NCBI RefSeq assembly: GCF_003574835.2
Contig: NZ_CP063196.1
Coordinates: forward strand, 3,968,001-4,032,000
From: Thermobifida halotolerans
Lineage (GTDB): Bacteria; Actinomycetota; Actinomycetes; Streptosporangiales; Streptosporangiaceae
Reading direction: 5' to 3'
DNA length: 64,000 nucleotides
Part shown: positions 1 to 64,000 of the stretch, piece after piece
How positions within the stretch are numbered: position 1 is the stretch's first letter
Layout: every line of letters begins with the position of its first letter
The notes under the pieces: generated by a model
The model's input: only the letters and a program-made list of their open reading frames with translations
The model's database searches: none
Told to the model about the DNA's origin: nothing
Translations under genes and position numbers: made by a program

Positions 1-501
1 CGACCGTCCCCGGGACGGCTTCCTCGCTCGGACTCCCGGTAGGTCGCGCCCCTGGCGGTCCCGGCGGCACACGCGACGTCGCTGACGCCGGTCCTGGCGG
101 AGCCGTGCCGGGCGATCCGCTCCGCTCGCTCCGTTCCCACCGTGTGGCTCCACGACCGATCCGGTTCCTCCGGTCCCGGAACAACCGCGCACGCCCGGGG
201 CGGCCCGCGCCGAACCGCTCCGCCGGGTCCGTCTCCCGTCGCCGAGAAAAGACAGGGACGGCTACCCGGGAACTCCGCATCGGATTTCCCGGTTCGACAA
301 AGACACTCCGAAAGGACGCAAAGGCTTTCCACGGAATTTTTACTGACACTGCCACCCAAAGGCGACAACCGTCTCACCAGGGAAAATGCGGCGATAAATG
401 TTTGGTGCGACATCTGTCGGAAATCAGAGAACAGAGTCCGAAAAAGGATTCTCCGTGCTACACACAGAGCGCGGCACCGACCCTAAGGATTCGGGGGAGT
501 C
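1..501. other. Gene-free left edge with a long AT-richer leader
   Basis: I see no convincing gene here; the open frames crossing it have no recognisable domain. From about 290 the composition becomes richer in A and T, as expected for a promoter and 5' untranslated region of the gene at 502. Possible structures include a GAAA-capped hairpin at 307-316 followed by GACGCAAAG, and short inverted repeats around 377-420. No clear -35/-10 pair could be fixed. Confidence 0.4.
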
Positions 502-783
502 ATGAAGAGATTTCTTGTCGCACTCGGCCTGTCCCTCTCCCTGGTGGCCGTCCCGTCCACCAGCACCGCCATCGCGGAGGAGGCTCCGGCGACGGTCCAG
601 GCCGCGGCCGTCTCCGTGGCCGAGCAGCAGATGCCCCAGCAGCAACAGCAGCAGGACGACTGGGACGGCTGGGGCCTGTGGGGCCTGGTCGGACTCCTGG
701 GGCTCCTGGGGCTGCTCGGCATGCGCAAGAGCAAGGAGCAGCAGGGCAGCTCCGCCGCCGGACGCGGCATGCCGCCGCGTTGA
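502..783 (+). CDS. WGxxGxxG-type small membrane-anchored protein
   Basis: This is a 93-residue secreted or membrane-anchored protein of unknown function. The first ~25 residues form a signal peptide (MKRF, then a hydrophobic stretch and an A-rich cleavage region). A Gln-rich patch (around 47-55) follows, then an acidic DDWDGWG entry and a C-terminal glycine/leucine helix with the pattern WGLWGLVGLLGLLGLLG. It ends in a basic tail (MRKSKEQQ...). The WGxxGxxG helix followed by positive charges is the hallmark of a recognised family of small bacterial anchored proteins whose role is unknown. The ATG is preceded by GGGGGAG, which supports the start. It stands alone, with a strong hairpin after it. 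Family assignment is from the motif; function is not inferred. Confidence 0.75.
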   Translation: MKRFLVALGLSLSLVAVPSTSTAIAEEAPATVQAAAVSVAEQQMPQQQQQQDDWDGWGLWGLVGLLGLLGLLGMRKSKEQQGSSAAGRGMPPR

Positions 784-846
784 CGCCCCGCACGGCCCCG
801 GCGAAGCACCCGTCCCCGGCTCTCGCCGCACCGGGGACGGGACCGG

Positions 847-875
847 CCTCCTCCCCTCCCGAGGAGGGGAGGAGG
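847..875. terminator. Bidirectional terminator hairpin
   Basis: A perfect 13-bp stem (847-859 with 863-875) with a 3-nt loop lies between the rightward gene ending at 783 and the leftward gene ending at 897. It can end transcription from both sides. No long T-run follows, which is usual in actinobacteria. Confidence 0.7.
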
Positions 876-896
876 TTCACGCGTGCCCGCTCCGGC

Positions 897-2114
897 CTAC
901 AGCAGGGGCCGCCACGGCGCCAGGACGGCCTCGCTGAACTTGGCCATGAACGGACGCCGCTGCCACTCGTCGAGTGTCAGCGGGCGGGCGTTGGCAAGGT
1001 CGTTGGCGAACACCTTCTCCAGGCGGGCCGCGACCCCGTCGTCGATGATCTCCACGTTGATCTCGTAGTTGCCGGTGAGGCTCAGCCGGTCGACGTTGGC
1101 GGTGCCGACCGTGCTCCAGTGGCCGTCGATGGTGGCGGTCTTGGCGTGCACCATGGCGTCCCGGTACAGCCACAGGCGGACGCCGCCGCGCAGCAGCGCC
1201 GTGTAGCAGCCGCGCGACAACCAGTCGGCGATGACGTGGTTGGACCGCTCCGGCACCAGGATGTTCACGTCCACCCCGCGGTGGGCAGCGGCGATCAGCG
1301 CGCTCAGGATCTCCCGGTCGGGAATGAAGTACGCCTGGGTGATGAGGATGCGCTCCTTGGCCCGGTCGATCGCCTCCAGGTACATCCCGCGGATGGGGTA
1401 GATGAGCACCTCGGGAACGTTGCGGTGGGCGCGGATGCGCGAGTGCCAGTGGTCGGTGCCGACGTCCTCCAGACGCGGCTGCCCGCTCCTGCGGTTGGCG
1501 TTCCAGAAGTCGCAGAAGGCGTTCTCCAACTCCCACACCGCCGGGCCGACCAGGCGCAGGTGCGTGTCCCGCCACTCGGTGGCGTACACCGCCCCCACGT
1601 TGTAGCCGCCGACGAACCCGGTCCGGCCGTCCACGGTGAGGATCTTGCGGTGGTCGCGTCCGAACTTGCGCACGTTCAGCAGCAGCATCCCGGGCCGGAA
1701 CGCCGGGTAGCGGATGACGTTGACCGTAGCCGGGAACTCGAAGAACCGCCTGGGCACCACGAGGTTGGCGAACCCGTCGTAGATGACGAAGACCTCGACG
1801 CCCCGCTCGGCGGCCTCGATCAGCGCCTGTTTGAACTCCGCCCCCACACCGTCGCCCTTGAGAATGTAGGACTCGAACAGGATGCGGTGCCGCGCGGACC
1901 GGATCGCCGCCAGCATGTCCCGGTAGACGTCCTCACCGTAGGTGTAGACCGCGACCGCGGTCCCGTCCACCGCCGCCTCCGCGGGCTCGGTCCGCGGGAA
2001 CACCGCCCGGCGCGGACGGACCCGCTTGCGCCAGGTGTCGATGGCGACGAGCGCGGCGGCGACCCCCAACTGGGCCGCGAGCACACCGAGCAGGACCCGC
2101 CTGATGACGGTCAT
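897..2114 (-). CDS. Phospholipase D-like / cardiolipin synthase family protein
   Basis: About 405 residues if the ATG at 2114 is used. Two HKD motifs are complete: H155-K157-D162 (HRKILTVD, followed by GGYN) and H323-K325-D330 (HAKTATID, followed by GTAN). These are the catalytic signatures of the phospholipase D superfamily, and the spacing matches bacterial cardiolipin synthases, which join phosphatidyl groups at the membrane. A single N-terminal hydrophobic helix (residues 7-26) would anchor it. I chose 2114 because the residues before it look like non-coding GC-rich translation; a GTG some 24 nt upstream is possible. Cardiolipin synthase and a generic PLD phosphatase or nuclease cannot be told apart from sequence alone. 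Confidence 0.85.
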   Translation of the reverse strand: MTVIRRVLLGVLAAQLGVAAALVAIDTWRKRVRPRRAVFPRTEPAEAAVDGTAVAVYTYGEDVYRDMLAAIRSARHRILFESYILKGDGVGAEFKQALIEAAERGVEVFVIYDGFANLVVPRRFFEFPATVNVIRYPAFRPGMLLLNVRKFGRDHRKILTVDGRTGFVGGYNVGAVYATEWRDTHLRLVGPAVWELENAFCDFWNANRRSGQPRLEDVGTDHWHSRIRAHRNVPEVLIYPIRGMYLEAIDRAKERILITQAYFIPDREILSALIAAAHRGVDVNILVPERSNHVIADWLSRGCYTALLRGGVRLWLYRDAMVHAKTATIDGHWSTVGTANVDRLSLTGNYEINVEIIDDGVAARLEKVFANDLANARPLTLDEWQRRPFMAKFSEAVLAPWRPLL

Positions 2115-2624
2115 GACGGTCTTTCGTCGCACCACTTCTGTCGTCTCCCGTTCCGTGCGCGCCGTTCGTGGTCGCGGCCCGCCCCGACCACCGCGGACCG
2201 GGGCCGCCCGAGTCCTCCCCGCTCCGCCGATGGGTCTCCCTGTTCTCCCATACCGCCCGTGACTCGGAGCCAATCGTCGGACACGCATCGTGATGGCACC
2301 GTTTTCGCGGGTGAGACGTCTGGTGCGAGGAAGATCCCGGTCGGCACCCCTACCAACCCAACCGTACTGACCGCCCGGTTCGAGGGAGGACACCTCTCCG
2401 GCGGTCCTCTCCCAACCACGGGACGGGCTCTCCGGCAGCGCCGTCAGGATCACCCTCGCGGTCGCCGTACCGCTCATCGCCGTCACGGGAGCCGCCGTCC
2501 CGTTCCCGGCGGGCCGACCCGCCCCGCCGGAGCCGTCCGGGAGACCACGGCGGCCCCGGCGTCCCGGAAATGTCACCGCCGTGTGGCACAGTGTCGCCAC
2601 TGATCCCTATCCAGGAGAGCGGAC
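2115..2624. other. Divergent intergenic region, no gene seen
   Basis: These 510 bp separate two divergently read genes and should hold both promoters. Near the right end GTGGC and GCCAC (2582-2599) form a small inverted repeat, followed by CCTATCC and the ribosome-binding site CAGGAGAG just before the ATG at 2625. I could not place a convincing promoter for the leftward gene. Confidence 0.4.
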
Positions 2625-3722
2625 ATGGCCTTCCTGCTGTTCATCGGCACACGCAAGGGCGTCTTCCGGGCGATCAGCGACGACCGGCGCACCTGGGAGG
2701 TGCGCGGTCCGCTGCGGCTCGCCGCCGAGGAGCACATCAACGTCGCGGGAGTGTACGCGGTCGGCGTCAACCCGCACACCCGCCGCGTCCTCGTCAGTGC
2801 CGAGAGCACGCACTTCGGCCCCAGCGTGTGGTTCAGCGACGACCTGGGCGACAGCTGGAACGAGCCCGACCGGGCGCCGATCGCCTTCCCCGAGGACGTC
2901 GACGCCTCCTTCACCCGCGTGTGGCAGTTCGCCTTCGGCGACGATCCCGACACCGTGTACGCGGGTGTCGAGCCCACGGCGCTGTTCACCTCCACCGACG
3001 GCGGCACCAGCTTCGAGCTGGTCCGGTCGCTGTGGGACCACCCGCACCGGTCGGGCTGGTACCCCGGCGCGGGCGGCGCGGCCATCCACACCGTGCTGCC
3101 CGGACGGGTGCGCGCCGACGGCGTCGACCCGCGGGCCGTGACCGTGGCCATGTCCACCGGCGGCGTCTACCAGACCCGCGACGGCGGCACGACGTGGACC
3201 GCCGCCAACCGGGGCATCAGCGCCGTCTTCATGCCCGACCAGTTCCCCGAGTACGGGCAGTGCGTGCACAAGGTGTCGGTCGGCTCCGACGGCGTGTTCT
3301 ACGCGCAGAACCACCACGGCGTCTACCGCACCGCCGACCCGGCGGCCGGATGGACGTCCATCGCCGACGGCCTGCCCAGCGACTTCGGCTTCGCCGTGGT
3401 CGCCCACCCGCGCGTTCCCGGAACCGCGCTGAACTTCCCGGTGATCAGCCAGACGGTCCACCTGCCCCCGGAACACCGCCTCCAGGTCCAGCGCACCGAC
3501 GACGGCGGAGCCACCTGGCGGCCGATGACCGACGGCCTCCCGACGGAGCCGTACTACGGCATCGTGCTGCGCGACGCGGCGTGCACCGACAGCTCGGACC
3601 TCCCCGGGTTCTACTTCGGCACCCGCACCGGGGACGTCTACGCGGCCGTCGACGGCGACCGGTGGCACCGGGTCGCCGCGCACCTGCCGGACGTGCTGTG
3701 CGTGCGCGCCGTCGAGGTGTGA
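2625..3722 (+). CDS. BNR/WD40-type beta-propeller protein (sialidase-like fold)
   Basis: A 365-residue soluble protein built of repeated beta-propeller blades. Asp-box-like turns recur: FSDDLGDSW, TSTDGGTSF, QTRDGGTTW and RTDDGGATW. These S/T-x-D-x-G-x-x-W turns define BNR/sortilin-type propellers, often labelled exo-alpha-sialidase or glycosyl hydrolase. No arginine triad or other sialidase catalytic set is evident, so an enzymatic role is not supported. There is no signal peptide. CAGGAGAG precedes the ATG well. The next gene, a MoaD/ThiS-like protein, starts five bases after its stop, so the two are probably co-translated. A protein-binding scaffold is as likely as an enzyme. Confidence 0.8.
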   Translation: MAFLLFIGTRKGVFRAISDDRRTWEVRGPLRLAAEEHINVAGVYAVGVNPHTRRVLVSAESTHFGPSVWFSDDLGDSWNEPDRAPIAFPEDVDASFTRVWQFAFGDDPDTVYAGVEPTALFTSTDGGTSFELVRSLWDHPHRSGWYPGAGGAAIHTVLPGRVRADGVDPRAVTVAMSTGGVYQTRDGGTTWTAANRGISAVFMPDQFPEYGQCVHKVSVGSDGVFYAQNHHGVYRTADPAAGWTSIADGLPSDFGFAVVAHPRVPGTALNFPVISQTVHLPPEHRLQVQRTDDGGATWRPMTDGLPTEPYYGIVLRDAACTDSSDLPGFYFGTRTGDVYAAVDGDRWHRVAAHLPDVLCVRAVEV

Positions 3723-3727
3723 CCGCC

Positions 3728-4018
3728 ATGGATGTGACGGTCTTCCTGCCGCAGGCGCTGCGGGCCGAGTCGGACGGAGCCGCCCGCGTCACCGTGTCGG
3801 TGGACGGCGACGACGAGGTGCCGCTGCGCCGGGTCCTCGACAACCTGGTGGCGCGGTACCCCCGCCTGGACCGGCGGCTGCGCGACGAACGCGGTCGGCT
3901 GCGGCGCTACGTCAACGTGTTCGTCGGCGACGACGAGTGCCGCGCACTGGCCGGTCTGGACACCCCGGTCCCGGCCGGAACCGAGATCCGGGTACTGCCG
4001 TCGGTGGCGGGCGGCTGA
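3728..4018 (+). CDS. MoaD/ThiS-family ubiquitin-like protein
   Basis: A 96-residue beta-grasp protein ending in VLPSVAGG. The C-terminal Gly-Gly is the functional end of MoaD, ThiS and archaeal SAMP proteins, where an E1-like enzyme adenylates it for sulfur transfer or conjugation. Internal features fit the family: VTVFLPQALR at the first strand, a central helix VLDNLVARYPRLDRRLRD, and YVNVFVGDDEC. The ATG has GAGG in the end of the preceding gene as a likely ribosome-binding site. No molybdopterin, thiamine or E1-like gene is nearby; the only partner is the propeller gene immediately upstream. A role as sulfur carrier or protein modifier is open. Confidence 0.85.
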   Translation: MDVTVFLPQALRAESDGAARVTVSVDGDDEVPLRRVLDNLVARYPRLDRRLRDERGRLRRYVNVFVGDDECRALAGLDTPVPAGTEIRVLPSVAGG

Positions 4019-4315
4019 CCCACCGGGACCGGCGGCGAAGGCGTCCCGGGCGCCTCGCGGGTGGCCAGTTCCGGGAACCGGGGGGAGGTTCCCAGACACC
4101 CCCGACCCCAGGGGTCCTGTGGCCTCGGCCCGAGGGTGGTTTTCGGGTGGCCTCGGCTCCGGGGGGCCGAGGTCCAAGCCCTTCTGGGTCGGGGGCGTCC
4201 GAAGCCCCCTGCGGGGCTGAGGCCGCCCTGTTCTCCGGGCTCCGGGTCACCCTTCCGAGGGGAGTCACTACGCTGTGCCTTCGAGCCATCCCATCCAGTC
4301 GGAGGCACATCCGCG
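4019..4315. other. Hairpin-rich intergenic region
   Basis: No gene is visible. GGGAACC (4073-4079) pairs with GGTTCCC (4086-4092) and probably terminates the propeller/MoaD transcript. A second inverted repeat, CCTCGGC with GCCGAGG, lies near 4153-4174. The ribosome-binding site for the next gene, CGGAGG, lies around 4300-4305. Confidence 0.45.
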
Positions 4316-4939
4316 ATGAACCGTTCCGCCACGACCGTGACCGCAGGTCTGCTCAGCGCAGTGCTCCTGGCGACCACCACGGCCTGCCAGTCCGAGGACT
4401 CCCCGGAGGCCGCCCCCTCCGTCGCCGACGTCACGGGGGCGACCCTGCACACCAGCCTCGGCGACATCGAGGTGGTGCTGTTCCCCGAGGAGGCGCCCGA
4501 GACGGTGGCGAACTTCGTGGGACTGGCCGAGGGCGACAAGGCCACCAACCCGACCACCGGAAGCGACCGGTTCTACGACGGTACGGTCTTCCACCGGGTC
4601 ATCCCCGACTTCATGATCCAGGGCGGCGACCCCGAAGGCACCGGGCGGGGCGGTCCCGGCTACACCTTCGCCGACGAGATCCACCCCGACCTCGTGTTCG
4701 ACGAGCCGGGCAAGCTCGCCATGGCCAACTCCGGCCCCGACACCAACGGGTCGCAGTTCTTCGTCACCACGGCCGAGACTCCCTGGCTGGACGGCCGACA
4801 CACCATCTTCGGGGAGGTCGCCGACAGCACCAGCCTCGACGTGGCCGTCGCCATCTCGCTGGTTCCCACCGACGACTCCGACCGGCCCGCCGAGGACGTC
4901 GTGCTGGAGTCGGTGACCGTCCACCGCTCCGACGACTGA
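4316..4939 (+). CDS. Lipoprotein cyclophilin (peptidyl-prolyl cis-trans isomerase)
   Basis: A 207-residue secreted isomerase that would catalyse proline cis-trans isomerisation of exported proteins on the outer face of the membrane. The N-terminus [19 protein letters not shown] ends in a lipobox (TTAC, Cys about residue 24), so it should be lipid-anchored. The cyclophilin domain spans about 42-205 and retains [20 protein letters not shown], the core catalytic segment with the active-site Arg, as well as GSQFFVTT and [10 protein letters not shown]. The start was chosen for the signal peptide; longer in-frame starts translate the GC-rich hairpin region. A strong terminator follows, so it is a single-gene unit. 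Confidence 0.9.
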
Positions 4940-4945
4940 CCCCGG

Positions 4946-4987
4946 CCCGCCGTCCCGCTCCCGTTCCGGCGGGAGCGGGACGGCGGG
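4946..4987. terminator. Terminator after the cyclophilin gene
   Basis: A perfect 18-bp stem (4946-4963 with 4970-4987) and a 6-nt loop start seven bases after the cyclophilin stop codon. Confidence 0.8.
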
Positions 4988-5097
4988 GCAGCCACTCCCC
5001 CGCCGGATAGGCACGGACGATCCGGGTAGTGGAGGTGTCCCGCGGCCTCGACCGCGAGGCGGCGCCACGGACACCGGTCGGCAGGGGAGGTTCGAGA

Positions 5098-5148
5098 TGG
5101 CGGCTCCGCAGCACCGATCCCGACTCGGCGGCGCTTCGCACCGGTGAT
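5098..5148 (+). CDS. Possible 16-residue leader ORF coupled to the ATPase-like gene
   Basis: An ATG at 5098 preceded by GGGGAGG at good spacing opens a 16-codon frame (MAAPQHRSRLGGASHR) ending in TGA at 5146-5148. That stop overlaps the ATG at 5147 as TGATG, a typical arrangement for translational coupling. The ATPase-like gene has no ribosome-binding site of its own, so this peptide may deliver ribosomes to it. The peptide has no family that I recognise; the call rests only on position and the Shine-Dalgarno sequence. Confidence 0.4.
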
Positions 5149-7732
5149 GGCGCACGGCACGGGGCCCGACCCCGGACGGAGCCGCCCCCTCCCCGTCCGT
5201 GGCGGCCTCACCAGCGAGGAAGCCGCCGAACGGCTGCGCCGCGACGGCCGCAACACCCCGCCCGCGCCCCGGCGGACCCTTCCCCTTCTGCTGCTCCTCA
5301 GCGAGTTCACGCACTTCTTCGCCGTGCTGCTGTGGGGCGCTGCGGCGCTGGCGCTCATCGCCGGACTGCCGGAGGCGGCCCTGGCCGTTGTCACCGTGAT
5401 CGCGGTCAGCGGCGGATTCGCGTTCGTCCAGGACTACTGGGCCGACCGGGTCAGGCAGCGCGTCCTCGCGCGTGTGCCCGCGGCGGCGACCGTGGTCCGC
5501 GACGGCCGGTTGACCCGCGTCGAGGCCACCGACCTGGTCCGCGGCGACGTGGTGCTGCTCGGCGCGGGCGACCGCGTCCCCGCCGACCTGCGCCTCACCG
5601 AGGCGCACGGGCTGGCCGTGGACGAGGCTCCGCTGACCGGGCGGCGCACGGCGGCGCCCCGCGGCGACGGCGACACCGTGTTCGCCGGAACCCACGTGGT
5701 GGCGGGCGAGGCCGAGGGGGTTGTGGTCACCACCGGCCCGTGGACCCGGCTCGGCCAGGACGTCTCCCCGCTGCGCCAGGCGCGCCGCCCCTCCGGTCCG
5801 CTGACCCGGGACCTGCGGGACCTGGTCACGTTCGCCTCGGGTGCGGCGGCGGGCGTCGCCCTGCTGCTGCTCCTGCTCTCCTTCGCGTTGGGCGTCCCAG
5901 CCTCCGCGGGCTTCCTTCCCGCCGTCGGCGCGGCGGTCGCTCTCGTGCCGCTGGGTCTGCTGCCCGCCGTCAACCTCTGCCTGGCCTGGACCGCGCAGCG
6001 GATGGCGCGCGCGGACACGCTGACGCGCCGCCCGGAGGCGACCGAGCGGCTCGGCGCGGCCACGTTCCTGTGCGTCCACCAGACCGGGCTGCTCACCCGG
6101 GGCGAACCGGTCGCGGTCGAGGTGTGGACCCCCGGGGGCACCGTGCACGTGGCGGGCGAGGGGTACGTGCCCGAGGGGAGTCTGGTCGGTGACGGCCCCG
6201 CCTTGGCCGCCGCCCACGACCTGGCCATGTCGGCCGCGCTGTGTTCCGGCGGCGGCATCCGGTTCACCGACGGGCGCTGGCAGCCGGTCGGCGACCCGAT
6301 GGAGGCCGCCCTGCACGTACTGGCCGGACGGACCGGCGCGGACACACCGCTCTCCGCGGTGGAGCGCCGCTACCCGTTCGACCCGGACCGCCGTCGCGCC
6401 TCGGCGTTCGCCAAGGGGTCGGTGCACGTCAAAGGGGCTCCCGACGCCGTGCTGCCGCGCTGTCGGAACCCGGAGGGCGCCGAGGAGGCGCTCGCCGACC
6501 TGGCCGGGCGCGGACTTCGGGTGCTGGCGGTGGCCCGCCGCGACCTCGCCGCCCCACCGGAGCGGGCCGACGCCGCCGAGCAGGACCTCACCCTGCTCGG
6601 ACTGGTCGGCCTGGACGACCCGCCGCGGCCCGACGCCCGCGCGGCGCTGGCCCGCTGCCGCCGGGCGGGCCTGTGGGTGGCGCTGGTGACCGGCGACGAT
6701 CCGCGCACCGCCCGTGCCGTGGCCCGCGCGGTCGGCCTGACCGAGACGGACGACGCGCCCGTGCTCACCGGCGCGGACCTGCCCCAGGACCTGCGCGGCA
6801 TCGAGGAACTGCTGGACCGGGACGGCGCGGTGGTCGCCCGGGCCTCCCCCGAGGACCGGCGGCGCATCACCGTCGCCCTGCAGCACCGCGAGCACGTCGT
6901 CGTCACCACCGGCGACGGCCCTGACGACGCCGCGGCGCTGCGCCGCGCCGACGTGGGAGCGGCCTCGGGCACGACAGGCGCCGACACCGCCCGGGACGCC
7001 GCCGACCTCGTCCTCCTCGACAACCGCCTCGCGGCGATCGCCGCGGCCGTGGAACTGGGCCGTGCCGCCCGCGTCAACCTGCGCCGCGTCCTCACCTACC
7101 GACTGACCGGCGTCGTCGCCGTGACCGTGCCGTTCCTGGTGTGGGCGGCCACCGGCGACGCGGTGCCGCTCGCGCTGGGCGTCCTCCAGGTTCTCGCCCT
7201 GGACGTGGGCGTCGACCTGCTTCCGGCGCTCGCGCTCGGCGCGGAACCGCCGGGCCGCGCCACGACGCGCACGGGCCCTCCGGCCGGGGAGCCGGTGGTG
7301 GACCGACGGCTGGCGGTCCGGGTCCTCGGGGTGCTCGGCCCGGTGGAGGCCGTCACGGCGATGTTCGCGTTCCTCGTCGTGCTGGGGGTCGGCGGCTGGG
7401 AGTGGGGGACCGCCCCCGCGCCGTCCCTGCTGGCCCAGGCGTCGGGCGCCGCCTTCGCCACGGTCGCGCTGGGACAGGCCGCCACCGCGCTGGCCTGCCG
7501 CAGCGAGACCGAACCGTTCGACGTCGGTCCCTGGTCGGGCAACCCGCTGCTGCTGGGCGCGGTCGGCGCGCAACTGCTGCTGCTGTGGGTGCTCCTCACC
7601 GTGCCGCCGCTGCCCGAACAGTTGGGCGCCTCGGTGCCGCCCGGCTACGTGTGGCCCGCGGTTCTGTGCGTGGTCCCGGCGCTGCTGGCCGCCGACACCA
7701 TCCACAAGGTGGTCCGGGCGCGCCGCTCCTGA
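5147..7732 (+). CDS. P-type ATPase homologue lacking the catalytic aspartate
   Basis: An 861-residue membrane protein with the full architecture of a P2-type cation ATPase: N-terminal cytoplasmic region, membrane helices near 47-95, an actuator domain, helices near 228-280, a nucleotide/phosphorylation domain and a multi-helix C-terminus. Hallmark sequences are altered. The phosphorylation motif DKTGT reads H311-Q-T-G-L, so the Asp that is phosphorylated is missing. The actuator TGES reads TGRR (164-167). The hinge GDGxND reads GDGPDD (589-594). By contrast TGD (515-517) and the KGAP nucleotide-site motif are kept. It is unlikely to pump ions by the usual cycle. A regulatory or structural pseudoenzyme role is inference. 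The start is the ATG overlapping a short upstream ORF; GTG at 5144 is the alternative. Confidence 0.8.
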   Translation: MAHGTGPDPGRSRPLPVRGGLTSEEAAERLRRDGRNTPPAPRRTLPLLLLLSEFTHFFAVLLWGAAALALIAGLPEAALAVVTVIAVSGGFAFVQDYWADRVRQRVLARVPAAATVVRDGRLTRVEATDLVRGDVVLLGAGDRVPADLRLTEAHGLAVDEAPLTGRRTAAPRGDGDTVFAGTHVVAGEAEGVVVTTGPWTRLGQDVSPLRQARRPSGPLTRDLRDLVTFASGAAAGVALLLLLLSFALGVPASAGFLPAVGAAVALVPLGLLPAVNLCLAWTAQRMARADTLTRRPEATERLGAATFLCVHQTGLLTRGEPVAVEVWTPGGTVHVAGEGYVPEGSLVGDGPALAAAHDLAMSAALCSGGGIRFTDGRWQPVGDPMEAALHVLAGRTGADTPLSAVERRYPFDPDRRRASAFAKGSVHVKGAPDAVLPRCRNPEGAEEALADLAGRGLRVLAVARRDLAAPPERADAAEQDLTLLGLVGLDDPPRPDARAALARCRRAGLWVALVTGDDPRTARAVARAVGLTETDDAPVLTGADLPQDLRGIEELLDRDGAVVARASPEDRRRITVALQHREHVVVTTGDGPDDAAALRRADVGAASGTTGADTARDAADLVLLDNRLAAIAAAVELGRAARVNLRRVLTYRLTGVVAVTVPFLVWAATGDAVPLALGVLQVLALDVGVDLLPALALGAEPPGRATTRTGPPAGEPVVDRRLAVRVLGVLGPVEAVTAMFAFLVVLGVGGWEWGTAPAPSLLAQASGAAFATVALGQAATALACRSETEPFDVGPWSGNPLLLGAVGAQLLLLWVLLTVPPLPEQLGASVPPGYVWPAVLCVVPALLAADTIHKVVRARRS

Positions 7733-7742
7733 CCCGCCCGGG

Positions 7743-8480
7743 TCACCCGCTGTGCGGGACCCCCGAGACCAGACCGCCGTCGACCACGAACTCCGCGCCG
7801 GTGCAGTACGCCGAGTCGTCGGCGGCCAGGAACACCACCAGGGGCGCCACATCGCCCGGTTCGGCGGCGCGGCCGAGCGGGATCTGCAGGACTTCGGGGT
7901 CGAGGTTCTCCGTCATGGCCGTCCTGACGAACCCCGGGTGGACGGAGTTGACCCGGATGCCGTGCCGACCGAGTTCCACGGCCGCCGACTTGGTGAGGCC
8001 GCGCACCCCGAACTTGGCGGCGACGTAGCCGTGCAGTCCCGCGCTGCCGCGCAGTCCCTCGACGGAGGAGACGTTGACGATGGAACCGCCGCCGCGCTCC
8101 CGCAGCGCGGGAACGGCGGCCCTCATGCCCAGGAAGGTTCCGGTCAGGTTGACCGCGAGGGCGCCGTTCCACTGGTCGAGGGTGTGCTCCTCCAGGGGCG
8201 CGCCCACCGCGATCCCCGCGTTGTTGACCAGGACGTCGAGGCCGCCGAACGTCTGCCGCGCCTCGGTCACGGCGGTCCGCCAGGCGTCGGCGTCGGTCAC
8301 GTCCAGGTACACGTAGTGGGCGGAGTCCCCGAGTTCCTCGGAGAGCCTGCGGCCCTCCGCTTCCAGCAGGTCGCCGATGACGACGCCCGCGCCCTCGTCT
8401 GCCAGCGCCCGGGCGCAGGCGGCGCCCAGTCCGCGGGCCGCTCCGCTGATCAGCACGGTCTTTCCGGTGAGGCGTGCCAT
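7743..8480 (-). CDS. Short-chain dehydrogenase/reductase
   Basis: A 245-residue classical SDR. The Rossmann motif is SGAARGLGAA near residues 11-20, the NNAG motif reads VNNAGIA, the catalytic Ser lies in NVSSVEG and the YxxxK pair in YVAAKFG. The pattern resembles 3-alpha/20-beta-hydroxysteroid dehydrogenases and 3-oxoacyl-ACP reductases; D in IGDLLEAEGRR after the second strand suggests NAD(H) preference. GGGGAGA stands before the ATG at 8480. It converges on the ATPase-like gene with only ten bases between the stops and stands apart from the methionine genes upstream. The substrate cannot be named from sequence. Confidence 0.85.
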   Translation of the reverse strand: MARLTGKTVLISGAARGLGAACARALADEGAGVVIGDLLEAEGRRLSEELGDSAHYVYLDVTDADAWRTAVTEARQTFGGLDVLVNNAGIAVGAPLEEHTLDQWNGALAVNLTGTFLGMRAAVPALRERGGGSIVNVSSVEGLRGSAGLHGYVAAKFGVRGLTKSAAVELGRHGIRVNSVHPGFVRTAMTENLDPEVLQIPLGRAAEPGDVAPLVVFLAADDSAYCTGAEFVVDGGLVSGVPHSG

Positions 8481-8695
8481 GTGTCTCCCCGTGGTCGAGG
8501 TCGATGCGTCCCGACCCCTCTTCCCGCGCGTCCACCGGCCAACCAACGCCCAAGTCGGCGGCGGGGCGCCCGGAGCGGGCGGGGCGGGCGCCGCGCGCGG
8601 ATGCCCGTCCCGGCGCCGGCCCGCTCCCTCCGAGCCCCTTCACCGTGCTCCGCCCTCCCCGGGGCCGCCCTCGGCGCTCCTCGCACGGTCCGCTG

Positions 8696-9835
8696 TCAGC
8701 TCGTGAGGAGCTCCTTGATCAGGACCGCCACCTGGTCGGTCTCGACCAGGAAGCCGTCGTGGCCCGCCGCCGACTCGATGACGCGGACCTCGTCGACTCC
8801 GGGGATGCCCGCCGCCAGCTCCCGCTGCTGGGCCAGCGGGTACAGGTGGTCGCTGCTGACCCCGCCGACCATGGTGCGCGCGGTGACGCGGCGCAGCGCC
8901 TCGGCGACCCCGCCGCGGCCCCGGCCCACGTCGTGGGTGTTCATGGCCCGGGTGAGCACCACGTAGCTGCCCGCGTCGAAGCGGCGGGCCAGTTTGGCCG
9001 CGTGGTGGTCCAGGTAGGACTCGACGGCGAACCGGCCGTCCGCCATCGGGTCCTCGCCGTCCTGGGCGGAGCGCCCGAAACGCTCGTCGAACTCGGTGGC
9101 CCCCCGGTAGGTGATGTGCGCGACGCGCCGGGCGATGCCCATACCGGCGACCGGTCCGGGGCCGGGCCGGTCGTAGTAGTCGCCGCCGTGCCAGTTCGGG
9201 TCGGACCGGATGGCGTGCAGTTGGGGCGCGGCCCACGCGATCTGCTGTGCGGAGCTGGCCGCGGGGCTGGCCAGCAGCAGCAGCCTGCGCACCCGCTCGG
9301 GGTGGGAGGCCGCCCACTCCAGGGCGCGCATACCGCCCATGGAGCCGCCGAGAACCGCGGCCCACGCGTCGATGCCGAACTCGCGCAGCAGGGCGAGTTC
9401 GGCGTGCACGGTGTCGCGGATGGTGATGCGGGGAAACCGGGAGCCCCAGGGCCTGCCGTCGGGTGCGGTCGACGACGGGCCGGTGCTGCCCTGGCAGCCG
9501 CCCAGCGCGTTGGGGGCGACCACGAAGTACCGGTTGGTGTCCAGCGGCAGGCCGGGGCCGATGATGCCCTCCCACCAGCCGGGGCTGGGGTGGCCGGGGC
9601 CCTCGGGGCCCACCACGTGGCTGTCCCCGGTCAGGGCGTGCAGGACCAGGACCGCGTTGGAGCGGTCCGCGTTGAGCCTCCCCCACGTCTCGTAGGCCAG
9701 GCGGACGCCGGGCAGCTCGCCGCCGGTCTCCAGCGGGAGCGGATCGGCGAGCTCCACCCAGTGCCGGTCCCCCGGCGGGTCCCCCTCCCGCCACGCCCCG
9801 GTGGCGGGAGGGGGACCGGCGGTGCCTTCGCTCAC
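8696..9835 (-). CDS. metX: Homoserine O-acetyltransferase
   Basis: A 379-residue alpha/beta-hydrolase-fold enzyme that acetylates L-homoserine with acetyl-CoA, the first committed step of methionine synthesis by direct sulfhydrylation. The nucleophile elbow GGSMGG carries Ser165; Asp329 in SSDHLYP and His359 in GHDGF complete the triad. N-terminal signatures HALTGDSH and NALGGCQGSTGP are typical of MetX. The GTG start overlaps the metY stop as GTGA, so the two are translationally coupled. Acetyl- versus succinyl-donor use is not decided by these motifs, but pairing with MetY and actinobacterial origin favour acetyl. Confidence 0.95.
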   Translation of the reverse strand: MSEGTAGPPPATGAWREGDPPGDRHWVELADPLPLETGGELPGVRLAYETWGRLNADRSNAVLVLHALTGDSHVVGPEGPGHPSPGWWEGIIGPGLPLDTNRYFVVAPNALGGCQGSTGPSSTAPDGRPWGSRFPRITIRDTVHAELALLREFGIDAWAAVLGGSMGGMRALEWAASHPERVRRLLLLASPAASSAQQIAWAAPQLHAIRSDPNWHGGDYYDRPGPGPVAGMGIARRVAHITYRGATEFDERFGRSAQDGEDPMADGRFAVESYLDHHAAKLARRFDAGSYVVLTRAMNTHDVGRGRGGVAEALRRVTARTMVGGVSSDHLYPLAQQRELAAGIPGVDEVRVIESAAGHDGFLVETDQVAVLIKELLTS

Positions 9836-11163
9836 TGGTGCGCCTTGGCCGCGCGCAGACCGGCCTCCAGGTCCGCTCGCAGGTCGTCGACGTGCTCCAG
9901 GCCCACGGACAGCCGCACGAGACCGGGGGTGACCCCGCCCGCGAGCTGCTCCTCGGGGGTGAGCTGGCTGTGCGTGGTGCTGGCCGGGTGGACGATCAGG
10001 CTGCGCACGTCACCGATGTTGACGAGCTGGCTGAACAGCTCCGTGCCGTCCACCAGCGCCCGTCCCGCGTCGACACCGCCGCGCAGCTCGAAGGAGACGA
10101 TCGCGCCCGCGCCCCTGGGCAGGTACTTCTGGGCGGCGGCGTAGTAGGGGCTGGAGGGCAGGCCGGGGTAGTAGACCCTCTCGACCTCGTCGCGGGACTC
10201 CAGCCACTCGGCGAGGGCCTGGGCGTTGGCGACGTGCCGGTCCATGCGCAGCGACAGCGTCTCGACGCCCTGCAGGATCAGGAAGCTGTTGAGCGGGGCG
10301 ATGGCCGCGCCGGTGTCGCGCAGCAGCTGCACCCGCAGCTTGGCGGCGTAGGCGCCCGGGCCGAGGGCCTCCCAGTACTTCAGGCCGTGGTAGCTGGGGT
10401 CGGGCTCGACGAAGCCGGGGAAGCGGTCGCCGTGCGCGCCGAAGTCGAAGGTGCCGCCGTCGACGACGACGCCCGCGACGGTGGTGCCGTGGCCGCCGAG
10501 GAACTTGGTGGCCGAGTGGACCACGATGTCCGCGCCGTGCTCGATGGGTCGCAGCAGGTAGGGCGTGGGCACGGTGTTGTCCACCATCAGCGGCACGCCG
10601 ACCTCGTGGGCGGCGTCGGCCACGCCGCGCACGTCGAGCACGTTGTTGGCCGGGTTGGGCAGGCTCTCGGCGAAGAACAGCCTGGTGTTGTCGCGGGCCG
10701 CCGCGCGCCAGGCGTCGAGGTCGTCCTGGTTCTCCAGGAAGGTCACCTCGATGCCGAGCTTGGGCAGGGTGTAGCGGAACAGGTTGTAGGTACCGCCGTA
10801 CAGCGACGGGCTGGCCACGATGTGGTCGCCCGCACCGGCCAGGTTGAGGACGGCGGCGGTGATGGCGGCCGACCCGGACGCGAACGCGACCGCCGCGGCG
10901 CCGCCCTCCAGGGCGGCCAGGCGCTGCTCCAGCACGTCCTGGGTGGGGTTCATGATCCGGGTGTAGATGTTGCCGGACTCGGCGAGGCTGAACAGGTCGG
11001 CGCCGTGCTGGGTGTCCCGGAAGACATACGAGGTGGTCTGGTAGATCGGGGTGGCCCGCGCGTTCGTGGCCGGGTCGGGTGCGGCTCCGGAGTGGATCTG
11101 CTTGGTCTCGAACGACCACTCTCCGGCCTCGGCGGATTCGGGCGTGGTGTCTTCAGCGGTCAT
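9832..11163 (-). CDS. metY: O-acetylhomoserine sulfhydrylase
   Basis: A 443-residue PLP enzyme of the Cys/Met metabolism family that converts O-acetylhomoserine plus sulfide to homocysteine and acetate. The PLP lysine is K220 in [11 protein letters not shown]. Other signatures are [27 protein letters not shown] and the long MetY-type insert before [10 protein letters not shown] set the start at the ATG at 11163, where ETKQIHSG follows at the usual distance. It is the first gene of metYX, and a leader peptide of the actinobacterial sulfur type lies 152 bp upstream, so expression probably responds to cysteine or methionine supply. Confidence 0.95.
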
Positions 11164-11315
11164 GGTGCTCCTGTCGAAACGCACTGCTGGGCGGTACGGG
11201 AAGGCGGGTGACGGCACGGGCGGACCGGGCCGGGTGCGGTCGGCGGTCCGGTGCTGACGTGCGGTTGGCGCGCGCCGGTGGCTGCGGGAGACGTCCGGGA
11301 AAGAGGCGTCGCTGA

Positions 11316-11390
11316 TCAGCGCATGCCGCGACAGAGCATGCTGCTCACGCGTGCGTAGTCGACGTGTCGGCGCGAGACGAGCTCAACCAT
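11316..11390 (-). CDS. Sulfur-gene leader peptide (RRHVDY...LCR type)
   Basis: A 24-residue ORF, MVELVSRRHVDYARVSSMLC followed by RGMR. The core S-R-R-H-V-D-x-x-R-V-x-x-x-L-C-R matches the short putative leader peptides that I know from actinobacterial sulfur genes. There is no Shine-Dalgarno, and the predicted -10 lies eight bases before the ATG, so translation is probably leaderless. It precedes metYX in the same direction with 152 bp between. Regulation by ribosome stalling at the C-terminal Cys codon is the likely role; this is inference from the family and position. Confidence 0.7.
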   Translation of the reverse strand: MVELVSRRHVDYARVSSMLCRGMR

Positions 11391-11397
11391 GACAACG

Positions 11398-11427
11398 AGG
11401 TTAACCGCAGTCTCAGGATTCCGTCCA
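11398..11427 (-). promoter_or_regulatory. Predicted promoter of the metYX leader
   Basis: Reading leftward, TGGACG (-35, 11422-11427), an 18-bp spacer and TAACCT (-10, 11398-11403). The expected start site falls at the leader ATG (11390), giving a leaderless transcript. Confidence 0.4.
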
Positions 11428-11504
11428 GGAGTCTCACATTCCGGACGCGGGTGCCTGTCGGCCCCGGCCGTGGCCCCGCGCGCCCGCCGCGTCGGACGGC
11501 GGTC

Positions 11505-12533
11505 GTGCGTGTCGCCATGCTGGGTCCGTTCGAACTGCGGGACAGGGACCGCCACCCTGTCGACCTGGGCGGACGCAGGGTCGCGGCCCTGGTCGCGCGC
11601 CTCGCCCCGGCCCCCGGCGCGCTCGTGTCCACCGACACGCTGGTCGCGGCCCTGTGGGACGGCTCCTCCGACCGTGGCGGCGCCAACGCGGTGCAGCGCC
11701 CGGTGTCGCGCGCCCGTCGGGTGATGCGGGAGCACGGCGCGGACGACCTGGCGATCGTCTCGCGGCGGGGCGGCTACCTGCTCGACGTCGACCCCGGGAG
11801 GTGGACGTCGTCGCCTTCGGGCGGCTGGCCGCCGCTGACCGAACCGCCGTCCTTCGGCTGGAACCGCTTCGACCGACTGGCCGCCGCCCTGCCCGCGGAC
11901 CGGACGCTGCTGGTCCTGGACAACTGCGAGTACCTGGTCGACGAGGTCGCCGCGTTCGTCCACCGCCTGCCGGGCCGCTGCCCGGGGTTCGCCGTTGACG
12001 TGGACACGGCGGGAGCGGTCGTCGAGATCTGCCGTCGGCTGGACGGGCTGCCGCTGGCCATCGAGTTGGCCGCCGCCCGGATGCGCACGATGACCGCCCA
12101 CCACATCGCCGACCGCCTCGACGACCGGTTCCGGCTGCTCTCCGGCGGCAGCCGCACCTCGACCGCACGGCACCGCACCCTGCGCGCGGTGCTGGACTGG
12201 AGCTGGCACCTCCTCGAAGACGCCGAGCGGACACTGGCCCGGCGGCTGTCGGTCATGGTCGGCGACGCGACCGCCGAATCGGCCGCGCGGGTGTGCGCCG
12301 GAGCGGACCTGGCCCCCGACGACGTGCTCTACCCGCTGTCCTCCCCGGCCGAGAGATCGCTCGTGCGGGTGGTGGAGCAGGCGCCGGGGAGGCCGCGCGG
12401 CTGCTCGGCGAGGCGGTGCGGTTGCGCGGGGGGCGCGACGACGGCAGTCCGCGGGTGCGGTCCCTGACCGCGTCGCTGCGCGCGGCGCTCGGCGACGACG
12501 GGTACCTGCGGCACTACCGGGCCGGGTGCGGGA
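11505..12533 (+). pseudogene. Decayed AfsR/SARP-like regulator with ATPase domain
   Basis: Remnant of a large transcriptional regulator. A winged-helix DNA-binding segment is recognisable from the GTG at 11505 (MLGPFELRD..., then SRRGGYLLDVDPG). The start of the BTAD domain (VDVVAFGRLAA) has moved to another frame near 11800, showing a frameshift. The original frame then resumes with an ATPase fragment: LLVLDNCEYLVDEVA, RLDGLPLAIELAAARM and HRTLRAVLDWSWHLL. The Walker A region and much of the BTAD domain are deleted. The 3' end is lost at an IS256-type relic whose sequence begins about 12534. Intact family members are near 1,000 residues. It is not the regulator of a neighbour in its present state. 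Confidence 0.75.
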
Positions 12534-12566
12534 GTGCCAAGTTAGGGGTGTAACTGTTTTTCCTGG

Positions 12567-12852
12567 TCAGTGGCGTGTCGCGCTGAGGCGGCCGTCGAAG
12601 GTGATGGCGAAGGCGTTCAACGCGCGCTTCCAGCGGGCGCTCCAGCGTTTGCGGCCGGTGCCCTTGGGATCCAGGCTCGTCAACGCCAGATAGACGCACT
12701 TGAACGCGGCCTGCTCGCCGGGGGGGTGCCCGCGTGCCTTGACCGCGCGGCGGATACGGGCGTTGATCGACTTCGATCGCGTTGGTGGTGCAGACGATGC
12801 GTCGAATCTCGATGTCGAAGACCAGGAACGGCACCCTCTCGGCCCAGGCGTG
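12567..12852 (-). pseudogene. IS256-family transposase C-terminal relic
   Basis: The last ~95 codons of a Mutator/IS256-type transposase remain: VPFLVFDIEIRRIVCTTNAI in one frame, then NARIRRAVKARGH, SLDPKGTGRKRW and RWKRALNAFAITFDGRLSA in another. One extra base at about 12771 breaks the frame inside the T-N-A-I-E-S-(I/L)-N motif; removing it restores the consensus. The catalytic D-D-E region upstream is absent. The element's end probably lies near 12534, inside the regulator pseudogene, suggesting insertion followed by deletion. Confidence 0.8.
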
Positions 12853-13087
12853 GCCTCCGTTCGAAACGGAGCGGTAGGCAACTTCCATGTGACATGCGCC
12901 ACACACATTTTCCATCCTTGCCGTTGCGGGGGAGAGGCCGACAGCACACCACCACCGCGGCCCCCGAGGGCGCCCTGGACGCCGACGGGTGGTCCGATCA
13001 CCCCGGTCCGGCCCCGCCGCCGGAGTCTGCGCCCCCGGACCGGGCGGACGGCCCGGTTCCCGCTTTCCCCGCGTGTCCCCACCGTGC

Positions 13088-13105
13088 TATTGAAACGAAC
13101 AAATC
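13088..13105. promoter_or_regulatory. Distal copy of candidate lut operator
   Basis: TATTGAAACGAACAAATC. The core TTGAAACGAnCAAAT is repeated at 13326-13340. TTG...CAA symmetry suggests a dimeric regulator such as the GntR-type LutR; no such gene is adjacent. Confidence 0.4.
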
Positions 13106-13324
13106 ACTGGATCCGCCCGGCACCGCTCCCCCTCGCGGTGCCGGTCGCCCCTCGGACGCGGGACCCACCGCCAGCCGCCCGGAGAGACGGTCTCCGCCTC
13201 TCCGCCCCAGAATCCCGGGAAAGCCAGGAAGCAGGGGGAACACCGTCCCCAGGGACATCTCGGGCGATTCCGGCACGGATCGGTTCCCGCTGCCTCTTCC
13301 CTCCCTCCTGCGGTCCGATATAGC

Positions 13325-13340
13325 TTTGAAACGATCAAAT
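13325..13340. promoter_or_regulatory. Proximal copy of candidate lut operator
   Basis: TTTGAAACGATCAAAT, about 50 bp before the lutA start. It contains the near-palindrome TTTGA-N5-TCAAA and matches the distal copy at 13 of 15 core positions. Confidence 0.45.
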
Positions 13341-13390
13341 TCGTAGGATCGCCCAGCCGTTCCCCCACACTCCCGGCACCGAGAGGACCC

Positions 13391-14128
13391 ATGCGGATCG
13401 CGCTGTTCATCACCTGTGTGAACGACACCCTGTTCCCGCGCACCGGCCAGGCCGTCGTACGGCTGCTGGAGCGGCTGGGCCACGAGGCGGTGTTCCCGAC
13501 CGAGCAGACCTGCTGCGGACAGATGCACTTCAACACCGGCTACCGCCGCGACGCCCAGAAACTGGCGGTGCGCTTCGTGCGGACCTTCGCCGACCACGAC
13601 GTGGTCCTCGCCCCGTCGGGCTCGTGCGCGGCCATGATCCGCGACAACTACGCCCGACTGGGGCGGACCGGCAGCCGCCTGGAGCGCGCCGCCGCCGAGG
13701 TCGCCCCCCGCGTGCTCGACCTGTCCGAACTCCTGGTGGACGTCCTCGGCGTCACCGACGTGGGCGCCTACTTCCCGCACCGGGTCGCCTACCACCCCAC
13801 CTGCCACGGCATGCGCCTGCTCGGCCTGGGCGACCGCCCCACCCGGCTGCTGCGCGCGGTGCGCGGCCTGGAACTGGTGGAACTGGCCGACGCCGAGGAG
13901 TGCTGCGGCTTCGGCGGCACCTTCGCGGTGAAGAACCCGGACGTGTCCGCCGCGATGGGCTGGGACAAGGCCCGCAACGTCGCCGCCACCGGCGCGGAGG
14001 TGCTGTGCGCCGTGGACAACTCCTGCCTCATGCACATCGGCGGCACCCTGCGGCGGCAGCGCTCCGGAGTGCGGGTCATGCACCTCGCCGAGATCCTCGC
14101 CTCGACCGAGAAGGAGCCCGCCCGGTGA
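13391..14128 (+). CDS. lutA: Lactate utilisation protein A (Fe-S binding)
   Basis: A 245-residue protein with two cysteine-rich CCG domains: TEQTCCGQMHFN near residues 37-48 and DAEECCGFGGTF near 172-183, plus YHPTCHGMR. These domains bind an Fe-S or heterodisulfide-type centre in LutA/GlcF/HdrB proteins. With LutB and LutC it forms a complex that oxidises L-lactate to pyruvate and feeds electrons to the respiratory chain. GAGAGGA precedes the ATG. Its stop overlaps the lutB GTG as GTGA, indicating coupled translation. Confidence 0.9.
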   Translation: MRIALFITCVNDTLFPRTGQAVVRLLERLGHEAVFPTEQTCCGQMHFNTGYRRDAQKLAVRFVRTFADHDVVLAPSGSCAAMIRDNYARLGRTGSRLERAAAEVAPRVLDLSELLVDVLGVTDVGAYFPHRVAYHPTCHGMRLLGLGDRPTRLLRAVRGLELVELADAEECCGFGGTFAVKNPDVSAAMGWDKARNVAATGAEVLCAVDNSCLMHIGGTLRRQRSGVRVMHLAEILASTEKEPAR

Positions 14129-15555
14129 GTGGAACCTTCCTGGGAATGCCCGCGTTCCCGACAGCCGCCGAGTCCGCCGTCGCCGACCCGCAACTCCGCC
14201 ACAACCTGCGCAAGGCCACCCGCACCATTCGCCGCACCCGCCGCACGGTGGTCGGGGAGGTCGACGACTGGGCCGGACTGCGCGCGGCGGGCGCGGCGAT
14301 CAAGGACCGCACGCTGCGTCACCTGGACCGCCACCTGGAGCGGTTGGAGGAGGCGGTCACCGCCGCGGGCGGGCACGTGCACTGGGCCGCCGACGCCGAC
14401 GAGGCCAACGCCATCGTCACCGGCCTGGTACGGGCCACCGGCGAGAGCGAGGTGGTCAAGGTCAAGTCGATGGCCACCCAGGAGATCGGCCTCAACGAGG
14501 CGCTGGCCGCCGCCGGGATCACCGCCTACGAGACCGACCTGGCCGAACTCATCGTGCAGCTCGGCGAGGACCGCCCCTCCCACATCCTGGTCCCCGCGAT
14601 CCACCGCAACCGCGCCGAGATCCGCGAGATCTTCCTGCGCACCATGGCCGACTGGGGGGTGCCCGCACCCGACGACCTCACCGACGACCCGCGCGCGCTC
14701 GCCGAGGCCGCCCGCAGGCACCTGCGCGACCGGTTCCTCACCACCAGGGTCGCGGTGTCGGGCGCGAACTTCGCGGTCGCCGAGACCGGCACCCTCGTGG
14801 TGCTGGAGTCCGAGGGCAACGGCCGGATGTGCCTGACCCTGCCCGAGACGCTGATCTCGGTGGTGGGCATCGAGAAACTGGTGCCCACCTGGCAGGACCT
14901 GGAGGTGTTCCTGCGCCTGCTGCCGCGCTCCTCCACCGGCGAGCGCATGAACCCCTACACCTCGATGTGGACCGGCGTCGCCCCCGGCGACGGGCCCCGG
15001 GAGTTCCACCTGGTGCTGCTGGACAACGGGCGCACCGACGTGCTCGCCGACGAGGTGGGCCGCCAGGCGCTGCGCTGCATCCGCTGCTCGGCCTGCCTGA
15101 ACGTGTGCCCCGTCTACGAGCGGACCGGCGGCCACGCCTACGGCTCGGTCTACCCCGGGCCGATCGGCGCGATCCTCACCCCGCAACTGCGCGGCACCGC
15201 CTCCGAGGTGGACGCGTCCCTGCCGTACGCGTCGTCGCTGTGCGGCGCGTGCTTCGAGGTGTGCCCGGTGGCGATCGACATTCCCGAGGTGCTGGTGCAC
15301 CTGCGTGAACGGGTCGTCGAGCAGGGCGGCCGTCCGGGGGAGCGCGCGGTGATGGCCGCCGCCTCCTGGGCGTTCGGCGACGAGCGCCGCCTGGGCTGGG
15401 CGCAGCGCACGGCGGGCGGGGCGCGGTCGCTGGTGCCGCGGCGGCTGCCGCTGGGCCCGGCGGTGGCCTGGACCGACACCCGGGACCTGCCCGAGATCCC
15501 GCCCGAACCGTTCCGGGACTGGTGGGCGCGGCGTGAGAAGGAGGATGGACGGTGA
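14125..15555 (+). CDS. lutB: Lactate utilisation protein B (Fe-S protein)
   Basis: A 476-residue iron-sulfur protein, full length for the family. The N-terminal two-thirds is the LutB/LUD domain (KVKSMATQEIGLNEAL, HRNRAEIREIF, TGTLVVLESEGNGRM). The C-terminal third has two ferredoxin-type 4Fe-4S motifs, CIRCSACLNVCPVY and CGACFEVCPV. It is the electron-carrying centre of the L-lactate oxidation complex. The GTG at 14125 overlaps the lutA stop by four bases; the lutC GTG overlaps this stop in the same way, so the three genes form one tightly coupled operon. Confidence 0.92.
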   Translation: MSGTFLGMPAFPTAAESAVADPQLRHNLRKATRTIRRTRRTVVGEVDDWAGLRAAGAAIKDRTLRHLDRHLERLEEAVTAAGGHVHWAADADEANAIVTGLVRATGESEVVKVKSMATQEIGLNEALAAAGITAYETDLAELIVQLGEDRPSHILVPAIHRNRAEIREIFLRTMADWGVPAPDDLTDDPRALAEAARRHLRDRFLTTRVAVSGANFAVAETGTLVVLESEGNGRMCLTLPETLISVVGIEKLVPTWQDLEVFLRLLPRSSTGERMNPYTSMWTGVAPGDGPREFHLVLLDNGRTDVLADEVGRQALRCIRCSACLNVCPVYERTGGHAYGSVYPGPIGAILTPQLRGTASEVDASLPYASSLCGACFEVCPVAIDIPEVLVHLRERVVEQGGRPGERAVMAAASWAFGDERRLGWAQRTAGGARSLVPRRLPLGPAVAWTDTRDLPEIPPEPFRDWWARREKEDGR

Positions 15556-16172
15556 GCGGATCGCGGGAGCGCATCCTGGCCAGGGTGCGGGCGGCGCTGG
15601 CGGACGTGCCGCGCGACGAGGAGCCCGCGGAGGTCGCGGTGCCGCCCGGACGGGCCGCGACCGACCTGGTGGACCTGTTCGTGGACCGGTTGGAGCACTA
15701 CCGGGCGCGTCCGCACCGGGTGCGCGCCGCCGACCTGCCCGAGGCGGTGGCCGCGGCGCTGCGGCGGCGCGGGGCCGGGCGCGTGGTGGCGCCCGCCGAC
15801 CTGCCCGGAACCTGGACGGAGCGGGCCGAGACGGCCGTGGTCGCCGACGGCGGTCTCGACCTGGCCGCGCTCGACGCGGTGGACGGGGTGATCACCGGGT
15901 GCGCCGTGGCCGTGGCCGAGACCGGCACGATCGTGCTGGACGGGGGCGCGGCCCAGGGGCGGCGGGCGCTGACCCTGGTGCCCGACTACCACCTGTGCGT
16001 GGTGCACGCCGACCAGATCGTGCCGGACGTGCCCGACGCGGTGGCGCGCCTGTCCCCCACCCGCCCGCTGACCTGGATCAGCGGCCCGTCGGCCACCAGC
16101 GACATCGAACTCGACCGCGTGGAGGGCGTGCACGGCCCCCGGACCCTGGAGGTACTGGTCGTCTCCCCGTGA
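15552..16172 (+). CDS. lutC: Lactate utilisation protein C
   Basis: A 206-residue LUD-domain protein, the third part of the LutABC L-lactate oxidation system. Family features include RERILARVRAAL at the N-terminus, GVITGCAVAVAETGTIVLD and SATSDIELDRVEGVHGPR near the C-terminus. It contains no cysteine clusters, as expected. The GTG start overlaps the lutB stop (GTGA). A strong hairpin follows the stop, ending the operon before a convergent TetR gene. Confidence 0.92.
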   Translation: MSGSRERILARVRAALADVPRDEEPAEVAVPPGRAATDLVDLFVDRLEHYRARPHRVRAADLPEAVAAALRRRGAGRVVAPADLPGTWTERAETAVVADGGLDLAALDAVDGVITGCAVAVAETGTIVLDGGAAQGRRALTLVPDYHLCVVHADQIVPDVPDAVARLSPTRPLTWISGPSATSDIELDRVEGVHGPRTLEVLVVSP

Positions 16173-16180
16173 TCCTGTCA

Positions 16181-16214
16181 CCGCGGTCACCCCGGACTCC
16201 CGGAGTGACCGCGG
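16181..16214. terminator. Bidirectional terminator between lutC and tetR-type gene
   Basis: A perfect 10-bp stem, CCGCGGTCAC (16181-16190) with GTGACCGCGG (16205-16214), and a 14-nt loop between two convergent genes. Confidence 0.7.
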
Positions 16215-16262
16215 GAGCGGACAGGCAGCGGACCGCTCCTCCGCAGCTCGGCCCCGCCGGGT

Positions 16263-16835
16263 TCAACGGGGAGTGACCAGCCTCTGCACCCCCGGGGCGT
16301 ACAGTTCCACCACCCGTTCGGTGTCGGCCGTGCGGCCGGTGGCCCGGTAGTGGACGTTGAGGGTCGCGCCCAGACCGAGCAGCTGGGCGACGACCAGTTC
16401 CGCGCGCAGGCGGACATCCGGGGGGTCCAGGCGGGTCGCCACCGCGTCGGTGACCTGGGTGTGGAAGTACTCCCGCACCACCGTGCGCTCGTCCTGGGCA
16501 CCGCTGGAGAAGACCACGCGCAGCAGCGGGTCGGCCCCGTTCCTCTCGCGCAGTGCGACGAGGGTGCGGACCATGTGCTCGCCGAGCCGCTCCGCCGGGG
16601 CGTCGAGCAGCAGCTCGGCGGCCTCCGCGAAGTCCGCCGAGGCGCGCAGCAGGCGTTCCTTGGTGCCGAAGTGCTTGATGACCAGCGCCGCGCTGACGCC
16701 CGCGTCGGCCGCGATGGAGCGGATGGTCACGTCGGCGTAGGGGTGCAGCGCGAAGGCGCGGCGCGCGGCCCGCAGGATCGCCGGACGGCTCGACTCCGCT
16801 GTCCGCGCTGCCTGCTGACCGCTGCTGTGGTTCAC
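16263..16835 (-). CDS. TetR-family transcriptional regulator
   Basis: A 190-residue regulator. The N-terminal helix-turn-helix covers about 15-62 (AILRAARRAF, VTIRSIAADAGVSAALVIKHF, GTKERLL) and is typical of TetR repressors. The rest is a helical ligand-binding/dimerisation domain with no identified ligand. The GTG start lies 24 bases after the stop of an MFS efflux gene in the same direction, so the two form an operon. A perfect palindrome before that MFS gene (18315-18332) is the likely operator, giving autorepression relieved by the pump's substrate; this is inferred from layout. Confidence 0.9.
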   Translation of the reverse strand: MNHSSGQQAARTAESSRPAILRAARRAFALHPYADVTIRSIAADAGVSAALVIKHFGTKERLLRASADFAEAAELLLDAPAERLGEHMVRTLVALRERNGADPLLRVVFSSGAQDERTVVREYFHTQVTDAVATRLDPPDVRLRAELVVAQLLGLGATLNVHYRATGRTADTERVVELYAPGVQRLVTPR

Positions 16836-16858
16836 CCGCGACTCCCGGTCGAGACTGC

Positions 16859-18277
16859 TCAGTGGTCTTTCTGTATATCGGAACCGGGCCTCCGGTCGGA
16901 CACCAGCAGGGTGGTCACCAGCGCGCCCACCGCCACACAGCCCGCCACGAAGAAGATGGTCAGATAGGCCTCGAACGCGGGCGCGGTCCCGTCGCCGACC
17001 TCCATCGTCATTCCGCCGAGGACGGCGGCCACGACGGCGCTGCAGATCGCCTGGCCCACGACCCGCATGAGGACGTTGACACCGTTGGCCGCACCGGTCT
17101 GCTCCCTGGGGACGTGCCGCATGAGCAGGGCGGGCAGCGTCGAGTAGGGGAAGGCCGTGCCGATGCCGACCACCGTGGCGCCCACGATGATCATGACCAG
17201 GCTCTCACTGGTGAACAGCCGCAGGGCGTAGCCGGCGGCCATGAGCGCGATCCCCGCCGCGATGGCGGTCTTGGGTCCCCGAGCCGCGGCGACCCGCGCC
17301 GCGATCGGCGCGAACAGCAGCATGGAGATCGAGGAGGGCAGCATGCACAGCCCTCCGGCGAGGACGGAGAAGCCCAGACCGTAGCCGGTCTCGGACGGCT
17401 CCTGCACCAGTTGGGCGGTGACCAGGGAGTTGACGAAGAAGGAGAACCCGATCAGCAGGGTGGCGAGGTTGGTCAGCAGCACGGCGGGACTGACCATGCC
17501 GCGCAGTTCCACGATGGGCGAGGGGACGCGCGTCTCGTAGTACACCCAGCCCGCGCCCACGGCCAGTGCCGCGGCGAGCAGGCCCAGCACCGCCGCGGAG
17601 GTCCATCCCCATTCCGCGCCCCGCGACACCGCGACCAGGAAGCAGACCAGGACGGCGGTGAGGCCGAGCGTGCCGAGGGCGTCGAAGCGGCCGCCGCGCG
17701 CCGCCGACCGGGGCACGAAGGCGAACACCAGCGCGAAGCAGAGCAGGCCGAGTCCCCCGCTCATCCAGAACACCGCGTGCCAGTCGGCGTAGCGCGCGAT
17801 CAGCGAGGTCAACGGGACGCCGAGGGCCGCGCCCAAACCCAGCGTGGTGCTCATCAGCGCCGCCGAGAACGCCACCCTCTCGGGCGGCAGCACGTCACGC
17901 AGGACGCCGATGCCCAGCGGCACCACCGCCAACGCGATCCCCTGGAGCGTGCGTCCCATGACGAGCGTCAGGACGTGCGTGCTGAGGGCGGCCAGCGCGG
18001 AGCCCGCCACGAGGGAGGCCAGTGCGCACAGCATCACCTCGCGTCTGCCGTACATGTCGCCGAGGCGCCCGAGCACCGGGGTGGACACGGCTCCGGCGAT
18101 CAGTGCGGCGGTGACCACCCAGCTCGCCGTCCCGTGGGTGGTGCGGAGTCCGTCGATGAGGGTGGGCAGCAGCGGCACCGCGAGGGTCTGCATGACCGCG
18201 GTGACCGCACCGGCGAAGACCATCGCGACGAGGAGGAGGCGGGGGTGGCGGCTGGGATGGACGGAGACTTCGGGCAT
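16859..18277 (-). CDS. MFS drug-efflux transporter (DHA2-like, 14 helices)
   Basis: A 472-residue inner-membrane transporter of the major facilitator superfamily. The loop 2-3 signature GRLGDMYGRREVML is intact, and about 14 hydrophobic helices are visible, fitting the DHA2 drug:H+ antiporter group. AAGGGAG precedes the ATG. It heads a two-gene operon with a TetR-type regulator, and the palindrome GGTAAACAACTGTTTACC lies 38 bp upstream of the start. Export of a toxic compound is likely; the compound is not predictable. Confidence 0.9.
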   Translation of the reverse strand: MPEVSVHPSRHPRLLLVAMVFAGAVTAVMQTLAVPLLPTLIDGLRTTHGTASWVVTAALIAGAVSTPVLGRLGDMYGRREVMLCALASLVAGSALAALSTHVLTLVMGRTLQGIALAVVPLGIGVLRDVLPPERVAFSAALMSTTLGLGAALGVPLTSLIARYADWHAVFWMSGGLGLLCFALVFAFVPRSAARGGRFDALGTLGLTAVLVCFLVAVSRGAEWGWTSAAVLGLLAAALAVGAGWVYYETRVPSPIVELRGMVSPAVLLTNLATLLIGFSFFVNSLVTAQLVQEPSETGYGLGFSVLAGGLCMLPSSISMLLFAPIAARVAAARGPKTAIAAGIALMAAGYALRLFTSESLVMIIVGATVVGIGTAFPYSTLPALLMRHVPREQTGAANGVNVLMRVVGQAICSAVVAAVLGGMTMEVGDGTAPAFEAYLTIFFVAGCVAVGALVTTLLVSDRRPGSDIQKDH

Positions 18278-18314
18278 GCGGGCTCCCTTGGGCCGAGGGA
18301 GGGGACTGCGCTGG

Positions 18315-18332
18315 GGTAAACAACTGTTTACC
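18315..18332. promoter_or_regulatory. TetR-type operator palindrome
   Basis: GGTAAACAACTGTTTACC is a perfect 18-bp inverted repeat (8-bp arms, 2-bp centre) upstream of the MFS-TetR operon and far more AT-rich than its surroundings. TetR repressors bind such sites as dimers. Confidence 0.7.
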
Positions 18333-18756
18333 TCTGCGTATCCTAGCCAGCCGGGTGGTCAGCGCCCTCCACCGCCCCTCGGTCCGACGGCGTACGGCCC
18401 GCCCGGCCGTGCCTCCGAGCCCCCGCGCTTGACGGCCCCGGACGCACACCGCCGCCTCCGCCCGCCGCAGGAGACGGTCAGGTTTTCTGAAACTTTTCGC
18501 GATCAGTACGGAACCGGGACTTTCTCCCCCGCATCTCAGTAACCGCAAGACCGCCACCGCGACCAACGCGGTGGCGATCGCGGGCGCGCAGTCGTCTGGT
18601 CCGGGAGAGCACCCCGGGCCAGACGGTGACCGGTTGTGGACAATTCCGTTGCCGGACCGAAACCCGGCCGCTAGGTTCTCGGCAACAGCGGTTCCCGCGC
18701 ACCGAGACCGCGGCTCGCGGAACCTCACACGCGGAGAGGGGTTGCGGCAGACCGGC
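18333..18756. other. Intergenic region with hairpins before the flotillin operon
   Basis: No gene is seen. CGCCACCGCG (18552-18561) pairs perfectly with CGCGGTGGCG (18567-18576). A second stem, CTGGTCCGGG with CCCGGGCCAG, follows near 18596-18622. These may isolate the flotillin operon from upstream transcription. Its probable promoter lies at 18649-18677. Confidence 0.45.
18649..18677 (+). promoter_or_regulatory. Predicted promoter of the flotillin operon
   Basis: TTGCCG (18649-18654), a 17-bp spacer and TAGGTT (18672-18677), about 80 bp before the first gene. The hexamers fit actinobacterial housekeeping promoters. Confidence 0.5.
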
Positions 18757-19395
18757 ATGAGCGACTTCTTCACGGCCGCCCTCGGGTTTCCCACCGTCCT
18801 GTTCAGCTTCGCCCTGGTCGTGGTGGTCAGCTACTGGTGTCTCGTCGTCCTCGGCGCTCTGGGGGTCGACGCGCTCGACGCCGACGGCGCCGACACGGAC
18901 GGTCTCACCGGTGCCATGTCGGCCATCGGTCTCGGAGGAGTCCCGGTCACCGTGTCGCTCTCGGTCATGATCGCCGTGGCGTGGTTCGCCAGCCTCAGCG
19001 GCACCGCCCTCCTGGACGGCGTCGACCTGTCCGATCCCGTGATCGTCGCGCTCGGGATCGTCGTCCTCGCCGTCGCCGTGGTCTGCGCCTGGGCGGCGGC
19101 CGGTTTCTTCGCGCTGCTGTGGCGGCGCTTCCTGCCCGGCGGCGGCGAACCCTCCAGACACGACTTCGTCGGACGGGTGTGCGTGGTCCGCACCGGACGG
19201 GTGGACACGGACTTCGGCCAGGCCGAGGTCGCCGCCGCCGACGGCTCCACCGCGCTCGTCCAGGTGCGTCAGACCGGCGAGGAGCCCCTCACCTCCGGCA
19301 GTACCGCGCTGATCGTCGACCACGACCCCGACGGGGCGTTCTTCTGGATCACCGCCTACGACGCCGAACTCGATCCCCACCGCCCAACCCCCTGA
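18757..19395 (+). CDS. NfeD/OB-fold-type membrane protein, flotillin partner
   Basis: A 212-residue membrane protein. Three hydrophobic segments appear (about 12-34, 68-90 and 100-126), followed by a soluble C-terminal beta-rich domain (about 140-205) beginning HDFVGRVCVVRTGRVDTDFG and ending SGSTALIVDHDPDGAFFWI. That shape matches the OB-fold proteins (NfeD, YqiJ, YuaF) encoded next to flotillins, which they are thought to assist in membrane microdomains. The flotillin gene starts 31 bases later. The ribosome-binding site GGAGAGGGG is rather far from this ATG, so the exact start is less certain than the identity. Sequence match to NfeD proper is weak. Confidence 0.7.
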   Translation: MSDFFTAALGFPTVLFSFALVVVVSYWCLVVLGALGVDALDADGADTDGLTGAMSAIGLGGVPVTVSLSVMIAVAWFASLSGTALLDGVDLSDPVIVALGIVVLAVAVVCAWAAAGFFALLWRRFLPGGGEPSRHDFVGRVCVVRTGRVDTDFGQAEVAAADGSTALVQVRQTGEEPLTSGSTALIVDHDPDGAFFWITAYDAELDPHRPTP

Positions 19396-19426
19396 ACCCC
19401 CGAACACCGAACGCTAGGACCCGCCC

Positions 19427-21517
19427 ATGGACACCATCGCTGTGGGGGTCGGCGTACTCATCGCTGTCCTCCTGCTTGTCCTGCTCGGACTCGTCATCGT
19501 CATCAGCCGCCTGTTCCGCAAGGTCGAACAGGGCAGGGCGCTGATCGTCTCCAAGATCCGCAGGGTCGACGTCACCTTCACCGGCGCCGTCGTCCTGCCC
19601 GTCCTGCACAAGGCCGAGGTCATGGACATCTCGGTCAAGACCATCGAGATCTCCCGGACCGGTAAGGACGGCCTCATCTGCCGGGACAACATCCGCGCCG
19701 ACATCCGCATCACCTTCTTCGTGCGGGTCAACAAGACCGTCGAGGACGTCATCAAGGTCGCCCAGGCCATCGGCACCGAACGCGCCAGCGACCAGGCCAC
19801 CCTCCAGGAACTGTTCAACGCCAAGTTCTCCGAGGCGCTCAAGACCGTCGGCAAGCACCTGGACTTCGAGGACCTCTACACCAAGCGCGAGGAGTTCCGC
19901 GACCGGATCATCAGCGTGATCGGCACCGACCTCAACGGCTACAGCCTCGAGGACGCGGCGATCGACTACCTGGAACAGACCCCGCTCGTCCAGCTCGACC
20001 CGGCCAACATCCTCGACGCCCAGGGCATCCGCAAGATCACCGAGCTGACCGCGCGGCAGAACGTCAGCACCAACGAGCACCGCCGCACCGAGGAGAAGGA
20101 GATCGAGCGCCAGAACGTCGAGGCGCGCGAGACCATCCTCGAACTGGAGCGCCGCCGCGAGGAGGCCGAGGCCAGGCAGAGGCGCGAGGTCGAGACGATG
20201 CGCGCGCAGACCGAGGCCGAGACCGAGATCGTGCGCGCCGAGGAGATGCTGCGCGCCGAGACCTCGCGCGTCCGCGCCGAGCAGGAGCTGGGCGTGCAGC
20301 GCGAGAACCGGGAACGCGAGATCGCGGTGGCGGCGAAGAACCGCGAACGGGTCATCGCCATCGAGACCGAGCGCATCGAGAAGGACCGCCTGCTGGAGGT
20401 CATCTCCCGCGAACGCGAGACCGAGCTGTCGCGCTACGCCAAGGACAAGGAGCTGGAGGCCGAACGGCGCGAGATCGCCGAGGTCGTCCGCGAGCGCGTC
20501 GCCGTCGAGAGGACCGTCGCCGAGCAGGAGGAGAACATCAAGAGGCTGCGCGCGGTCGAGGAGGCCGAGCGCCAGCGCCAGACCGCGGTCATCCTCGCCG
20601 AGGGCGAGGCCCAGGAGGAACTGGTCAAGAGCATCAAGGCCGCCGAGGCCGCCGCGCAGGCCGCCGAGCACGCCGCCCGCGAGCGGCTCACCCTCGCCGA
20701 GGCGCGCCAGCAGGCCGCCGAACTGGACGCCGCCGCCAGCGTCCGCCTGGCCGAGGGCAAGCAGGCCGAGGCCGCCGCCGAGGGTCTGGCCCAGGTGCAG
20801 GTGAACGAGCGCGAGGCCGAGGTCCTGGAGAAGATGGGACGCGCCGAGGCCGCCGTCGCCCGCGAGAAGGCGCTCGCCCAGGCCGAGGAGACCGAGAAGG
20901 TCGGCCTCGCCCAGGCCGCCGCCGACCGCCAGAAGGCCCTCGCCCAGGCCGAGGCCGTCCGCGAGAAGCTCAAGGCCGAGGCCGAGGGCATCAACGACAA
21001 GGCCGAGGCGATGGCCGCGCTCGACGAGGCCACCCGGGAGCACGAGGAGTACCGCCTGCGTCTGGAGGCCGACAAGGAGATCCGCCTCGCCGGGATCGAG
21101 GCGCAGCGCCAGATCGCCGCGGCCCAGGCCGACGTGCTCGGCAGGGGCCTGGAGAGCGCCGACATCGACATCGTCGGCGGCGACGGGGCGTTCTTCGACC
21201 GGGTCGTCAACGCGGTCGGCGCGGGCAGGGCCGTGGACGGCTTCCTGGCGCACTCCGGCGCCGCCCGCACCATGGTCGAACCGTGGCTGGACGGCTCCCG
21301 GAGCCTGCCCGAGGACCTGGCCGGACTGCTGGGGTCGGTCGACTCCGCGGACGTCAAGAACCTCACCCTCTCGGCCCTGCTGCTCAAGCTGATCAACGAG
21401 GGCGACCCCAGGGCCGACGGCCTGTCCGCCCTGCTGCGGTCGGCCCGGAAGCTGGGCGTGGCCGACACGCCGCTGTCGGAGCCCACCGCCACCGCGCCGA
21501 ACCCGCCGAAGCTGTGA
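19427..21517 (+). CDS. Flotillin-family (SPFH/band 7) protein
   Basis: A 696-residue flotillin of the YqiK/FloT type. One N-terminal membrane helix (about 3-28) is followed by the SPFH domain (about 35-210; KAEVMDISVKTIEISRTGKD, then RVNKTVEDVIKVAQAIG). A very long, highly charged coiled coil runs from about 220 to 590, rich in E-A-E-x and R-R-E-E repeats. The C-terminus is a small globular tail. Flotillins oligomerise in the membrane and organise microdomains. AGGA precedes the ATG. It lies between an NfeD-like partner and a giant AAA+ gene starting seven bases after its stop, so the three products probably act together. Confidence 0.9.
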   Translation: MDTIAVGVGVLIAVLLLVLLGLVIVISRLFRKVEQGRALIVSKIRRVDVTFTGAVVLPVLHKAEVMDISVKTIEISRTGKDGLICRDNIRADIRITFFVRVNKTVEDVIKVAQAIGTERASDQATLQELFNAKFSEALKTVGKHLDFEDLYTKREEFRDRIISVIGTDLNGYSLEDAAIDYLEQTPLVQLDPANILDAQGIRKITELTARQNVSTNEHRRTEEKEIERQNVEARETILELERRREEAEARQRREVETMRAQTEAETEIVRAEEMLRAETSRVRAEQELGVQRENREREIAVAAKNRERVIAIETERIEKDRLLEVISRERETELSRYAKDKELEAERREIAEVVRERVAVERTVAEQEENIKRLRAVEEAERQRQTAVILAEGEAQEELVKSIKAAEAAAQAAEHAARERLTLAEARQQAAELDAAASVRLAEGKQAEAAAEGLAQVQVNEREAEVLEKMGRAEAAVAREKALAQAEETEKVGLAQAAADRQKALAQAEAVREKLKAEAEGINDKAEAMAALDEATREHEEYRLRLEADKEIRLAGIEAQRQIAAAQADVLGRGLESADIDIVGGDGAFFDRVVNAVGAGRAVDGFLAHSGAARTMVEPWLDGSRSLPEDLAGLLGSVDSADVKNLTLSALLLKLINEGDPRADGLSALLRSARKLGVADTPLSEPTATAPNPPKL

Positions 21518-21524
21518 GGACGCC

Positions 21525-24500
21525 GTGACCGACCCCGTCACGACGCCGGACGACGGCCGGGCCGGGCTCGACATGGGCACCTACGAGGTGCTCCGGGCCC
21601 GGCTGGGCGAGCAGGCCGCCGAACTGGCGCGCCGCGCCGAGGCCCTCAACGCCGCACGGCTGGAGGTCTTCGGCGGCGCCGAACTGGAACTGCTGGGCAC
21701 CGAACGCATCCGCACCGCCAACAACTGCGTACCGCGCGACATCGTGCCCGTCGGCGACCTGATGCTGTTCGGCTACAACGTCTTCATCGGGATGAAGACG
21801 GAGACGCACGTCTCCGACGTGTTCTCGCTGCACCGCTTCGCCTTCGACGGCGGCGCCTTCTCCTTCGCCGAGACGGCGGCGGAGGAACTGCCCGAACTGC
21901 TGGCCGACGAGCGGTTCCGGCGGGACTTCGCCGAACTGTACCGGTACTTCCGCGACACGCGGCTGCTGCAGTTGCGGCGCGTCGAGGGCCGCCTGCTGGC
22001 GGTGTTCCAGACCGGCCCGGCCGTCTCCGACATCCGGGTGCTGCGCTGGCGGATCGGTGCCGACGGCAGCCTGTCCTACCTGGACAACAAGGGCGAACGG
22101 GACCACGTCTTCCCGCCGCAGCAGGACTTCGCCTGGGTCGAGGCCACCCGCGAGGACCACGTTTTGGGCCGCCACCCGCACATCTCCGTCTACGACGAGG
22201 TGTTCGTGGAGACGGTCGGCGGCGACCTGACCATCAAGATCGAGAACAACACCGAGACCGGCGAGGGCGTCTACAGCGAACCGGTCGCCGAACCGCTGCA
22301 GAGCCTCGCCGACGCCGACGTGCGCCACGCCCGGGTGGGGCCGCTCATCCTGCTGCGCGTCCTGCCGTACAAGGAGACCGAGTACCGGTACCTGGTGTTC
22401 AACACCCGCACCAGGGACGTGGTCCGCCTCGACGGCATCGGGCAGGCCTGCCAGCGGCTGCCCGACGACCAGGGGCTGATCTTCCCCGGCGGCTACTACC
22501 TGTCCACCGGGCTGGTCAGGACCTTCGACACCGACGTCACCGACCTGGAGTTCCAGTCGCTGGTCCGCTCCCCCAACGGCGAGGACGTGCTCTACGTCTT
22601 CCACTCCCGGGCCGAGGGGCGCAGCCTGCTGCTGCCCTACAACGTGATCCGCAAGGAGGTCGCCACCCCGATCTCCTGCCACGGCTACTCGGTCTTCGAC
22701 GACGGCACCATGGTGGTGTTCCGCGCCCTGTCGGACGAGCCCACCCGCGTCCACCCGATGCAGGTGTGGCAGACACCGTTCCAGTCCGACGCCCACGCCG
22801 CCCGCCAACCCGCCGGAACCGGCCCCCTGGAGCGGGTCGGCAACGCCGACCTGGTGCGGGGCATCTCCGACGTGCTGTCGGTGACCCGCATGGTCCACGA
22901 GATGACCCCGGCGGGGCCGGTGTTCGAGGGGCTCATCGCCGCCTGTGCGCGCACCCTCGACCAGTACCACTGGCTGGGCGAGGACGAACTGCACAACCTG
23001 GCCGAGCCGCTGTCGCGGGTGCGGGCCACCGCCGGACAGGTGCTGGAGGAGTTCGAGAAGGTCCAGGAGCTGACCGCGCAGGCCGCGCGGGCGCTGGACG
23101 AGGCGGAGACCGACATCACCGCGCTGGTCCGCCGGGTCCGCTCGGAGTCGCCCGCCTCCGCCGACGGGTGGGTGCGCCGTCTGGCCGGACTGCGCCGCGC
23201 CCGCGGCCGCCTGGAGACCCTGCGCGACCTGCGCCACATCGACACCGACCGGCTGGAGTCCCTGGCCTCCGCCCTGGAGGAGGACACCGCCGACGCCGGG
23301 CGGCGAGCCGTGGACTTCCTCGGCGGCGCCGACGCGTTCACCGGCTACCACGCCGCCGTGGACGCGCTGATCGGCGACGCCGAGTCGATCGGGGCCACCG
23401 CGGACGCCGAACCGCTCCAGCGGCGGCTGGCCGAGCAGACCGAGGGCCTGGAGACCGTCACCGAGGTCGTCGGCTCCCTCGACATCGCCGACGCGGCCGT
23501 GCGCACCCGCATCCTGGAGCGCGTCGCCGAGGTGCTGGGCACCGTCAACCGGGCGCGGGCCACCCTGGACGCGCGCCGCCGGGAGCTGCTGTCGGTGGAG
23601 GGGCGGGCCGCGTTCGCCGCCGAGTTCGCGCTGCTGGGCCAGTCCGTGACCGGCGCGCTGGCGATGGCCGACACCCCCGAGGCGTGCGACGAGCAGCTGG
23701 GGCGGCTGCTGCTGCGGATCGAGAACCTGGAGTCGCGGTTCGCCGAGTTCGACGACTTCCTCGGCGAACTGGAGGCCGAACGCGAGAACGTCTACGAGGC
23801 GTTCAGCGCACGCAAGCAGGCCCTGCTGGACGAGCGCGTCCGCCGCGCCGACCGGCTCGCCGCCTCCGCCGAGCGCATCCTGACCAGCGTGCGCCGCCGC
23901 GCCGCCGCACTGGACTCCCTCGACGAGGTCAACACCTACTTCGCCGCCGACCCGATGGTGGCGAAGCTCCGCGCCACCGCCGGGGAGCTGCGCGGCCTCG
24001 GCGACCAGGTGCGCGCCGAGGAGATCGAGGGGCAGGTCAAGGCCGCCCGCCAGGAGGCCGGGCGGGCGCTGCGCGACCGGCTCGACCTGTTCACCGACGG
24101 TGGCGAGGCGATCCGGCTGGGCAACCACCGCTTCGCCGTCAACACCCAGCCCGTCGACCTGACGATGGTGCCGCACGAGGGGCGCATGGCGTTCACCATC
24201 ACCGGCACCGACTACCGGTCCCGGGTGGACGACCCCGGCTTCGAGGAGACCGAACCGTTCTGGGACCAGCCCCTGGTGTCGGAGTCGCCGGAGGTGTACC
24301 GGGCCGAGTACCTGGCCGCCGAGATCCTCGCCGCCGCCGAGGCCGGACAGGGCGGACTGTCGGCGGCCGTGCTGCGCGAGGCCGCCGAGACCCCGGGCGG
24401 GCTGCCGGCCGTGGTGCGGCGGGAGGCGGAATCCCGCTACGACGAGTGCTACGAGCGCGGCGTCCACGACCATGACGCCGCCGCGATCCTGGCGGTGCTG

Positions 24501-26495
24501 CTGCGCCTGTCCGACGGGGCGGGGCTGCTGCGCCATCCGGGCGCCGCACGCGCGGCGGCCCAACTGTTCTGGGCGTTCGGCGCCGAGGAGGCGGACCGGC
24601 GGACGTGGACGACGCGGGCGCGCTCCCTGGTGCGGGCGCGGTCGCTGTTCGGCACGGGGGTCGCCGACGCGGTCGCCGGGCTGGCCGCGGAACTGGCGGC
24701 GCGCGTCGCCGCGTTCCTCGACGGCGCCGGACTGGCCGACCACCGCGACCACGCCGCCGACGCGGGCGGGTACCTGGTGGAGGAGTTGGCCGCCGACCCC
24801 GGCGGGTTCGCCGTGAGCGGCGGGGCGCGCCTGCTCGTCGACCGGTTCCTGCGCGCCCTGGGGCCCACCGGCTCGGCCGAGCGCCGCGAGTTCGACGCCG
24901 ACCTCGCCGCGCTCGGACCGGACCTGGCGGCCCGCCACCAGTTGGCGACGGCGTGGCTGACGGCGTTCCGGGCCACCCGCGACGACGCCGACGCCGCCGA
25001 CCTGCCCGAGGCGGTCGCCCTGCTGCTCGCCGCCGACCTGGAACGCTACGAGCCGTCCGGGCCGCTGACGGCGACGGTCGAGGGGCTGCTGGGCGCGCAC
25101 CCCCGCGTCCGCGAGCGGCGCCTGGAGCTGCGCCTGGACCAGACCCTGGAGCGGCTGCGCCGCTTCCGCGCCGAACGGGTCCCCGCCTACCGCGCCTACC
25201 TGCGGCGGCGCAACGAACTGGTGGCGGCCGAACGCGCCCGGCTGCGCCTGGACGAGTACCGGCCCGCGGTACTGAGCGCGTTCGTGCGCAACCAGTTGCT
25301 GGACGAGGTGTACCTGCCGCTGATCGGCGACAACCTCGCCAGGCAACTGGGCGCGACCGGCGACGCCAGGCGCACCGACCAGATGGGGCTGCTGCTGCTC
25401 ATCTCCCCGCCCGGCTACGGCAAGACCACGCTCATGGAGTACGTGGCCAGCCGCCTGGGCCTGATGTTCGTGAAGGTGAACGGCCCGTCGCTGGGGCACG
25501 CGGTCACCTCGCTGGACCCGGAGGCGGCGCCCGACGCCACCGCGCGCCAGGAGGTCGAGAAGATCTCGTTCGCGCTGGAGTCCGGGAACAACGTGCTGCT
25601 GTACCTGGACGACATCCAGCACACCTCGCCGGAGCTGCTGCAGAAGTTCGTCTCGCTGTGCGACGGCCAGCGTCGCATGGAGGGCGTGTGGAACGGCCGC
25701 ACCCGCACCTACGACCTGCGCGGCAAGCGGTTCGCGGTGTGCATGGCCGGAAATCCCTACACCGAGGAGGGCAGGCGGTTCCGCATCCCCGACATGCTCG
25801 CCAACCGCGCCGACGTGTGGAACCTCGGCGACGTGCTCAGCGGTAAGGACGACCTGTTCGCGCTGAGCTACGTCGAGAACGCGCTGACCGCCAACCCGGT
25901 ACTGGCACCGCTGTCCGCCCGCGACCGCGGGGACGTGCGGCTGCTGGTGCGGCTGGCCCGCGGCGAGGAGGGGGTCCGTCCCGACCAGCTCGACCACCCC
26001 TACTCGTCGGTGGAGTTGGAGCAGATCCTGTCGGTGCTGCGCAAGCTGCTGCGGGTGCAGGCGGTGGTGCTGGCCGCCAACCGCGCCTACATCGCCTCGG
26101 CGGCGCAGGCGGACGACGCGCGGACCGAGCCGCCGTTCGTGCTCCAGGGCTCCTACCGGAACATGAACGCGATGGCCGAGCGCATCGTGCCGGTGATGAA
26201 CGACGCCGAGGTGGAGGCGGTGATCGACGATCACTACCTGGGCGAGGCGCAGACGCTGGCGTCGGGGGCGGAGGCCAACCTGCTGAAGCTGGCCGAGCTG
26301 CGCGGCCGGATGACCGAGGAGCAGCGGGAGCGCTGGTCCGGGGTGAAGGCGGCGTTCCGGCGCTCCCGGGCGCTCGGCGGCGCCGAGGACGACCCGCTGA
26401 CCCGTGCCGTGGGCGCGGTGGGGCTGCTCGCCGACCGGGTGGGCGCGGTGGAGACCGCCATCGAGAGGGCGGCGCAGGCGGTGACCGAGCGTTGA
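21525..26495 (+). CDS. Giant AAA+ ATPase (DUF3686, DNA repair ATPase-like)
   Basis: A 1,656-residue protein. The N-terminal ~450 residues are a beta-rich domain of the kind annotated DUF3686 or 'DNA repair ATPase' (for example TANNCVPRDIVPVG, SVYDEVFVETVGGDLTIKIE). A helical, coiled-coil-rich middle section follows to about 1250. The C-terminal AAA+ module has Walker A PPGYGKTT (around 1295-1300), Walker B LLYLDDIQ (around 1358-1364) and a sensor-like MAGNPYTEEG. There is no signal or membrane helix, so it is cytoplasmic. The GTG start follows the flotillin stop by seven bases with GTGAGGA as ribosome-binding site. Attachment to membrane via flotillin is inference; the family's actual role is not established. 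Confidence 0.85.
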   Translation: MTDPVTTPDDGRAGLDMGTYEVLRARLGEQAAELARRAEALNAARLEVFGGAELELLGTERIRTANNCVPRDIVPVGDLMLFGYNVFIGMKTETHVSDVFSLHRFAFDGGAFSFAETAAEELPELLADERFRRDFAELYRYFRDTRLLQLRRVEGRLLAVFQTGPAVSDIRVLRWRIGADGSLSYLDNKGERDHVFPPQQDFAWVEATREDHVLGRHPHISVYDEVFVETVGGDLTIKIENNTETGEGVYSEPVAEPLQSLADADVRHARVGPLILLRVLPYKETEYRYLVFNTRTRDVVRLDGIGQACQRLPDDQGLIFPGGYYLSTGLVRTFDTDVTDLEFQSLVRSPNGEDVLYVFHSRAEGRSLLLPYNVIRKEVATPISCHGYSVFDDGTMVVFRALSDEPTRVHPMQVWQTPFQSDAHAARQPAGTGPLERVGNADLVRGISDVLSVTRMVHEMTPAGPVFEGLIAACARTLDQYHWLGEDELHNLAEPLSRVRATAGQVLEEFEKVQELTAQAARALDEAETDITALVRRVRSESPASADGWVRRLAGLRRARGRLETLRDLRHIDTDRLESLASALEEDTADAGRRAVDFLGGADAFTGYHAAVDALIGDAESIGATADAEPLQRRLAEQTEGLETVTEVVGSLDIADAAVRTRILERVAEVLGTVNRARATLDARRRELLSVEGRAAFAAEFALLGQSVTGALAMADTPEACDEQLGRLLLRIENLESRFAEFDDFLGELEAERENVYEAFSARKQALLDERVRRADRLAASAERILTSVRRRAAALDSLDEVNTYFAADPMVAKLRATAGELRGLGDQVRAEEIEGQVKAARQEAGRALRDRLDLFTDGGEAIRLGNHRFAVNTQPVDLTMVPHEGRMAFTITGTDYRSRVDDPGFEETEPFWDQPLVSESPEVYRAEYLAAEILAAAEAGQGGLSAAVLREAAETPGGLPAVVRREAESRYDECYERGVHDHDAAAILAVLLRLSDGAGLLRHPGAARAAAQLFWAFGAEEADRRTWTTRARSLVRARSLFGTGVADAVAGLAAELAARVAAFLDGAGLADHRDHAADAGGYLVEELAADPGGFAVSGGARLLVDRFLRALGPTGSAERREFDADLAALGPDLAARHQLATAWLTAFRATRDDADAADLPEAVALLLAADLERYEPSGPLTATVEGLLGAHPRVRERRLELRLDQTLERLRRFRAERVPAYRAYLRRRNELVAAERARLRLDEYRPAVLSAFVRNQLLDEVYLPLIGDNLARQLGATGDARRTDQMGLLLLISPPGYGKTTLMEYVASRLGLMFVKVNGPSLGHAVTSLDPEAAPDATARQEVEKISFALESGNNVLLYLDDIQHTSPELLQKFVSLCDGQRRMEGVWNGRTRTYDLRGKRFAVCMAGNPYTEEGRRFRIPDMLANRADVWNLGDVLSGKDDLFALSYVENALTANPVLAPLSARDRGDVRLLVRLARGEEGVRPDQLDHPYSSVELEQILSVLRKLLRVQAVVLAANRAYIASAAQADDARTEPPFVLQGSYRNMNAMAERIVPVMNDAEVEAVIDDHYLGEAQTLASGAEANLLKLAELRGRMTEEQRERWSGVKAAFRRSRALGGAEDDPLTRAVGAVGLLADRVGAVETAIERAAQAVTER

Positions 26496-26499
26496 GACC

Positions 26500-26543
26500 G
26501 ACGCCAGGGGCCAAAGATCCGGGTGGGAGTGGCCCCCGGCGTC
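26500..26543. terminator. Bidirectional terminator, flotillin operon / FAD oxidase
   Basis: A 14-bp stem with one mismatch (26500-26513 with 26530-26543) lies exactly between the two convergent stop codons. Confidence 0.7.
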
Positions 26544-26547
26544 AAGA

Positions 26548-29376
26548 TCACCGGTGCTGGGAGCGCAGCAGGTTGGCCAGGTGGAGCGGTCTCGCCTCCG
26601 GGTGGGCCTGGGTCACCTGTACGCGGCAGCTGAAGCCCTCGGTGAGGACCGCGTCGTCGGGGCCCGCCGCGCGCACCGCGGGCAGCAGGGCCTTCTCCGC
26701 GCAGGCCAGCGACACCTCGTAGTGGCCGTCGGCGAACCCGAAGTCGCCCGCCAGGCCGCAGCAGGAGGTCTGCGGCACCTCGACGGCCGCTCCGGCCCGC
26801 TCCAGCAGAGCGCGCTCGGCCTGCCAGCCCGACCCGGCGTGCTGGTGGCAGTGCACCTGCGCGACCACCCGGCCCCGGATCGGCGGCGGCTCCCAGTCGG
26901 GGGTGAACTCGGCCAGCGCCTGGGCCAGGGTGCGCACCGCGCCCGCCACCTCGGCGGCCTCGTCCGTGCCCAGCAGGCGCGGCAGCTCGCGGCGCAACTG
27001 CTCGGCGCAGCTCGGCTCCAGGCCCACCACGACCGCGCCCGCGCGCACCGCGGGCAGCAGGGCGCGCACCGTCCGCGCCGCCACGGCCCGCGCCACCCCC
27101 AGTTGCCCGGTGGAGGTCCACGTCAGCCCGCAGCACAGGCTCTGCGGGCTGTCCAGCACCTCCCAGCCCGCCTCCCGCAGCACCGCGCGGCCGTCGGCGA
27201 GCACGTCCGGGGAGAAGGCGGGGTTGAAGCTGTCGGTCCACAGCACCGCGCGCGGCCGGTCGGTGGCGAACCCGCGCCGCAGCGGGGTGCGGCCCGCGTT
27301 CGCCGCGCGCCGCCGGGCGCGGGAGGCGAACACCGGCAGCTCCCTGCGCCGGTCGATGCCCGCGACCCGTTTGAGCGGTCCCGCCAGCGGGGACCGGCTC
27401 ACGGCGTTGACCAGCCACGGCACCAGGCCCGCCGGTTTCAGCCACACCGGCAGCCACCCCATCGAGTAGTGGGCGCGCGGCCGGAGCCCGCGCCCGTAGT
27501 GGCGGTGCAGGAACTCCGACTTGTAGGCGGCCATGTCCACCCCGACCGGGCACTCCTTCGCGCACGCCCGGCACGACAGGCACAGCTCCAGCGCCTCGCG
27601 CACCTCGGTGGAGCGCCAGCCGTCCGTGACGACCTCGCCGGCCAGCATCTCCCCCAGCACCCGCGCCCGGCCGCGCGTGGAGTCCTTCTCCTCGAGGGTC
27701 ACCTGGTAGCTGGGACACATCGCCCCGGTGTGGGCGCGGCACCTGCCCACGCCGACGCAGCGGCGCACCGCCCGCGCGAAGTCCCCCCGGTCCTCGGCGA
27801 GGTGGAGGACCGGGCGCACCGGGTCGGCCATGGCGAGCGGACGCACGTCCTCGTCCAGCGGGCGGGGCCGCACCACCATGCCGGGGTTGAGCGTGTCGTC
27901 CGGGTCCCACGCCTGTTTGGCGTCGGCGAACGCGTTCAGCAGGGCGGGCGAGTAGACCCGGGACAGCAGTTCCGAGCGGGCCTGGCCGTCGCCGTGCTCG
28001 CCCGACGGCACGCCGCCGTGTCTGACCACGATGTCGCAGGCGGACTCGGCGAAGCGGCGGTAGCGGGCCACGCCCTCGGGGGTGGTCAGTTCCGTGTTGA
28101 GCCGCACGTGCAGGCAGCCCTCGCCGAAGTGCCCGTAGACGGCGCCGGACAGCCCCTCGTCGCGGCAGAGCGCGCCGAAGTCGCGGAGATAGGCGGCCAG
28201 GTTCTCGGCGGGGACGGAGGCGTCCTCCCAGCCGGGCCAGGCCTCGTCGCCGCCGGGCGGGCGGGTGGCCAGTCCGGCGGCGTCCTCGCGGATGCGCCAC
28301 AGGCGGGCGCGGCCCGCCGGGTCGGCGACCACCAGGGTGGAGCGGGCGTGCGGGGCGAAGACGCGTTCGGCGCGGCGGGCCGCGTCCAGCGCCTCGGCGC
28401 GGGTGGCGCCGCCGAACTCCACGTACAGCCAGGCGCCGCCCTCGGGCAGGTCGGTGACGCGGGGGCCGAGGAGTTCGGTGTCCATGCCCTCGACGGTGAG
28501 CGGGCCGTACTCCAGGAACGCCGGGGCGAGTTCGGCGGCGGCGTAGCGGTCGGCGCATCCGACGAGGAGGAGGACCCGTTCGGCGGGGGCGGGCACCAGG
28601 GCGAGGGTGGCGGAGGTGACGACGGCGCAGCCGCCCTCGGTGCCCACGAGGCTGCGGGCGTAGTGGCGGCGTTCGGGCAGCAGGTGGTGGAGCGGGTAGC
28701 CGGACACCTGCCTGCGGAAGCGGTCCAGTTCGGTGCGGACGGGCGCGAGGTTGCCCTCGGCGACGGCGTTCAGCCCCTCCATGAGGGCGCGGTCGGGCAG
28801 TCCGTCGGGGTCGCTGATCAGGTCGGCGGTGACGGTGCGGCGGCGTCCGTCGGCGGTGAGGACCTCCAGTGCGGTGACGTTGTCGGCGGTGGTGCCCCAG
28901 GCCACCGAGTGGGAGCCGCACGCGTTGTTGCCGACCATGCCGCCGAGGGTGCAGCGGTTGTGCGTGGAGGGGTCGGGGCCGAAGGTGAGTCCGTGCCCGG
29001 CGACGGCGGAGCGCAGGGTGCCCAGGACGACGCCCGGTTCCACGACGGCCCGCCGCGCCTCGGGGTCCACGCTCAGCACGCGGTTGAGGTGGCGGGAGGT
29101 GTCGACGACCACCCCGGCGCCGAGCGCCTGCCCGCCGCACGAGGTGCCGCCGCCGCGCATGGTGACGCTCACGCCCCGCTCCCGGCAGATCTCCAGCGCC
29201 GCCGCGATGTCGTCGGCGCTCCGGGGGAGGACGACGCCGAGGGGGGCGCGGCGGTAGACGGAGGCGTCGGCGGAGTAGAGCGCCCGGGCCAGCGGGGAGA
29301 AGTCCACCTCTCCGCTCACGGCCGCGGCGAGCGCCCTGGCGAGCGGGGCGTGTTCCTGGGTTGGGACAGTGGTCAT
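26548..29376 (-). CDS. FAD-linked oxidase fused to Fe-S domain (D-lactate dehydrogenase type)
   Basis: About 942 residues. The N-terminal half is a PCMH-type FAD domain with MRGGGTSCGGQALG and TLGGMVGNNACGSHS, plus the substrate/cap domain with YGHFGEGCLHVR and SGEHGDGQARSELL. The C-terminal half carries two 4Fe-4S motifs (CVGVGRCRAHTGAMCP and CLSCRACAKECPVG) and two CCG cysteine clusters (SLCCGLTWTS, TSCCGLAGDFGF). This GlcD-GlcF-like fusion is the arrangement of bacterial Dld-II/YdiJ enzymes that oxidise D-lactate or D-2-hydroxyglutarate. I took the ATG at 29376; residues ahead of it look non-coding. It lies apart from lutABC. Confidence 0.88.
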   Translation of the reverse strand: MTTVPTQEHAPLARALAAAVSGEVDFSPLARALYSADASVYRRAPLGVVLPRSADDIAAALEICRERGVSVTMRGGGTSCGGQALGAGVVVDTSRHLNRVLSVDPEARRAVVEPGVVLGTLRSAVAGHGLTFGPDPSTHNRCTLGGMVGNNACGSHSVAWGTTADNVTALEVLTADGRRRTVTADLISDPDGLPDRALMEGLNAVAEGNLAPVRTELDRFRRQVSGYPLHHLLPERRHYARSLVGTEGGCAVVTSATLALVPAPAERVLLLVGCADRYAAAELAPAFLEYGPLTVEGMDTELLGPRVTDLPEGGAWLYVEFGGATRAEALDAARRAERVFAPHARSTLVVADPAGRARLWRIREDAAGLATRPPGGDEAWPGWEDASVPAENLAAYLRDFGALCRDEGLSGAVYGHFGEGCLHVRLNTELTTPEGVARYRRFAESACDIVVRHGGVPSGEHGDGQARSELLSRVYSPALLNAFADAKQAWDPDDTLNPGMVVRPRPLDEDVRPLAMADPVRPVLHLAEDRGDFARAVRRCVGVGRCRAHTGAMCPSYQVTLEEKDSTRGRARVLGEMLAGEVVTDGWRSTEVREALELCLSCRACAKECPVGVDMAAYKSEFLHRHYGRGLRPRAHYSMGWLPVWLKPAGLVPWLVNAVSRSPLAGPLKRVAGIDRRRELPVFASRARRRAANAGRTPLRRGFATDRPRAVLWTDSFNPAFSPDVLADGRAVLREAGWEVLDSPQSLCCGLTWTSTGQLGVARAVAARTVRALLPAVRAGAVVVGLEPSCAEQLRRELPRLLGTDEAAEVAGAVRTLAQALAEFTPDWEPPPIRGRVVAQVHCHQHAGSGWQAERALLERAGAAVEVPQTSCCGLAGDFGFADGHYEVSLACAEKALLPAVRAAGPDDAVLTEGFSCRVQVTQAHPEARPLHLANLLRSQHR

Positions 29377-29512
29377 GACTACCGTCCTACCCCCTGCGGG
29401 GCCCGTGGCGGGTGGTCGCGGTCGGCCTTCGGAGGAGCGCCGATTACTCCGTGGCATTTTTCGAGGTCAAAGCGTTATGTAATGATTTGCTCACTTTCCC
29501 GCCCCAAACCCA

Positions 29513-29571
29513 TTGACATCTATGAAGCGCGCCACAAATAATGGGTATCGACCGCTTGGGAGCGCTCCCAA
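29513..29571 (+). promoter_or_regulatory. Strong promoter with CelR/CebR-type operator
   Basis: TTGACA (29513-29518), an 18-bp spacer and AATAAT (29537-29542). Just downstream TTGGGAGCGCTCCCAA (29556-29571) is a perfect palindrome containing the 14-bp site TGGGAGCGCTCCCA described for the LacI-family repressor CelR of Thermobifida and CebR of streptomycetes. The operator would cover the transcription start. No cellulase or sugar gene is downstream. Confidence 0.75.
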
Positions 29572-29744
29572 AAGGTCAGGAGAAGATCCCTTGTTGGGCG
29601 GTGGCTGCCTTCCTCCACTCCTCCCATCCTCAGGGTGGCCACCGTTCATCCTCCAACAAGAGGTCTTTGAGCCCCGAACCGGCGGCCCTTCCCGGGAGGG
29701 CCGACCCGGTCACCGGAACCTTCACCATGGATGGCTCACCCCCA

Positions 29745-29945
29745 CTTGAGCCACTCCCAGAAGGGCCGGGGTGCGTGCGGGCGCCCCGGCCCTTCACCCC
29801 CCGAAGGGCTCGTCTCCGAGGCTTGAGCCAGCCCTGGAAGGGTTGGGGTGCGTGCGGGCACCCCGGCTCTTCGCCACCTGAAGAGCTCGCCTCGAGACTT
29901 GAGCCACCCAGGGGCCGGGGTGCGTGCGGGCACCCCGGCCCCGAC
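29745..29945. repeat. Three tandem ~76-bp hairpin repeats
   Basis: CTTGAGCCA recurs at 29745, 29822 and 29898 (spacing 77 and 76). Each unit contains a GC-rich hairpin of the form GG(C/T)(C/T)GGGGTGC...GCnCCCCGG. Copies differ at several positions, including compensating changes (CTTCG and GAAGG flanks). They may act as stacked terminators for the leftward kinase gene and anything read from 29513. Confidence 0.65.
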
Positions 29946-29961
29946 TTCCTCCCCGTGGCGC

Positions 29962-31629
29962 TCACGCCGCGGGCTCGAAGCTCTCCGACATCCGGTCCAG
30001 CAACCGCGCGCCCGTCTCCTCCCAGCCGTCCTCCGGATACACCAGGAACAGGGCGTAGCCCTTCTCCTCGGTGTGGAAGCCCCGGTTGACCGCGTGCATC
30101 CGACGGCCGCCGCTGGTGAAGGTGAACTCCCAGTCCGAGGCGGTGACGTAGCGCTCCATGGAGGGGTGGTCGGAGTTCTCGATCCCGATCAGCTCGTAGT
30201 CGGAGAACCGCCCCGACGCTCCCCGCTCCTGGACCTCCCAGTCCTCCTTGGCGTCGTCGCCGGGGGAGTCGGTCTGGTCCACCTGGAGGTAGCCGCCGTC
30301 GGGGTTGCGGAAGAAGACACTGCTGCCCTGCCGGTCGACCGCCCAGTCCTCGGGGACGTCGAGGGAGAAGCCGGTGGAGTCCTCGTGCCGGGTCAGCGGC
30401 GGACCGGAGTAGTCGTCCTCCCCGTCCCCGCCGCCGTCCCCGTTTCCGTCCTCGTCCGCGGGCGGCTCGGCGGTCTCCGGGGACCGCGCCTGCCCCGGCT
30501 CCGCCTCCTCGGACTCCTGCGGAGCGCCCGTCGCCTCCGCCTGCCCGCCGCCCGACCGGTCCTCGCCCATCGGAGGCACCAGCAGCACCACGGCCGCGAT
30601 CACCGCCCCCACCACGACCAGTGCCACGGCCAGCAGCGCGACCACCCTGCCCCCGCCGCCTCCGTCCCCGCTCCGCGGCACCGGAGACAGCGGCAGTGAA
30701 CTGGTGTCCTCGACCGATCCGTCGGAGACCGTTGCGGCGGTGGCGCCCTGCCTCACCTCCGGTTCCGGATCGGACGCGGCCGGCACCGCCGGAGGCGAGC
30801 TCATCACGACCCGCTGCAGCTCCTCGACGGCCTCGTGGACCGTGGGACGCCCCTGCGGGTCCTTGTCGAGCAGCCGCTCCAGCAGCGGCCGCAGCGGCCC
30901 CGCCTGCACCGCCGGGGGCACCTCGTCGACCACGACCGCGGTGAGCGTCGCCATCGGGGTGGAGCGCTGGAACGGCGGCGCCCCGTGGACGGCCGCGTAC
31001 AGGGTGGTGCCCAGCGCCCACATGTCGGCGGCCGGGCTGGCGGGCTCCCCGCGGGCCTGCTCCGGCGCGAGGTAGCTGGGCGAGCCCAGCAGGTTCCCGG
31101 TGCGGGTCAGCCGGCTGCTGCCCTCCAGGTAGGCGATGCCGAAGTCGGTGAGCACCGCCCGGTCGCCCCGGGCCACGAGTACGTTGCCGGGTTTGATGTC
31201 GCGGTGCACGATCCCGCGCTGGTGGGCCACGGAGAGCGCCGCGGCCACCTGGAGCCCGATGTTGGCGGCCCGCTCGGGGGTGACGGTCCCCTCCTCCTTG
31301 ATGATCTCGCTGAGGGACCTGCCCTTGACGAGTTCCATGACGATCCACGGAAAGCCGTCCTTCTCCACCACGTCGAACACGGTGATGATCGACGGATGGC
31401 TGAGCTGGGCGGCGCTGCGGGCCTCACGCAGCATCCGGGCGCGCAGGACCTCGATCTCCTGCGGCGGAAGGTGCTCGTTGATGGTGAGTTCCTTGATGGC
31501 CACCGGCCGGTCCAGGAGTTCGTCGACCCCCTCCCAGACACGCCCCATCCCTCCCTCGCCGATGAGCCGGTGCAGCCGGTACCGACCGGCGAGCAGAAAA
31601 TCGGGAGGCTGGGGGGAATCAGTGCTCAT
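29962..31629 (-). CDS. Membrane serine/threonine protein kinase (PknB-like)
   Basis: A 555-residue receptor-type kinase. The kinase domain (about 15-280) has the glycine loop GEGGMG (24-29), the ATP lysine in VAIK (K46), HRDIKPGN with catalytic D144, DFG at 162-164 and an APE-equivalent APEQARG. A Ser/Pro/acidic linker leads to one membrane helix (about 328-350). Outside is a Glu/Gly/Asp-rich stalk and a C-terminal domain of about 140 residues (HEDSTGFSLDVPEDWAVDRQ... MSESFEPAA) without PASTA repeats. That outer domain resembles small beta-sheet lipoprotein-like domains, but I cannot name it. It probably senses an external signal and phosphorylates cytoplasmic proteins. The ATG at 31629 fits the kinase start. 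Confidence 0.9.
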   Translation of the reverse strand: MSTDSPQPPDFLLAGRYRLHRLIGEGGMGRVWEGVDELLDRPVAIKELTINEHLPPQEIEVLRARMLREARSAAQLSHPSIITVFDVVEKDGFPWIVMELVKGRSLSEIIKEEGTVTPERAANIGLQVAAALSVAHQRGIVHRDIKPGNVLVARGDRAVLTDFGIAYLEGSSRLTRTGNLLGSPSYLAPEQARGEPASPAADMWALGTTLYAAVHGAPPFQRSTPMATLTAVVVDEVPPAVQAGPLRPLLERLLDKDPQGRPTVHEAVEELQRVVMSSPPAVPAASDPEPEVRQGATAATVSDGSVEDTSSLPLSPVPRSGDGGGGGRVVALLAVALVVVGAVIAAVVLLVPPMGEDRSGGGQAEATGAPQESEEAEPGQARSPETAEPPADEDGNGDGGGDGEDDYSGPPLTRHEDSTGFSLDVPEDWAVDRQGSSVFFRNPDGGYLQVDQTDSPGDDAKEDWEVQERGASGRFSDYELIGIENSDHPSMERYVTASDWEFTFTSGGRRMHAVNRGFHTEEKGYALFLVYPEDGWEETGARLLDRMSESFEPAA

Positions 31630-31875
31630 CGGCGGCTTCCTCGGTCTGGTACTGGCGCGGCCTACCGGTGCGGCGCCCCATCCGGATTTTAGAAGGATCG
31701 GGGCGTGCCGAGCCCCGCGCCGGACGGCGCTTCCTCCTCCCGGTGTCGGGGTTTCGCCCCTCGCACCGGGACGACCTGCGGTCTTCTCCGGTCCGGGGGG
31801 ATGTCGACCGATTTCGGTCGCACGGTTCAGTGGAGGCGTTGCCCAAGGAAGGGCGGTGCCGCATACGATGGCAGC

Positions 31876-32205
31876 GTGATTTGTCCTAAGTGCCAAGGCC
31901 GCATGCGTACCTTCGACCGCATGGGCGTCCACATCGACCAGTGCGAAAGATGCCGGGGGGTCTTCCTCGACGCCGGTGAGCTGGAGCAGATCGTCGCCGC
32001 CGAGCAGCGCCACTACGCTCCCGCTCCCCCGCCGCCCCCCGCGGCTCCGCCCCACGCGGCGCCGCCTCCGGGCTACCACCACCGGCCGGACTCCCCGCGC
32101 CCCTACGGCTACGCCGACTCGCCGCGCCCCTACTACGGGGACTCCCCGCGCCCCTACGGGCACAAGCGGCGCCGCAAGAGCTTCCTCGAGGAGCTGTTCG
32201 ACTAG
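31876..32205 (+). CDS. Zinc-ribbon (zf-TFIIB type) protein
   Basis: A 109-residue protein. The N-terminus is a zinc ribbon, C3-P-K-C6 and C23-E-R-C26, in the arrangement of the zf-TFIIB family (MICPKCQGRM..., CERCRGVFLDAGELEQI). The remainder is a disordered Pro/Tyr/Arg-rich tail with four copies of a (D)SPRPY motif and a basic RRRKSFLEELFD end. The GTG start has no ribosome-binding site, and a TACGAT -10-like hexamer lies seven bases upstream, so the transcript may be leaderless. It is read divergently from the kinase and followed nine bases later by the P-loop kinase gene. Function unknown. Confidence 0.8.
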   Translation: MICPKCQGRMRTFDRMGVHIDQCERCRGVFLDAGELEQIVAAEQRHYAPAPPPPPAAPPHAAPPPGYHHRPDSPRPYGYADSPRPYYGDSPRPYGHKRRRKSFLEELFD

Positions 32206-32214
32206 ACCCCGACT

Positions 32215-32862
32215 GTGAATCCGCTGATCTGTGCGCGCTGCGGCGCGTACACGGACACCCCCGTGGTCGCCCCGGACGGGCCGGTGCTCCACTGCGTCGA
32301 GTGCGGGCACCGGCAGCCGTTCCGGCGGCTGCCCCTGTTCTCCGTGACCGGTCCCAGCGGCACCGGCAAGTCCACCGTCGGACGGCTGCTGACCGAGTGG
32401 CTGTCGGACCGCTACGTGGTGCTGGAACAGGACGTCCTGTGGGTGGCCGGACTGCGCGACGCCTCCCACGACCACCGGACGTTCCGCTCGACGTGGCTGC
32501 GGATGATCGCGATGATCCACCAGAGCGGCCGCCCCGTCGTGCTGTGCGGCACGGTGGTCCCCCCGGAGTTCGAGCCGCTGCCGGAGCGCGCGCTGTTCTC
32601 CGAGATCCGCTACCTGTCCCTGATGTGCGACCCCGACGTGCTCGCCGAACGGCTGCGGGCCCGACCCGCGTGGCGGGAGTGGGACGAGCCGCGCATCGCC
32701 GAGATGCTGGAGTACGCGGAGTGGATCCGGGCGAACGCCGCCACGATGTCCCCGCCGATGTCGCTACTGGACACCACCAATGCTCCGGTTGAGGAGACCG
32801 CGAAGGCCGTCTGCTCCTGGGTCACGGGAGAGCCCCGACCGCTGGACCGACAGCAGCGGTGA
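32215..32862 (+). CDS. P-loop nucleoside-kinase-like ATPase with N-terminal zinc ribbon
   Basis: A 215-residue protein. An N-terminal zinc ribbon (C6-x-x-C9 and C27-x-x-C30) precedes a P-loop, GPSGTGKS at 46-53, and a compact NTPase domain of the shikimate/nucleoside-kinase kind, with VLEQDVLWVA as a possible substrate Asp and an ERLRARPAWREW lid-like region. It may phosphorylate a small molecule, but the substrate is not evident. It starts with GTG nine bases after the zinc-ribbon gene, with no Shine-Dalgarno, so translation is probably coupled. A very strong terminator follows. Confidence 0.75.
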   Translation: MNPLICARCGAYTDTPVVAPDGPVLHCVECGHRQPFRRLPLFSVTGPSGTGKSTVGRLLTEWLSDRYVVLEQDVLWVAGLRDASHDHRTFRSTWLRMIAMIHQSGRPVVLCGTVVPPEFEPLPERALFSEIRYLSLMCDPDVLAERLRARPAWREWDEPRIAEMLEYAEWIRANAATMSPPMSLLDTTNAPVEETAKAVCSWVTGEPRPLDRQQR

Positions 32863-32876
32863 GCACGCACGCCACC

Positions 32877-32922
32877 GCCGGCCGGTTGCCCGCCGACGGC
32901 CGTCGGCGGGCAACCGGCCGGC
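32877..32922. terminator. Perfect 46-bp palindromic terminator
   Basis: Positions 32877-32922 form an uninterrupted 23+23 palindrome between the convergent P-loop kinase and copper ATPase genes. Confidence 0.8.
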
Positions 32923-32928
32923 TCCCGC

Positions 32929-35187
32929 TCAGCTCACGGCGTGGGGCCGGAAGCCGCGCAGGCGCAGGCTGTTGCTGACCACGAAGACGCTGGAGAACGC
33001 CATGGCCGCGCCCGCGATCATCGGGTTGAGCAGTCCTGCCGCGGCCAGCGGCAGGGCGGCGACGTTGTAGGCGAAGGCCCAGAACAGGTTGCCCTTGATG
33101 GTGGCCAGGGTGCGCCGCGACAGCCGGATGGCGTCGACGGCCACCCGAAGGTCGCCGCGGACCAGGGTGAGGTCGCCGGCCTCGATGGCGGCGTCGGTGC
33201 CGGTGCCCATCGCCAGCCCGAGGTCGGCCTGGGCCAGGGCCGCGGCGTCGTTGACGCCGTCGCCGACCATCGCCACGGTCCGGCCCTCGTCCTGCAACCG
33301 CTTGACCACGTCGACCTTGTCGGCGGGCAGCACCTCGGCGATGACCTGGTCGATACCGACCCGGTCGGCCACGGTACGCGCCACGGCCTCGTTGTCGCCG
33401 GTGAGCAGGATCGGGGTCAGCCCCAGCTCGCGCAGGCGGCGCACCGCCTCGGCGCTGGTGGGCTTGACCGCGTCGGCGACGGCGAGGACCGCGCGGACGC
33501 GGCCGTCCCAGGCGACCGCCACCGCGGTCTTCCCCTCCGCCTCGGCCGCCGCGCGCGCCCGCTCCAGCTCCTCGGGCAGCGCCAGGGACCACTCGGCCAG
33601 CAGCGCGGGCCGCCCGACGACCACCGCGTGGCCGTCGACGACGCCCCGCACGCCCAGTCCCGCTTCGTTGTCGAAGTCGGTGACCGGGGGCAGGTCGCCG
33701 ACACGGTCGGCGGCGCCGCGGGCGACGGCCCGGGCGATGGGGTGCTCGGAGGCGTGCTCCACGGCTCCGGCCAGGCGCAGCACCTCGGTCTCGTCCTCGC
33801 CGTCGGCGACGACCGCGTCGACCAGGGTCATGGTGCCGGTGGTGACGGTTCCGGTCTTGTCGAGCACGATCGTGTCGACACGGCGGGTGCTCTCCAGCAC
33901 CTCGGGGCCCTTGATGAGGATGCCCAGTTGCGCGCCGCGGCCGGTACCCACCATCAGGGCGGTGGGGGTGGCCAGGCCCAGCGCGCACGGGCAGGCGATG
34001 ATGAGCACCGCGACCGCGGCGGTGAACGCCGCTCCCACCGGCCCTCCGGCGCCCACCCAGAACCCGAGCGTGGCCACGGCCAGGGCGATCACGACGGGCA
34101 CGAACACACCGGAGATCCGGTCGGCGAGCCGCTGCACCTCGGCCTTGCCGCTCTGGGCCTCCTCCACCAGCTTCGCCATCTGGGCGAGCTGGGTGTCGGC
34201 GCCCACCCGGGTGGCGCGCACCACGATGCGGCCGCCCGCGTTGACGGTCGCGCCCGCCACGGTGTCGCCCGCGCCGACCTCGACCGGCACGGACTCGCCG
34301 GTGAGCATGCTCATGTCGACGGCGGAGGTGCCCTCCTCGACGACGCCGTCGGTCGCGATCTTCTCTCCGGGGCGCACCACGAACCGGTCGCCGACGGCCA
34401 ACCGCTCGACCGGGACCCGCGTCTCGTGTCCGTCGCGCAGGAGCGTGACGTCCTTGGCGCCCAGTTCCAGCAGGGCGCGCAGCGCGGCTCCGGCCCGCCG
34501 CTTGGAGCGGGCCTCGAAGTAGCGTCCGGCCAGGATGAAGGTGGTGACTCCGGCGGCGACCTCCAGGTAGATGTTGGTGGAGCCGTCGGTGCGGGTGATG
34601 GTGAGTTCGAAGGGGTGGGTCATGCCGGGCATGCCCGCGTCCCCGAGGAACAGCGCGTACAGCGACCACGCGAAGGCGGCCAGGGTGCCCATGGACACCA
34701 GCGTGTCCATGGTGGCCTCGCCCAGGCGGAGGTTCTTGGCCGCCGCGACGTGGAAGGGCAGCGCCCCCCACACCACGACCGGCGCGGCCAGGGTCAGCGA
34801 CGCCCACTGCCAGTAGGTGAACTGCAGCGCCGGGACCATCGCCATGGCGATGACCGGGATCGACAGCACCGCGCTGACCACCAGTCGGGTGCGCAGCGCG
34901 TCGACCGGGTCGGCGGGGCGCGGCTCCTCGCTCCTCTCCGCCTTCGGCGGCTCGGGCAGGGCGGCGGTGTATCCGGCCTTCTCGACCGTGGCGATCAGGT
35001 CGTCGGCGGTGACGCCGCCGCCGAACTCCACCGACGCCTTCTCGGTGGCGTAGTTGACGCTGGCGCTGACCCCGTCGAGCTTGTTGAGCTTGCGTTCGAT
35101 CCGGTTGGCGCACGACGCGCAGGTCATGCCGCCGATGGCCAGTTCGATCCGCTCGGCGTCGCGGCGCTGTGTGGTTTCGCTGCTCAT
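32929..35187 (-). CDS. copA: Copper-exporting P-type ATPase
   Basis: A 752-residue P1B-type ATPase. An N-terminal heavy-metal domain carries GMTCASC (C23, C26). Transmembrane helices follow, with the ion-binding motif [22 protein letters not shown] (SEHPIA), TGD and GDGVND are all intact, in contrast to the pseudoenzyme at 5147. The CPC motif plus N-terminal CxxC indicates Cu+ export from the cytoplasm. The ATG overlaps the stop of a small upstream membrane ORF by one base (TGATG). A CsoR-type box lies upstream of that ORF, so copper induction is likely. Confidence 0.93.
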
Positions 35188-35324
35188 CAGTGCTCCTGCT
35201 CCTGCATGGTCGCGGGCGCGGTCTCCGTCCCGGTCGGACCGGTCAGCGTCCCCGCCCAGAACGCGATTCCGAACACGGCCACGAGCACCAGCCCGTAGAT
35301 TCCGAGTCTGCCCAGAACACTCAC
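35187..35324 (-). CDS. Small membrane protein coupled to copA
   Basis: A 45-residue ORF: short N-terminus (MSVLGRLG), one hydrophobic helix (about 9-28, [17 protein letters not shown]) and a polar tail ending MQEQEH. The tail has Met and His but no CxxC, so it is not a CopZ chaperone. It starts with GTG after GAAGAGG, and its TGA overlaps the copA ATG. Its position directly behind the CsoR-like box suggests a helper of copper export or a translational coupler. I know of no named family. Confidence 0.65.
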
Positions 35325-35370
35325 GACTGCCTCTTCCCGCAGAACCGATGTCTTCCTCCCACAGGAGCAA

Positions 35371-35389
35371 TATACCCCCATAGGGTATT
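35371..35389. promoter_or_regulatory. CsoR-type copper operator
   Basis: TATACCCCCATAGGGTATT contains the TACCC...GGGTA inverted repeat typical of CsoR-family repressors, 47 bp upstream of the small-ORF/copA operon. Cu+ binding to CsoR would release it. No csoR gene is in the window. Confidence 0.65.
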
Positions 35390-35454
35390 CCACGGACAAT
35401 CGTCCCCGGGAAACCCCTGGCCGCCGTCGCCGCCGATCTGGTGGACTGGGGGCC

Positions 35455-36270
35455 ATGGACGTCGTGCCCCCACCTCCCCGGGACGAGACCGACCTTCTGG
35501 TCAGGATGGAGCGCAACCTGGCCGAACACGCCTCCTGCCTGCAACGGGACACCCCCGCGATGACCGTCGCGGAGACGGGCGACCTGGTGGTCGCCGACAG
35601 CCGCCTCGACGACGACACCTTCAACATCGTCGCCCTGGCGCGCTTCACCGCCGACACCGCCGACGCCCGCATCGCCCGGACGGTCGAGGAGCTGACCGCG
35701 ACGGGGCGCCGCTTCTCCTGGTGGGTCGGCCCCGCATCGACCCCGCTCGACCTGTCGGCCCGACTGGCCGCCGCCGGTCTGGACGTGTCGGAGCGCGAGA
35801 CGGCCATGTGGGCTCCACTCGACGACCTCCCCGCCCAGCCCCCGCCCGACGGACTGGCCATCCACCCGGTCGCCACCCCCCAGCAGTTGGCCGACTACGC
35901 GGCCGTCATCGCCGCGAACTGGGACCCTCCGGCGGCGACCGTCCACCGGTTCTTCGCCGAGGCCGCCCCGGCGGCGCTCGCTCCCCACTGCCCGGTCCAC
36001 TACCTGGTGGGCTACCACGCGGACCAGCCGGTCTGCTCGGCCGAGGTCTGCCACCACGCGGGGGTCGCGGGCGTCTACAACATCTGCACGCGGGCCGAGT
36101 ACCGACGGCGCGGCTTCGGCGGCGCCATCACCCTCGCCGCGCTGCGCTCCGCCCGGAGCCGGGGATACCGGACAGCGGTCCTCCAGGCGTCGCCCGAGGG
36201 AGAACCGGTCTACCGGCGTCTGGGCTTCCGTCCCTGCGGCGCCTACACCGAATACGCCGTCGTCCCCTGA
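35455..36270 (+). CDS. GNAT-family N-acetyltransferase
   Basis: A 271-residue protein. The C-terminal GNAT domain (about 130-270) has the acetyl-CoA motif [10 protein letters not shown] near residues 219-228, preceded by the strand [11 protein letters not shown] and followed by [10 protein letters not shown]. The N-terminal ~125 residues look like a second, degenerate GNAT-like half ([23 protein letters not shown]). The substrate is unknown. The ATG at 35455 is divergent from the copper operon, and their promoters share about 130 bp. It ends close to the convergent channel gene. Confidence 0.85.
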
Positions 36271-36328
36271 CTCCCGCACCCGCCCGGAGCGCGTCCGTCC
36301 GTTCCGGGCGTCGGCCGCCCGGGGCCGA

Positions 36329-36910
36329 CTAGGCGCGCTCGCGCAGCCGGGCCATCTCGGAGCGCAGGGCCCGGAGTTCGGCGAGGATCTCCTCGTAGCG
36401 CGCGTCCGCCTCCGCGCCGCCGCCCTCGTGCTCCAGAGCCTCCACGGCGACCGCGATGAACAGGTTCAGCGCGATGAAGGTGGAGGCGAGGATGTAGCCG
36501 ACGAAGAAGATCCACGACAGCGGCTCGTGCTCGGTCACCGTCTTGGCGATCTCCCCCCAACTGTCCCCGGTCATGATCTGGAAGAGGGTGAACGGCGAGG
36601 CGAAGAGGTCCCCGAAGTACTCGGGTGAGATGTCGCGGAACAGCTTGGTCGCCATCACCGCCGCCACGTACAGCAGCAGCGTCACCAGCAGCGCGATGGA
36701 GGCCATTCCCGGCAGCGCCTTGAGCAGGCCCGCGACGACGTGCCGCAGGCTGGGGACCGCCGAGAGCAGCCGAAGTACCCGCAGCATCCGCAGCACGGCG
36801 AACGGCCCCGAGGTGGGCAGCAGCGCGGCGGCCACGATGACCAGGTCGAACCAGCTCCACGGATCGGCGAAGAAGTCCCTGCGGTGGGCGTAGATCCGCG
36901 TCGCGAGCAC
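36329..36910 (-). CDS. N-terminally truncated voltage-gated sodium channel
   Basis: The sequence matches the second part of a NaChBac-type bacterial channel. It begins at the end of S2 ([19 protein letters not shown]), then S3, an S4 with regularly spaced arginines ([11 protein letters not shown]), S5, the pore helix and selectivity filter ([10 protein letters not shown]), S6 ([15 protein letters not shown]) and a C-terminal coiled coil. S1 and most of S2 are absent, and sequence upstream of about 36910 has no similarity to them. I used GTG 36910; GTG 37015 is possible but overlaps the divergent gene. The protein may be non-functional, or a pore-only remnant. Confidence 0.6.
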
Positions 36911-37006
36911 GCCCCGACCCCCGCTTTCCGCATCCGAATCGGAACTCTCCGCAACATCGGCGCATCGGAGGGGGTAGAGGGGGGTGGGCCGCGGAGGAGG
37001 AGTGCG

Positions 37007-37192
37007 ATGGAGCACAGGCAGTCAATTCCGCTCGGTCTCGGCATCGGGACCGGCATGGGCATCGCCCTGGGCAGCCTGGTCGGGCTGCTGCTCGGCGGAG
37101 TCCCCGTGGGGATCGGCGTCGGGTTCGCCGCCGGATCGAGCACCGGGATCTTTCTCGGCGTGCTGTGTGGCAGACGGGCCCCGACCGAGTGA
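37007..37192 (+). CDS. Glycine-zipper membrane miniprotein (61 aa)
   Basis: A 61-residue protein made almost wholly of two hydrophobic segments with G-x-G-x-G spacing (LGLGIGTGMGIALG and VGIGVGFAAG), ended by a basic CGRRAPTE. GGAGGAGG before the ATG gives strong translation. A second miniprotein of the same build lies at 37896, and a DivIVA-motif repeat protein sits between them. Such glycine zippers promote tight helix packing in membranes. Function unknown. Confidence 0.7.
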   Translation: MEHRQSIPLGLGIGTGMGIALGSLVGLLLGGVPVGIGVGFAAGSSTGIFLGVLCGRRAPTE

Positions 37193-37307
37193 CCGTGTGG
37201 TGCGGCCGGGCGGAGCAGGAGCCCGCCCGGCCGCACCGCGGTCGGTTTCTCCTCACGAGGCGAGACACCCGGTGTGGTTGGATAAGCAGAACTCAGAAAG
37301 GGTGCGT

Positions 37308-37805
37308 ATGGGAGAAACCCCCCAGAACAGTGTCCCGGCTCCGGTGTTCGACGTGGTGTTGCGCGGCTACGACCGCGGCCAGGTCGAGGGATTCGTCGCG
37401 CTTGTGCTCGGCGCGGACGGCGATGGGGAGTCCCTGCCCGCGGGCAGCTACCCACCGGCGTTCGACGTGGTGCTGCGCGGCTACGACCGGGCCCAGGTCG
37501 ACCGGTGGATCGCCGAGACCGCGGGCGCCGTCGCACAGTCCGCGCCGGGGGCGGGCGAGGAACGTGTCCGGCTGCCCGGAACGTATTCGATCCCGGTGTT
37601 CGACGTGGTGTTGCGCGGCTACGACCGCGGCCAGGTCGACGCGGTGGCCCGCCGGATCTCCGCCACCGTCGCGGGGGACGGCTCCGTCCCGGCCATCACC
37701 CGGGAGGAGGCCAGGACGGCGACCTTCCGCGTGGTGCTGCGCGGCTACGACCGGCCCCAGGTGCAGTCCTGGATCGAGGAAGCGCTTCCGGGACTTCCCG
37801 ACTGA
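37308..37805 (+). CDS. Protein with four DivIVA-type 'VVLRGYDRxQV' repeats
   Basis: A 165-residue protein with four copies of F-(D/R)-V-V-L-R-G-Y-D-R-x-Q-V at about 14-26, 52-64, 98-110 and 140-152. This matches the conserved N-terminal motif of DivIVA/Wag31 proteins (F-x-x-x-L-R-G-Y-D-x-x-x-V), which binds curved membrane. Normal DivIVA proteins have one copy followed by a long coiled coil; here no coiled coil is present and spacers vary from 25 to 33 residues. Copies 1 and 3 are identical over more than 40 bases of DNA, so at least one duplication is recent. GAAAGG precedes the ATG. A role at poles or septa is inferred from the motif. Confidence 0.75.
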   Translation: MGETPQNSVPAPVFDVVLRGYDRGQVEGFVALVLGADGDGESLPAGSYPPAFDVVLRGYDRAQVDRWIAETAGAVAQSAPGAGEERVRLPGTYSIPVFDVVLRGYDRGQVDAVARRISATVAGDGSVPAITREEARTATFRVVLRGYDRPQVQSWIEEALPGLPD

Positions 37806-37895
37806 CCCGCCCTCCTCTCCTCCGACCAGGAACCGGGCACCGCCCGCGTCCGTCGGAAAAGAGAGCGAAGCAACCGACCACGGCGGGGAGACGGC

Positions 37896-38093
37896 ATGGC
37901 GGACCGCAAAGCGAACAACGCGAGCGCGGGCATGGGCGCGGGCCTGGCCATCGGCATCGCGATCGGCGCCAGCCTGGGGATCGCCCTGGACAACCTGATG
38001 CTGGGCCTCGGAATCGGCCTGGGCATCGGCGTCGCGATCGGCTCGGGCATGGGGGTGGCCGCCAACAGCGGGAAGCGGAAGTCCGGAGACTGA
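37896..38093 (+). CDS. Glycine-zipper membrane miniprotein (65 aa)
   Basis: A 65-residue protein with a short polar N-terminus (MADRKANNAS), two helices of A/G-I-G-x-x-I-G pattern (AGLAIGIAIGASLGIAL and LGLGIGLGIGVAIGSGMG) and a basic tail (GKRKSGD). GGGGAGA precedes the ATG. It resembles the miniprotein at 37007 in composition and layout, and the pair flank the DivIVA-motif protein. Likely membrane-inserted; function unknown. Confidence 0.75.
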   Translation: MADRKANNASAGMGAGLAIGIAIGASLGIALDNLMLGLGIGLGIGVAIGSGMGVAANSGKRKSGD

Positions 38094-38243
38094 ACCGGGC
38101 CGCTTCCGGGGGCGCCCGGCACGCGGTTGTGCGAGGTTGCCGTTCCGGACCCCGGGGTAGGAAGGTCACACCGGCGTGCCGGAGCCGGTCAGCGCTCCGG
38201 CCGCCCACCCGCCCCGACACACACCGAGAAGCCGAGACCCGCG

Positions 38244-38717
38244 ATGCTCCGTCCCATCGGCCCAGGCCCCGGTTACCGCCTGGCGCACACCCTGACCTCC
38301 GACCCCGGACCGACCGCGGTGCTTCCCCGGTACGAGACCTGGCCCATACCCATCGCCCGGGTTCCCGGCCGCACCGCGCGGGCCGCGGCCACCTGCGGAA
38401 CCTGCGGGCTGACCCTGCGGTACCGGTTGCTCAGCACGGGCCCCACCGTCGCGCTGCGCGCCCTGTGGGCGGTGCTCTTCGCGGTCTTCGCCCTCTGCTT
38501 CGCGGCGACGATGTACTACTTCCTCATGGGGCCAGCGGACAACACGGTCCGCCTGCCCGGTGCGCTGCTCTTCCTCGGCACGCTGGCGGCACCGGTCCTG
38601 GCCTACTCCACCGGCCGCCAGCTCCTCCTGGAGACCGGCCTGCACGGCCCCGGACGGCTGGTCGGCCACAAGGGCCACGTCCTGACCCCCAGTCCGGACA
38701 GGGACATCCCCGACTGA
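38244..38717 (+). CDS. Two-helix membrane protein of unknown function
   Basis: A 157-residue protein. A polar N-terminal region of about 55 residues contains ATCGTCGLTLRYR with a C-x-x-C pair, then two membrane helices (about 73-95, WAVLFAVFALCFAATMYYFLMG, and 103-123). A short polar tail ends in SPDRDIPD. I do not recognise a family. The start at 38244 was chosen because the sequence before it reads as non-coding; there is no clear ribosome-binding site. It is the last gene of a rightward series of small membrane-associated proteins. Confidence 0.6.
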   Translation: MLRPIGPGPGYRLAHTLTSDPGPTAVLPRYETWPIPIARVPGRTARAAATCGTCGLTLRYRLLSTGPTVALRALWAVLFAVFALCFAATMYYFLMGPADNTVRLPGALLFLGTLAAPVLAYSTGRQLLLETGLHGPGRLVGHKGHVLTPSPDRDIPD

Positions 38718-38728
38718 GAGAAACCAGA

Positions 38729-38757
38729 AAGCCCGGAACCTCAAGGGTTCCGGGCTT
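38729..38757 (-). terminator. Terminator of the tRNA cluster
   Basis: AAGCCCGGAACC (38729-38740) pairs with GGTTCCGGGCTT (38746-38757). Read leftward it is followed by a T-rich tail, just past tRNA-Phe. It can also end the rightward gene at 38717. Confidence 0.8.
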
Positions 38758-38775
38758 CTGCGCTGCCTGTCGGAG

Positions 38776-38849
38776 TGGCCAGGGGCGGGGTCGAACCGCC
38801 GACCTTCCGCTTTTCAGGCGGACGCTCGTACCAACTGAGCTACCTGGCC
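38776..38849 (-). tRNA. tRNA-Phe (GAA)
   Basis: A complete cloverleaf on the minus strand. The acceptor stem is GGCCAGG with CCTGGCC, the anticodon stem TCCGC/GCGGA with loop CTGAAAA (anticodon GAA), and the T arm GGCGG-TTCGACC-CCGCC. Discriminator A; CCA is not encoded. Confidence 0.95.
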
Positions 38850-38875
38850 CCAGCCACACTCTACCGTGAGCCGAG

Positions 38876-38950
38876 CGGTCCTGACGGGATTTGAACCCGC
38901 GGCCTCCACCTTGACAGGGTGGCGAGCACTCCAAACTGCTCCACAGGACC
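38876..38950 (-). tRNA. tRNA-Asp (GTC)
   Basis: Cloverleaf on the minus strand: acceptor GGTCCTG with CAGGACC, anticodon arm CCACC-CTGTCAA-GGTGG (anticodon GTC), T arm GCGGG-TTCAAAT-CCCGT. Discriminator G, as expected for tRNA-Asp. Confidence 0.95.
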
Positions 38951-39064
38951 TTGCTATTTATTTTGTCCGCCTTGTCCGCGTCTTTCCTGATTCTATCAGG
39001 TCTTTCGCGTCCTCCGCGCGGTCTTCATTCTGTCAGACTTCGACAGTGCTTCGGACCGTTGCCG

Positions 39065-39137
39065 TACCCCCAACGGGATTCGAACCCGCGTTACCGCCTT
39101 GAAAGGGCGGCGTCCTAGGCCACTAGACGATGGGGGC
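39065..39137 (-). tRNA. tRNA-Glu (TTC)
   Basis: Cloverleaf on the minus strand: acceptor GCCCCCA with TGGGGGT, anticodon arm CCGCC-CTTTCAA-GGCGG (anticodon TTC), T arm with GGTTCGAATCC. First tRNA of the leftward Glu-Asp-Phe cluster. Confidence 0.95.
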
Positions 39138-39192
39138 CTCGACGACGAACGAGTCGTCATTTCCCGTTTCGTCTGCCGTCGGGGACGGGTTA

Positions 39193-39222
39193 AGCATAGG
39201 GGACATCGGGACCAAGTGCCAA
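39193..39222 (-). promoter_or_regulatory. Predicted promoter of the tRNA cluster
   Basis: Leftward TTGGCA (39217-39222), 18-bp spacer, TATGCT (39193-39198), about 55 bp before tRNA-Glu. Confidence 0.5.
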
Positions 39223-39239
39223 AGTGGTTTCCCGCCCCG

Positions 39240-40847
39240 TCACTGCGGCGACCCCGTGGCGGTGGGAGTGGGCGTCGGCGCCCCCGTGGGCGTGGAGGTG
39301 GGCGACGGCGTCACGGACGGTCCGGGAGTGGCCGGCAACGGGACGATCTCCCGGTCGGGGTCGGTCTCCACGTGCCGTTCGATCTGCGCCGAACTCAGCC
39401 CCAGTCCGCCCAGGGTGATGTCGTCCCACGCGTGGAGACGCTTGGTCTCGGCGTCGAAGTACAGCACCGACGCCTCGTACGGAGTGGGCTCGTCGTGCTC
39501 CAGACCGCGCAGCCCCGCACCGCCCGTGGAACCCTGCACGAAGAACCGGGTGCCGGTCTCCCGCACCTCCGTCCAGCGCTTGTGGCCGTGCCCCGACAGC
39601 ACCAGCGGCACCACCCCGCTGAACGCCGCCCCCTGGAGCGGATCGTGCAGCACCGCGACGTCCACCGGCGGGTCGGCGTCCTCGATGCCGCGCGCCTGCT
39701 CCGCGCCGATCGCGGCGACCTCCTCGTTGGTCGGGTTGTCCAGCGCCTTGTCCGGCGTGAAGCGGGGGTCGCCCGCCCCGTAGAAACGCAGCCCCGCCAC
39801 CTCGGCGATGTCGTCGTCCAGCACCACCGCGTTGGGCTGCGCCGCGACCGCGCGCTGGGTGCCCATCGAGTCGTGGTTGCCGCGCACCCACACGTACGGC
39901 ACGTCCAGGTCGGCGATCTGGTCCATGAAGACGTCCTCGGCGGCGCTGCCCCGGTCGCTGATGTCCCCGGAGTCGACGACCACGTGCACCTGGAACTGCT
40001 CCACCAGGGAGCCGATGACCTCCCACGCCGCCGGGTTGAGGTGCAGGTCCGAGACGTGCAGGACCCGGATGGTGGAGGCGTCCTGCTCGTAGACGGGCAG
40101 CGCCGACGTCACCTGGTACAACTGCGAGACGTTGCCGACCAGGCCCGCCAACTGGGCCTGGTACTCGGAGAAGTGGTTGATCACGTCCTCCGCGCTGCCC
40201 ACCACCTGCGGGGCGCCCGCGAGCAGACCGGTGTAGCGGGGTTCGGCGATCGCTCCCGGGTTGAAGGTCAGGTACGTCGCCCCGCTCCCCGCGACCAGCA
40301 TCGTCAGCGCGGTGAGCGCGCTGAGCAGGGCGCGCGCCCAACTGCGGAAGAGCAGCAGCGCCCCCAGGGCCGCGGTGCCGACCGAGAACAGCACGGCCCG
40401 CCACGCCAGGGCCACGATCCCCTGCTTCAGGTCCGAGACGATGCTCGCGCCGAGCCGGTTGATCGAGTCGGGGTTCTGGAACATCTCCTCGGCCGCGGCG
40501 AGCCGGATCTCGGCGATCGTGGCCTCGAAGCGCAGCGGCGCGGCGTGCGTGTCGAAGGCCAGCTTGCCGAGGGGGGCGATGTTGATGACGGTCTCGCCGT
40601 GCCATGAGGGGCTGACACTGAGATTGACGTCGGCCGGGCCGACCGGGGTGAGCACCTGGCCGCCCACGGCCAGTCCGACCCATCCGCCGGCGATTCCGGC
40701 GAGGAGAACCGCCGCGACACGCCACACCCAGCCCCGGCGCACCCGCCCGAACCAGTTCCGCAGCCTCCCCCAGACCTCCGGGTGGAAGGCCGGACCGATC
40801 CGGGCAAGGACTGCTCGCCGCTCCACCGCGTCGCCTCCCAAGGTCAC
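39240..40847 (-). CDS. Membrane-anchored metallophosphoesterase
   Basis: A 535-residue protein. N-terminal helices at about 42-64 and 150-200 place a beta-rich segment outside the membrane. The calcineurin-like phosphoesterase domain (about 265-480) retains all metal-ligand motifs: VSDLHLN, DSGDISDRG, RGNHDS, and VLSGHGH near the C-terminus. The last ~50 residues are a Pro/Thr/Ser-rich low-complexity tail. It probably hydrolyses a phosphoester at the membrane; the substrate is unknown. The GTG at 40847 lacks a good ribosome-binding site, and GTG 40823 is an alternative. Confidence 0.87.
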   Translation of the reverse strand: MTLGGDAVERRAVLARIGPAFHPEVWGRLRNWFGRVRRGWVWRVAAVLLAGIAGGWVGLAVGGQVLTPVGPADVNLSVSPSWHGETVINIAPLGKLAFDTHAAPLRFEATIAEIRLAAAEEMFQNPDSINRLGASIVSDLKQGIVALAWRAVLFSVGTAALGALLLFRSWARALLSALTALTMLVAGSGATYLTFNPGAIAEPRYTGLLAGAPQVVGSAEDVINHFSEYQAQLAGLVGNVSQLYQVTSALPVYEQDASTIRVLHVSDLHLNPAAWEVIGSLVEQFQVHVVVDSGDISDRGSAAEDVFMDQIADLDVPYVWVRGNHDSMGTQRAVAAQPNAVVLDDDIAEVAGLRFYGAGDPRFTPDKALDNPTNEEVAAIGAEQARGIEDADPPVDVAVLHDPLQGAAFSGVVPLVLSGHGHKRWTEVRETGTRFFVQGSTGGAGLRGLEHDEPTPYEASVLYFDAETKRLHAWDDITLGGLGLSSAQIERHVETDPDREIVPLPATPGPSVTPSPTSTPTGAPTPTPTATGSPQ

Positions 40848-40914
40848 CAGTGCTCACGGACGCCGCTGCCACGGCCCTTCGCTTTCCCTACCCCTGTGGC
40901 GCACAATACGAGAC

Positions 40915-41259
40915 GTGATCGAAACTTCCCGCCGCCACTTCGAGGAGCTCGTCGCGGACGCCCTGGACTCCATTCCACCCGAACTGACGAGCTACATCGA
41001 CAACGTGGTGATCACCATCGCCGAGAACCCCCCGGTGCCGGGACTGCTCGGTCTGTACGAGGGCGTGCCGCTGACCGAGCGGGGAGACAGCTACAGCGGG
41101 GTGCTACCGGACCGGATCCTCATCTACTGGCGGGAGATCCTCGCGATCTGCGACACCGAGGAGGACGTCGTGGACGAGGTGCGGATCACCGTGGTCCACG
41201 AGATCGCCCACCATTTCGGGATCGACGACGAACGCCTGCATGAACTCGGCTGGTCCTGA
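40915..41259 (+). CDS. Metallopeptidase-family zincin
   Basis: A 114-residue protein of the small 'metallopeptidase family' (DUF1025-like) with zinc motif H95-E-x-x-H99 in VVHEIAHHFG. Other family features are LTSYIDNVVITIAENPP, LLGLYEGVPL and PDRILIYWREI. It is probably a minimal zincin; whether it is an active peptidase is not settled for the family. The GTG at 40915 has no ribosome-binding site. It is read away from the metallophosphoesterase with under 70 bp between, so the promoters overlap. Confidence 0.85.
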   Translation: MIETSRRHFEELVADALDSIPPELTSYIDNVVITIAENPPVPGLLGLYEGVPLTERGDSYSGVLPDRILIYWREILAICDTEEDVVDEVRITVVHEIAHHFGIDDERLHELGWS

Positions 41260-41449
41260 ATCGGACCGGAATCGCCGACAACGCGACCGAAACCGCGGAC
41301 GGACAACCGCCAAAAGCGCGATCAACGGTGTGAGATGCCGAACGAAACCGCGCGATTTCGGTAAACCGCTTGCCAATCTCGCCAGCTCCAGGGACGCTAT
41401 GTCATCAGACGACGACTTATAGTGACTGAGTGCGAGGGGTCGGCGAAGA

Positions 41450-42811
41450 GTGCGTAATCCGCGTGCGGACAGTTTCGGCCATGGTATTCCACGACAGAGC
41501 GACGGACGGCACGAACAGCTGCCCGCGTTCGAGGACTCCGGCCACGCCGACCCGCCCGCAGCCCCCTCGCCGCCCTCCAACTGGCGCAGCGGCTACCGAG
41601 ACGTGCTCCGCATCGGCGAGTTCCGGGCGCTGTGGTTGGCCCACGCGCTGTCGATGACCGGCAGCTACCTGCTGAACATCGCCGTGGCGGTGCTGGTGTA
41701 CCAGCGCACCGACTCCGCTCTGGCCACCGGCCTCACCCTCGCGTTGACCTTCCTGCCCCCGCTCATCGCGGGACCGCTGCTGTCGGGCCTGGCCGACCTG
41801 CTGCCCCGCCGCCGCATCATGATCGTCAGCGACGTGGTGCGCGCCGTGCTGGTCGCGTGCATCAGCATTCCCGGACTCCCGGTGGGGGCCATCTGGCTGT
41901 TGCTGTTCTGCTCGGTGCTGCCCACCATCCCGTTCGGCGCGGCCCGGGCCGCGCTACTGACCCAGATCGCCCAGGGCGAGCGCTTCGTCGCCGGTTCCAC
42001 CCTCATCAACCTCACCTCCCAGGCGGGCACCCTGGTGGGCCTGGCCGCGGGCGGCGCCGTGGTCGCCCTGATCGACGCCCGTCCCGCCGTGCTCTACAAC
42101 GGACTGACGTTCCTGGCCTCGGCGGCCATCATCGCGCTGTGGGTGCGCCCCAGGCCCGCGCCGACGGCCAGGGAGTCCGACCGCCCCTCCCTGTGGCAGG
42201 TCATGCGGGACGGACCGCGTCTGGTCCTCACCGACGCGCGGCTGCGCACCCTGGCCCTGCTCGCCTGGCTCGCCGGGTGCTACGTCATCCCCTACGGGAT
42301 CGCCACCCCGATGGCCGCGGAGATGGGCGGCGGGGCGGCGACCGCGGGTCTCATCATGGCGGCCCCGTCGATCGGGGCGATACTCGGCGGTCTCCCGCTG
42401 ACCCGCCTGGTCTCGCCGGAGACACGCACCCGCCTGCTGGGCCCCCTGGCGGTGGTCGCGTCACTCCCCCTGGTGGCCTGGGTGCTCGAACCCCCGCTGT
42501 GGGCGATGGTGCTGCTCCTGGTGGTCTCGGGCATGGCCGCGTCCTACCAGTTCGTGGCCAACGCCACGTTCGTGCTGTGCGCGCCCTCGGTCGGCCGCGG
42601 GGCGGCGTTCGGCCTGGTGGCGGCGGGACTCCAGGTCGCCCAGGGGATCAGCATCGCGGTGGCCAGCTTCCTGGTGGAACACATCGGCGCCCACCTCGTC
42701 ATCGCCTCAGCGGGCGCCGTGGGTGCCCTGGGCGCCGCCGCCCTGGCGCTGCCCTGGTCCCGCCTGTCCCCCGGCGCGGTCAGGATGATGCAGGACGGCC
42801 CGGAGCGGTAG
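41450..42811 (+). CDS. MFS transporter
   Basis: A 453-residue permease with about 12 hydrophobic helices after an unusually long (~50-residue) polar N-terminus. The loop 2-3 motif reads GLADLLPRRRIMIVSD, and the family resembles the Bcr/MdtH or enterobactin-exporter (EntS-like) type of MFS efflux protein. TATAGT at 41417-41422 is a plausible -10. The GTG at 41450 is used, but a later start closer to the first helix (after NWRSGYRDVLRIGEF) cannot be excluded. It stands alone, so the substrate is not suggested by neighbours. Confidence 0.8.
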   Translation: MRNPRADSFGHGIPRQSDGRHEQLPAFEDSGHADPPAAPSPPSNWRSGYRDVLRIGEFRALWLAHALSMTGSYLLNIAVAVLVYQRTDSALATGLTLALTFLPPLIAGPLLSGLADLLPRRRIMIVSDVVRAVLVACISIPGLPVGAIWLLLFCSVLPTIPFGAARAALLTQIAQGERFVAGSTLINLTSQAGTLVGLAAGGAVVALIDARPAVLYNGLTFLASAAIIALWVRPRPAPTARESDRPSLWQVMRDGPRLVLTDARLRTLALLAWLAGCYVIPYGIATPMAAEMGGGAATAGLIMAAPSIGAILGGLPLTRLVSPETRTRLLGPLAVVASLPLVAWVLEPPLWAMVLLLVVSGMAASYQFVANATFVLCAPSVGRGAAFGLVAAGLQVAQGISIAVASFLVEHIGAHLVIASAGAVGALGAAALALPWSRLSPGAVRMMQDGPER

Positions 42812-42946
42812 GACCCGTTCGGCGGGCCGTCGGCGCCGTCTCCCGCCGCCGCGGCGCCTCAGGCGCGCCCCCCGGCTCCCCCACCCGCTGGAAGATGTCA
42901 CTGGGAAGCCGGGAGACCCGTCCGGACAGGGCGCGCAGAGTCCAGC

Positions 42947-43207
42947 TCACAGCTTGGACTCCTTGCCCTGGAAGGTGCGGATGATGTGCTCCAGCACCGA
43001 GGAGCCCGCCCCCTCCTCGGGGATCACCAGCCAGGCGATGATGTAGAGCAGGACGCCGCTGCCGCCCAGCAGGGTGAAGACGGCGAAGGCGAGACGGATG
43101 AGGTTGGCGTCCACCCCGAGGAACTCGCCGATACCGCCGCACACTCCGGTGATTATCCGGTTGCTGCCACTGCGTCGCAGGGTCTTCTTCGTGAAGTTCT
43201 CGCTCAT
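42947..43207 (-). CDS. PspC-domain membrane protein
   Basis: An 86-residue protein. The PspC domain (about 8-65) includes RIITGVCGGIGEFLGVD, a motif of phage-shock protein C, and a membrane helix (LAFAVFTLLGGSGVLLYIIAWLV). A short soluble tail ends QGKESKL. PspC proteins sense or respond to envelope stress, but the actinobacterial stand-alone forms have no defined partner. The ATG at 43207 follows GGAAA. The gene is monocistronic. Confidence 0.85.
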   Translation of the reverse strand: MSENFTKKTLRRSGSNRIITGVCGGIGEFLGVDANLIRLAFAVFTLLGGSGVLLYIIAWLVIPEEGAGSSVLEHIIRTFQGKESKL

Positions 43208-43304
43208 GTTTCCAGACTGCCCGCGGTGGAGCGGTTCTCCCATCGGGAAGTCCCCTGGGCCGCCCCTGAGCCGACCCTGAGCGCGTTCCGGTGGACGCGG
43301 GGAC

Positions 43305-43354
43305 GGTGCCGGCCCCGGCCGCGGGGAGATCCGCCCGCGGCCGGGGCCGGCACC
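43305..43354 (-). terminator. Terminator of the asparaginase-AGCS operon
   Basis: A perfect 21-bp stem (43305-43325 with 43334-43354) and an 8-nt loop just beyond the AGCS stop codon. Confidence 0.8.
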
Positions 43355-43374
43355 GGGGAGGCCCGGCCTCCGGG

Positions 43375-44841
43375 TCAGTCGGCGACGGCCACGTCGGGGC
43401 TACGGTCGGCCGTCTCGGGCTCGTCCCAGCACTGCACTCCGGTCACGCCCGGCAGCCGGTCCCGGGTGAACACCGGGTTGAGGCCCTGCTTCCGCTGGTC
43501 GGTGTAGTCCTTGAGCAGGCGCACCGCCAGCGCCCCCATCGGCAGGATGGCGGCCAGGTTGAGCACCACCATGACCCCCATCGTCACGTCGGCCATGGTC
43601 CACACCAGGCTCAGCGAGGCGACGGAGCCGATGAACAGCATCAACAGAAAGACCGCCCGGTAGGCGGTCATCAGCGCGGGCTTGCTGGTCAGGAACCACA
43701 GGTTGGACTCGCCGTAGTAGTAGTTGCCCAGGGCCGAGGTGAACGCCAGGAGGAAGATGATGAGTGTGAGCATGTGCAGCGACCACGTGCCCAGGTTGGC
43801 CTCCAGCGCGTTCTGGGTGAGGGACGCGCCGACCTCCTCGCCGTAGACGGGGTTGGAGACCAGGATGATGAACGCGGTGATGGAGCAGACGACGAGGGTG
43901 TCGAAGTAGACCCCGAAGGTCTGCGTCAGCCCCTGCTTGACCGGGTGGCTCACCGCGGCGGTGGCTCCCGCGTTGGGAGCCGACCCCATGCCCGCCTCGT
44001 TGGAGAACAGGCCGCGGCGGATTCCCATCATGATCGCGGTGCCGACGCCGGCCGCGCCGATCTCGCGCAGCCCGAACGCGGAGGCGACGATGTCGGCGAG
44101 CACCGCGGGGACCCGGTCGATGTTCATGGCCACCACGGCGATGCCCATGAGCAGGTAGATCAGGGCCATGAACGGCACCGCCGTCTGGGCGACGTGGGCG
44201 ATGCGGCGCACGCCGCCGAGGACGATGGCGCCGATCAGGACCACCAGTCCGACGCCGATGGCCGGGGCCAGCCACGACGCGGCCTCGGCGCCGGTGGCGG
44301 TGCTCACCGAGTTGGACACGGCGGCGACGATGCTGTTGGCCTGGACCGAGGTGAAGACGAAGCCGAACGTGAAGATGGTGACGACGGCGAAGACGGCGCC
44401 CAGCCAGCGGGACCTGAGCCCGTACAGCATGTAGTAGGCGGGGCCGCCGCGATATCCGGCCCTGTCGCGGACCTTGTACAATTGGGCCAGGGTCGACTCC
44501 ACGAACGCGGCCGAGCCCGCGATGATGCCCATGACCCACATCCACAGGACGGCTCCGGGGCCGCCGAGTGCGATCGCGATCGCCACTCCCGCGACGTTGC
44601 CCGTCCCCACCCGGGCGGCGGCCGAGACCGAGAACGCCTGGAAGGACGAGATGGCCTTCTTGCCGTCGGGCGCGGTCCCGGACGGCTCGAACATGGTGCG
44701 GGCCATCTCCGGTACCAGCCTGAGTTGCACGGCTTTGGAGCGGACGGTGAAGTAGAGGCTGACGACCACGAGGAGCGGGATGGCGACGAACGTCCAGAGC
44801 TGGTCGTTCACGACGCCCAGGGCGTCGGTCAGTGCTTGCAT
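43375..44841 (-). CDS. Sodium:alanine/amino-acid symporter (AGCS family)
   Basis: A 488-residue inner-membrane transporter with about 10-11 helices. Family signatures include GTGNVAGVAIAIALGGPGA, MIGIRRGLFSNEAGMGSAPN (read here as MMGIRRGLFSNEAG) and SNPVYGEE. AGCS proteins import alanine or glycine with Na+. It is the last gene after a GntR regulator and an asparaginase, with 146 bp to the asparaginase stop, so an amino-acid substrate related to asparagine breakdown is plausible, though alanine remains the default. The ATG at 44841 is supported by the first helix. Confidence 0.92.
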   Translation of the reverse strand: MQALTDALGVVNDQLWTFVAIPLLVVVSLYFTVRSKAVQLRLVPEMARTMFEPSGTAPDGKKAISSFQAFSVSAAARVGTGNVAGVAIAIALGGPGAVLWMWVMGIIAGSAAFVESTLAQLYKVRDRAGYRGGPAYYMLYGLRSRWLGAVFAVVTIFTFGFVFTSVQANSIVAAVSNSVSTATGAEAASWLAPAIGVGLVVLIGAIVLGGVRRIAHVAQTAVPFMALIYLLMGIAVVAMNIDRVPAVLADIVASAFGLREIGAAGVGTAIMMGIRRGLFSNEAGMGSAPNAGATAAVSHPVKQGLTQTFGVYFDTLVVCSITAFIILVSNPVYGEEVGASLTQNALEANLGTWSLHMLTLIIFLLAFTSALGNYYYGESNLWFLTSKPALMTAYRAVFLLMLFIGSVASLSLVWTMADVTMGVMVVLNLAAILPMGALAVRLLKDYTDQRKQGLNPVFTRDRLPGVTGVQCWDEPETADRSPDVAVAD

Positions 44842-44987
44842 GAGGTAGCTTTCTTCGTGTCGGGGGAAGTGGGGGTCCTGCGTCCGGCGGAAGACCCCGT
44901 GATCTGGTGTGGGGATGGCTCTCTGTCGGCTTCGGTCCGGTCAGGCGTTCCTGGGCGGCGCTGAGTCCGCTGGTGCGTTCCTGCCGC

Positions 44988-46034
44988 TCACCTCCTTCCT
45001 GACGACTGTCGTCCGCCGCGTCCGACCCCGTGGCCAGACGGAGTCTCCGCGGCGGCGGCCAGTTCTCCGGTGGCGCGCAGGCGGCCCACCACCCGTCCTC
45101 CGCCGAGCACCGGTGCCTCGGCGAACTCCGTGAGCAGCGACGGGTCCACGCCGCAGACGGCGAGCGCGGCCGCGGTCGCGGGCATCCGCGCACGGTCGCT
45201 CCCGTCGGCGATCTTGACGCCCACGGCCCGCCCGTCGGGCAGGGCAGCCACCTGTACGGCTTCGAACCCGTCCTTGGCGATGAGGCCCGGCACCGCCCGC
45301 ATGAGGCCGAAGTTGTCCCTCCGGGTGCCCGAGACCATGTCGGGGTGGCGGACCATCGCCTCGGCGAGGAGTCCCTCCCCGGTCGAGGCCGGAGCGCTTC
45401 CGATGCGGCCGATCGCCCGGGTCAGTCCGAGCAGGGAGACCGCGAACAGCGGCGCGCCGCATCCGTCGGTGCTCACCCCGGCGACGGACTCCCCGGTGAG
45501 CTCCTCGGCGGTCTCGGCGATCGCCTGCTGCAGCGGATGCCGGGGGTCGAGGTAGTCGTCGGTGGACCAGCCCCGCCGGACCGAGGTGAGCAGCATCGCC
45601 GCGTGCTTGCCCGAGCAGTTGTGGACGATGGGGCGCGGACGGCGGCCGCTGGCGATCCACTCGGAGCGCTCCCACGGGTCCAGAGGCAGGTCGGCGGGGG
45701 TCCGCAGGGTGTCCTCGGTGAGTCCCGCCTGACGGAGGATGTCCCGTGCCGCGGTGATGTGCTGTTCCTCGCCGGAGTGGCTGGCGGTGGCGACGGCGAG
45801 GAGTCCGCCGCGCAGCGGAAGCCCCGCCCTGAGCATGGCCGCCGCCTGCACCGGCTTGAACGCGGACCGGGGGTAGCAGGCCGCCTCGACGTCGCCCGCC
45901 GCGAACTCGACGTCGCCACCGGGACCGAGCACGACGACCGATCCGTGGTGGACGCTCTCGACGATGCCGTCGCGCACCAGGTGCACGAGCGGGACGTGGC
46001 GGGGGACACGCACGGGGGGAGGAGGCGTTCGCAT
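44988..46034 (-). CDS. L-asparaginase II family protein
   Basis: A 348-residue enzyme of the thermolabile L-asparaginase II family (PF06089-like), unrelated to the classical bacterial asparaginases. Key segments are RSAFKPVQAAAML, ATASHSGEEQHITAARDIL, NCSGKHAAML, VSTDGCGAP and GLMRAVPGLIAKDGFEAV. It would hydrolyse asparagine to aspartate and ammonia in the cytoplasm. AAGGA precedes the ATG at 46034. It lies 48 bp downstream of the GntR regulator and upstream of the AGCS symporter, forming an amino-acid use operon. Confidence 0.9.
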   Translation of the reverse strand: MRTPPPPVRVPRHVPLVHLVRDGIVESVHHGSVVVLGPGGDVEFAAGDVEAACYPRSAFKPVQAAAMLRAGLPLRGGLLAVATASHSGEEQHITAARDILRQAGLTEDTLRTPADLPLDPWERSEWIASGRRPRPIVHNCSGKHAAMLLTSVRRGWSTDDYLDPRHPLQQAIAETAEELTGESVAGVSTDGCGAPLFAVSLLGLTRAIGRIGSAPASTGEGLLAEAMVRHPDMVSGTRRDNFGLMRAVPGLIAKDGFEAVQVAALPDGRAVGVKIADGSDRARMPATAAALAVCGVDPSLLTEFAEAPVLGGGRVVGRLRATGELAAAAETPSGHGVGRGGRQSSGRR

Positions 46035-46082
46035 CGCGGTTCGGTCCTTCGCTGCTCGGAATCCGGTTGGGGGCCGGGGGTG

Positions 46083-46847
46083 TCAGGAGGTCGGTCGGTC
46101 CTCGGTTCCGCCCACGTCCTCCTCGGCGATCCGGTACTCGGACGCCGGGCGGAGCACGATGATGTTCAGGCTCGTCTCGACCTTCGCCAGGTGGGCCTGC
46201 ATGGCCGCCATGGCCTCCTCCCGGTCGCCGTCGGCGATCGCCCTGACGATCCGCCGGTGCTCGTCGTCGGACTGTTCGCGGCGGCCGTGGATCTGGTTGA
46301 CGAAGGTCGACTGGTGGGCCAGGGCGTCCCGGATCTCCTCGATGACCTTGCGGAAGACGGGGTTTCCGGACGCCTGGGCGATGGTGATGTGGAACAGGGT
46401 GTCCAGGGTGGTCCAGGCCAGGTCGTCGGTCTCCCCGGCCATCCGGTCGAGCAGGCGGGCCAGCGTGTCGAGGTCGTCCTCGGTGCGTCGGAGCGCCGCG
46501 TAGCCGGAGACCGGGATCTCCACGTGCTGGCGGACCTCCATCAGGTCGCGAGCCGAGTACGAGCCGAAGGTGGGGTTGTCGACCGCCCGGTCGCTCTGGA
46601 CGAACGTCCCCCTGCCGGTGCGCGAGACGGTCATCCCGATGGCCTGGAGGGTCCGCAGCGCCTCACGTACCACGGAGCGGCTGACCCCGTACTTCTGGGC
46701 CAGGGCCGACTCGGCGGGCAGCTTCTCCCCGACCGGGTAGGTGCCCTCCTCGATCGCCTCACGCAGGTCGGCCAGCACGGCTTCCATGGCGCTCATCCGC
46801 CCTGGAGGGCCGTGCTGTCCGGCTGTCTGCCTGTCTGACAGGTTCAT
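46083..46847 (-). CDS. GntR/FadR-family transcriptional regulator
   Basis: About 254 residues. The N-terminal winged helix (around 18-85) has GEKLPAESALAQKYGVSRSV and GMTVSRTGRGTFV. The C-terminal FCD ligand-binding domain (around 95-235) has the metal/ligand residues typical of the FadR subfamily (DTLFHITIAQASGN, DDEHRRIVRAIADGDREEAM). As first gene of the GntR-asparaginase-AGCS operon it probably controls it in response to an amino acid. The palindrome CCTGTCTGACAGG overlaps its first codons. The ATG at 46847 lacks a clear ribosome-binding site; a Met 17 residues further in is an alternative. Confidence 0.88.
   Translation of the reverse strand: MNLSDRQTAGQHGPPGRMSAMEAVLADLREAIEEGTYPVGEKLPAESALAQKYGVSRSVVREALRTLQAIGMTVSRTGRGTFVQSDRAVDNPTFGSYSARDLMEVRQHVEIPVSGYAALRRTEDDLDTLARLLDRMAGETDDLAWTTLDTLFHITIAQASGNPVFRKVIEEIRDALAHQSTFVNQIHGRREQSDDEHRRIVRAIADGDREEAMAAMQAHLAKVETSLNIIVLRPASEYRIAEEDVGGTEDRPTS
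46830..46842. promoter_or_regulatory. Candidate GntR operator inside start of its gene
   Basis: CCTGTCTGACAGG, a 13-bp palindrome within codons 2-6 of the regulator. FadR-type repressors bind short palindromes near their own promoters. A half-site, ACCTGTCAA, occurs at 46874-46882. Confidence 0.3.
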
Positions 46848-47087
46848 GCGCACCAGAATGAGAGGCACGGGAAGACCTGTCAATGGCGCGAGGGCGGTTG
46901 TTCACTCGGCCGTCTCCGGTCGTTTCCGACTGCCTCCCAGCCCGGAGCCCACACGCGGCACACAAACCCCGCGTGGATATGATATGAATCACTTCTCCTT
47001 GGGTAATCCCCGGCGGTTTCCGTCGACGGCACGTGGACAGCGACTCGGCGGCGCCGCCCCGCCCCCCGCACGTTCGGGGAGTACCGC

Positions 47088-50000
47088 TCACGTCCCGGCG
47101 GGCTCCGGAAGGTCCTCTCCGAGGGCGGCGGAGACCACTCTGCGGGTCGTCTCCCGCAGCTCCCGCGGCACCCTGCCCTGTGCCAGACCGTGGTCGGCCA
47201 TGCGTTGCGCGGCCCGCAGGACGTGCCGGGCCTCCAGTTGCTCGCCCAGCCTGCTCAGGATGCGGCCGAGCAGCAGTTGGGTGCGCAGTTGTCCGGAAAG
47301 GTGGTTCAGCTTGGCGTATCCGTCCCAGGCTCGCTCGGCGAACTCCCGGGCCTCGGCGAACCGCCTGATCTCGGTCAGGGTCTCGGCGGCGCGGCGCAGG
47401 GTGCGGGCCTCCCACCAGCCGTCGCCGAGTTCCCGGAAGCCCTCGGCGGCCTCCTCGAACTCCCGGCGGCCGTGGGCGGGGTTCTCCCGCATCCGCTGTT
47501 CGCCCAGGGCGCGCAGGGTCCGCAGCCTGCCCCAGGAGTCCCCGATCCCGGAGAACAGCTCGTGCGCCTGCTCCAGCAGTTCGATGTGGTGGCGCAGGGT
47601 CCACCGCTCGCTGGCCTGACGCACCCGCTCGGCTCGCTCCCGCCACCGGGGCAGCGGTGTGGCGGGCGAGGGCAGACTCACGTAGTCCTCCCACTGCTCC
47701 TCGTCAAGCCACTCCCTGACCTGCGCCAGCCGGTTCTCATACCACTCCTCGGCGATGCGGTGCCCGCGCTCGCGCATCCTCGCTGGGGACCCCAGGCACC
47801 GCTGCCACACGTGGTCCCTGAGCACCTCCTCGCGCTCCCTGCCACGGTCCGGGGAGAGCAGCAGGTCGCACCGCTCGAACTGGTGATGCAGTCTCCGCGG
47901 ATCAAGCTGGCCCAGTTCCCGCAGGCAGCGGGCGCGGTACCACACGGCGCCCTCCGTCTGCTCGGCGTCGGCGAGCAGCGAGTCCAGGGCGATCCAGGCG
48001 CCCAGTTCCCTGCCCATGCGGCCCAGGACCTCGCCCGTCTGCAACCGCACCTTGAGGAGCTGTTTGGCGTCGGCCTCGTCCTGCAGCAGGATGCGGGCGC
48101 CGCGCAGCAGGTCGCGTGCCCGGTGCAGATCCCCCTGGAACCGGTAGAGGTCGGCCTGGTTGCACAGGGTGCGCGCGTACCACCAGTGCTCACCGGCCGC
48201 GGCGAAGATCTGCCCGGCCTCGGCCAGTGCGGTCCGTCCGTCGTCGAGGTCGCCGCGCCGGAGCAGGTTGACGCCGATCACCCGGGACGCGCGGGCCCGC
48301 CAGAGTTCGTTCGCCCTCTTCCTGCCCAACCTCTGCTCGGCCTCGCGGGCCCTGCTCAGCGCCTCGTCGTAGCCGCCCTGGCTGCCCGCGATCTCGGCGA
48401 GGTCCAGCAGCGAGATCGCGTGGGCGAGGTTGTCGCCGAGTTGCCGGGAGAGGGCCAGCGCGGTCTCGGCCGAGGACCGCCAGTCCTCCCAGTAGACCCG
48501 GCCGTTCTGGCACAGCGCGCTGAGCGCACGCGCCAGCCGCCACTCCATGTGCCGGTCGCCGCGCTCCCGCGCCAACTGGACGCAGGCGTGCAGGCACTGG
48601 CGCTCCGCCTCCAACCAGGCCTCCGGATTGCCGGGAGTGCGCAGTTCCAGTCCGTCCGCCGGGGTCAGCGGGGACACGGCGGGCTGGGGGAACCCGCTCT
48701 CCTGCGGGGCGCGTCGGCGGGCGGCGCTCTCGGCGAGCCAGACGTAGGCTCCCAGGAGGCGATCCACGGCTGCGGCGAACCGCCTGTCCGCCCACTCCGC
48801 GCGCTCGTGCCTGGGAACGTCGAGTTGCTCGGGACCGTGGTCGAGCAGAATGCCGCGAACGTGGTCGTGCAGTTGGAAGCGGACGTGGCCGGTGTGGCTG
48901 TCGGGCAGTTGGACCACGAGGTAGCGGTCGGCCATGTCGGTCAACCAGGACCGGACGTCGCGGGTGGCCGCTCCGATGAGCGCCGCCGCGGCCCACGGGG
49001 TGAAGGTGGGCAGCCCGGTGCGCGCGACCCTGACGAGCAGCAGCCGTTCGGTGGCGGAGCACTGCTGGAAGCTGAACCCGAAGGAGGTCGTGATCCCGGC
49101 CGGTCCCAGCAGGGCGCGCTCCTTGTCCCGGCGCATGTACCGCAGCAGGTGCTGGGGGGTGGGGGCGTTGCGGGCGCTGAGCTGGCTGCCGCACCAGCAG
49201 ATGGCGAGCGGCAGCCGGTAGCACTCCCGCACGATGGCGGCCAGGGTCCCCTCGTCCACGGACTCCGCCTCCGGGGCGTCGCCCACCAGGCGGCGCAGCA
49301 GTCGCACGCCCTGCTGCCCGGTGAGCCGGTCGAGCGGGTACTGCCGCACGGTGTAGCCGGTGATTCCGGCGAACGCGTTGCGGCTGGTGATGAGTACGGC
49401 GCTGCCGGTCCCCTTGGGCAGCAGCGGCTCCACCTGCGCGAAGTCCTTGGCGTTGTCCAGCACGAGGAGCAGGCGGAGGTCGCGGGTGAGGGTACGCCAC
49501 TGCTCCCGCAGCTCGTCCAGCGGCAGGTCGGGGTGGGGAGGCGTGCCGATCTTGGCCAGCAGTTGCGCGAGGACCTTCTCCGGGCTCCGGGGGGTGTACC
49601 GCGCCGGAGCGAGCCCCCGCCGCCGCCCGCGCGGTTCGACCGCCTCGCCGTAGAGCTGGAACTCCAGCTTGCCGTCGGGGAAGCGGTCCTCGACCCGGCT
49701 GATCACCTGGTTGGCCAGTTCGGTCTTGCCCACTCCGCCCTCGCCGGTGACCGCGACGACCAGGGGGCCGGTGGCTCCGCGCAGGGCTCGGGGCCGCAGC
49801 CCGGCGCGCCAGCGCGCGCGTCCGCGGGGGAAGCGGCGGAACAGCCGCACGATCTCGTCGAGGGTCTCGGTGTGACCGGTGAAGTGCTCGCTGCGCGGAG
49901 GCAGTTCCTCGCGCATCACGCGGCCGGGGGTGCGGCTCGACCGCCGGGGCACGCCCCCGTCGTCCTCCCAGAAGACCAGGGCGAGTTCGAAGACTGCCGT

Positions 50001-50225
50001 AAGGACCGCGCCCACGAGAGCGAGGCCGAGAGCGAGGAGACCCCACGGTCCGCTTCCCTCGGGGAGCACCTCCCCCAGTCCTCCGAGGGCTCCGGCCGCA
50101 CCGATCACGGCCAGGGGCATCAGACGACGCCAGTGCCGGTTCCTGCCTCGGCTGGAACCGGAAGGGGGCGAAGTGGTGAGGTCCGAACCGGATCTTGCTG
50201 CACTGTCCGACGGGGGATCGTTCAC
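47088..50225 (-). CDS. Membrane-anchored NB-ARC/TPR protein (STAND NTPase)
   Basis: About 1,045 residues. Two N-terminal hydrophobic helices (about 35-53 and 59-85) come before the NTPase, so the protein is likely membrane-tethered. The NB-ARC module (about 110-420) has FTGHTETLDEIVRLF, Walker A GEGGVGKTE (161-169), Walker B LLLVLDNAKD, a sensor AVLITSR and YRLPLAI in place of GLPL. The C-terminal ~600 residues are helical TPR-like repeats. Unlike AfsR there is no DNA-binding or BTAD domain. STAND proteins switch on when ligand binds the repeats; some defend against phage. That role is only a hypothesis here. GTG 50225 is used; TTG 50231 is possible. No effector gene neighbours it. Confidence 0.82.
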   Translation of the reverse strand: MNDPPSDSAARSGSDLTTSPPSGSSRGRNRHWRRLMPLAVIGAAGALGGLGEVLPEGSGPWGLLALGLALVGAVLTAVFELALVFWEDDGGVPRRSSRTPGRVMREELPPRSEHFTGHTETLDEIVRLFRRFPRGRARWRAGLRPRALRGATGPLVVAVTGEGGVGKTELANQVISRVEDRFPDGKLEFQLYGEAVEPRGRRRGLAPARYTPRSPEKVLAQLLAKIGTPPHPDLPLDELREQWRTLTRDLRLLLVLDNAKDFAQVEPLLPKGTGSAVLITSRNAFAGITGYTVRQYPLDRLTGQQGVRLLRRLVGDAPEAESVDEGTLAAIVRECYRLPLAICWCGSQLSARNAPTPQHLLRYMRRDKERALLGPAGITTSFGFSFQQCSATERLLLVRVARTGLPTFTPWAAAALIGAATRDVRSWLTDMADRYLVVQLPDSHTGHVRFQLHDHVRGILLDHGPEQLDVPRHERAEWADRRFAAAVDRLLGAYVWLAESAARRRAPQESGFPQPAVSPLTPADGLELRTPGNPEAWLEAERQCLHACVQLARERGDRHMEWRLARALSALCQNGRVYWEDWRSSAETALALSRQLGDNLAHAISLLDLAEIAGSQGGYDEALSRAREAEQRLGRKRANELWRARASRVIGVNLLRRGDLDDGRTALAEAGQIFAAAGEHWWYARTLCNQADLYRFQGDLHRARDLLRGARILLQDEADAKQLLKVRLQTGEVLGRMGRELGAWIALDSLLADAEQTEGAVWYRARCLRELGQLDPRRLHHQFERCDLLLSPDRGREREEVLRDHVWQRCLGSPARMRERGHRIAEEWYENRLAQVREWLDEEQWEDYVSLPSPATPLPRWRERAERVRQASERWTLRHHIELLEQAHELFSGIGDSWGRLRTLRALGEQRMRENPAHGRREFEEAAEGFRELGDGWWEARTLRRAAETLTEIRRFAEAREFAERAWDGYAKLNHLSGQLRTQLLLGRILSRLGEQLEARHVLRAAQRMADHGLAQGRVPRELRETTRRVVSAALGEDLPEPAGT

Positions 50226-50436
50226 CGACAATCAGAATCCTGTCGCGCCGGGAATCCGTTTTCTCTTCTGCGCTCGTTTGTGACGGGGGTCCCACCAGTG
50301 TTGGCAGAAACCTTCAAAACGTCCACGGCCCGCCACCGAGGGCAAGAACAATTCACGGTTCTTTCATTCGGGTTTCACCGGTTTCCTCCGCCCGACAGCG
50401 CCGACGGGGCTCGGTCACGGGGCGCCCCGCCCCGCT

Positions 50437-51774
50437 TCACGAGGGCACGGATTCGGAGGGGGACGGGCCGCCGTGGTCGTGGACCGCGGGCGTCCCCGGC
50501 TCGTCGGTCCCCTCGCCCACCGCGCCGGACCGGTCCGGTGCCGGGACCACGAGTGTCAGCATCGCGGCGGCCACCGCGATGGCGGCGAAGATCCCGAAGT
50601 TCCACCCCAGGCCGAGCTGGAGCGCGACGATGTAGCCGCCCAGCAGCGGCCCGCAGACTCCCCCGAGCCGCCCCACGCCGGTGGTGTGGCCGAGCGCGGT
50701 GGCCCGGTTCGCCGTCGGGAAGGACAGGGCGACGTAGCCGAACAGCATCATCTGGGTGCCGATGGTCGCCGCTCCGGCGATCGCCACCAGGAGGTAGAGC
50801 ACGGCGGTGGGCAGCGGCAGGCCCAACGCCAGGATGGACGCCGCCGCCACGACGAACGCGCCGGTAGTCGCGGCCCGGGAGCCGAACCGGTCCGCCACCG
50901 AGGAGCCGACCAGGCCGCCCACGACCGCCCCGAAGTTGAGCACCAGCAGGAACGCCATCGCCGGGCCGAGCGCGTACCCCGCGCCCCTCATCAGCTCCGG
51001 CAGCCAGGTGTTGAGCCCGTAGACGAGGAGCATGCTGCAGAAGTTCGCGAGGGCGAACAGGACGATCGCCGCAAGCGCTCTTCCCGAGGTGATCCGGGCA
51101 CGCGGCGCCTCCTGCGGCGGGGTGCCGGGACGCGCACCGCCCTGCCGGGCCCGCCGCTCCCGCAACGTGGCGAAGCCGGGGGACTCGGGCAGGAACCGCA
51201 GCGCCAGTGGGACCACGGTCACCAGGGGGACGCCTCCCAGGGCGAAGAGGACGCGGAAACCGTACTCGGGCAGCAGCCAGACCGCCAGGACCGCGGCGAG
51301 GACCCCGCCGACGGGGAAGCCGGTGAGCATGAGGGCGTTGTAGAAGCTCCGGTGCCGCTCCGGCGCCCATTCCACGGTCAGCGTGATCGCCGTGGGTACG
51401 ACCCCGCCGAAGCCGAGGCCGGCGAGGAAGCGCAGCGCTCCGAGCAGCTCCGGTGAGGGCGCCACCGCCACCAGCAAGGTCGCCACGGAGAACCAGACGA
51501 GGCAGCCGATGAGCGTCCGGCGGCGGCCGATGCGGTCGGTCACCGCACCGACCGCCACCGCGCCGAGGAACATGCCGATCAGCGCGTAGCTTCCGATCAT
51601 CCCGGCCTGCTGGGGGGTCAGCGTCCACTCCGGATGCTCCAGCAGGGCCGGCACGACCGCGCCGTACACGATGAGGTCGTAGCCGTCGAACACGATCGCC
51701 GCGAAGCAGACGGCGACGACAGCGAGACGCGGGGACAGCTTGGGCCGGGAGCCGACTTCTTCGGATGAGGGCAT
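50437..51774 (-). CDS. MFS transporter, aromatic acid:H+ symporter type
   Basis: A 445-residue 12-helix permease. Helix 1 contains the F-D-G-Y-D-L motif and the following loop GAVTDRIGRRRTLI, both characteristic of the AAHS group (PcaK, BenK). These usually import aromatic acids by proton symport, although in a biosynthetic cluster export is conceivable. CAGGAG precedes the ATG at 51774. It is the last gene of the SDR-hydrolase-MFS operon behind a SARP-type promoter at 53584. Confidence 0.88.
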   Translation of the reverse strand: MPSSEEVGSRPKLSPRLAVVAVCFAAIVFDGYDLIVYGAVVPALLEHPEWTLTPQQAGMIGSYALIGMFLGAVAVGAVTDRIGRRRTLIGCLVWFSVATLLVAVAPSPELLGALRFLAGLGFGGVVPTAITLTVEWAPERHRSFYNALMLTGFPVGGVLAAVLAVWLLPEYGFRVLFALGGVPLVTVVPLALRFLPESPGFATLRERRARQGGARPGTPPQEAPRARITSGRALAAIVLFALANFCSMLLVYGLNTWLPELMRGAGYALGPAMAFLLVLNFGAVVGGLVGSSVADRFGSRAATTGAFVVAAASILALGLPLPTAVLYLLVAIAGAATIGTQMMLFGYVALSFPTANRATALGHTTGVGRLGGVCGPLLGGYIVALQLGLGWNFGIFAAIAVAAAMLTLVVPAPDRSGAVGEGTDEPGTPAVHDHGGPSPSESVPS

Positions 51775-51850
51775 GCGGTTCTCCTGGGATTCCGCAGCCT
51801 GCCCCGGCGCTTCGACCGTACTGCCGGGAAGCGCGGTCAGGCCGGAGGGG

Positions 51851-52678
51851 TCAATCGGCGCCCGTGTCGGGGAGCCGGGAGTCGTCCCTCCCCGACACGG
51901 GCCGGAGGAAGCCGTCCAGGACGCCGAGCACCTCGTCCGCGCTCTCCTCCGCGAGGTTGTGGCCGCCGGGCACCTCGACGTAGCGGGCTCCCGGGATACC
52001 CGCCGCGATCTCGCGGGAGTGACGCGGCGTGGCCAACTGGTCTGCCCTGGCCGCCACGACCAGGGTGGGGACGTCCACCTTGGCCAGGTCGTCTCGTACG
52101 TCCACGCGCTCGACCAGGTCGAGGTGATCGTCGAGCGCCTCGGGAAGCGCCCGGGCCAACTCCTCGGTCCTGGCCCGGACGGCGTCCCGACTCTGGGCGT
52201 TCAGCCGGTCCTCGCCCGTGATCAGCGCCGTGACGAACCGGGCCAGCAGGTCCCGGTCTCCGAGCGCCGCGAGTGCGCGCCACACTCCGACCAGCAGTCG
52301 CAGCCGGGAGTCGGGACGCGCGAAGCCCGCCATGAGGACCAGGGATCTGACGCGCTCCGGATACCGGACCGCCAGCCGCACCGAGACCGGGCAGCCCAGC
52401 GAGTAGGCCACCACGGAGAAGGTGTGGACTCCGGCGTCCGCCGCGGTCGCCACCAGGCGGTCCGCCAGGTCGTCCAGGTCCAGCGGCTCGGTCTGCCTGG
52501 GGGTCGCGCCCACGCCCGGGTAGTGGGGGAGCACCACGGTGAACCGCCTCGACAGCGGACCGATGAAGGGAGCGAAGTCGACGGTGCCGCCCCCGCCCCC
52601 GTGCGCGAGCAGGAGGCCGGGTCCCCCGCCCCGGACGACGGTGGAGAGGGGGCCGCGACCGGTGTCGGGGACCGTCAT
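51851..52678 (-). CDS. Alpha/beta-hydrolase
   Basis: A 275-residue alpha/beta-hydrolase. The oxyanion region is LLAHGGGGGTVDF, the nucleophile elbow AYSLGC (Ser about residue 122, with Ala instead of the first Gly of GxSxG), the acid in VVAARADQLATP and the base in GGHNLAEE. There is no signal peptide. It could be an esterase, lactonase or thioesterase-like tailoring enzyme. GAGAGGAG precedes the ATG at 52678. It lies between the SDR and the AAHS-type MFS gene in one operon of the SARP-controlled cluster. Confidence 0.87.
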   Translation of the reverse strand: MTVPDTGRGPLSTVVRGGGPGLLLAHGGGGGTVDFAPFIGPLSRRFTVVLPHYPGVGATPRQTEPLDLDDLADRLVATAADAGVHTFSVVAYSLGCPVSVRLAVRYPERVRSLVLMAGFARPDSRLRLLVGVWRALAALGDRDLLARFVTALITGEDRLNAQSRDAVRARTEELARALPEALDDHLDLVERVDVRDDLAKVDVPTLVVAARADQLATPRHSREIAAGIPGARYVEVPGGHNLAEESADEVLGVLDGFLRPVSGRDDSRLPDTGAD

Positions 52679-52735
52679 GGGAGCTCCTCTCTGGGATCTG
52701 GAGGCGGGCGGTGCGGCGCGGTCAGCGGGGAGGGG

Positions 52736-53473
52736 TCAGGCCAACCCGCCCGAGACCCCGATGGTCTGTCCGGTGATCCACCGCGCGTCGTCGCTGGCGA
52801 GGAAGGCCACGACGTCGGCGATGTCCTCCGGACGGCCCATGCGGCCCAGCGGCGTCATGGCGATGACCCCGTCGGCGTTGGCGCGGATGTCCGGCCGCAC
52901 TCCCTCGGTGTCGGTGAGTCCGGGCAGGACCGAGTTGACGGTGACCTGGCGCGGGCCCAACTCCTTGGCCAGGGAGAAGCCCATCTGCTCGACGGCGGCC
53001 TTGGTTCCCGCGTAGACCCCGGTGAACGGGAGCGTGACCCGAGTGTTGCCGGTGGAGATGTTGATGATGCGCCCACCGTCGCTGACCATGTTCGCCGCGT
53101 GCTTGAGGGCGAGGAAGGTGCCCTTGAAGTTGACCGCCACGGCCCGGTCAAACTCGTCCTCGTCGATCTGGGCGATGGGGCCGATGATGTTGACGCCGAC
53201 GTTGTTGACAACCACGTCGATGCCGCCGAACGTGTTCTTGGCCTCCTTGAACAGCCGCTCGATGTCGGCCGGGACACCCATGTCCGCCTGGACGGCCACG
53301 GCGGTCCCGCCCTCTGAGGTGATCTCCTGGACCAGCTCCTCGGCGGCCTCGGCGTTGCTGTGCCAGTTGATGGCGACGCTGGCCCCGTCGGCCGCCAGCC
53401 GCTTGGAGATCGCGCGGCCGATACCGCGCGATCCCGCGGTGACAACGGCCTTCTTCCCTTCCAGGGTGGTCAT
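52736..53473 (-). CDS. Short-chain dehydrogenase/reductase (cluster tailoring enzyme)
   Basis: A 245-residue SDR. It has TAGSRGIGRA for NADP binding (10-19; the Arg favours NADPH), NNVGVN in place of NNAG, catalytic Ser in NISTGN, and YAGTKAA for Tyr/Lys. The C-terminus ARWITGQTIGVSGGLA is typical of 3-oxoacyl-ACP-reductase-like SDRs. Likely a ketoreductase acting on the cluster's product. It is the first gene after the SARP-type promoter whose repeats lie at 53601-53627, 128 bp upstream of its ATG. Confidence 0.88.
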   Translation of the reverse strand: MTTLEGKKAVVTAGSRGIGRAISKRLAADGASVAINWHSNAEAAEELVQEITSEGGTAVAVQADMGVPADIERLFKEAKNTFGGIDVVVNNVGVNIIGPIAQIDEDEFDRAVAVNFKGTFLALKHAANMVSDGGRIINISTGNTRVTLPFTGVYAGTKAAVEQMGFSLAKELGPRQVTVNSVLPGLTDTEGVRPDIRANADGVIAMTPLGRMGRPEDIADVVAFLASDDARWITGQTIGVSGGLA

Positions 53474-53583
53474 GTGCTGCTCCCATCCTCCGGCCAGTGC
53501 AGCTGGCCCTCAACGTGGAACGACTTCTCCGAACCGCCGGGCAGCGGGAAGCGCCCCGCTCCCGTCCGCGGCCTCTCTCCTGG

Positions 53584-53627
53584 AGTCTCGCCCTCCGCAC
53601 CCAAGAACCGACCAAGGACCGACCAAC
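53584..53627 (-). promoter_or_regulatory. SARP-type promoter of the SDR-hydrolase-MFS operon
   Basis: On the plus strand CCAAG/CCAAG/CCAAC begin at 53601, 53612 and 53623, exactly 11 bp apart (CTTGG repeats leftward). Eleven bases beyond the last lies GAGACT (53584-53589) as a -10. Direct repeats at 11-bp spacing close to the -10 are the known binding pattern of SARP activators. Confidence 0.7.
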
Positions 53628-53643
53628 GCGGTCCGGCCCCGCG

Positions 53644-55266
53644 TCAGGGCAGCCGGACCGACTGGGCGTGCCGGAACACGTTGCCCGGGTCCCAGTGGGC
53701 CTTGACCTTTTGCAGGCGGGAGTAGTTGTGCGCGTAGTAGAGCTCGTGCCAGGGGGAGTCGGACCTGTTCCAGTCGGGGTCGCCGAGGTCCACGTCCGGG
53801 TATCCGATGTAGCAGCCGTCGGTCACCTCGCCGGACACGGGCACGCCGCCCGTCGCCGAGTAGACGTCCGAATAGAACTCCCGCACCCAGGCGATGTTGC
53901 GGTCGTCCTCGTCCGGCGCAGCCCACAGGGAGACGTACTGGAGTTTCATGACGGAGTCGCGGGCGGCGACGGCGGTGGCGTCCGGGGCGACCGAGTTGAT
54001 CCTCCCCCCGTAGGAGGAGATGAGGAGAAGCGCGTTCGAATTCGGGTAGTCGGATCGGGTGAGGTTCCGGTAGACGGCCGCCACCTGGTCGTCGGGGAAG
54101 TTCCCGCGCATGTGCGCCGACTTGATCTTGAACCGCATGACGGTCGGGTCGGAGGGGTTGAACCCCTGCCAGTGCAGCGCGTGGTGCCAGGGCAGTCGGC
54201 GCGGGGGCGCCCCCTGGTAGGCGACGCCCACCCCGTCGTTGACCTCGGCGATGAAGTCCTCCAGCAACTGCTGGGCGTTGTCGGCGGTAGCGTCGATCTG
54301 CGTCGCCATGGCGACCACCCCGGCCGCCCGGTTGAGCAGTTTGAGCTGGCTGAAGAGACCCGCGTACGGCGAGCCCGGGTCGCTGTTGCGCTCGTGCCAA
54401 CCGCCGAAGTTGCGCACCAGCCTGCCGAACGCCTCCTGGGTCAACTCGCTCCACGGCCAGACGATCGAGCTGACCAGGACCTCGGAGGGCGGGCGGGGGA
54501 GCAGGTCGGAGGGCTCGTTTCCCCGCGCCTCGGGCGAGCGGAGCAGGTAGCGGGTGACGATCCCGAAGTTCCCGCCACCCCCGCCTGTGTGGGCCCACCA
54601 CAGGTCCTGCTTCTTGCCTCTGGAGTCGCGGGTGGCGACGGTGACCTTCGCCCTCCCGTCGCGGCCGACCGTGACGACCTCCACCCCGTGCAGGTGGTCC
54701 ACGGTCAGCCCGTGCAGTCGGGCCAGGGGGCCGTAACCGCCGCCGATGATGTGGCCCCCCGCACCGACCGTGGGACACGATCCGCCGGGGACGGTGACCC
54801 CCCAGCGCTTGAACAGCGACTCGTAGACGTCGAGCAGGGACGCTCCCGCCTCGACCGCGAACGCCCTGTGCTGGTGGTCGTAGTAGACCGACGACATCTG
54901 GGAGACGTCGATCACGGCCTGGACCTCGGGATCGCTCACGAAGTTCTCGTAGCAGTGGCCGCCGCTGCGCACCGCGATCCGCTTCCCGTCCCGCAGCGCC
55001 CGGTCCACGGCGGCCACGACCTGCTCCGTGGTGCCGATCACCTGGATGTAGTCGGGCTTTCCGATGAATCTCTGGTTGGCTCCGCTGCTGAGGTCCACGT
55101 ACCGGACGTCGCCGGATCTGACCGTCACCGGTCCGAACTCCGGTGGGCAGGCGTCCTGTGTATACGCGATCGCCACACCGGTTCCGGAGTCGGGCGCGCC
55201 GATCAGCGCCGCTCCGCCAAGAACGGCCGCCCCCGTGAAGAATCCCCGACGTGTCGCAGCTCCCAT
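53644..55266 (-). CDS. Secreted FAD-dependent oxidase, berberine-bridge type
   Basis: A 540-residue oxidase with a twin-arginine signal (ATRRGFFTG, then a hydrophobic stretch to about 35). The FAD domain carries H104 in SGGHCYE and C164 in GGSCPTVGAGG, the two residues that bind FAD covalently (8-alpha-His and 6-S-Cys) in this family. The BBE C-terminal signature is present (NYSRLQKVKAHWDPGNVFRH). Relatives include aclacinomycin oxidoreductase and other antibiotic tailoring oxidases. GGAGATG precedes the ATG at 55266. A SARP-type repeat promoter lies about 80-120 bp upstream. Oxidation of the cluster product after Tat export is plausible. Confidence 0.9.
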   Translation of the reverse strand: MGAATRRGFFTGAAVLGGAALIGAPDSGTGVAIAYTQDACPPEFGPVTVRSGDVRYVDLSSGANQRFIGKPDYIQVIGTTEQVVAAVDRALRDGKRIAVRSGGHCYENFVSDPEVQAVIDVSQMSSVYYDHQHRAFAVEAGASLLDVYESLFKRWGVTVPGGSCPTVGAGGHIIGGGYGPLARLHGLTVDHLHGVEVVTVGRDGRAKVTVATRDSRGKKQDLWWAHTGGGGGNFGIVTRYLLRSPEARGNEPSDLLPRPPSEVLVSSIVWPWSELTQEAFGRLVRNFGGWHERNSDPGSPYAGLFSQLKLLNRAAGVVAMATQIDATADNAQQLLEDFIAEVNDGVGVAYQGAPPRRLPWHHALHWQGFNPSDPTVMRFKIKSAHMRGNFPDDQVAAVYRNLTRSDYPNSNALLLISSYGGRINSVAPDATAVAARDSVMKLQYVSLWAAPDEDDRNIAWVREFYSDVYSATGGVPVSGEVTDGCYIGYPDVDLGDPDWNRSDSPWHELYYAHNYSRLQKVKAHWDPGNVFRHAQSVRLP

Positions 55267-55344
55267 TGCTTTTCATCTCCACTGTGGAAACTATTCAACG
55301 GGCGCCTGACATACCGCCGCCCGCTTCTCTGAATCGACGGATCG

Positions 55345-55388
55345 AATATCTCAGGAAGCGGCCAAAGAATAGTCAAGAGACAGCCAAG
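55345..55388 (-). promoter_or_regulatory. SARP-type promoter of the flavin oxidase
   Basis: Plus-strand CCAAA, TCAAG and CCAAG begin at 55362, 55373 and 55384 (11-bp steps). Leftward, 11 bases beyond them, lies GATATT (55345-55350) as -10. Confidence 0.65.
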
Positions 55389-55452
55389 GAAACCAGAATC
55401 TCGATCACCGGGCGGAGCAATCTGATAACGCAGAGAAATTAAAGTGATTTCC

Positions 55453-56442
55453 TCAGCGATTTTCCCAGGAATCGCTCGGGCCGAACCTCCGGGCGTCGGT
55501 GAACCGTTCGTAAGGCATTCCGTCGGGCATGTTCAGCACCTCCATCTGGAATCCCGACGGGGCCTTGAAGTAGACCCAGTAGTCCCCGTGGATGGGGCCG
55601 CCGTCCTGGATCAACTGGGGCTCGCCGAGGACCTCGACCCCGGGGACCGTCCGCAGCCAGGCCACTGCCGCGTCCACGTCGTCGACGAAGAAGGCGAGGT
55701 GGTGGCCACCGACGTCGCTGTTGCGCGGCCGTTCGGTCCGCTGGTCGGAGACGGTGTACTGGGCGAGTTCCACGTTGGTGACCGGACCGAGCCGCACGAC
55801 CGCGGTCTCCACCTCGACGGCCTGGTCGATCGCGAACTGCCGCGAGGCGTAGTCGGCGTCGAACCGGAGACTCTCCCGGTAGAGCACCTCGCCGCCCAGG
55901 ACGTTGACGTGGAAGGCGACGGCCTCCGCCAGGTCCGCCACGGTGTAGCCCGCCTGCAGGACGCCGCGCGCCCCCGGAACGCCGTGCTTGCCGGGGCCCC
56001 ACCAGCCCGGTTCGGGGCGGTACAGCCGTTCCTCCCCCGCGGCCTCGAAGGGCAGCACGTCGGGTACCTGTCGCAGTTCCAACTGCATCCCCCACGGCGC
56101 CTGGAAGTAGATCCACCGGCACCCCGCCGCCGGGCCCTCCTTGACTTCCTGCGGCTCACCCTGCACCCGCGCCCCGTCCACGGAGCGCAGATACTCCAGC
56201 GCCCGGTCGAAGTCCTCGGTGTCCACGGTCAGCCGGTGGCCGCCGACGTCGCTGTTGCGCGGCGGTTCGGTCCGCTGGTCGGGGGAGGTGTACTGGAACA
56301 GTTCCAGGTTGGCTGTCGGCCCGAACCGCAGCAGCGCGATGTCGGTCGCGGCGCGGGGATGGACGTCCAGGTGCCGCGTCATCCAGTCGCCGTCGGGGTC
56401 CGAGACGCCTTCGAGCGTGTAGAGCAGGTCCGCTCCGAGCAC
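55453..56442 (-). CDS. Two-domain VOC (glyoxalase-fold) protein, 5' end lost
   Basis: About 330 residues with two vicinal-oxygen-chelate domains, roughly 1-125 and 155-300. Each shows the pattern ...D-V-G-G-H-(R/H)-L followed by GxxxxYF(Q/K)AP-x-G-x-Q-(L/M)E. Such proteins act as dioxygenases, isomerases or antibiotic-binding proteins. The homologous reading begins [18 protein letters not shown] at 56481, directly next to a polyketide synthase fragment, and an in-frame TGA precedes it. The native start and first strand are missing, leaving GTG 56442 as the first possible start. It may be made by reinitiation, or not at all. Confidence 0.6.
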
Positions 56443-56485
56443 GTCCCGGAAGAAGTCGACCGCCTGGCGGAGGTCGGGGACCGTT

Positions 56486-56815
56486 CACCTCCAGCAGCAG
56501 TCGCTGCTGGGGGTCCATGAGCTCGGCCTCCCTCGGGGTGATGCCGAAGAAGGCGGCGTCGAATCCGGCCGCGTCGGGCAGGAAGCCGCCGTAGCGGGTG
56601 ACGTCGCGCATCGCCGCGGCGTTCTCCGGGTTGGACCTCAGGTAGGAGTCCCAGCGCCCGTCGGGAACCTCCACGATTCCGTCGGCGCCGTCCAGCAGGA
56701 ATTTCCAGAGTTCCTCCGGCGAGTCGACCCCGCCGGGGAAGCGGCATCCCATGCCTACTATCGCGATCGGCTCCACGCCTTCCCGCACGTTGTTCTCCTC
56801 TTCTCTGACGGACAT
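56486..56815 (-). pseudogene. 5' fragment of a type I polyketide synthase (ketosynthase)
   Basis: From the ATG at 56815, after GGAGGAA, about 110 codons read as the start of a beta-ketoacyl synthase: [49 protein letters not shown] and [10 protein letters not shown]. The sequence then changes abruptly into a VOC gene in another frame. Everything after the first part of the KS domain, including the catalytic Cys, is gone. The style (DGRWDSY, ENAAAMR) resembles iterative aromatic type I synthases, which is an impression only. A SARP-type promoter remains upstream. Confidence 0.85.
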
Positions 56816-56997
56816 CCGATCCGTTCCTCCGGTGGGAACGGGAAAGCTTTTCGCACCGTTCGGGTGCTGCGTCAGGAACGGCCGGACCCGCCGCACCGGC
56901 GCCGGTTCACGTCCAGGAAACAATCAGGTCAGTTCGGTGCTTCGGGAACAGAGTTCCGCGAGGAGGCGGCCGGGGGCCGCCATCTGTTCCGCTTCTG

Positions 56998-57041
56998 AGT
57001 TTTACACCGGGAAATCAAGAACCGACCAAGATCAAACCAAG
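56998..57041 (-). promoter_or_regulatory. SARP-type promoter of the PKS fragment
   Basis: Plus-strand TCAAG, CCAAG and CCAAG begin at 57015, 57026 and 57037, 11 bp apart. Leftward, 11 bases on, AAAACT (56998-57003) serves as -10. The rest of the gap 56816-57198 holds the ~180-nt untranslated leader and, on the other side, the 3' end of the MFS transcript; no gene is seen in it. Confidence 0.65.
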
Positions 57042-57198
57042 CCGATAAATGGCATCGGAATGCCGGGTGACCGCACTGTTCAGCTCCCGGAGCCGGGGAA
57101 AAACAATTCCGGACAGCCGAAAGCCGCCGGGGTCTGCTGTTTCCCCGGCGGCTGGAGGCTGTGGGTCGGGTGGGCGTCAGCGTGGCGCGGCGGGCCGG

Positions 57199-58389
57199 TC
57201 ACGGTGCGGGAGTCTGCGCCGCTCCCCGTGGGGCGGCGGGGCTCCCGGCCCGGTCGCGCGCCAGCTCGCGGAGGCTGACCAGGAATCCCAGCAGGGCGAC
57301 GGCGGCGCCCGCGACGATGACGGTCCGCAGTCCCCGGCCTCCGTCCAGTACCGCTCCGCCGAGCCAGGCGCCGAAGGCGATGCCGATGTTCATCGCGGAG
57401 ATGTTCACCGCGACCGCGAGCGTCGGAGCGCCGGATCCGGTGGACTGGAGGATCCGGGCCTGGAGTCCGGGCAGGATCGCGCCGAACGCGGCACCGAAGA
57501 CGAGCACTCCGCCGACCGCGGCCCACCCCACCGAGACGGCCAGGGCGAACGCGGCGAGCACCACGGTGAGCACGCCCAGCAGCCCCGACAGCGAGGGCAT
57601 CAGCGCGCGGTCGGTGAGGCGTCCCCCGAGCAGGCTGCCCGCGAACGTGCCGAGCCCGAAGAGCAGCAGCAGCCAGGTGACCGCGCCCGGGGAGAATCCG
57701 CTGACCTCGGTCAGCACCGGCGAGATGAACGTGTACGCGGTGAAGACCCCCGCGCAGCCCAGCGCGCTCATCACGACCGCCATCTGCACCCGGCGCACGC
57801 CGAGGACCTTCAGTTCGGCCAGGGCACCCGCCCGGACGTCACCGCGGACCGACGGGATCGCGACGAGGAGCAGCAGGGTGGCGGCCGCGCCGCACAGGGC
57901 GACCGTCCAGAACGTGGCGCGCCAGCCGTACTCGCTGCCGACCAGCGTGCCCAGCGGCACGCCGAGGATGTTGGCGAGGTTGAGGCCGATGGCCAGGTGG
58001 GCGATGGCCGCTCCCTGCCGGTCCTCGGGGACGAGCCGGACGGCGACGACGATGCACAGGGCGAAGAAGGTGCAGTGGGTGAGCGCGCCGAGCATCCTGG
58101 CCGCCATGAGCACCCCGTAGTCGGGAGCGGCCGCCGCCACGACGTTGCTCGCCGTGAAGACCGCCATGAGTGTCGCCATCAGGGGCTTGCGGGGGACGCG
58201 GGTGGTCGCCAGGGTGATCAGCGGCCCCCCGATCATGACGGCGACCGCGTAGCCGCTGACGAGCAGTCCCGCCGCAGGGAGGGACACGTCGAGGTCGGCC
58301 GCGATCCCGGGCAGGATCCCGGCGATGACGAACTCTGCGCTGCCCACGCTGAACAGGCAGAGCATCAGCACGAGAACGGGACGAGACAT
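57199..58389 (-). CDS. MFS drug-efflux transporter (DHA1 type)
   Basis: A 396-residue 12-helix permease of the DHA1 group (AraJ/PbuE/chloramphenicol-exporter-like). Visible features are SVGSAEFVIAGILPGIA in helix 1 and TRVPRKPLM as a reduced loop 2-3 motif. The C-terminal halves GRLTDRALMPSL and NISAMNIGIAFGAWLG are typical. It starts 61 bp after the quinone oxidoreductase stop in the same direction and shares its SARP-type promoter. Export of, or resistance to, the cluster product is likely. Confidence 0.88.
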   Translation of the reverse strand: MSRPVLVLMLCLFSVGSAEFVIAGILPGIAADLDVSLPAAGLLVSGYAVAVMIGGPLITLATTRVPRKPLMATLMAVFTASNVVAAAAPDYGVLMAARMLGALTHCTFFALCIVVAVRLVPEDRQGAAIAHLAIGLNLANILGVPLGTLVGSEYGWRATFWTVALCGAAATLLLLVAIPSVRGDVRAGALAELKVLGVRRVQMAVVMSALGCAGVFTAYTFISPVLTEVSGFSPGAVTWLLLLFGLGTFAGSLLGGRLTDRALMPSLSGLLGVLTVVLAAFALAVSVGWAAVGGVLVFGAAFGAILPGLQARILQSTGSGAPTLAVAVNISAMNIGIAFGAWLGGAVLDGGRGLRTVIVAGAAVALLGFLVSLRELARDRAGSPAAPRGAAQTPAP

Positions 58390-58450
58390 GGGTTCCCAAC
58401 CGTGAGAAGGGGGTTCGCAGGACGCGTGGGCGCGGTGGGGCGGGCGGCCG

Positions 58451-59356
58451 TCACGGGGTGACGAGCAGTTTGCCCCTGGTGCCGCCGGCCGCCATTCTGC
58501 GGTGCGCCTCGGGGGCCCGCTCGTAGTCGAAGACCTCCGCGACCCGCAGCGTGAGGACTCCCTGCTCGACCAGCCGCGCCAGGTCGGCCAGTCCGGCTCC
58601 GTCCTGCTCGACGAAGGACATCCGGACCTCGATCCCCCGTTCGGGTTCGGGCTTGGCCGACGGGACGATGGACACGGCCCGACCGCCGTCGCGCACGGCG
58701 CTGATCGCCTCGGGGACCCCGGCGGTCTCCAGAAGCAGGTCGCAGGCTGCCGTGGGAAGGCTCGCCCCGTCCGTCGCCACCTGCTTGGCGCCCAACTCGT
58801 GGGCCAGCGCCGTGTCCTGGGGGCGCACGTAGGCGACGACCTCGATCCCGCGGGCCGTGGCGAGCTGTACGGCGTATCCGCCGACCGCGCCCACCGCCCC
58901 GGTGACCAGGAGCGTCTGACCGGGGCTCGGGTCCAGTACCGCCAGCGCCTGCGCGGCGGTGAGTCCCGCCAGCGGCAGGGCCGCGGCGCCGCGCAGGCTG
59001 ACTCCGCGGGGCGCGTGCGCCGCGATCGCCTCGTCGAGCGCGACCAGTTCCGCGTGGGTGCCGACTCCGGTCGCCATCTGGGCCGACATGGCGATGACGC
59101 GGTCGCCGACGGCGAAGCGGGACACGCCCGGTCCGGTCTCGACCACCTCTCCCGACAGGTCCCAGCCGAGGATCATCGGGAAGGAGGCCGAGACGTTGGC
59201 CGCGGCGCTGCCCGAGCGGACCTCCAGGTCGACCGGGTTGACCGCGGAGGCGGCGGCACGCACCAGGATCTGTCCGGGGCCGGGCCGGGGATCGGGCAGC
59301 TGCGCGGTCCGCAGCCGCTCGGGTCCGCCGTACCCCTCCAGTATCACTGCCCGCAT
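58451..59356 (-). CDS. Zinc-independent quinone oxidoreductase-like enzyme (MDR family)
   Basis: A 301-residue medium-chain dehydrogenase/reductase. The GroES-like domain is at 1-120 (AVNPVDLEVRSG, GWDLSGEVVETGPG, GDRVIA) and the Rossmann domain includes LVTGAVGAVGGYAVQLATARG. The catalytic-zinc cysteine and structural zinc cluster are absent, fitting NADPH:quinone or enoyl reductases. It may reduce an enone or quinone in the product pathway. The ATG at 59356 was chosen over an in-frame upstream ATG because MRAVILEGYG is the usual beginning. SARP repeats at 59413-59428 lie 57 bp upstream. Confidence 0.88.
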   Translation of the reverse strand: MRAVILEGYGGPERLRTAQLPDPRPGPGQILVRAAASAVNPVDLEVRSGSAAANVSASFPMILGWDLSGEVVETGPGVSRFAVGDRVIAMSAQMATGVGTHAELVALDEAIAAHAPRGVSLRGAAALPLAGLTAAQALAVLDPSPGQTLLVTGAVGAVGGYAVQLATARGIEVVAYVRPQDTALAHELGAKQVATDGASLPTAACDLLLETAGVPEAISAVRDGGRAVSIVPSAKPEPERGIEVRMSFVEQDGAGLADLARLVEQGVLTLRVAEVFDYERAPEAHRRMAAGGTRGKLLVTP

Positions 59357-59395
59357 CCGTGCTGCTCCTTCCCCGAGTGGCATGGGATCACGGGG

Positions 59396-59428
59396 AGCAT
59401 CGCAGGGCGCGGCCAAGAGCCGACCAAG
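59396..59428 (-). promoter_or_regulatory. SARP-type promoter of the oxidoreductase-MFS operon
   Basis: Plus-strand CCAAG begins at 59413 and 59424 (11 bp apart). Leftward, 11 bases on, GATGCT (59396-59401) forms the -10. A third copy is not clear. Confidence 0.6.
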
Positions 59429-59474
59429 GATCGCGCAGGGCGCGGGAAGCGCCTCCTCCCGGACGGACCGGCGG

Positions 59475-61364
59475 TCAGGACGCGACGTACTGCTCGGTGC
59501 TGCCGGACGGGGCGGCGCCCCGGTCCTTCAGCAGCGCCTCCAGCGCGGCGGGGACGGGTTCGTCCCCGAGCTCGTCGACGTACAGGCGGACCAGTTCGGG
59601 AAAGCGGAACCACAGCCGCCCGTCGCCGACGTCGCTGGTGACCCGCAGCAGGTGGGCGTTGACCAGTTCGGCCGTCGGGCACTCCGCGGTGAGCGGGTCC
59701 GTGCCGAGGGCGGCGGCCGCGGTCGTGAGGTTGAACCTTCCCGACCCGATGGCGCACAGTCTGCGTAGCGCCCAGCGGTAGTGCGGGGCCAGCCGCCGGT
59801 AGGCGCGGGCGAAGCACGTGCGGATGTCCAGTGTCCCCGTACGCAGTTCGTCCAGTCGGCGGTCCTCGTCCAGGAGCCGGATGGCAAACCCCTTGATGCT
59901 CCACGGCGGTCGGGCCGCCAGTTTCTCGCCCGCCGCGCGGACCGCCAGGGGCAGCCGTTCGCACAGTCGGACGACCTGGAGGGCCGACTCCGTCTCCCGC
60001 TCCACCCGGTCCCTACCGACCACGTTCACGAGCAGTTGGAGTCCCTCCTGGTCCGTGAAGGGTTCGAGTTCGAGGATGTCCACACCGGGCAGGCCGGGGA
60101 GCCCCTCCTGGGCGGTGATCAGGACGGCGCACTCGGCCCCGCCCGGCAGGAGGGGGACAGTCTGCTCCACGGACACGGCGTCGTCGAGCACGACGAGCAC
60201 CCGTCTCTCCGCCGCCCAACTGCGGAACGCCCGCATCCGGTCGTGCAGGTTGCGGGGCAGGTGCTCGGGGTCGCAGCCGAGGGAGACGAGGAAGGAGCCG
60301 AGGATCTCCTCGGCGGCGACGGGCGCTCCGTCACGGCTCCGCAGCGTCGCGAACAACTGGCCGTCGACGAAGTGCTCGCGCATCCGCTGCCCGGCTCGCA
60401 CGGCCAGGGTCGTCTTGCCGACGCCGGGCTGTCCGGTCACCACGACGACGGGGGCTGCCGTCCCCGTGTCGGGGCCGTTGGCGCGAGTCGCCGCGTCGAT
60501 GGCCTTCAGTTCCGCCTCACGGCCCACGAAGTCGCGGATGTCCCGCGGCAGTTGGGCGGGAACGTTGGAGGCGGGACGGCGCGGAGTGGCGAACGCGGTG
60601 GTCGAGGGCAGCTCCAGCTCGTCGGCCTCGCCGCGCATTACGCTCTGGTGCAGCCGCTGCAGCCGCTCCGAGGGGTCGAGTCCGAGCTCCTCGACCATTC
60701 TCCGCCGCAGCCGCTGGTAGACCCGCAGCGCCTCGTTGCGGTCCCCGGAGCGGGAGAGCGCCACCATGAGCTGGGCGTGGAACCCCTCGTGCAGCGGGTG
60801 CTCGGCGGTGAGCGTGTTGAGCTCGCCGATCAGGTCGCGGTGCTCGCCCAGGTGCAGGGAGAGCTCGACGCGCTGCTCCAGGACCCGCAGCCGGGTCTCC
60901 TCCAGGTGGGCGATCCGCGCCGCCAGGCGCGCTCCCGGGAGCAGGTCGGACAGGGCCGGTCCGCGCCACAGGGAGAGCGCGGAGCGGAACTCCTCGGCGG
61001 CCCGGGGGGCGTTGTCGAGCCGCAGCGCCTCCTTGGCCGCGGCGGCTCTCGCCTCGAACTCCCACAGGTCCAGCTCACCGGACTCCAGGCGGATCAGGTA
61101 GCCGCGGCGGCACGTCTCGACCACCGGTCTGGTCTCGCGGCTGTTGAGTTCCTTGCGGAGCTGGTAGACGTACGTCTGCACGGTCTTCCTGGCCAGCTTC
61201 GGCGGGTTGTCCTCCCACAGTTCCTCGATGATCGCGTCGGTCGACACCGGTCTGTTCGGGTTGCACAGGAGCATCGCAAGCACCCGCCGGGGCATCGGCG
61301 CGGACAGCTCCCTCTTGGCACAGCCGTCTCGGATCTCCAGCGGCCCCAAGATGTCGAAGCGCAT
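59475..61364 (-). CDS. SARP-family pathway activator with NB-ARC domain (AfsR-like)
   Basis: A 629-residue regulator. The winged-helix DNA-binding domain covers 1-95 (MRFDILGPLEIRD, KTVQTYVYQLRKEL, RRGYLI) and the BTAD domain about 98-245 (ELDLWEFEARAAAAKEALRL, GEHRDLIGELNTLTAEHPLHEGFHAQLMVAL). The NB-ARC ATPase follows, with FVGREAEL, Walker A GQPGVGKTT (near 315), Walker B VLVVLDDA and ERLPLAV. TPR repeats of AfsR are missing, so it is an intermediate-length SARP. GAGGAGAGG precedes the ATG. As the only SARP beside four repeat-bearing promoters it is the probable activator of the cluster. Confidence 0.9.
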   Translation of the reverse strand: MRFDILGPLEIRDGCAKRELSAPMPRRVLAMLLCNPNRPVSTDAIIEELWEDNPPKLARKTVQTYVYQLRKELNSRETRPVVETCRRGYLIRLESGELDLWEFEARAAAAKEALRLDNAPRAAEEFRSALSLWRGPALSDLLPGARLAARIAHLEETRLRVLEQRVELSLHLGEHRDLIGELNTLTAEHPLHEGFHAQLMVALSRSGDRNEALRVYQRLRRRMVEELGLDPSERLQRLHQSVMRGEADELELPSTTAFATPRRPASNVPAQLPRDIRDFVGREAELKAIDAATRANGPDTGTAAPVVVVTGQPGVGKTTLAVRAGQRMREHFVDGQLFATLRSRDGAPVAAEEILGSFLVSLGCDPEHLPRNLHDRMRAFRSWAAERRVLVVLDDAVSVEQTVPLLPGGAECAVLITAQEGLPGLPGVDILELEPFTDQEGLQLLVNVVGRDRVERETESALQVVRLCERLPLAVRAAGEKLAARPPWSIKGFAIRLLDEDRRLDELRTGTLDIRTCFARAYRRLAPHYRWALRRLCAIGSGRFNLTTAAAALGTDPLTAECPTAELVNAHLLRVTSDVGDGRLWFRFPELVRLYVDELGDEPVPAALEALLKDRGAAPSGSTEQYVAS

Positions 61365-62012
61365 GTTCCTCTCCTCATCCTCCTGCTGTCTTGGCGGTCA
61401 TGCGTACACCGGGCGCCGCCGACAAAGTGATCAAAAACTCGACGGTTGAAAAATGGACATCTAACGCGGCGCGGCATGCCGGACTGAACGTTCGGTGGTG
61501 ACACCGACAGGAAAACCAAATGAGACATGCCAGAAATCCGCGTCGCCACTTCTGGCATTCACCTGGAATCCCGTTGGACAAGTCCAAGAAGACTACTCAC
61601 AGTGGCAGTACCACGTGAAACCGATGATCTTCGGGGGAAACATTCCCCCGAAGCGGGCGCCGCACGCACGCCACCGGGACTTCCTGGGAAATCCGCAGGT
61701 CACTCGATACCCGCCGACGGACTTCCGGGAACCCTCTCCAAGCTTGCGGCTTTGCCTTCGCTACAGGAGACCACAGACCCGTCCCACAAAAAAGGGTTGG
61801 CATAATCCGGCCATTACCCACTGGCAGTGGATTCTGATACTGTCTGATTACAGAAAGTAATTACCGCAGTTCTTCGAAGACCGGCGGAACGCGGTTCCGC
61901 CGCACGGGCAACGTGGGACGGATCGTGTGTTCTATATCACAAGTCAGTGCCGTCATTTCCCGGGATCCGCCCCGCACAGGACGCGGCGGCCGGCCGACCG
62001 CCCCCGACAACG
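61365..62012. other. AT-rich gene-free region upstream of the SARP gene
   Basis: About 650 bp without a convincing gene. The stretch 61430-61960 is clearly richer in A and T than the rest of the window, as in SARP promoter regions or recently acquired DNA. It has the palindrome CCACTGGCAGTGG (61818-61830) and a hairpin GGCGGAAC/GTTCCGCC (61883-61901). Short open frames on the plus strand show no recognisable protein or ribosome-binding site. Confidence 0.45.
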
Positions 62013-62053
62013 CCGACGGGGCGCACCGGCCCCTGCTCGGTGCGCCCCGTCGG
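62013..62053 (-). terminator. Terminator of acsA
   Basis: A 16-bp stem centred on GACGGGGCGCACCG/CGGTGCGCCCCGTC (62015-62028 with 62038-62051), extended by two flanking pairs, directly after the acsA stop. Confidence 0.8.
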
Positions 62054-62066
62054 GTCGTCGGTCAGA

Positions 62067-64000
62067 TCACTCCTCGGACCCGCCGCCCCTGAGACCGGAG
62101 GAGATGAGGTCCATCACCGACGAGTCCGCCAGCGTGGTGACGTCGCCGATCTCCCGGTTCTCCGCCACGTCGCGCAGCAGGCGGCGCATGATCTTGCCGG
62201 AACGGGTCTTGGGCAGCTCCGGCACCACCATGATCTGCCGCGGCTTGGCGATCGGACCGATCTCCTTGGCCACGTGGTCGCGCAGCGCCCTGATCGCCTC
62301 CTCACCGCTGGCCTCGTCCTGGGCGACGCCGCCGCGCAGGATCACGAACGCCACGATGCCCTGCCCGGTCGTGGGGTCGGAGGCGCCCACGACGGCGGCC
62401 TCGGCCACCGTGGGGTGCGACACCAGCGCCGACTCCACCTCGGTGGTGGAGATGCGGTGCCCGGAGACGTTCATGACGTCGTCCACCCGGCCCAGCAGCC
62501 AGATGTCGCCGTCGTCGTCGTACTTGGCGCCGTCACCGGCGAAGTAGAAGCCCAGGTCGGCGAAGCGCGACCAGTAGGTGTCGCGGTAGCGCTCCTCGTC
62601 GCCCCAGATGCCGCGCAGCATCGACGGCCACGGCTTGTCGAGCACCAGGTAGCCGCCGGAGCCGTGCGGGACCTCCTCGCCCTTCTCGTTGATGACCCTG
62701 GCACTGATGCCCGGCAGCGGACGCTGGGCGGAGCCCGGCTTGAGCGCGGTGACGCCGGGCAGCGGCGAGATCATGACCGCCCCGGTCTCGGTCTGCCACC
62801 AGGTGTCCACGATCGGCAGCGAGCCGTCGCCGATGTGCCTGCGGTACCACAGCCACGCCTCGGGGTTGATGGGCTCGCCGACGCTGCCCAGCACGCGCAG
62901 CGAGGACAGGTCGTAGCCCTCGGGGATCTGCTCGCCCCACTTCATGAAGGTGCGGATGAGGGTGGGCGCGGTGTAGTAGATCGTCACCTTGTAGTTCTGC
63001 ACGATCTCCCAGTGGCGGCCCTCGTGCGGGGTGTTGGGCGTGCCCTCGTAGACGACCTGGGTGGCGCGGTTGGACAGCGGCCCGTAGACGATGTAGCTGT
63101 GCCCGGTGACCCAGCCGATGTCGGCGGTGCACCAGTAGACGTCCTCGCCGGGCTTGTGGTCGAACACCACGTGGTGGGTGTAGGAGGTCTGGGTGAGGTA
63201 GCCGCCGGAGGTGTGCAGGATGCCCTTGGGCTTTCCGGTGGTTCCCGAGGTGTAGAGGATGAACAGCGGGTGCTCGGAGTCGAACGCCTCGGGGGTGTGC
63301 TCGGTGGACTGGGAGTCGACCAGGTCGTGCCACCACAGGTCGCGTCCCTCGGTCCACGGCGTGTCGATGTCGGTGCGCTTGACGACGACGACGCGCTCGA
63401 CCGTCTCGGCGCCCTGCAGCGCCTCGTCGACGCCCGCCTTCATCGGGACGGCCTTGCCGCGCCGGTACTGACCGTCGGCGGTGATGACGACCCTGGCGGC
63501 GGCGTCGTCGACCCGCGAGCGCAGCGCGGCCGGGGAGAACCCGCCGAAGACCACGCTGTGCACCAGGCCCAGCCGGGCGCAGGCCAGCATGGACACGATC
63601 GCCTCGGGGATCATCGGCAACTGGATGGCCACCCGGTCGCCCGCGCGCAGGCCCAGCGAGGCGAGCGCGTTGGCGGCCCGGCACACCTCGTCCTTGAGTT
63701 CGGCGTAGGTGATGTCGCGGGTGTCGCCCGGCTCGCCCACCCAGTGGATGGCGACCTGGTCGCCGTGGCCGCTCTCGACGTGCCGGTCCACGCAGTTGTA
63801 GGCGACGTTGAGCCTGCCGCCCACGAACCACTTGGCGAACGGCGCGTCGGACCAGTCCAGGACCTGGTTCCACCCGGTCTCCCAGTGCAGCCGCCCGGCC
63901 TGCTTCGCCCAGAAGCCCTCACGGTCGGCCTCCGCCTCGGCGTAGAGGTCCGCGGTGGCGTTGGCCTGTGCCGCGAACTGCGCGTCGGGGGGGAAGACCT
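62067..64000 (-). CDS. acsA: Acetyl-CoA synthetase (5' end outside the window)
   Basis: At least 644 residues; the frame is open to the window edge, where it reads FPPDAQFAAQANATADLYAE, so only a short N-terminal piece is missing. Motifs are those of ACS: ITYAELKDEVCRAANAL, YTSGTTGKPKGILHT (phosphate loop), DTWWQTETG, FAGDGAKYDDDGDIWLLGRV, and the C-terminal SGKIMRR lysine that is acetylated in Pat-type control. It activates acetate to acetyl-CoA via acetyl-AMP. It ends in a strong terminator. Confidence 0.96.
   Translation of the reverse strand, partial: VFPPDAQFAAQANATADLYAEAEADREGFWAKQAGRLHWETGWNQVLDWSDAPFAKWFVGGRLNVAYNCVDRHVESGHGDQVAIHWVGEPGDTRDITYAELKDEVCRAANALASLGLRAGDRVAIQLPMIPEAIVSMLACARLGLVHSVVFGGFSPAALRSRVDDAAARVVITADGQYRRGKAVPMKAGVDEALQGAETVERVVVVKRTDIDTPWTEGRDLWWHDLVDSQSTEHTPEAFDSEHPLFILYTSGTTGKPKGILHTSGGYLTQTSYTHHVVFDHKPGEDVYWCTADIGWVTGHSYIVYGPLSNRATQVVYEGTPNTPHEGRHWEIVQNYKVTIYYTAPTLIRTFMKWGEQIPEGYDLSSLRVLGSVGEPINPEAWLWYRRHIGDGSLPIVDTWWQTETGAVMISPLPGVTALKPGSAQRPLPGISARVINEKGEEVPHGSGGYLVLDKPWPSMLRGIWGDEERYRDTYWSRFADLGFYFAGDGAKYDDDGDIWLLGRVDDVMNVSGHRISTTEVESALVSHPTVAEAAVVGASDPTTGQGIVAFVILRGGVAQDEASGEEAIRALRDHVAKEIGPIAKPRQIMVVPELPKTRSGKIMRRLLRDVAENREIGDVTTLADSSVMDLISSGLRGGGSEE

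Follow-up and report, generated by a model that had tools for sequence, protein, structure and literature searches.

Gene content of the cluster

A cluster of minus-strand genes in the window, the whole 64-kb stretch of Thermobifida halotolerans DNA analysed here, includes an activator of the SARP type. The closest relatives found for this SARP, in Antribacter and Promicromonospora (48% identity), also sit in related clusters, and these are the two relatives referred to below.

59475..61364, minus strand: SARP activator, 629 aa, with winged helix, BTAD and NB-ARC (a medium-sized SARP)
58451..59356, minus strand: ADH/quinone-oxidoreductase-like gene, with the start codon assigned from the GGAAGGAG that precedes it
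57199..58389, minus strand: MFS transporter, with 57-60% identity to its counterparts in the two relatives
56156..56815, minus strand: KS remnant, an N-terminal PKS ketosynthase part of about 110 residues followed by unrelated sequence up to residue 219
55453..56442, minus strand: VOC (glyoxalase-fold) protein, Pfam Glyoxalase_4 at 1.5e-15
53644..55266, minus strand: BBE-type FAD oxidase, with 57-58% identity to that of each relative
52736..53473, minus strand: short-chain dehydrogenase (SDR), 68-71% identical in both relatives
51851..52678, minus strand: alpha/beta hydrolase, 57-bp gap to the SDR
50437..51774, minus strand: MFS transporter, 76-bp gap

The activator matches the Pfam profiles BTAD (2.5e-44), Trans_reg_C (2.2e-11) and NB-ARC (7.2e-11), with Trans_reg_C at residues 26-89 followed by BTAD at 98-242; an N-terminal OmpR-type winged helix ahead of BTAD is the domain order that defines the SARP family. 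A Pfam profile search of the 629 residues found no TPR domain. The solved structure of AfsR (chain 8k60) matches residues 1-601 (E 7.9e-95).

The ADH gene matches ADH_N and ADH_zinc_N_2 on a longer open reading frame, 58451-59416. In the KS remnant, Pfam ketoacyl-synt covers residues 15-110 (3.4e-31; profile positions 2-96 of 252), and the Promicromonospora PKS is matched over its residues 20-112 at 62% identity, with nothing further of that PKS found within the 64-kb window. AroB-like and ligase genes that the relatives have are likewise missing from the window. The open frame of the VOC protein overlaps the KS remnant in another frame. The alpha/beta hydrolase is probably co-transcribed with the SDR, and the MFS gene at 50437..51774 is probably the last of the same operon.

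Four repeat arrays

Four arrays of CTTGG-like pentamers lie upstream of cluster genes, at distances of 0.05-5.9 kb from the SARP gene's 3' end.

Array 1, 53627 to 53584, minus strand: GTTGG-CTTGG-CTTGG, N11, GAGACT (hexamer 53584-53589), predicted +1 near 53577; upstream of the SDR, alpha/beta hydrolase and MFS genes
Array 2, 55388 to 55345, minus strand: CTTGG-CTTGA-TTTGG, N11, GATATT (hexamer 55345-55350), predicted +1 near 55338; upstream of the BBE-type FAD oxidase
Array 3, 57041 to 56998, minus strand: CTTGG-CTTGG-CTTGA, N11, AAAACT (hexamer 56998-57003), predicted +1 near 56991; upstream of the KS remnant/VOC gene
Array 4, 59428 to 59396, minus strand: CTTGG-CTTGG (two repeats), N11, GATGCT (hexamer 59396-59401), predicted +1 near 59389; upstream of the ADH and MFS genes

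The sequence-only reading had described these arrays, and all four were located again at the same coordinates and with the same 11-bp steps, each with a hexamer carrying A at position 2 and T at position 6 (A2/T6) 11 nt after the last repeat. Seven of the 11 pentamers are exact and the other four carry one mismatch. That reading had also placed the arrays before operons of a cluster beside an AfsR-like SARP; the neighbour is indeed a SARP by both its Pfam domains and its match to the AfsR structure.

Rarity of the repeats

Exact CTTGG-N6-CTTGG pairs number three in the 5.5-Mb genome, all inside a 6-kb stretch of the cluster, while the reversed control pattern gives 12 exact pairs genome-wide. 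Triples with up to two mismatches fall at six places in the genome, five in the cluster (two overlapping on array 4) and one elsewhere; the genome-wide motif search for many unrelated triples thus does not refute the regulon. When the second or third pentamer had to be exact, such triples in the window numbered three at spacing 11 (arrays 1, 3 and 4; array 2 fails this filter), one at spacing 9 and none at 14 other spacings, and 100 random Markov sequences gave a mean of 0.03 and a maximum of 1.

A chance alignment of CTTGG words picked by eye would be consistent with the looser searches. Pairs with up to two mismatches number 48 in the window against 46.2 expected, so that the pair is informative at high stringency only, and triples with up to three mismatches are noise genome-wide (50 places, 218 for the control); these two loose searches were not counted as evidence. 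Uniqueness at high stringency and conservation across genera (below) speak against chance, to which we give almost no credence. So does the behaviour of exact triples elsewhere. Among 341 genomes of the host family these occur in 34, one each and none in the window's own genome, and an A2/T6 hexamer at N11 accompanied none of the 30 inspected, for which reason they were rejected as SARP promoters.

A reference-free screen of 41 sequences for self-similar xTTxx triples followed by the hexamer, which omitted locus L052 and which array 2 does not pass, returned eight matches at spacing 11, five of them CTTGG arrays, with four at spacing 12 and none at six other spacings. The other three matches at spacing 11 lie in L144, L145 and L148.

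Conservation in two other genera

In both relatives, arrays precede the orthologous SDR and PKS genes. An array stands before the SDR in three of three genomes, before the PKS or KS gene in three of three and before the BBE FAD oxidase in two of three, none being seen before the oxidase of Promicromonospora. The Antribacter oxidase array is a weaker counterpart of array 2 at the same place (12 of 15 repeat bases); its selection made use of the hexamer, which played no part in listing the remaining four arrays of the relatives. Two of the three exact pairs in Antribacter and two of the six in Promicromonospora lie within the SARP clusters, 12-13 kb apart.

The SDR promoters of the window and Antribacter are identical at 15/15 repeat and 6/6 hexamer bases, against 39% identity in the spacers, 35% upstream and 20% downstream. 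Over three window/Antribacter promoter pairs the repeats are 80-100% identical, the spacers and flanks 17-45%. A2 and T6 are kept in 7/7 orthologous promoter pairs, a count that includes the Antribacter oxidase array chosen using the hexamer. Counting against the regulon, the KS/PKS promoters have only A2 and T6 of the hexamer in common with the window, the remaining four bases agreeing in 1 of 4. The two relatives are not fully independent of each other, since their spacers are still 57% (SDR) and 70% (PKS) identical. Array 4 has no orthologous promoter for comparison, because a tblastn search of the relatives' regions with the window ADH gave nothing at E<=1e-10. The arrays are real, unique in their genome at high stringency and conserved at orthologous promoters in two other genera.

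The SDR promoter of Promicromonospora lends indirect support to the predicted start sites. It reads GAAACT-GGGGCC-ATG, and this ATG gives the same N-terminus as the Antribacter SDR, placing a predicted leaderless start at the +1 expected from the hexamer.

Ordinary promoters carry a -35 element of consensus TTGACA, whose first bases TTGG resembles, and the repeats could in principle be such elements or promoter debris kept by common descent, with no dedicated activator. We regard this as highly improbable: the repeats recur at exact 11-bp steps, and between the SDR promoters of the window and Antribacter every repeat base is shared, against 20-39% identity in spacers and flanks.

Motif models and other SARP loci

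A model built from all nine arrays (R1) ranks the four window arrays first in the genome (E 1e-6 to 2e-4; next 0.11). Because R1 contains the window arrays, split models are preferred. Scoring in these searches covered the top 150 first-look candidates of each genome. With the model from the relatives' five arrays, the two best places in the genome are array 1 (E 0.007) and array 4 (E 0.08) of the window; arrays 2 and 3 are not recovered, which makes two of four. The window-only model recovers two of five, finding only the SDR array of each relative, at weak E values of 0.1 and 0.3. Within the same genus, two genomes also gave weak R1 matches (E 0.003 and 0.015). Under stricter filters, R1 returned the two known clusters and nothing else from 150 genomes of Promicromonospora's family.

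None of the 34 other SARP loci that were examined, over 11-22 kb each, carries the motif. Of the 24 SARP matches in the family (the window's own excluded) 18 were covered, and neither these nor a SARP locus of the same genus (L166) nor five BBE regions, taken from four genomes, have a CTTGG triple with up to two mismatches. The three SARPs that bear the motif form one clade (30 rows; support 100/99), and among the loci examined the arrays are restricted to it.

The probable regulator

SARP operators are described as 11-bp repeats whose 3' repeat lies 8 bp from the -10 element (PMC10936776), a rule also reported in PMC4393881 and PMC7040171. Direct repeats at 11-bp steps, one of the two spacings (11 or 22 bp) that mark a SARP operator, occur in the four window arrays and the five of the relatives. 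With the repeat framed as TTGGNNN, the last heptamer ends 8 bp before the A2/T6 hexamer in 9/9 aligned arrays, where the frame was set by alignment to AfsR T-27 and the window hexamers by the sequence-only reading. Placing the hexamer at -12 to -7 puts the last repeat at C-28 T-27 T-26 G-25 G-24, the AfsR register; changing T-27 or T-38 is reported to prevent AfsR binding (PMC10936776).

Of the AfsR contacts called highly conserved in the same source (Q48, W74, P79, T88, R94 and K95 in AfsR numbering; PMC10936776), five of six are present in the window SARP, and the Q48 position is M there and in both motif-bearing relatives. The less conserved contacts R87, S91 and R92 are Q, Y and Q. AfsR T88 contacts template-strand G-36, whose counterpart at the window arrays would be C. 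Because Q48, R87, S91 and R92 differ and T88 would face C, AfsR recognition is not simply transferable.

PhoP boxes are GTTCA-type 11-bp repeats found at many loci of a genome. The arrays might be bound by another winged-helix regulator of the OmpR/PhoP type, or by a second SARP encoded elsewhere. The repeat geometry is similar, 42 SARP-like candidates appear in the genome at first look, and PhoP is reported to bind the afsS promoter over the AfsR site in competition with AfsR (PMC10972967). We consider such a regulator improbable: a PhoP regulon should be marked by arrays spread over many loci, whereas these differ in sequence from the PhoP box and their exact pairs are confined to the cluster; the motif accompanies this SARP clade in each of three genera; and only one protein of the genome matches the window SARP at E<=1e-100.

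The repeat placement fits the SARP family of bacterial antibiotic activators and is kept in two distant genera, so the four promoters are very probably the regulon of the SARP at 59475-61364, with the arrays as its operators. A regulon of this kind had been proposed by the sequence-only reading, and both the adherence to the published operator rule and the joint occurrence of array and SARP clade in two other genera favour it. It tells against this reading that no array was seen upstream of the SARP gene itself in the cluster regions inspected. Binding by this SARP, activation, the start sites and the operon extents are what we infer. Two or three protomers would line up head to tail on one face of the helix, each on its own TTGG half-site, and take the place of a -35 element. 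By analogy with AfsR at afsS, they would bring the housekeeping RNA polymerase to the hexamer that serves as -10, 11 nt downstream. Four units would be activated: SDR-hydrolase-MFS, BBE oxidase, KS remnant/VOC and ADH-MFS.

A bolder and rather doubtful proposal is that the SARPs of the window, Antribacter and Promicromonospora form a separate TTGG-reading specificity class, and that the window regulon has survived the loss of its biosynthetic core. Each of the four operators would have been kept, including the one before a PKS of about 110 codons no longer able to act as a ketosynthase; with operators retained and the PKS cut down, the SARP might therefore now run a repurposed tailoring and export set.

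Comparison with known SARP systems

The AfsR box at afsS of Streptomyces coelicolor, like the window arrays, consists of 11-bp direct repeats over the -35 region in the same -10 register, with T at -27 and -38, and AfsR likewise combines a winged helix, BTAD and an NB-ARC-type ATPase. Its half-site is given as CGTT(T/C)ATCGNN (PMC10972967), compared with CTTGG in the window. AfsR differs from the window SARP in carrying a TPR domain and in acting as a global regulator, and its base-contacting R92 is Q in the window SARP. The medium-sized SARPs FdmR, BafG and Fzm_SARP share the winged helix, BTAD and NTPase arrangement; Fzm_SARP has 665 aa, its motifs are described as similar to the RedD and PapR ones, and the clusters concerned are others than the window's (PMC12692060).

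The PimR operator, like the window's, has three heptamers with 4-bp spacers, hence 11-bp steps, and those of SanG and PolR have two heptamers (PMC3367932, PMC5930380). The half-site described for all three is CGGCAAG, unlike that of the window, and the PimR operator is described as not overlapping the -35 region. The CAAG of CCAAG would lie on the opposite strand to the PimR site, if the printed site runs in the direction of pimM. OtcR (oxyI repeat CGGTCGAAG), PapR2 (GTCAGSS) and the act-type regulators (TCGAG) share the general 11-bp/8-bp rule, yet none of their half-sites as described contains TTGG. The window half-site is none of the described types TCGAG, TTCA, GGCAAG and GTCAG. A described type is not a defining feature, because the half-site consensus varies by regulator (PMC3367932).

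The repeat had seemed unfamiliar for a SARP from the outset, and searches of the open-access literature agree, giving no relevant description of a TTGG half-site or of CTTGG/CCAAG with a SARP. The arrays would add an apparently undescribed half-site to the SARP repertoire, and they predict exact starts in four promoters. Tied to one SARP clade, the motif offers a clean case for how the recognition helix sets sequence specificity and a pattern for finding related polyketide clusters. The general picture of SARP action is unchanged: the architecture is canonical and ordinary in kind, and it is the specificity that is apparently new.

Repeat arrays in the SARP cluster

The four arrays described in the sequence-only reading were confirmed exactly in the window sequence. 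All are on the minus strand, on which the cluster genes are also encoded, and are built from CTTGG, or pentamers one base off, at 11-bp steps.

Arrays and the genes they precede
53584-53627, minus strand: array 1, three repeats, 11 nt, then GAGACT; upstream of SDR (start 53473)
55345-55388, minus strand: array 2, three repeats, 11 nt, then GATATT; upstream of BBE (start 55266)
56998-57041, minus strand: array 3, three repeats, 11 nt, then AAAACT; upstream of the ketosynthase (KS) remnant (start 56815)
59396-59428, minus strand: array 4, two repeats, 11 nt, then GATGCT; upstream of ADH (start 59356)

Each array precedes a gene of the cluster that contains the AfsR-like SARP (winged helix, BTAD and NB-ARC domains; no TPR domain was found in this protein). 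Besides the SARP, the cluster comprises ADH, two MFS transporters, the KS remnant and VOC gene, a BBE-type FAD oxidase, SDR and an alpha/beta hydrolase. An ORF at 58451-59416 reaches into array 4 solely via a long TTG start, and GGAAGGAG is found upstream of the ADH start ATG at 59356.

A pattern search of the 5.5-Mb genome found exact CTTGG-N6-CTTGG at three sites, all within the cluster, and the backwards-read control pattern at 12. The genome-wide motif search proposed earlier also favors the cluster, which holds five of the six sites that match the triple when up to two mismatches are allowed. At looser mismatch settings the pattern is at background level in window and genome.

Two further features lie close by. 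Adjoining the cluster, a 1047-aa NB-ARC and TPR protein (47088-50231, minus strand) resembles a large SARP stripped down to its C-terminal half, the DNA-binding part being absent, matching the NB-ARC regions of the relatives' SARPs at 26-34%. The 700-bp gap preceding the SARP gene contains an inverted repeat (CTTCGGGGG/CCCCCGAAG, 61629-61653) with a 7-base loop and no T run, a possible regulatory site.

Conservation in related clusters

One scan of the genome collection yielded 17 loci with SARP relatives, the closest (48%) being those of Antribacter soli and Promicromonospora iranensis. Within 22 kb per locus, these two carry one CTTGG triple each (at most two mismatches, 11 bp); the other 15 carry none at that setting. 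Exact pairs fall within the SARP cluster in two of three instances in the Antribacter genome and two of six in that of Promicromonospora. The relatives' arrays lie upstream of PKS and SDR in both genera and of BBE in Antribacter.

Fuller relative of the cluster, by locus
L086 11777-20009 and L087 1110-2138: Promicromonospora
L083-L084: Antribacter

The core of this fuller relative (a KS-AT-DH-KR-ACP synthase, a DHB-AMP-ligase-like enzyme, an AroB-like cyclase and KAS III) resembles that of an aryl-polyketide/cyclitol pathway. Promicromonospora has all of these and also BBE, a phosphopantetheinyl transferase, SDR, MFS, HAD and an ADH_N protein; Antribacter has PKS, AroB-like, KAS III, BBE, MFS, HAD and ADH_N by Pfam, and SDR by tblastn. 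For the window ADH, VOC and alpha/beta hydrolase, tblastn against the relatives' regions found nothing at E<=1e-10.

In ungapped alignments, the window and Antribacter SDR promoters are identical at 15/15 repeat and 6/6 hexamer bases, whereas identity is 39% in the spacers, 35% in the 60 bases upstream and 20% in the 40 downstream. Repeat bases agree at 14/15 for the Promicromonospora SDR promoter, 13/15 and 12/15 for KS/PKS against the two relatives, and 12/15 for the BBE pair. The KS/PKS hexamers keep A at position 2 and T at position 6, with one of the other four bases matching; these two bases are retained in 7/7 pairs compared, although the Antribacter BBE array had been picked with the hexamer as a criterion. 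Antribacter and Promicromonospora are mutually closer (spacers 57% and 70% identical). Since spacers and flanks match poorly, the alignments indicate that the repeats and two key -10 bases were held between distant genera while the remainder drifted.

The Promicromonospora SDR start codon follows the hexamer after six bases, predicting a leaderless transcript that begins exactly at the expected +1. The first 20 residues of this SDR are identical to those of the Antribacter SDR, whose corresponding start codon is 88 nt downstream of the hexamer, behind a purine-rich stretch.

A model from the relatives' five arrays alone ranks window array 1 first (E 0.007) and array 4 second (E 0.08) genome-wide; arrays 2 and 3 are absent among its 14 hits. 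Conversely, when the model is built from the four arrays of the window, the SDR array comes top in each relative (E 0.1 and 0.3) and the relatives' remaining three arrays go undetected.

The three motif-bearing SARPs form a single clade (support 100/99) in a tree of 30. Of 24 further SARP matches in the window's family (40-46% identity), 18 were examined, together with one same-genus locus and five BBE-relative regions; none of these has a CTTGG triple with at most two mismatches.

In genus g18, each of the seven genomes in the collection (L009-L015) has a single exact CTTGG triple with 11-bp steps (about locus position 1501-1527), none with the A2/T6 hexamer 11 nt away; it is a different conserved element. 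In L010 it sits immediately past the 3' end of an ORF judged TPR-like by eye.

The gene behind array 3

The remnant (56156-56815, minus strand) holds about 110 N-terminal PKS ketosynthase residues, matching positions 2-96 of 252 in the Pfam profile of the ketosynthase N-terminal domain; the PKS gene is long and intact-looking in both relatives. Because it stops before the active-site cysteine, the gene is predicted to be no longer a working synthase. The ketosynthase part ends at a 10-residue motif and then enters the VOC gene (55453-56442, minus strand) in another frame, either as a deletion/fusion remnant or through a sequencing frame break.

Comparison with known SARP operators

The arrays have a standard operator architecture. 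In published SARP operators, direct repeats recur every 11 or 22 bp and the 3' copy is 8 bp away from the -10 (PMC10936776, PMC4393881). Read as TTGGNNN, the last repeat lies exactly 8 bp from the hexamer, in keeping with the proposal of SARP-type repeats near the -10. A literature search turned up no SARP to which CTTGG or CCAAG repeats are assigned; with coverage mostly of open-access papers, and of those in part, this is a weak negative. The DnrI half-site is TCAAG. Published half-sites are CGTT(T/C)ATCGNN for AfsR (PMC10972967), CGGCAAG for PimR/SanG/PolR (PMC3367932, PMC5930380), CGGTCGAAG for OtcR at oxyI, GTCAGSS for PapR2 and TCGAG for act; TTGG is absent among these half-sites. On this weak negative, the TTGG half-site may be new among described SARP operators.

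In the AfsR complex the afs box spans -40 to -19 and its upstream repeat -40 to -30; AfsR no longer binds when T-38 or T-27 is changed (PMC10936776). With the hexamer assumed, by usual numbering, to be -12 to -7, the last CTTGG occupies -28 to -24, so that its first T is T-27. AfsR and the window SARP share W74, P79, T88, R94 and K95, whereas Q48 and R92 are M and Q in the latter. In base sequence the arrays differ clearly from the AfsR box at -25, where that box has C or T and the window arrays have G. Two to three SARP protomers would sit side by side on an array and, by analogy with AfsR, may stand in for the -35 element and hold on to sigma region 4.
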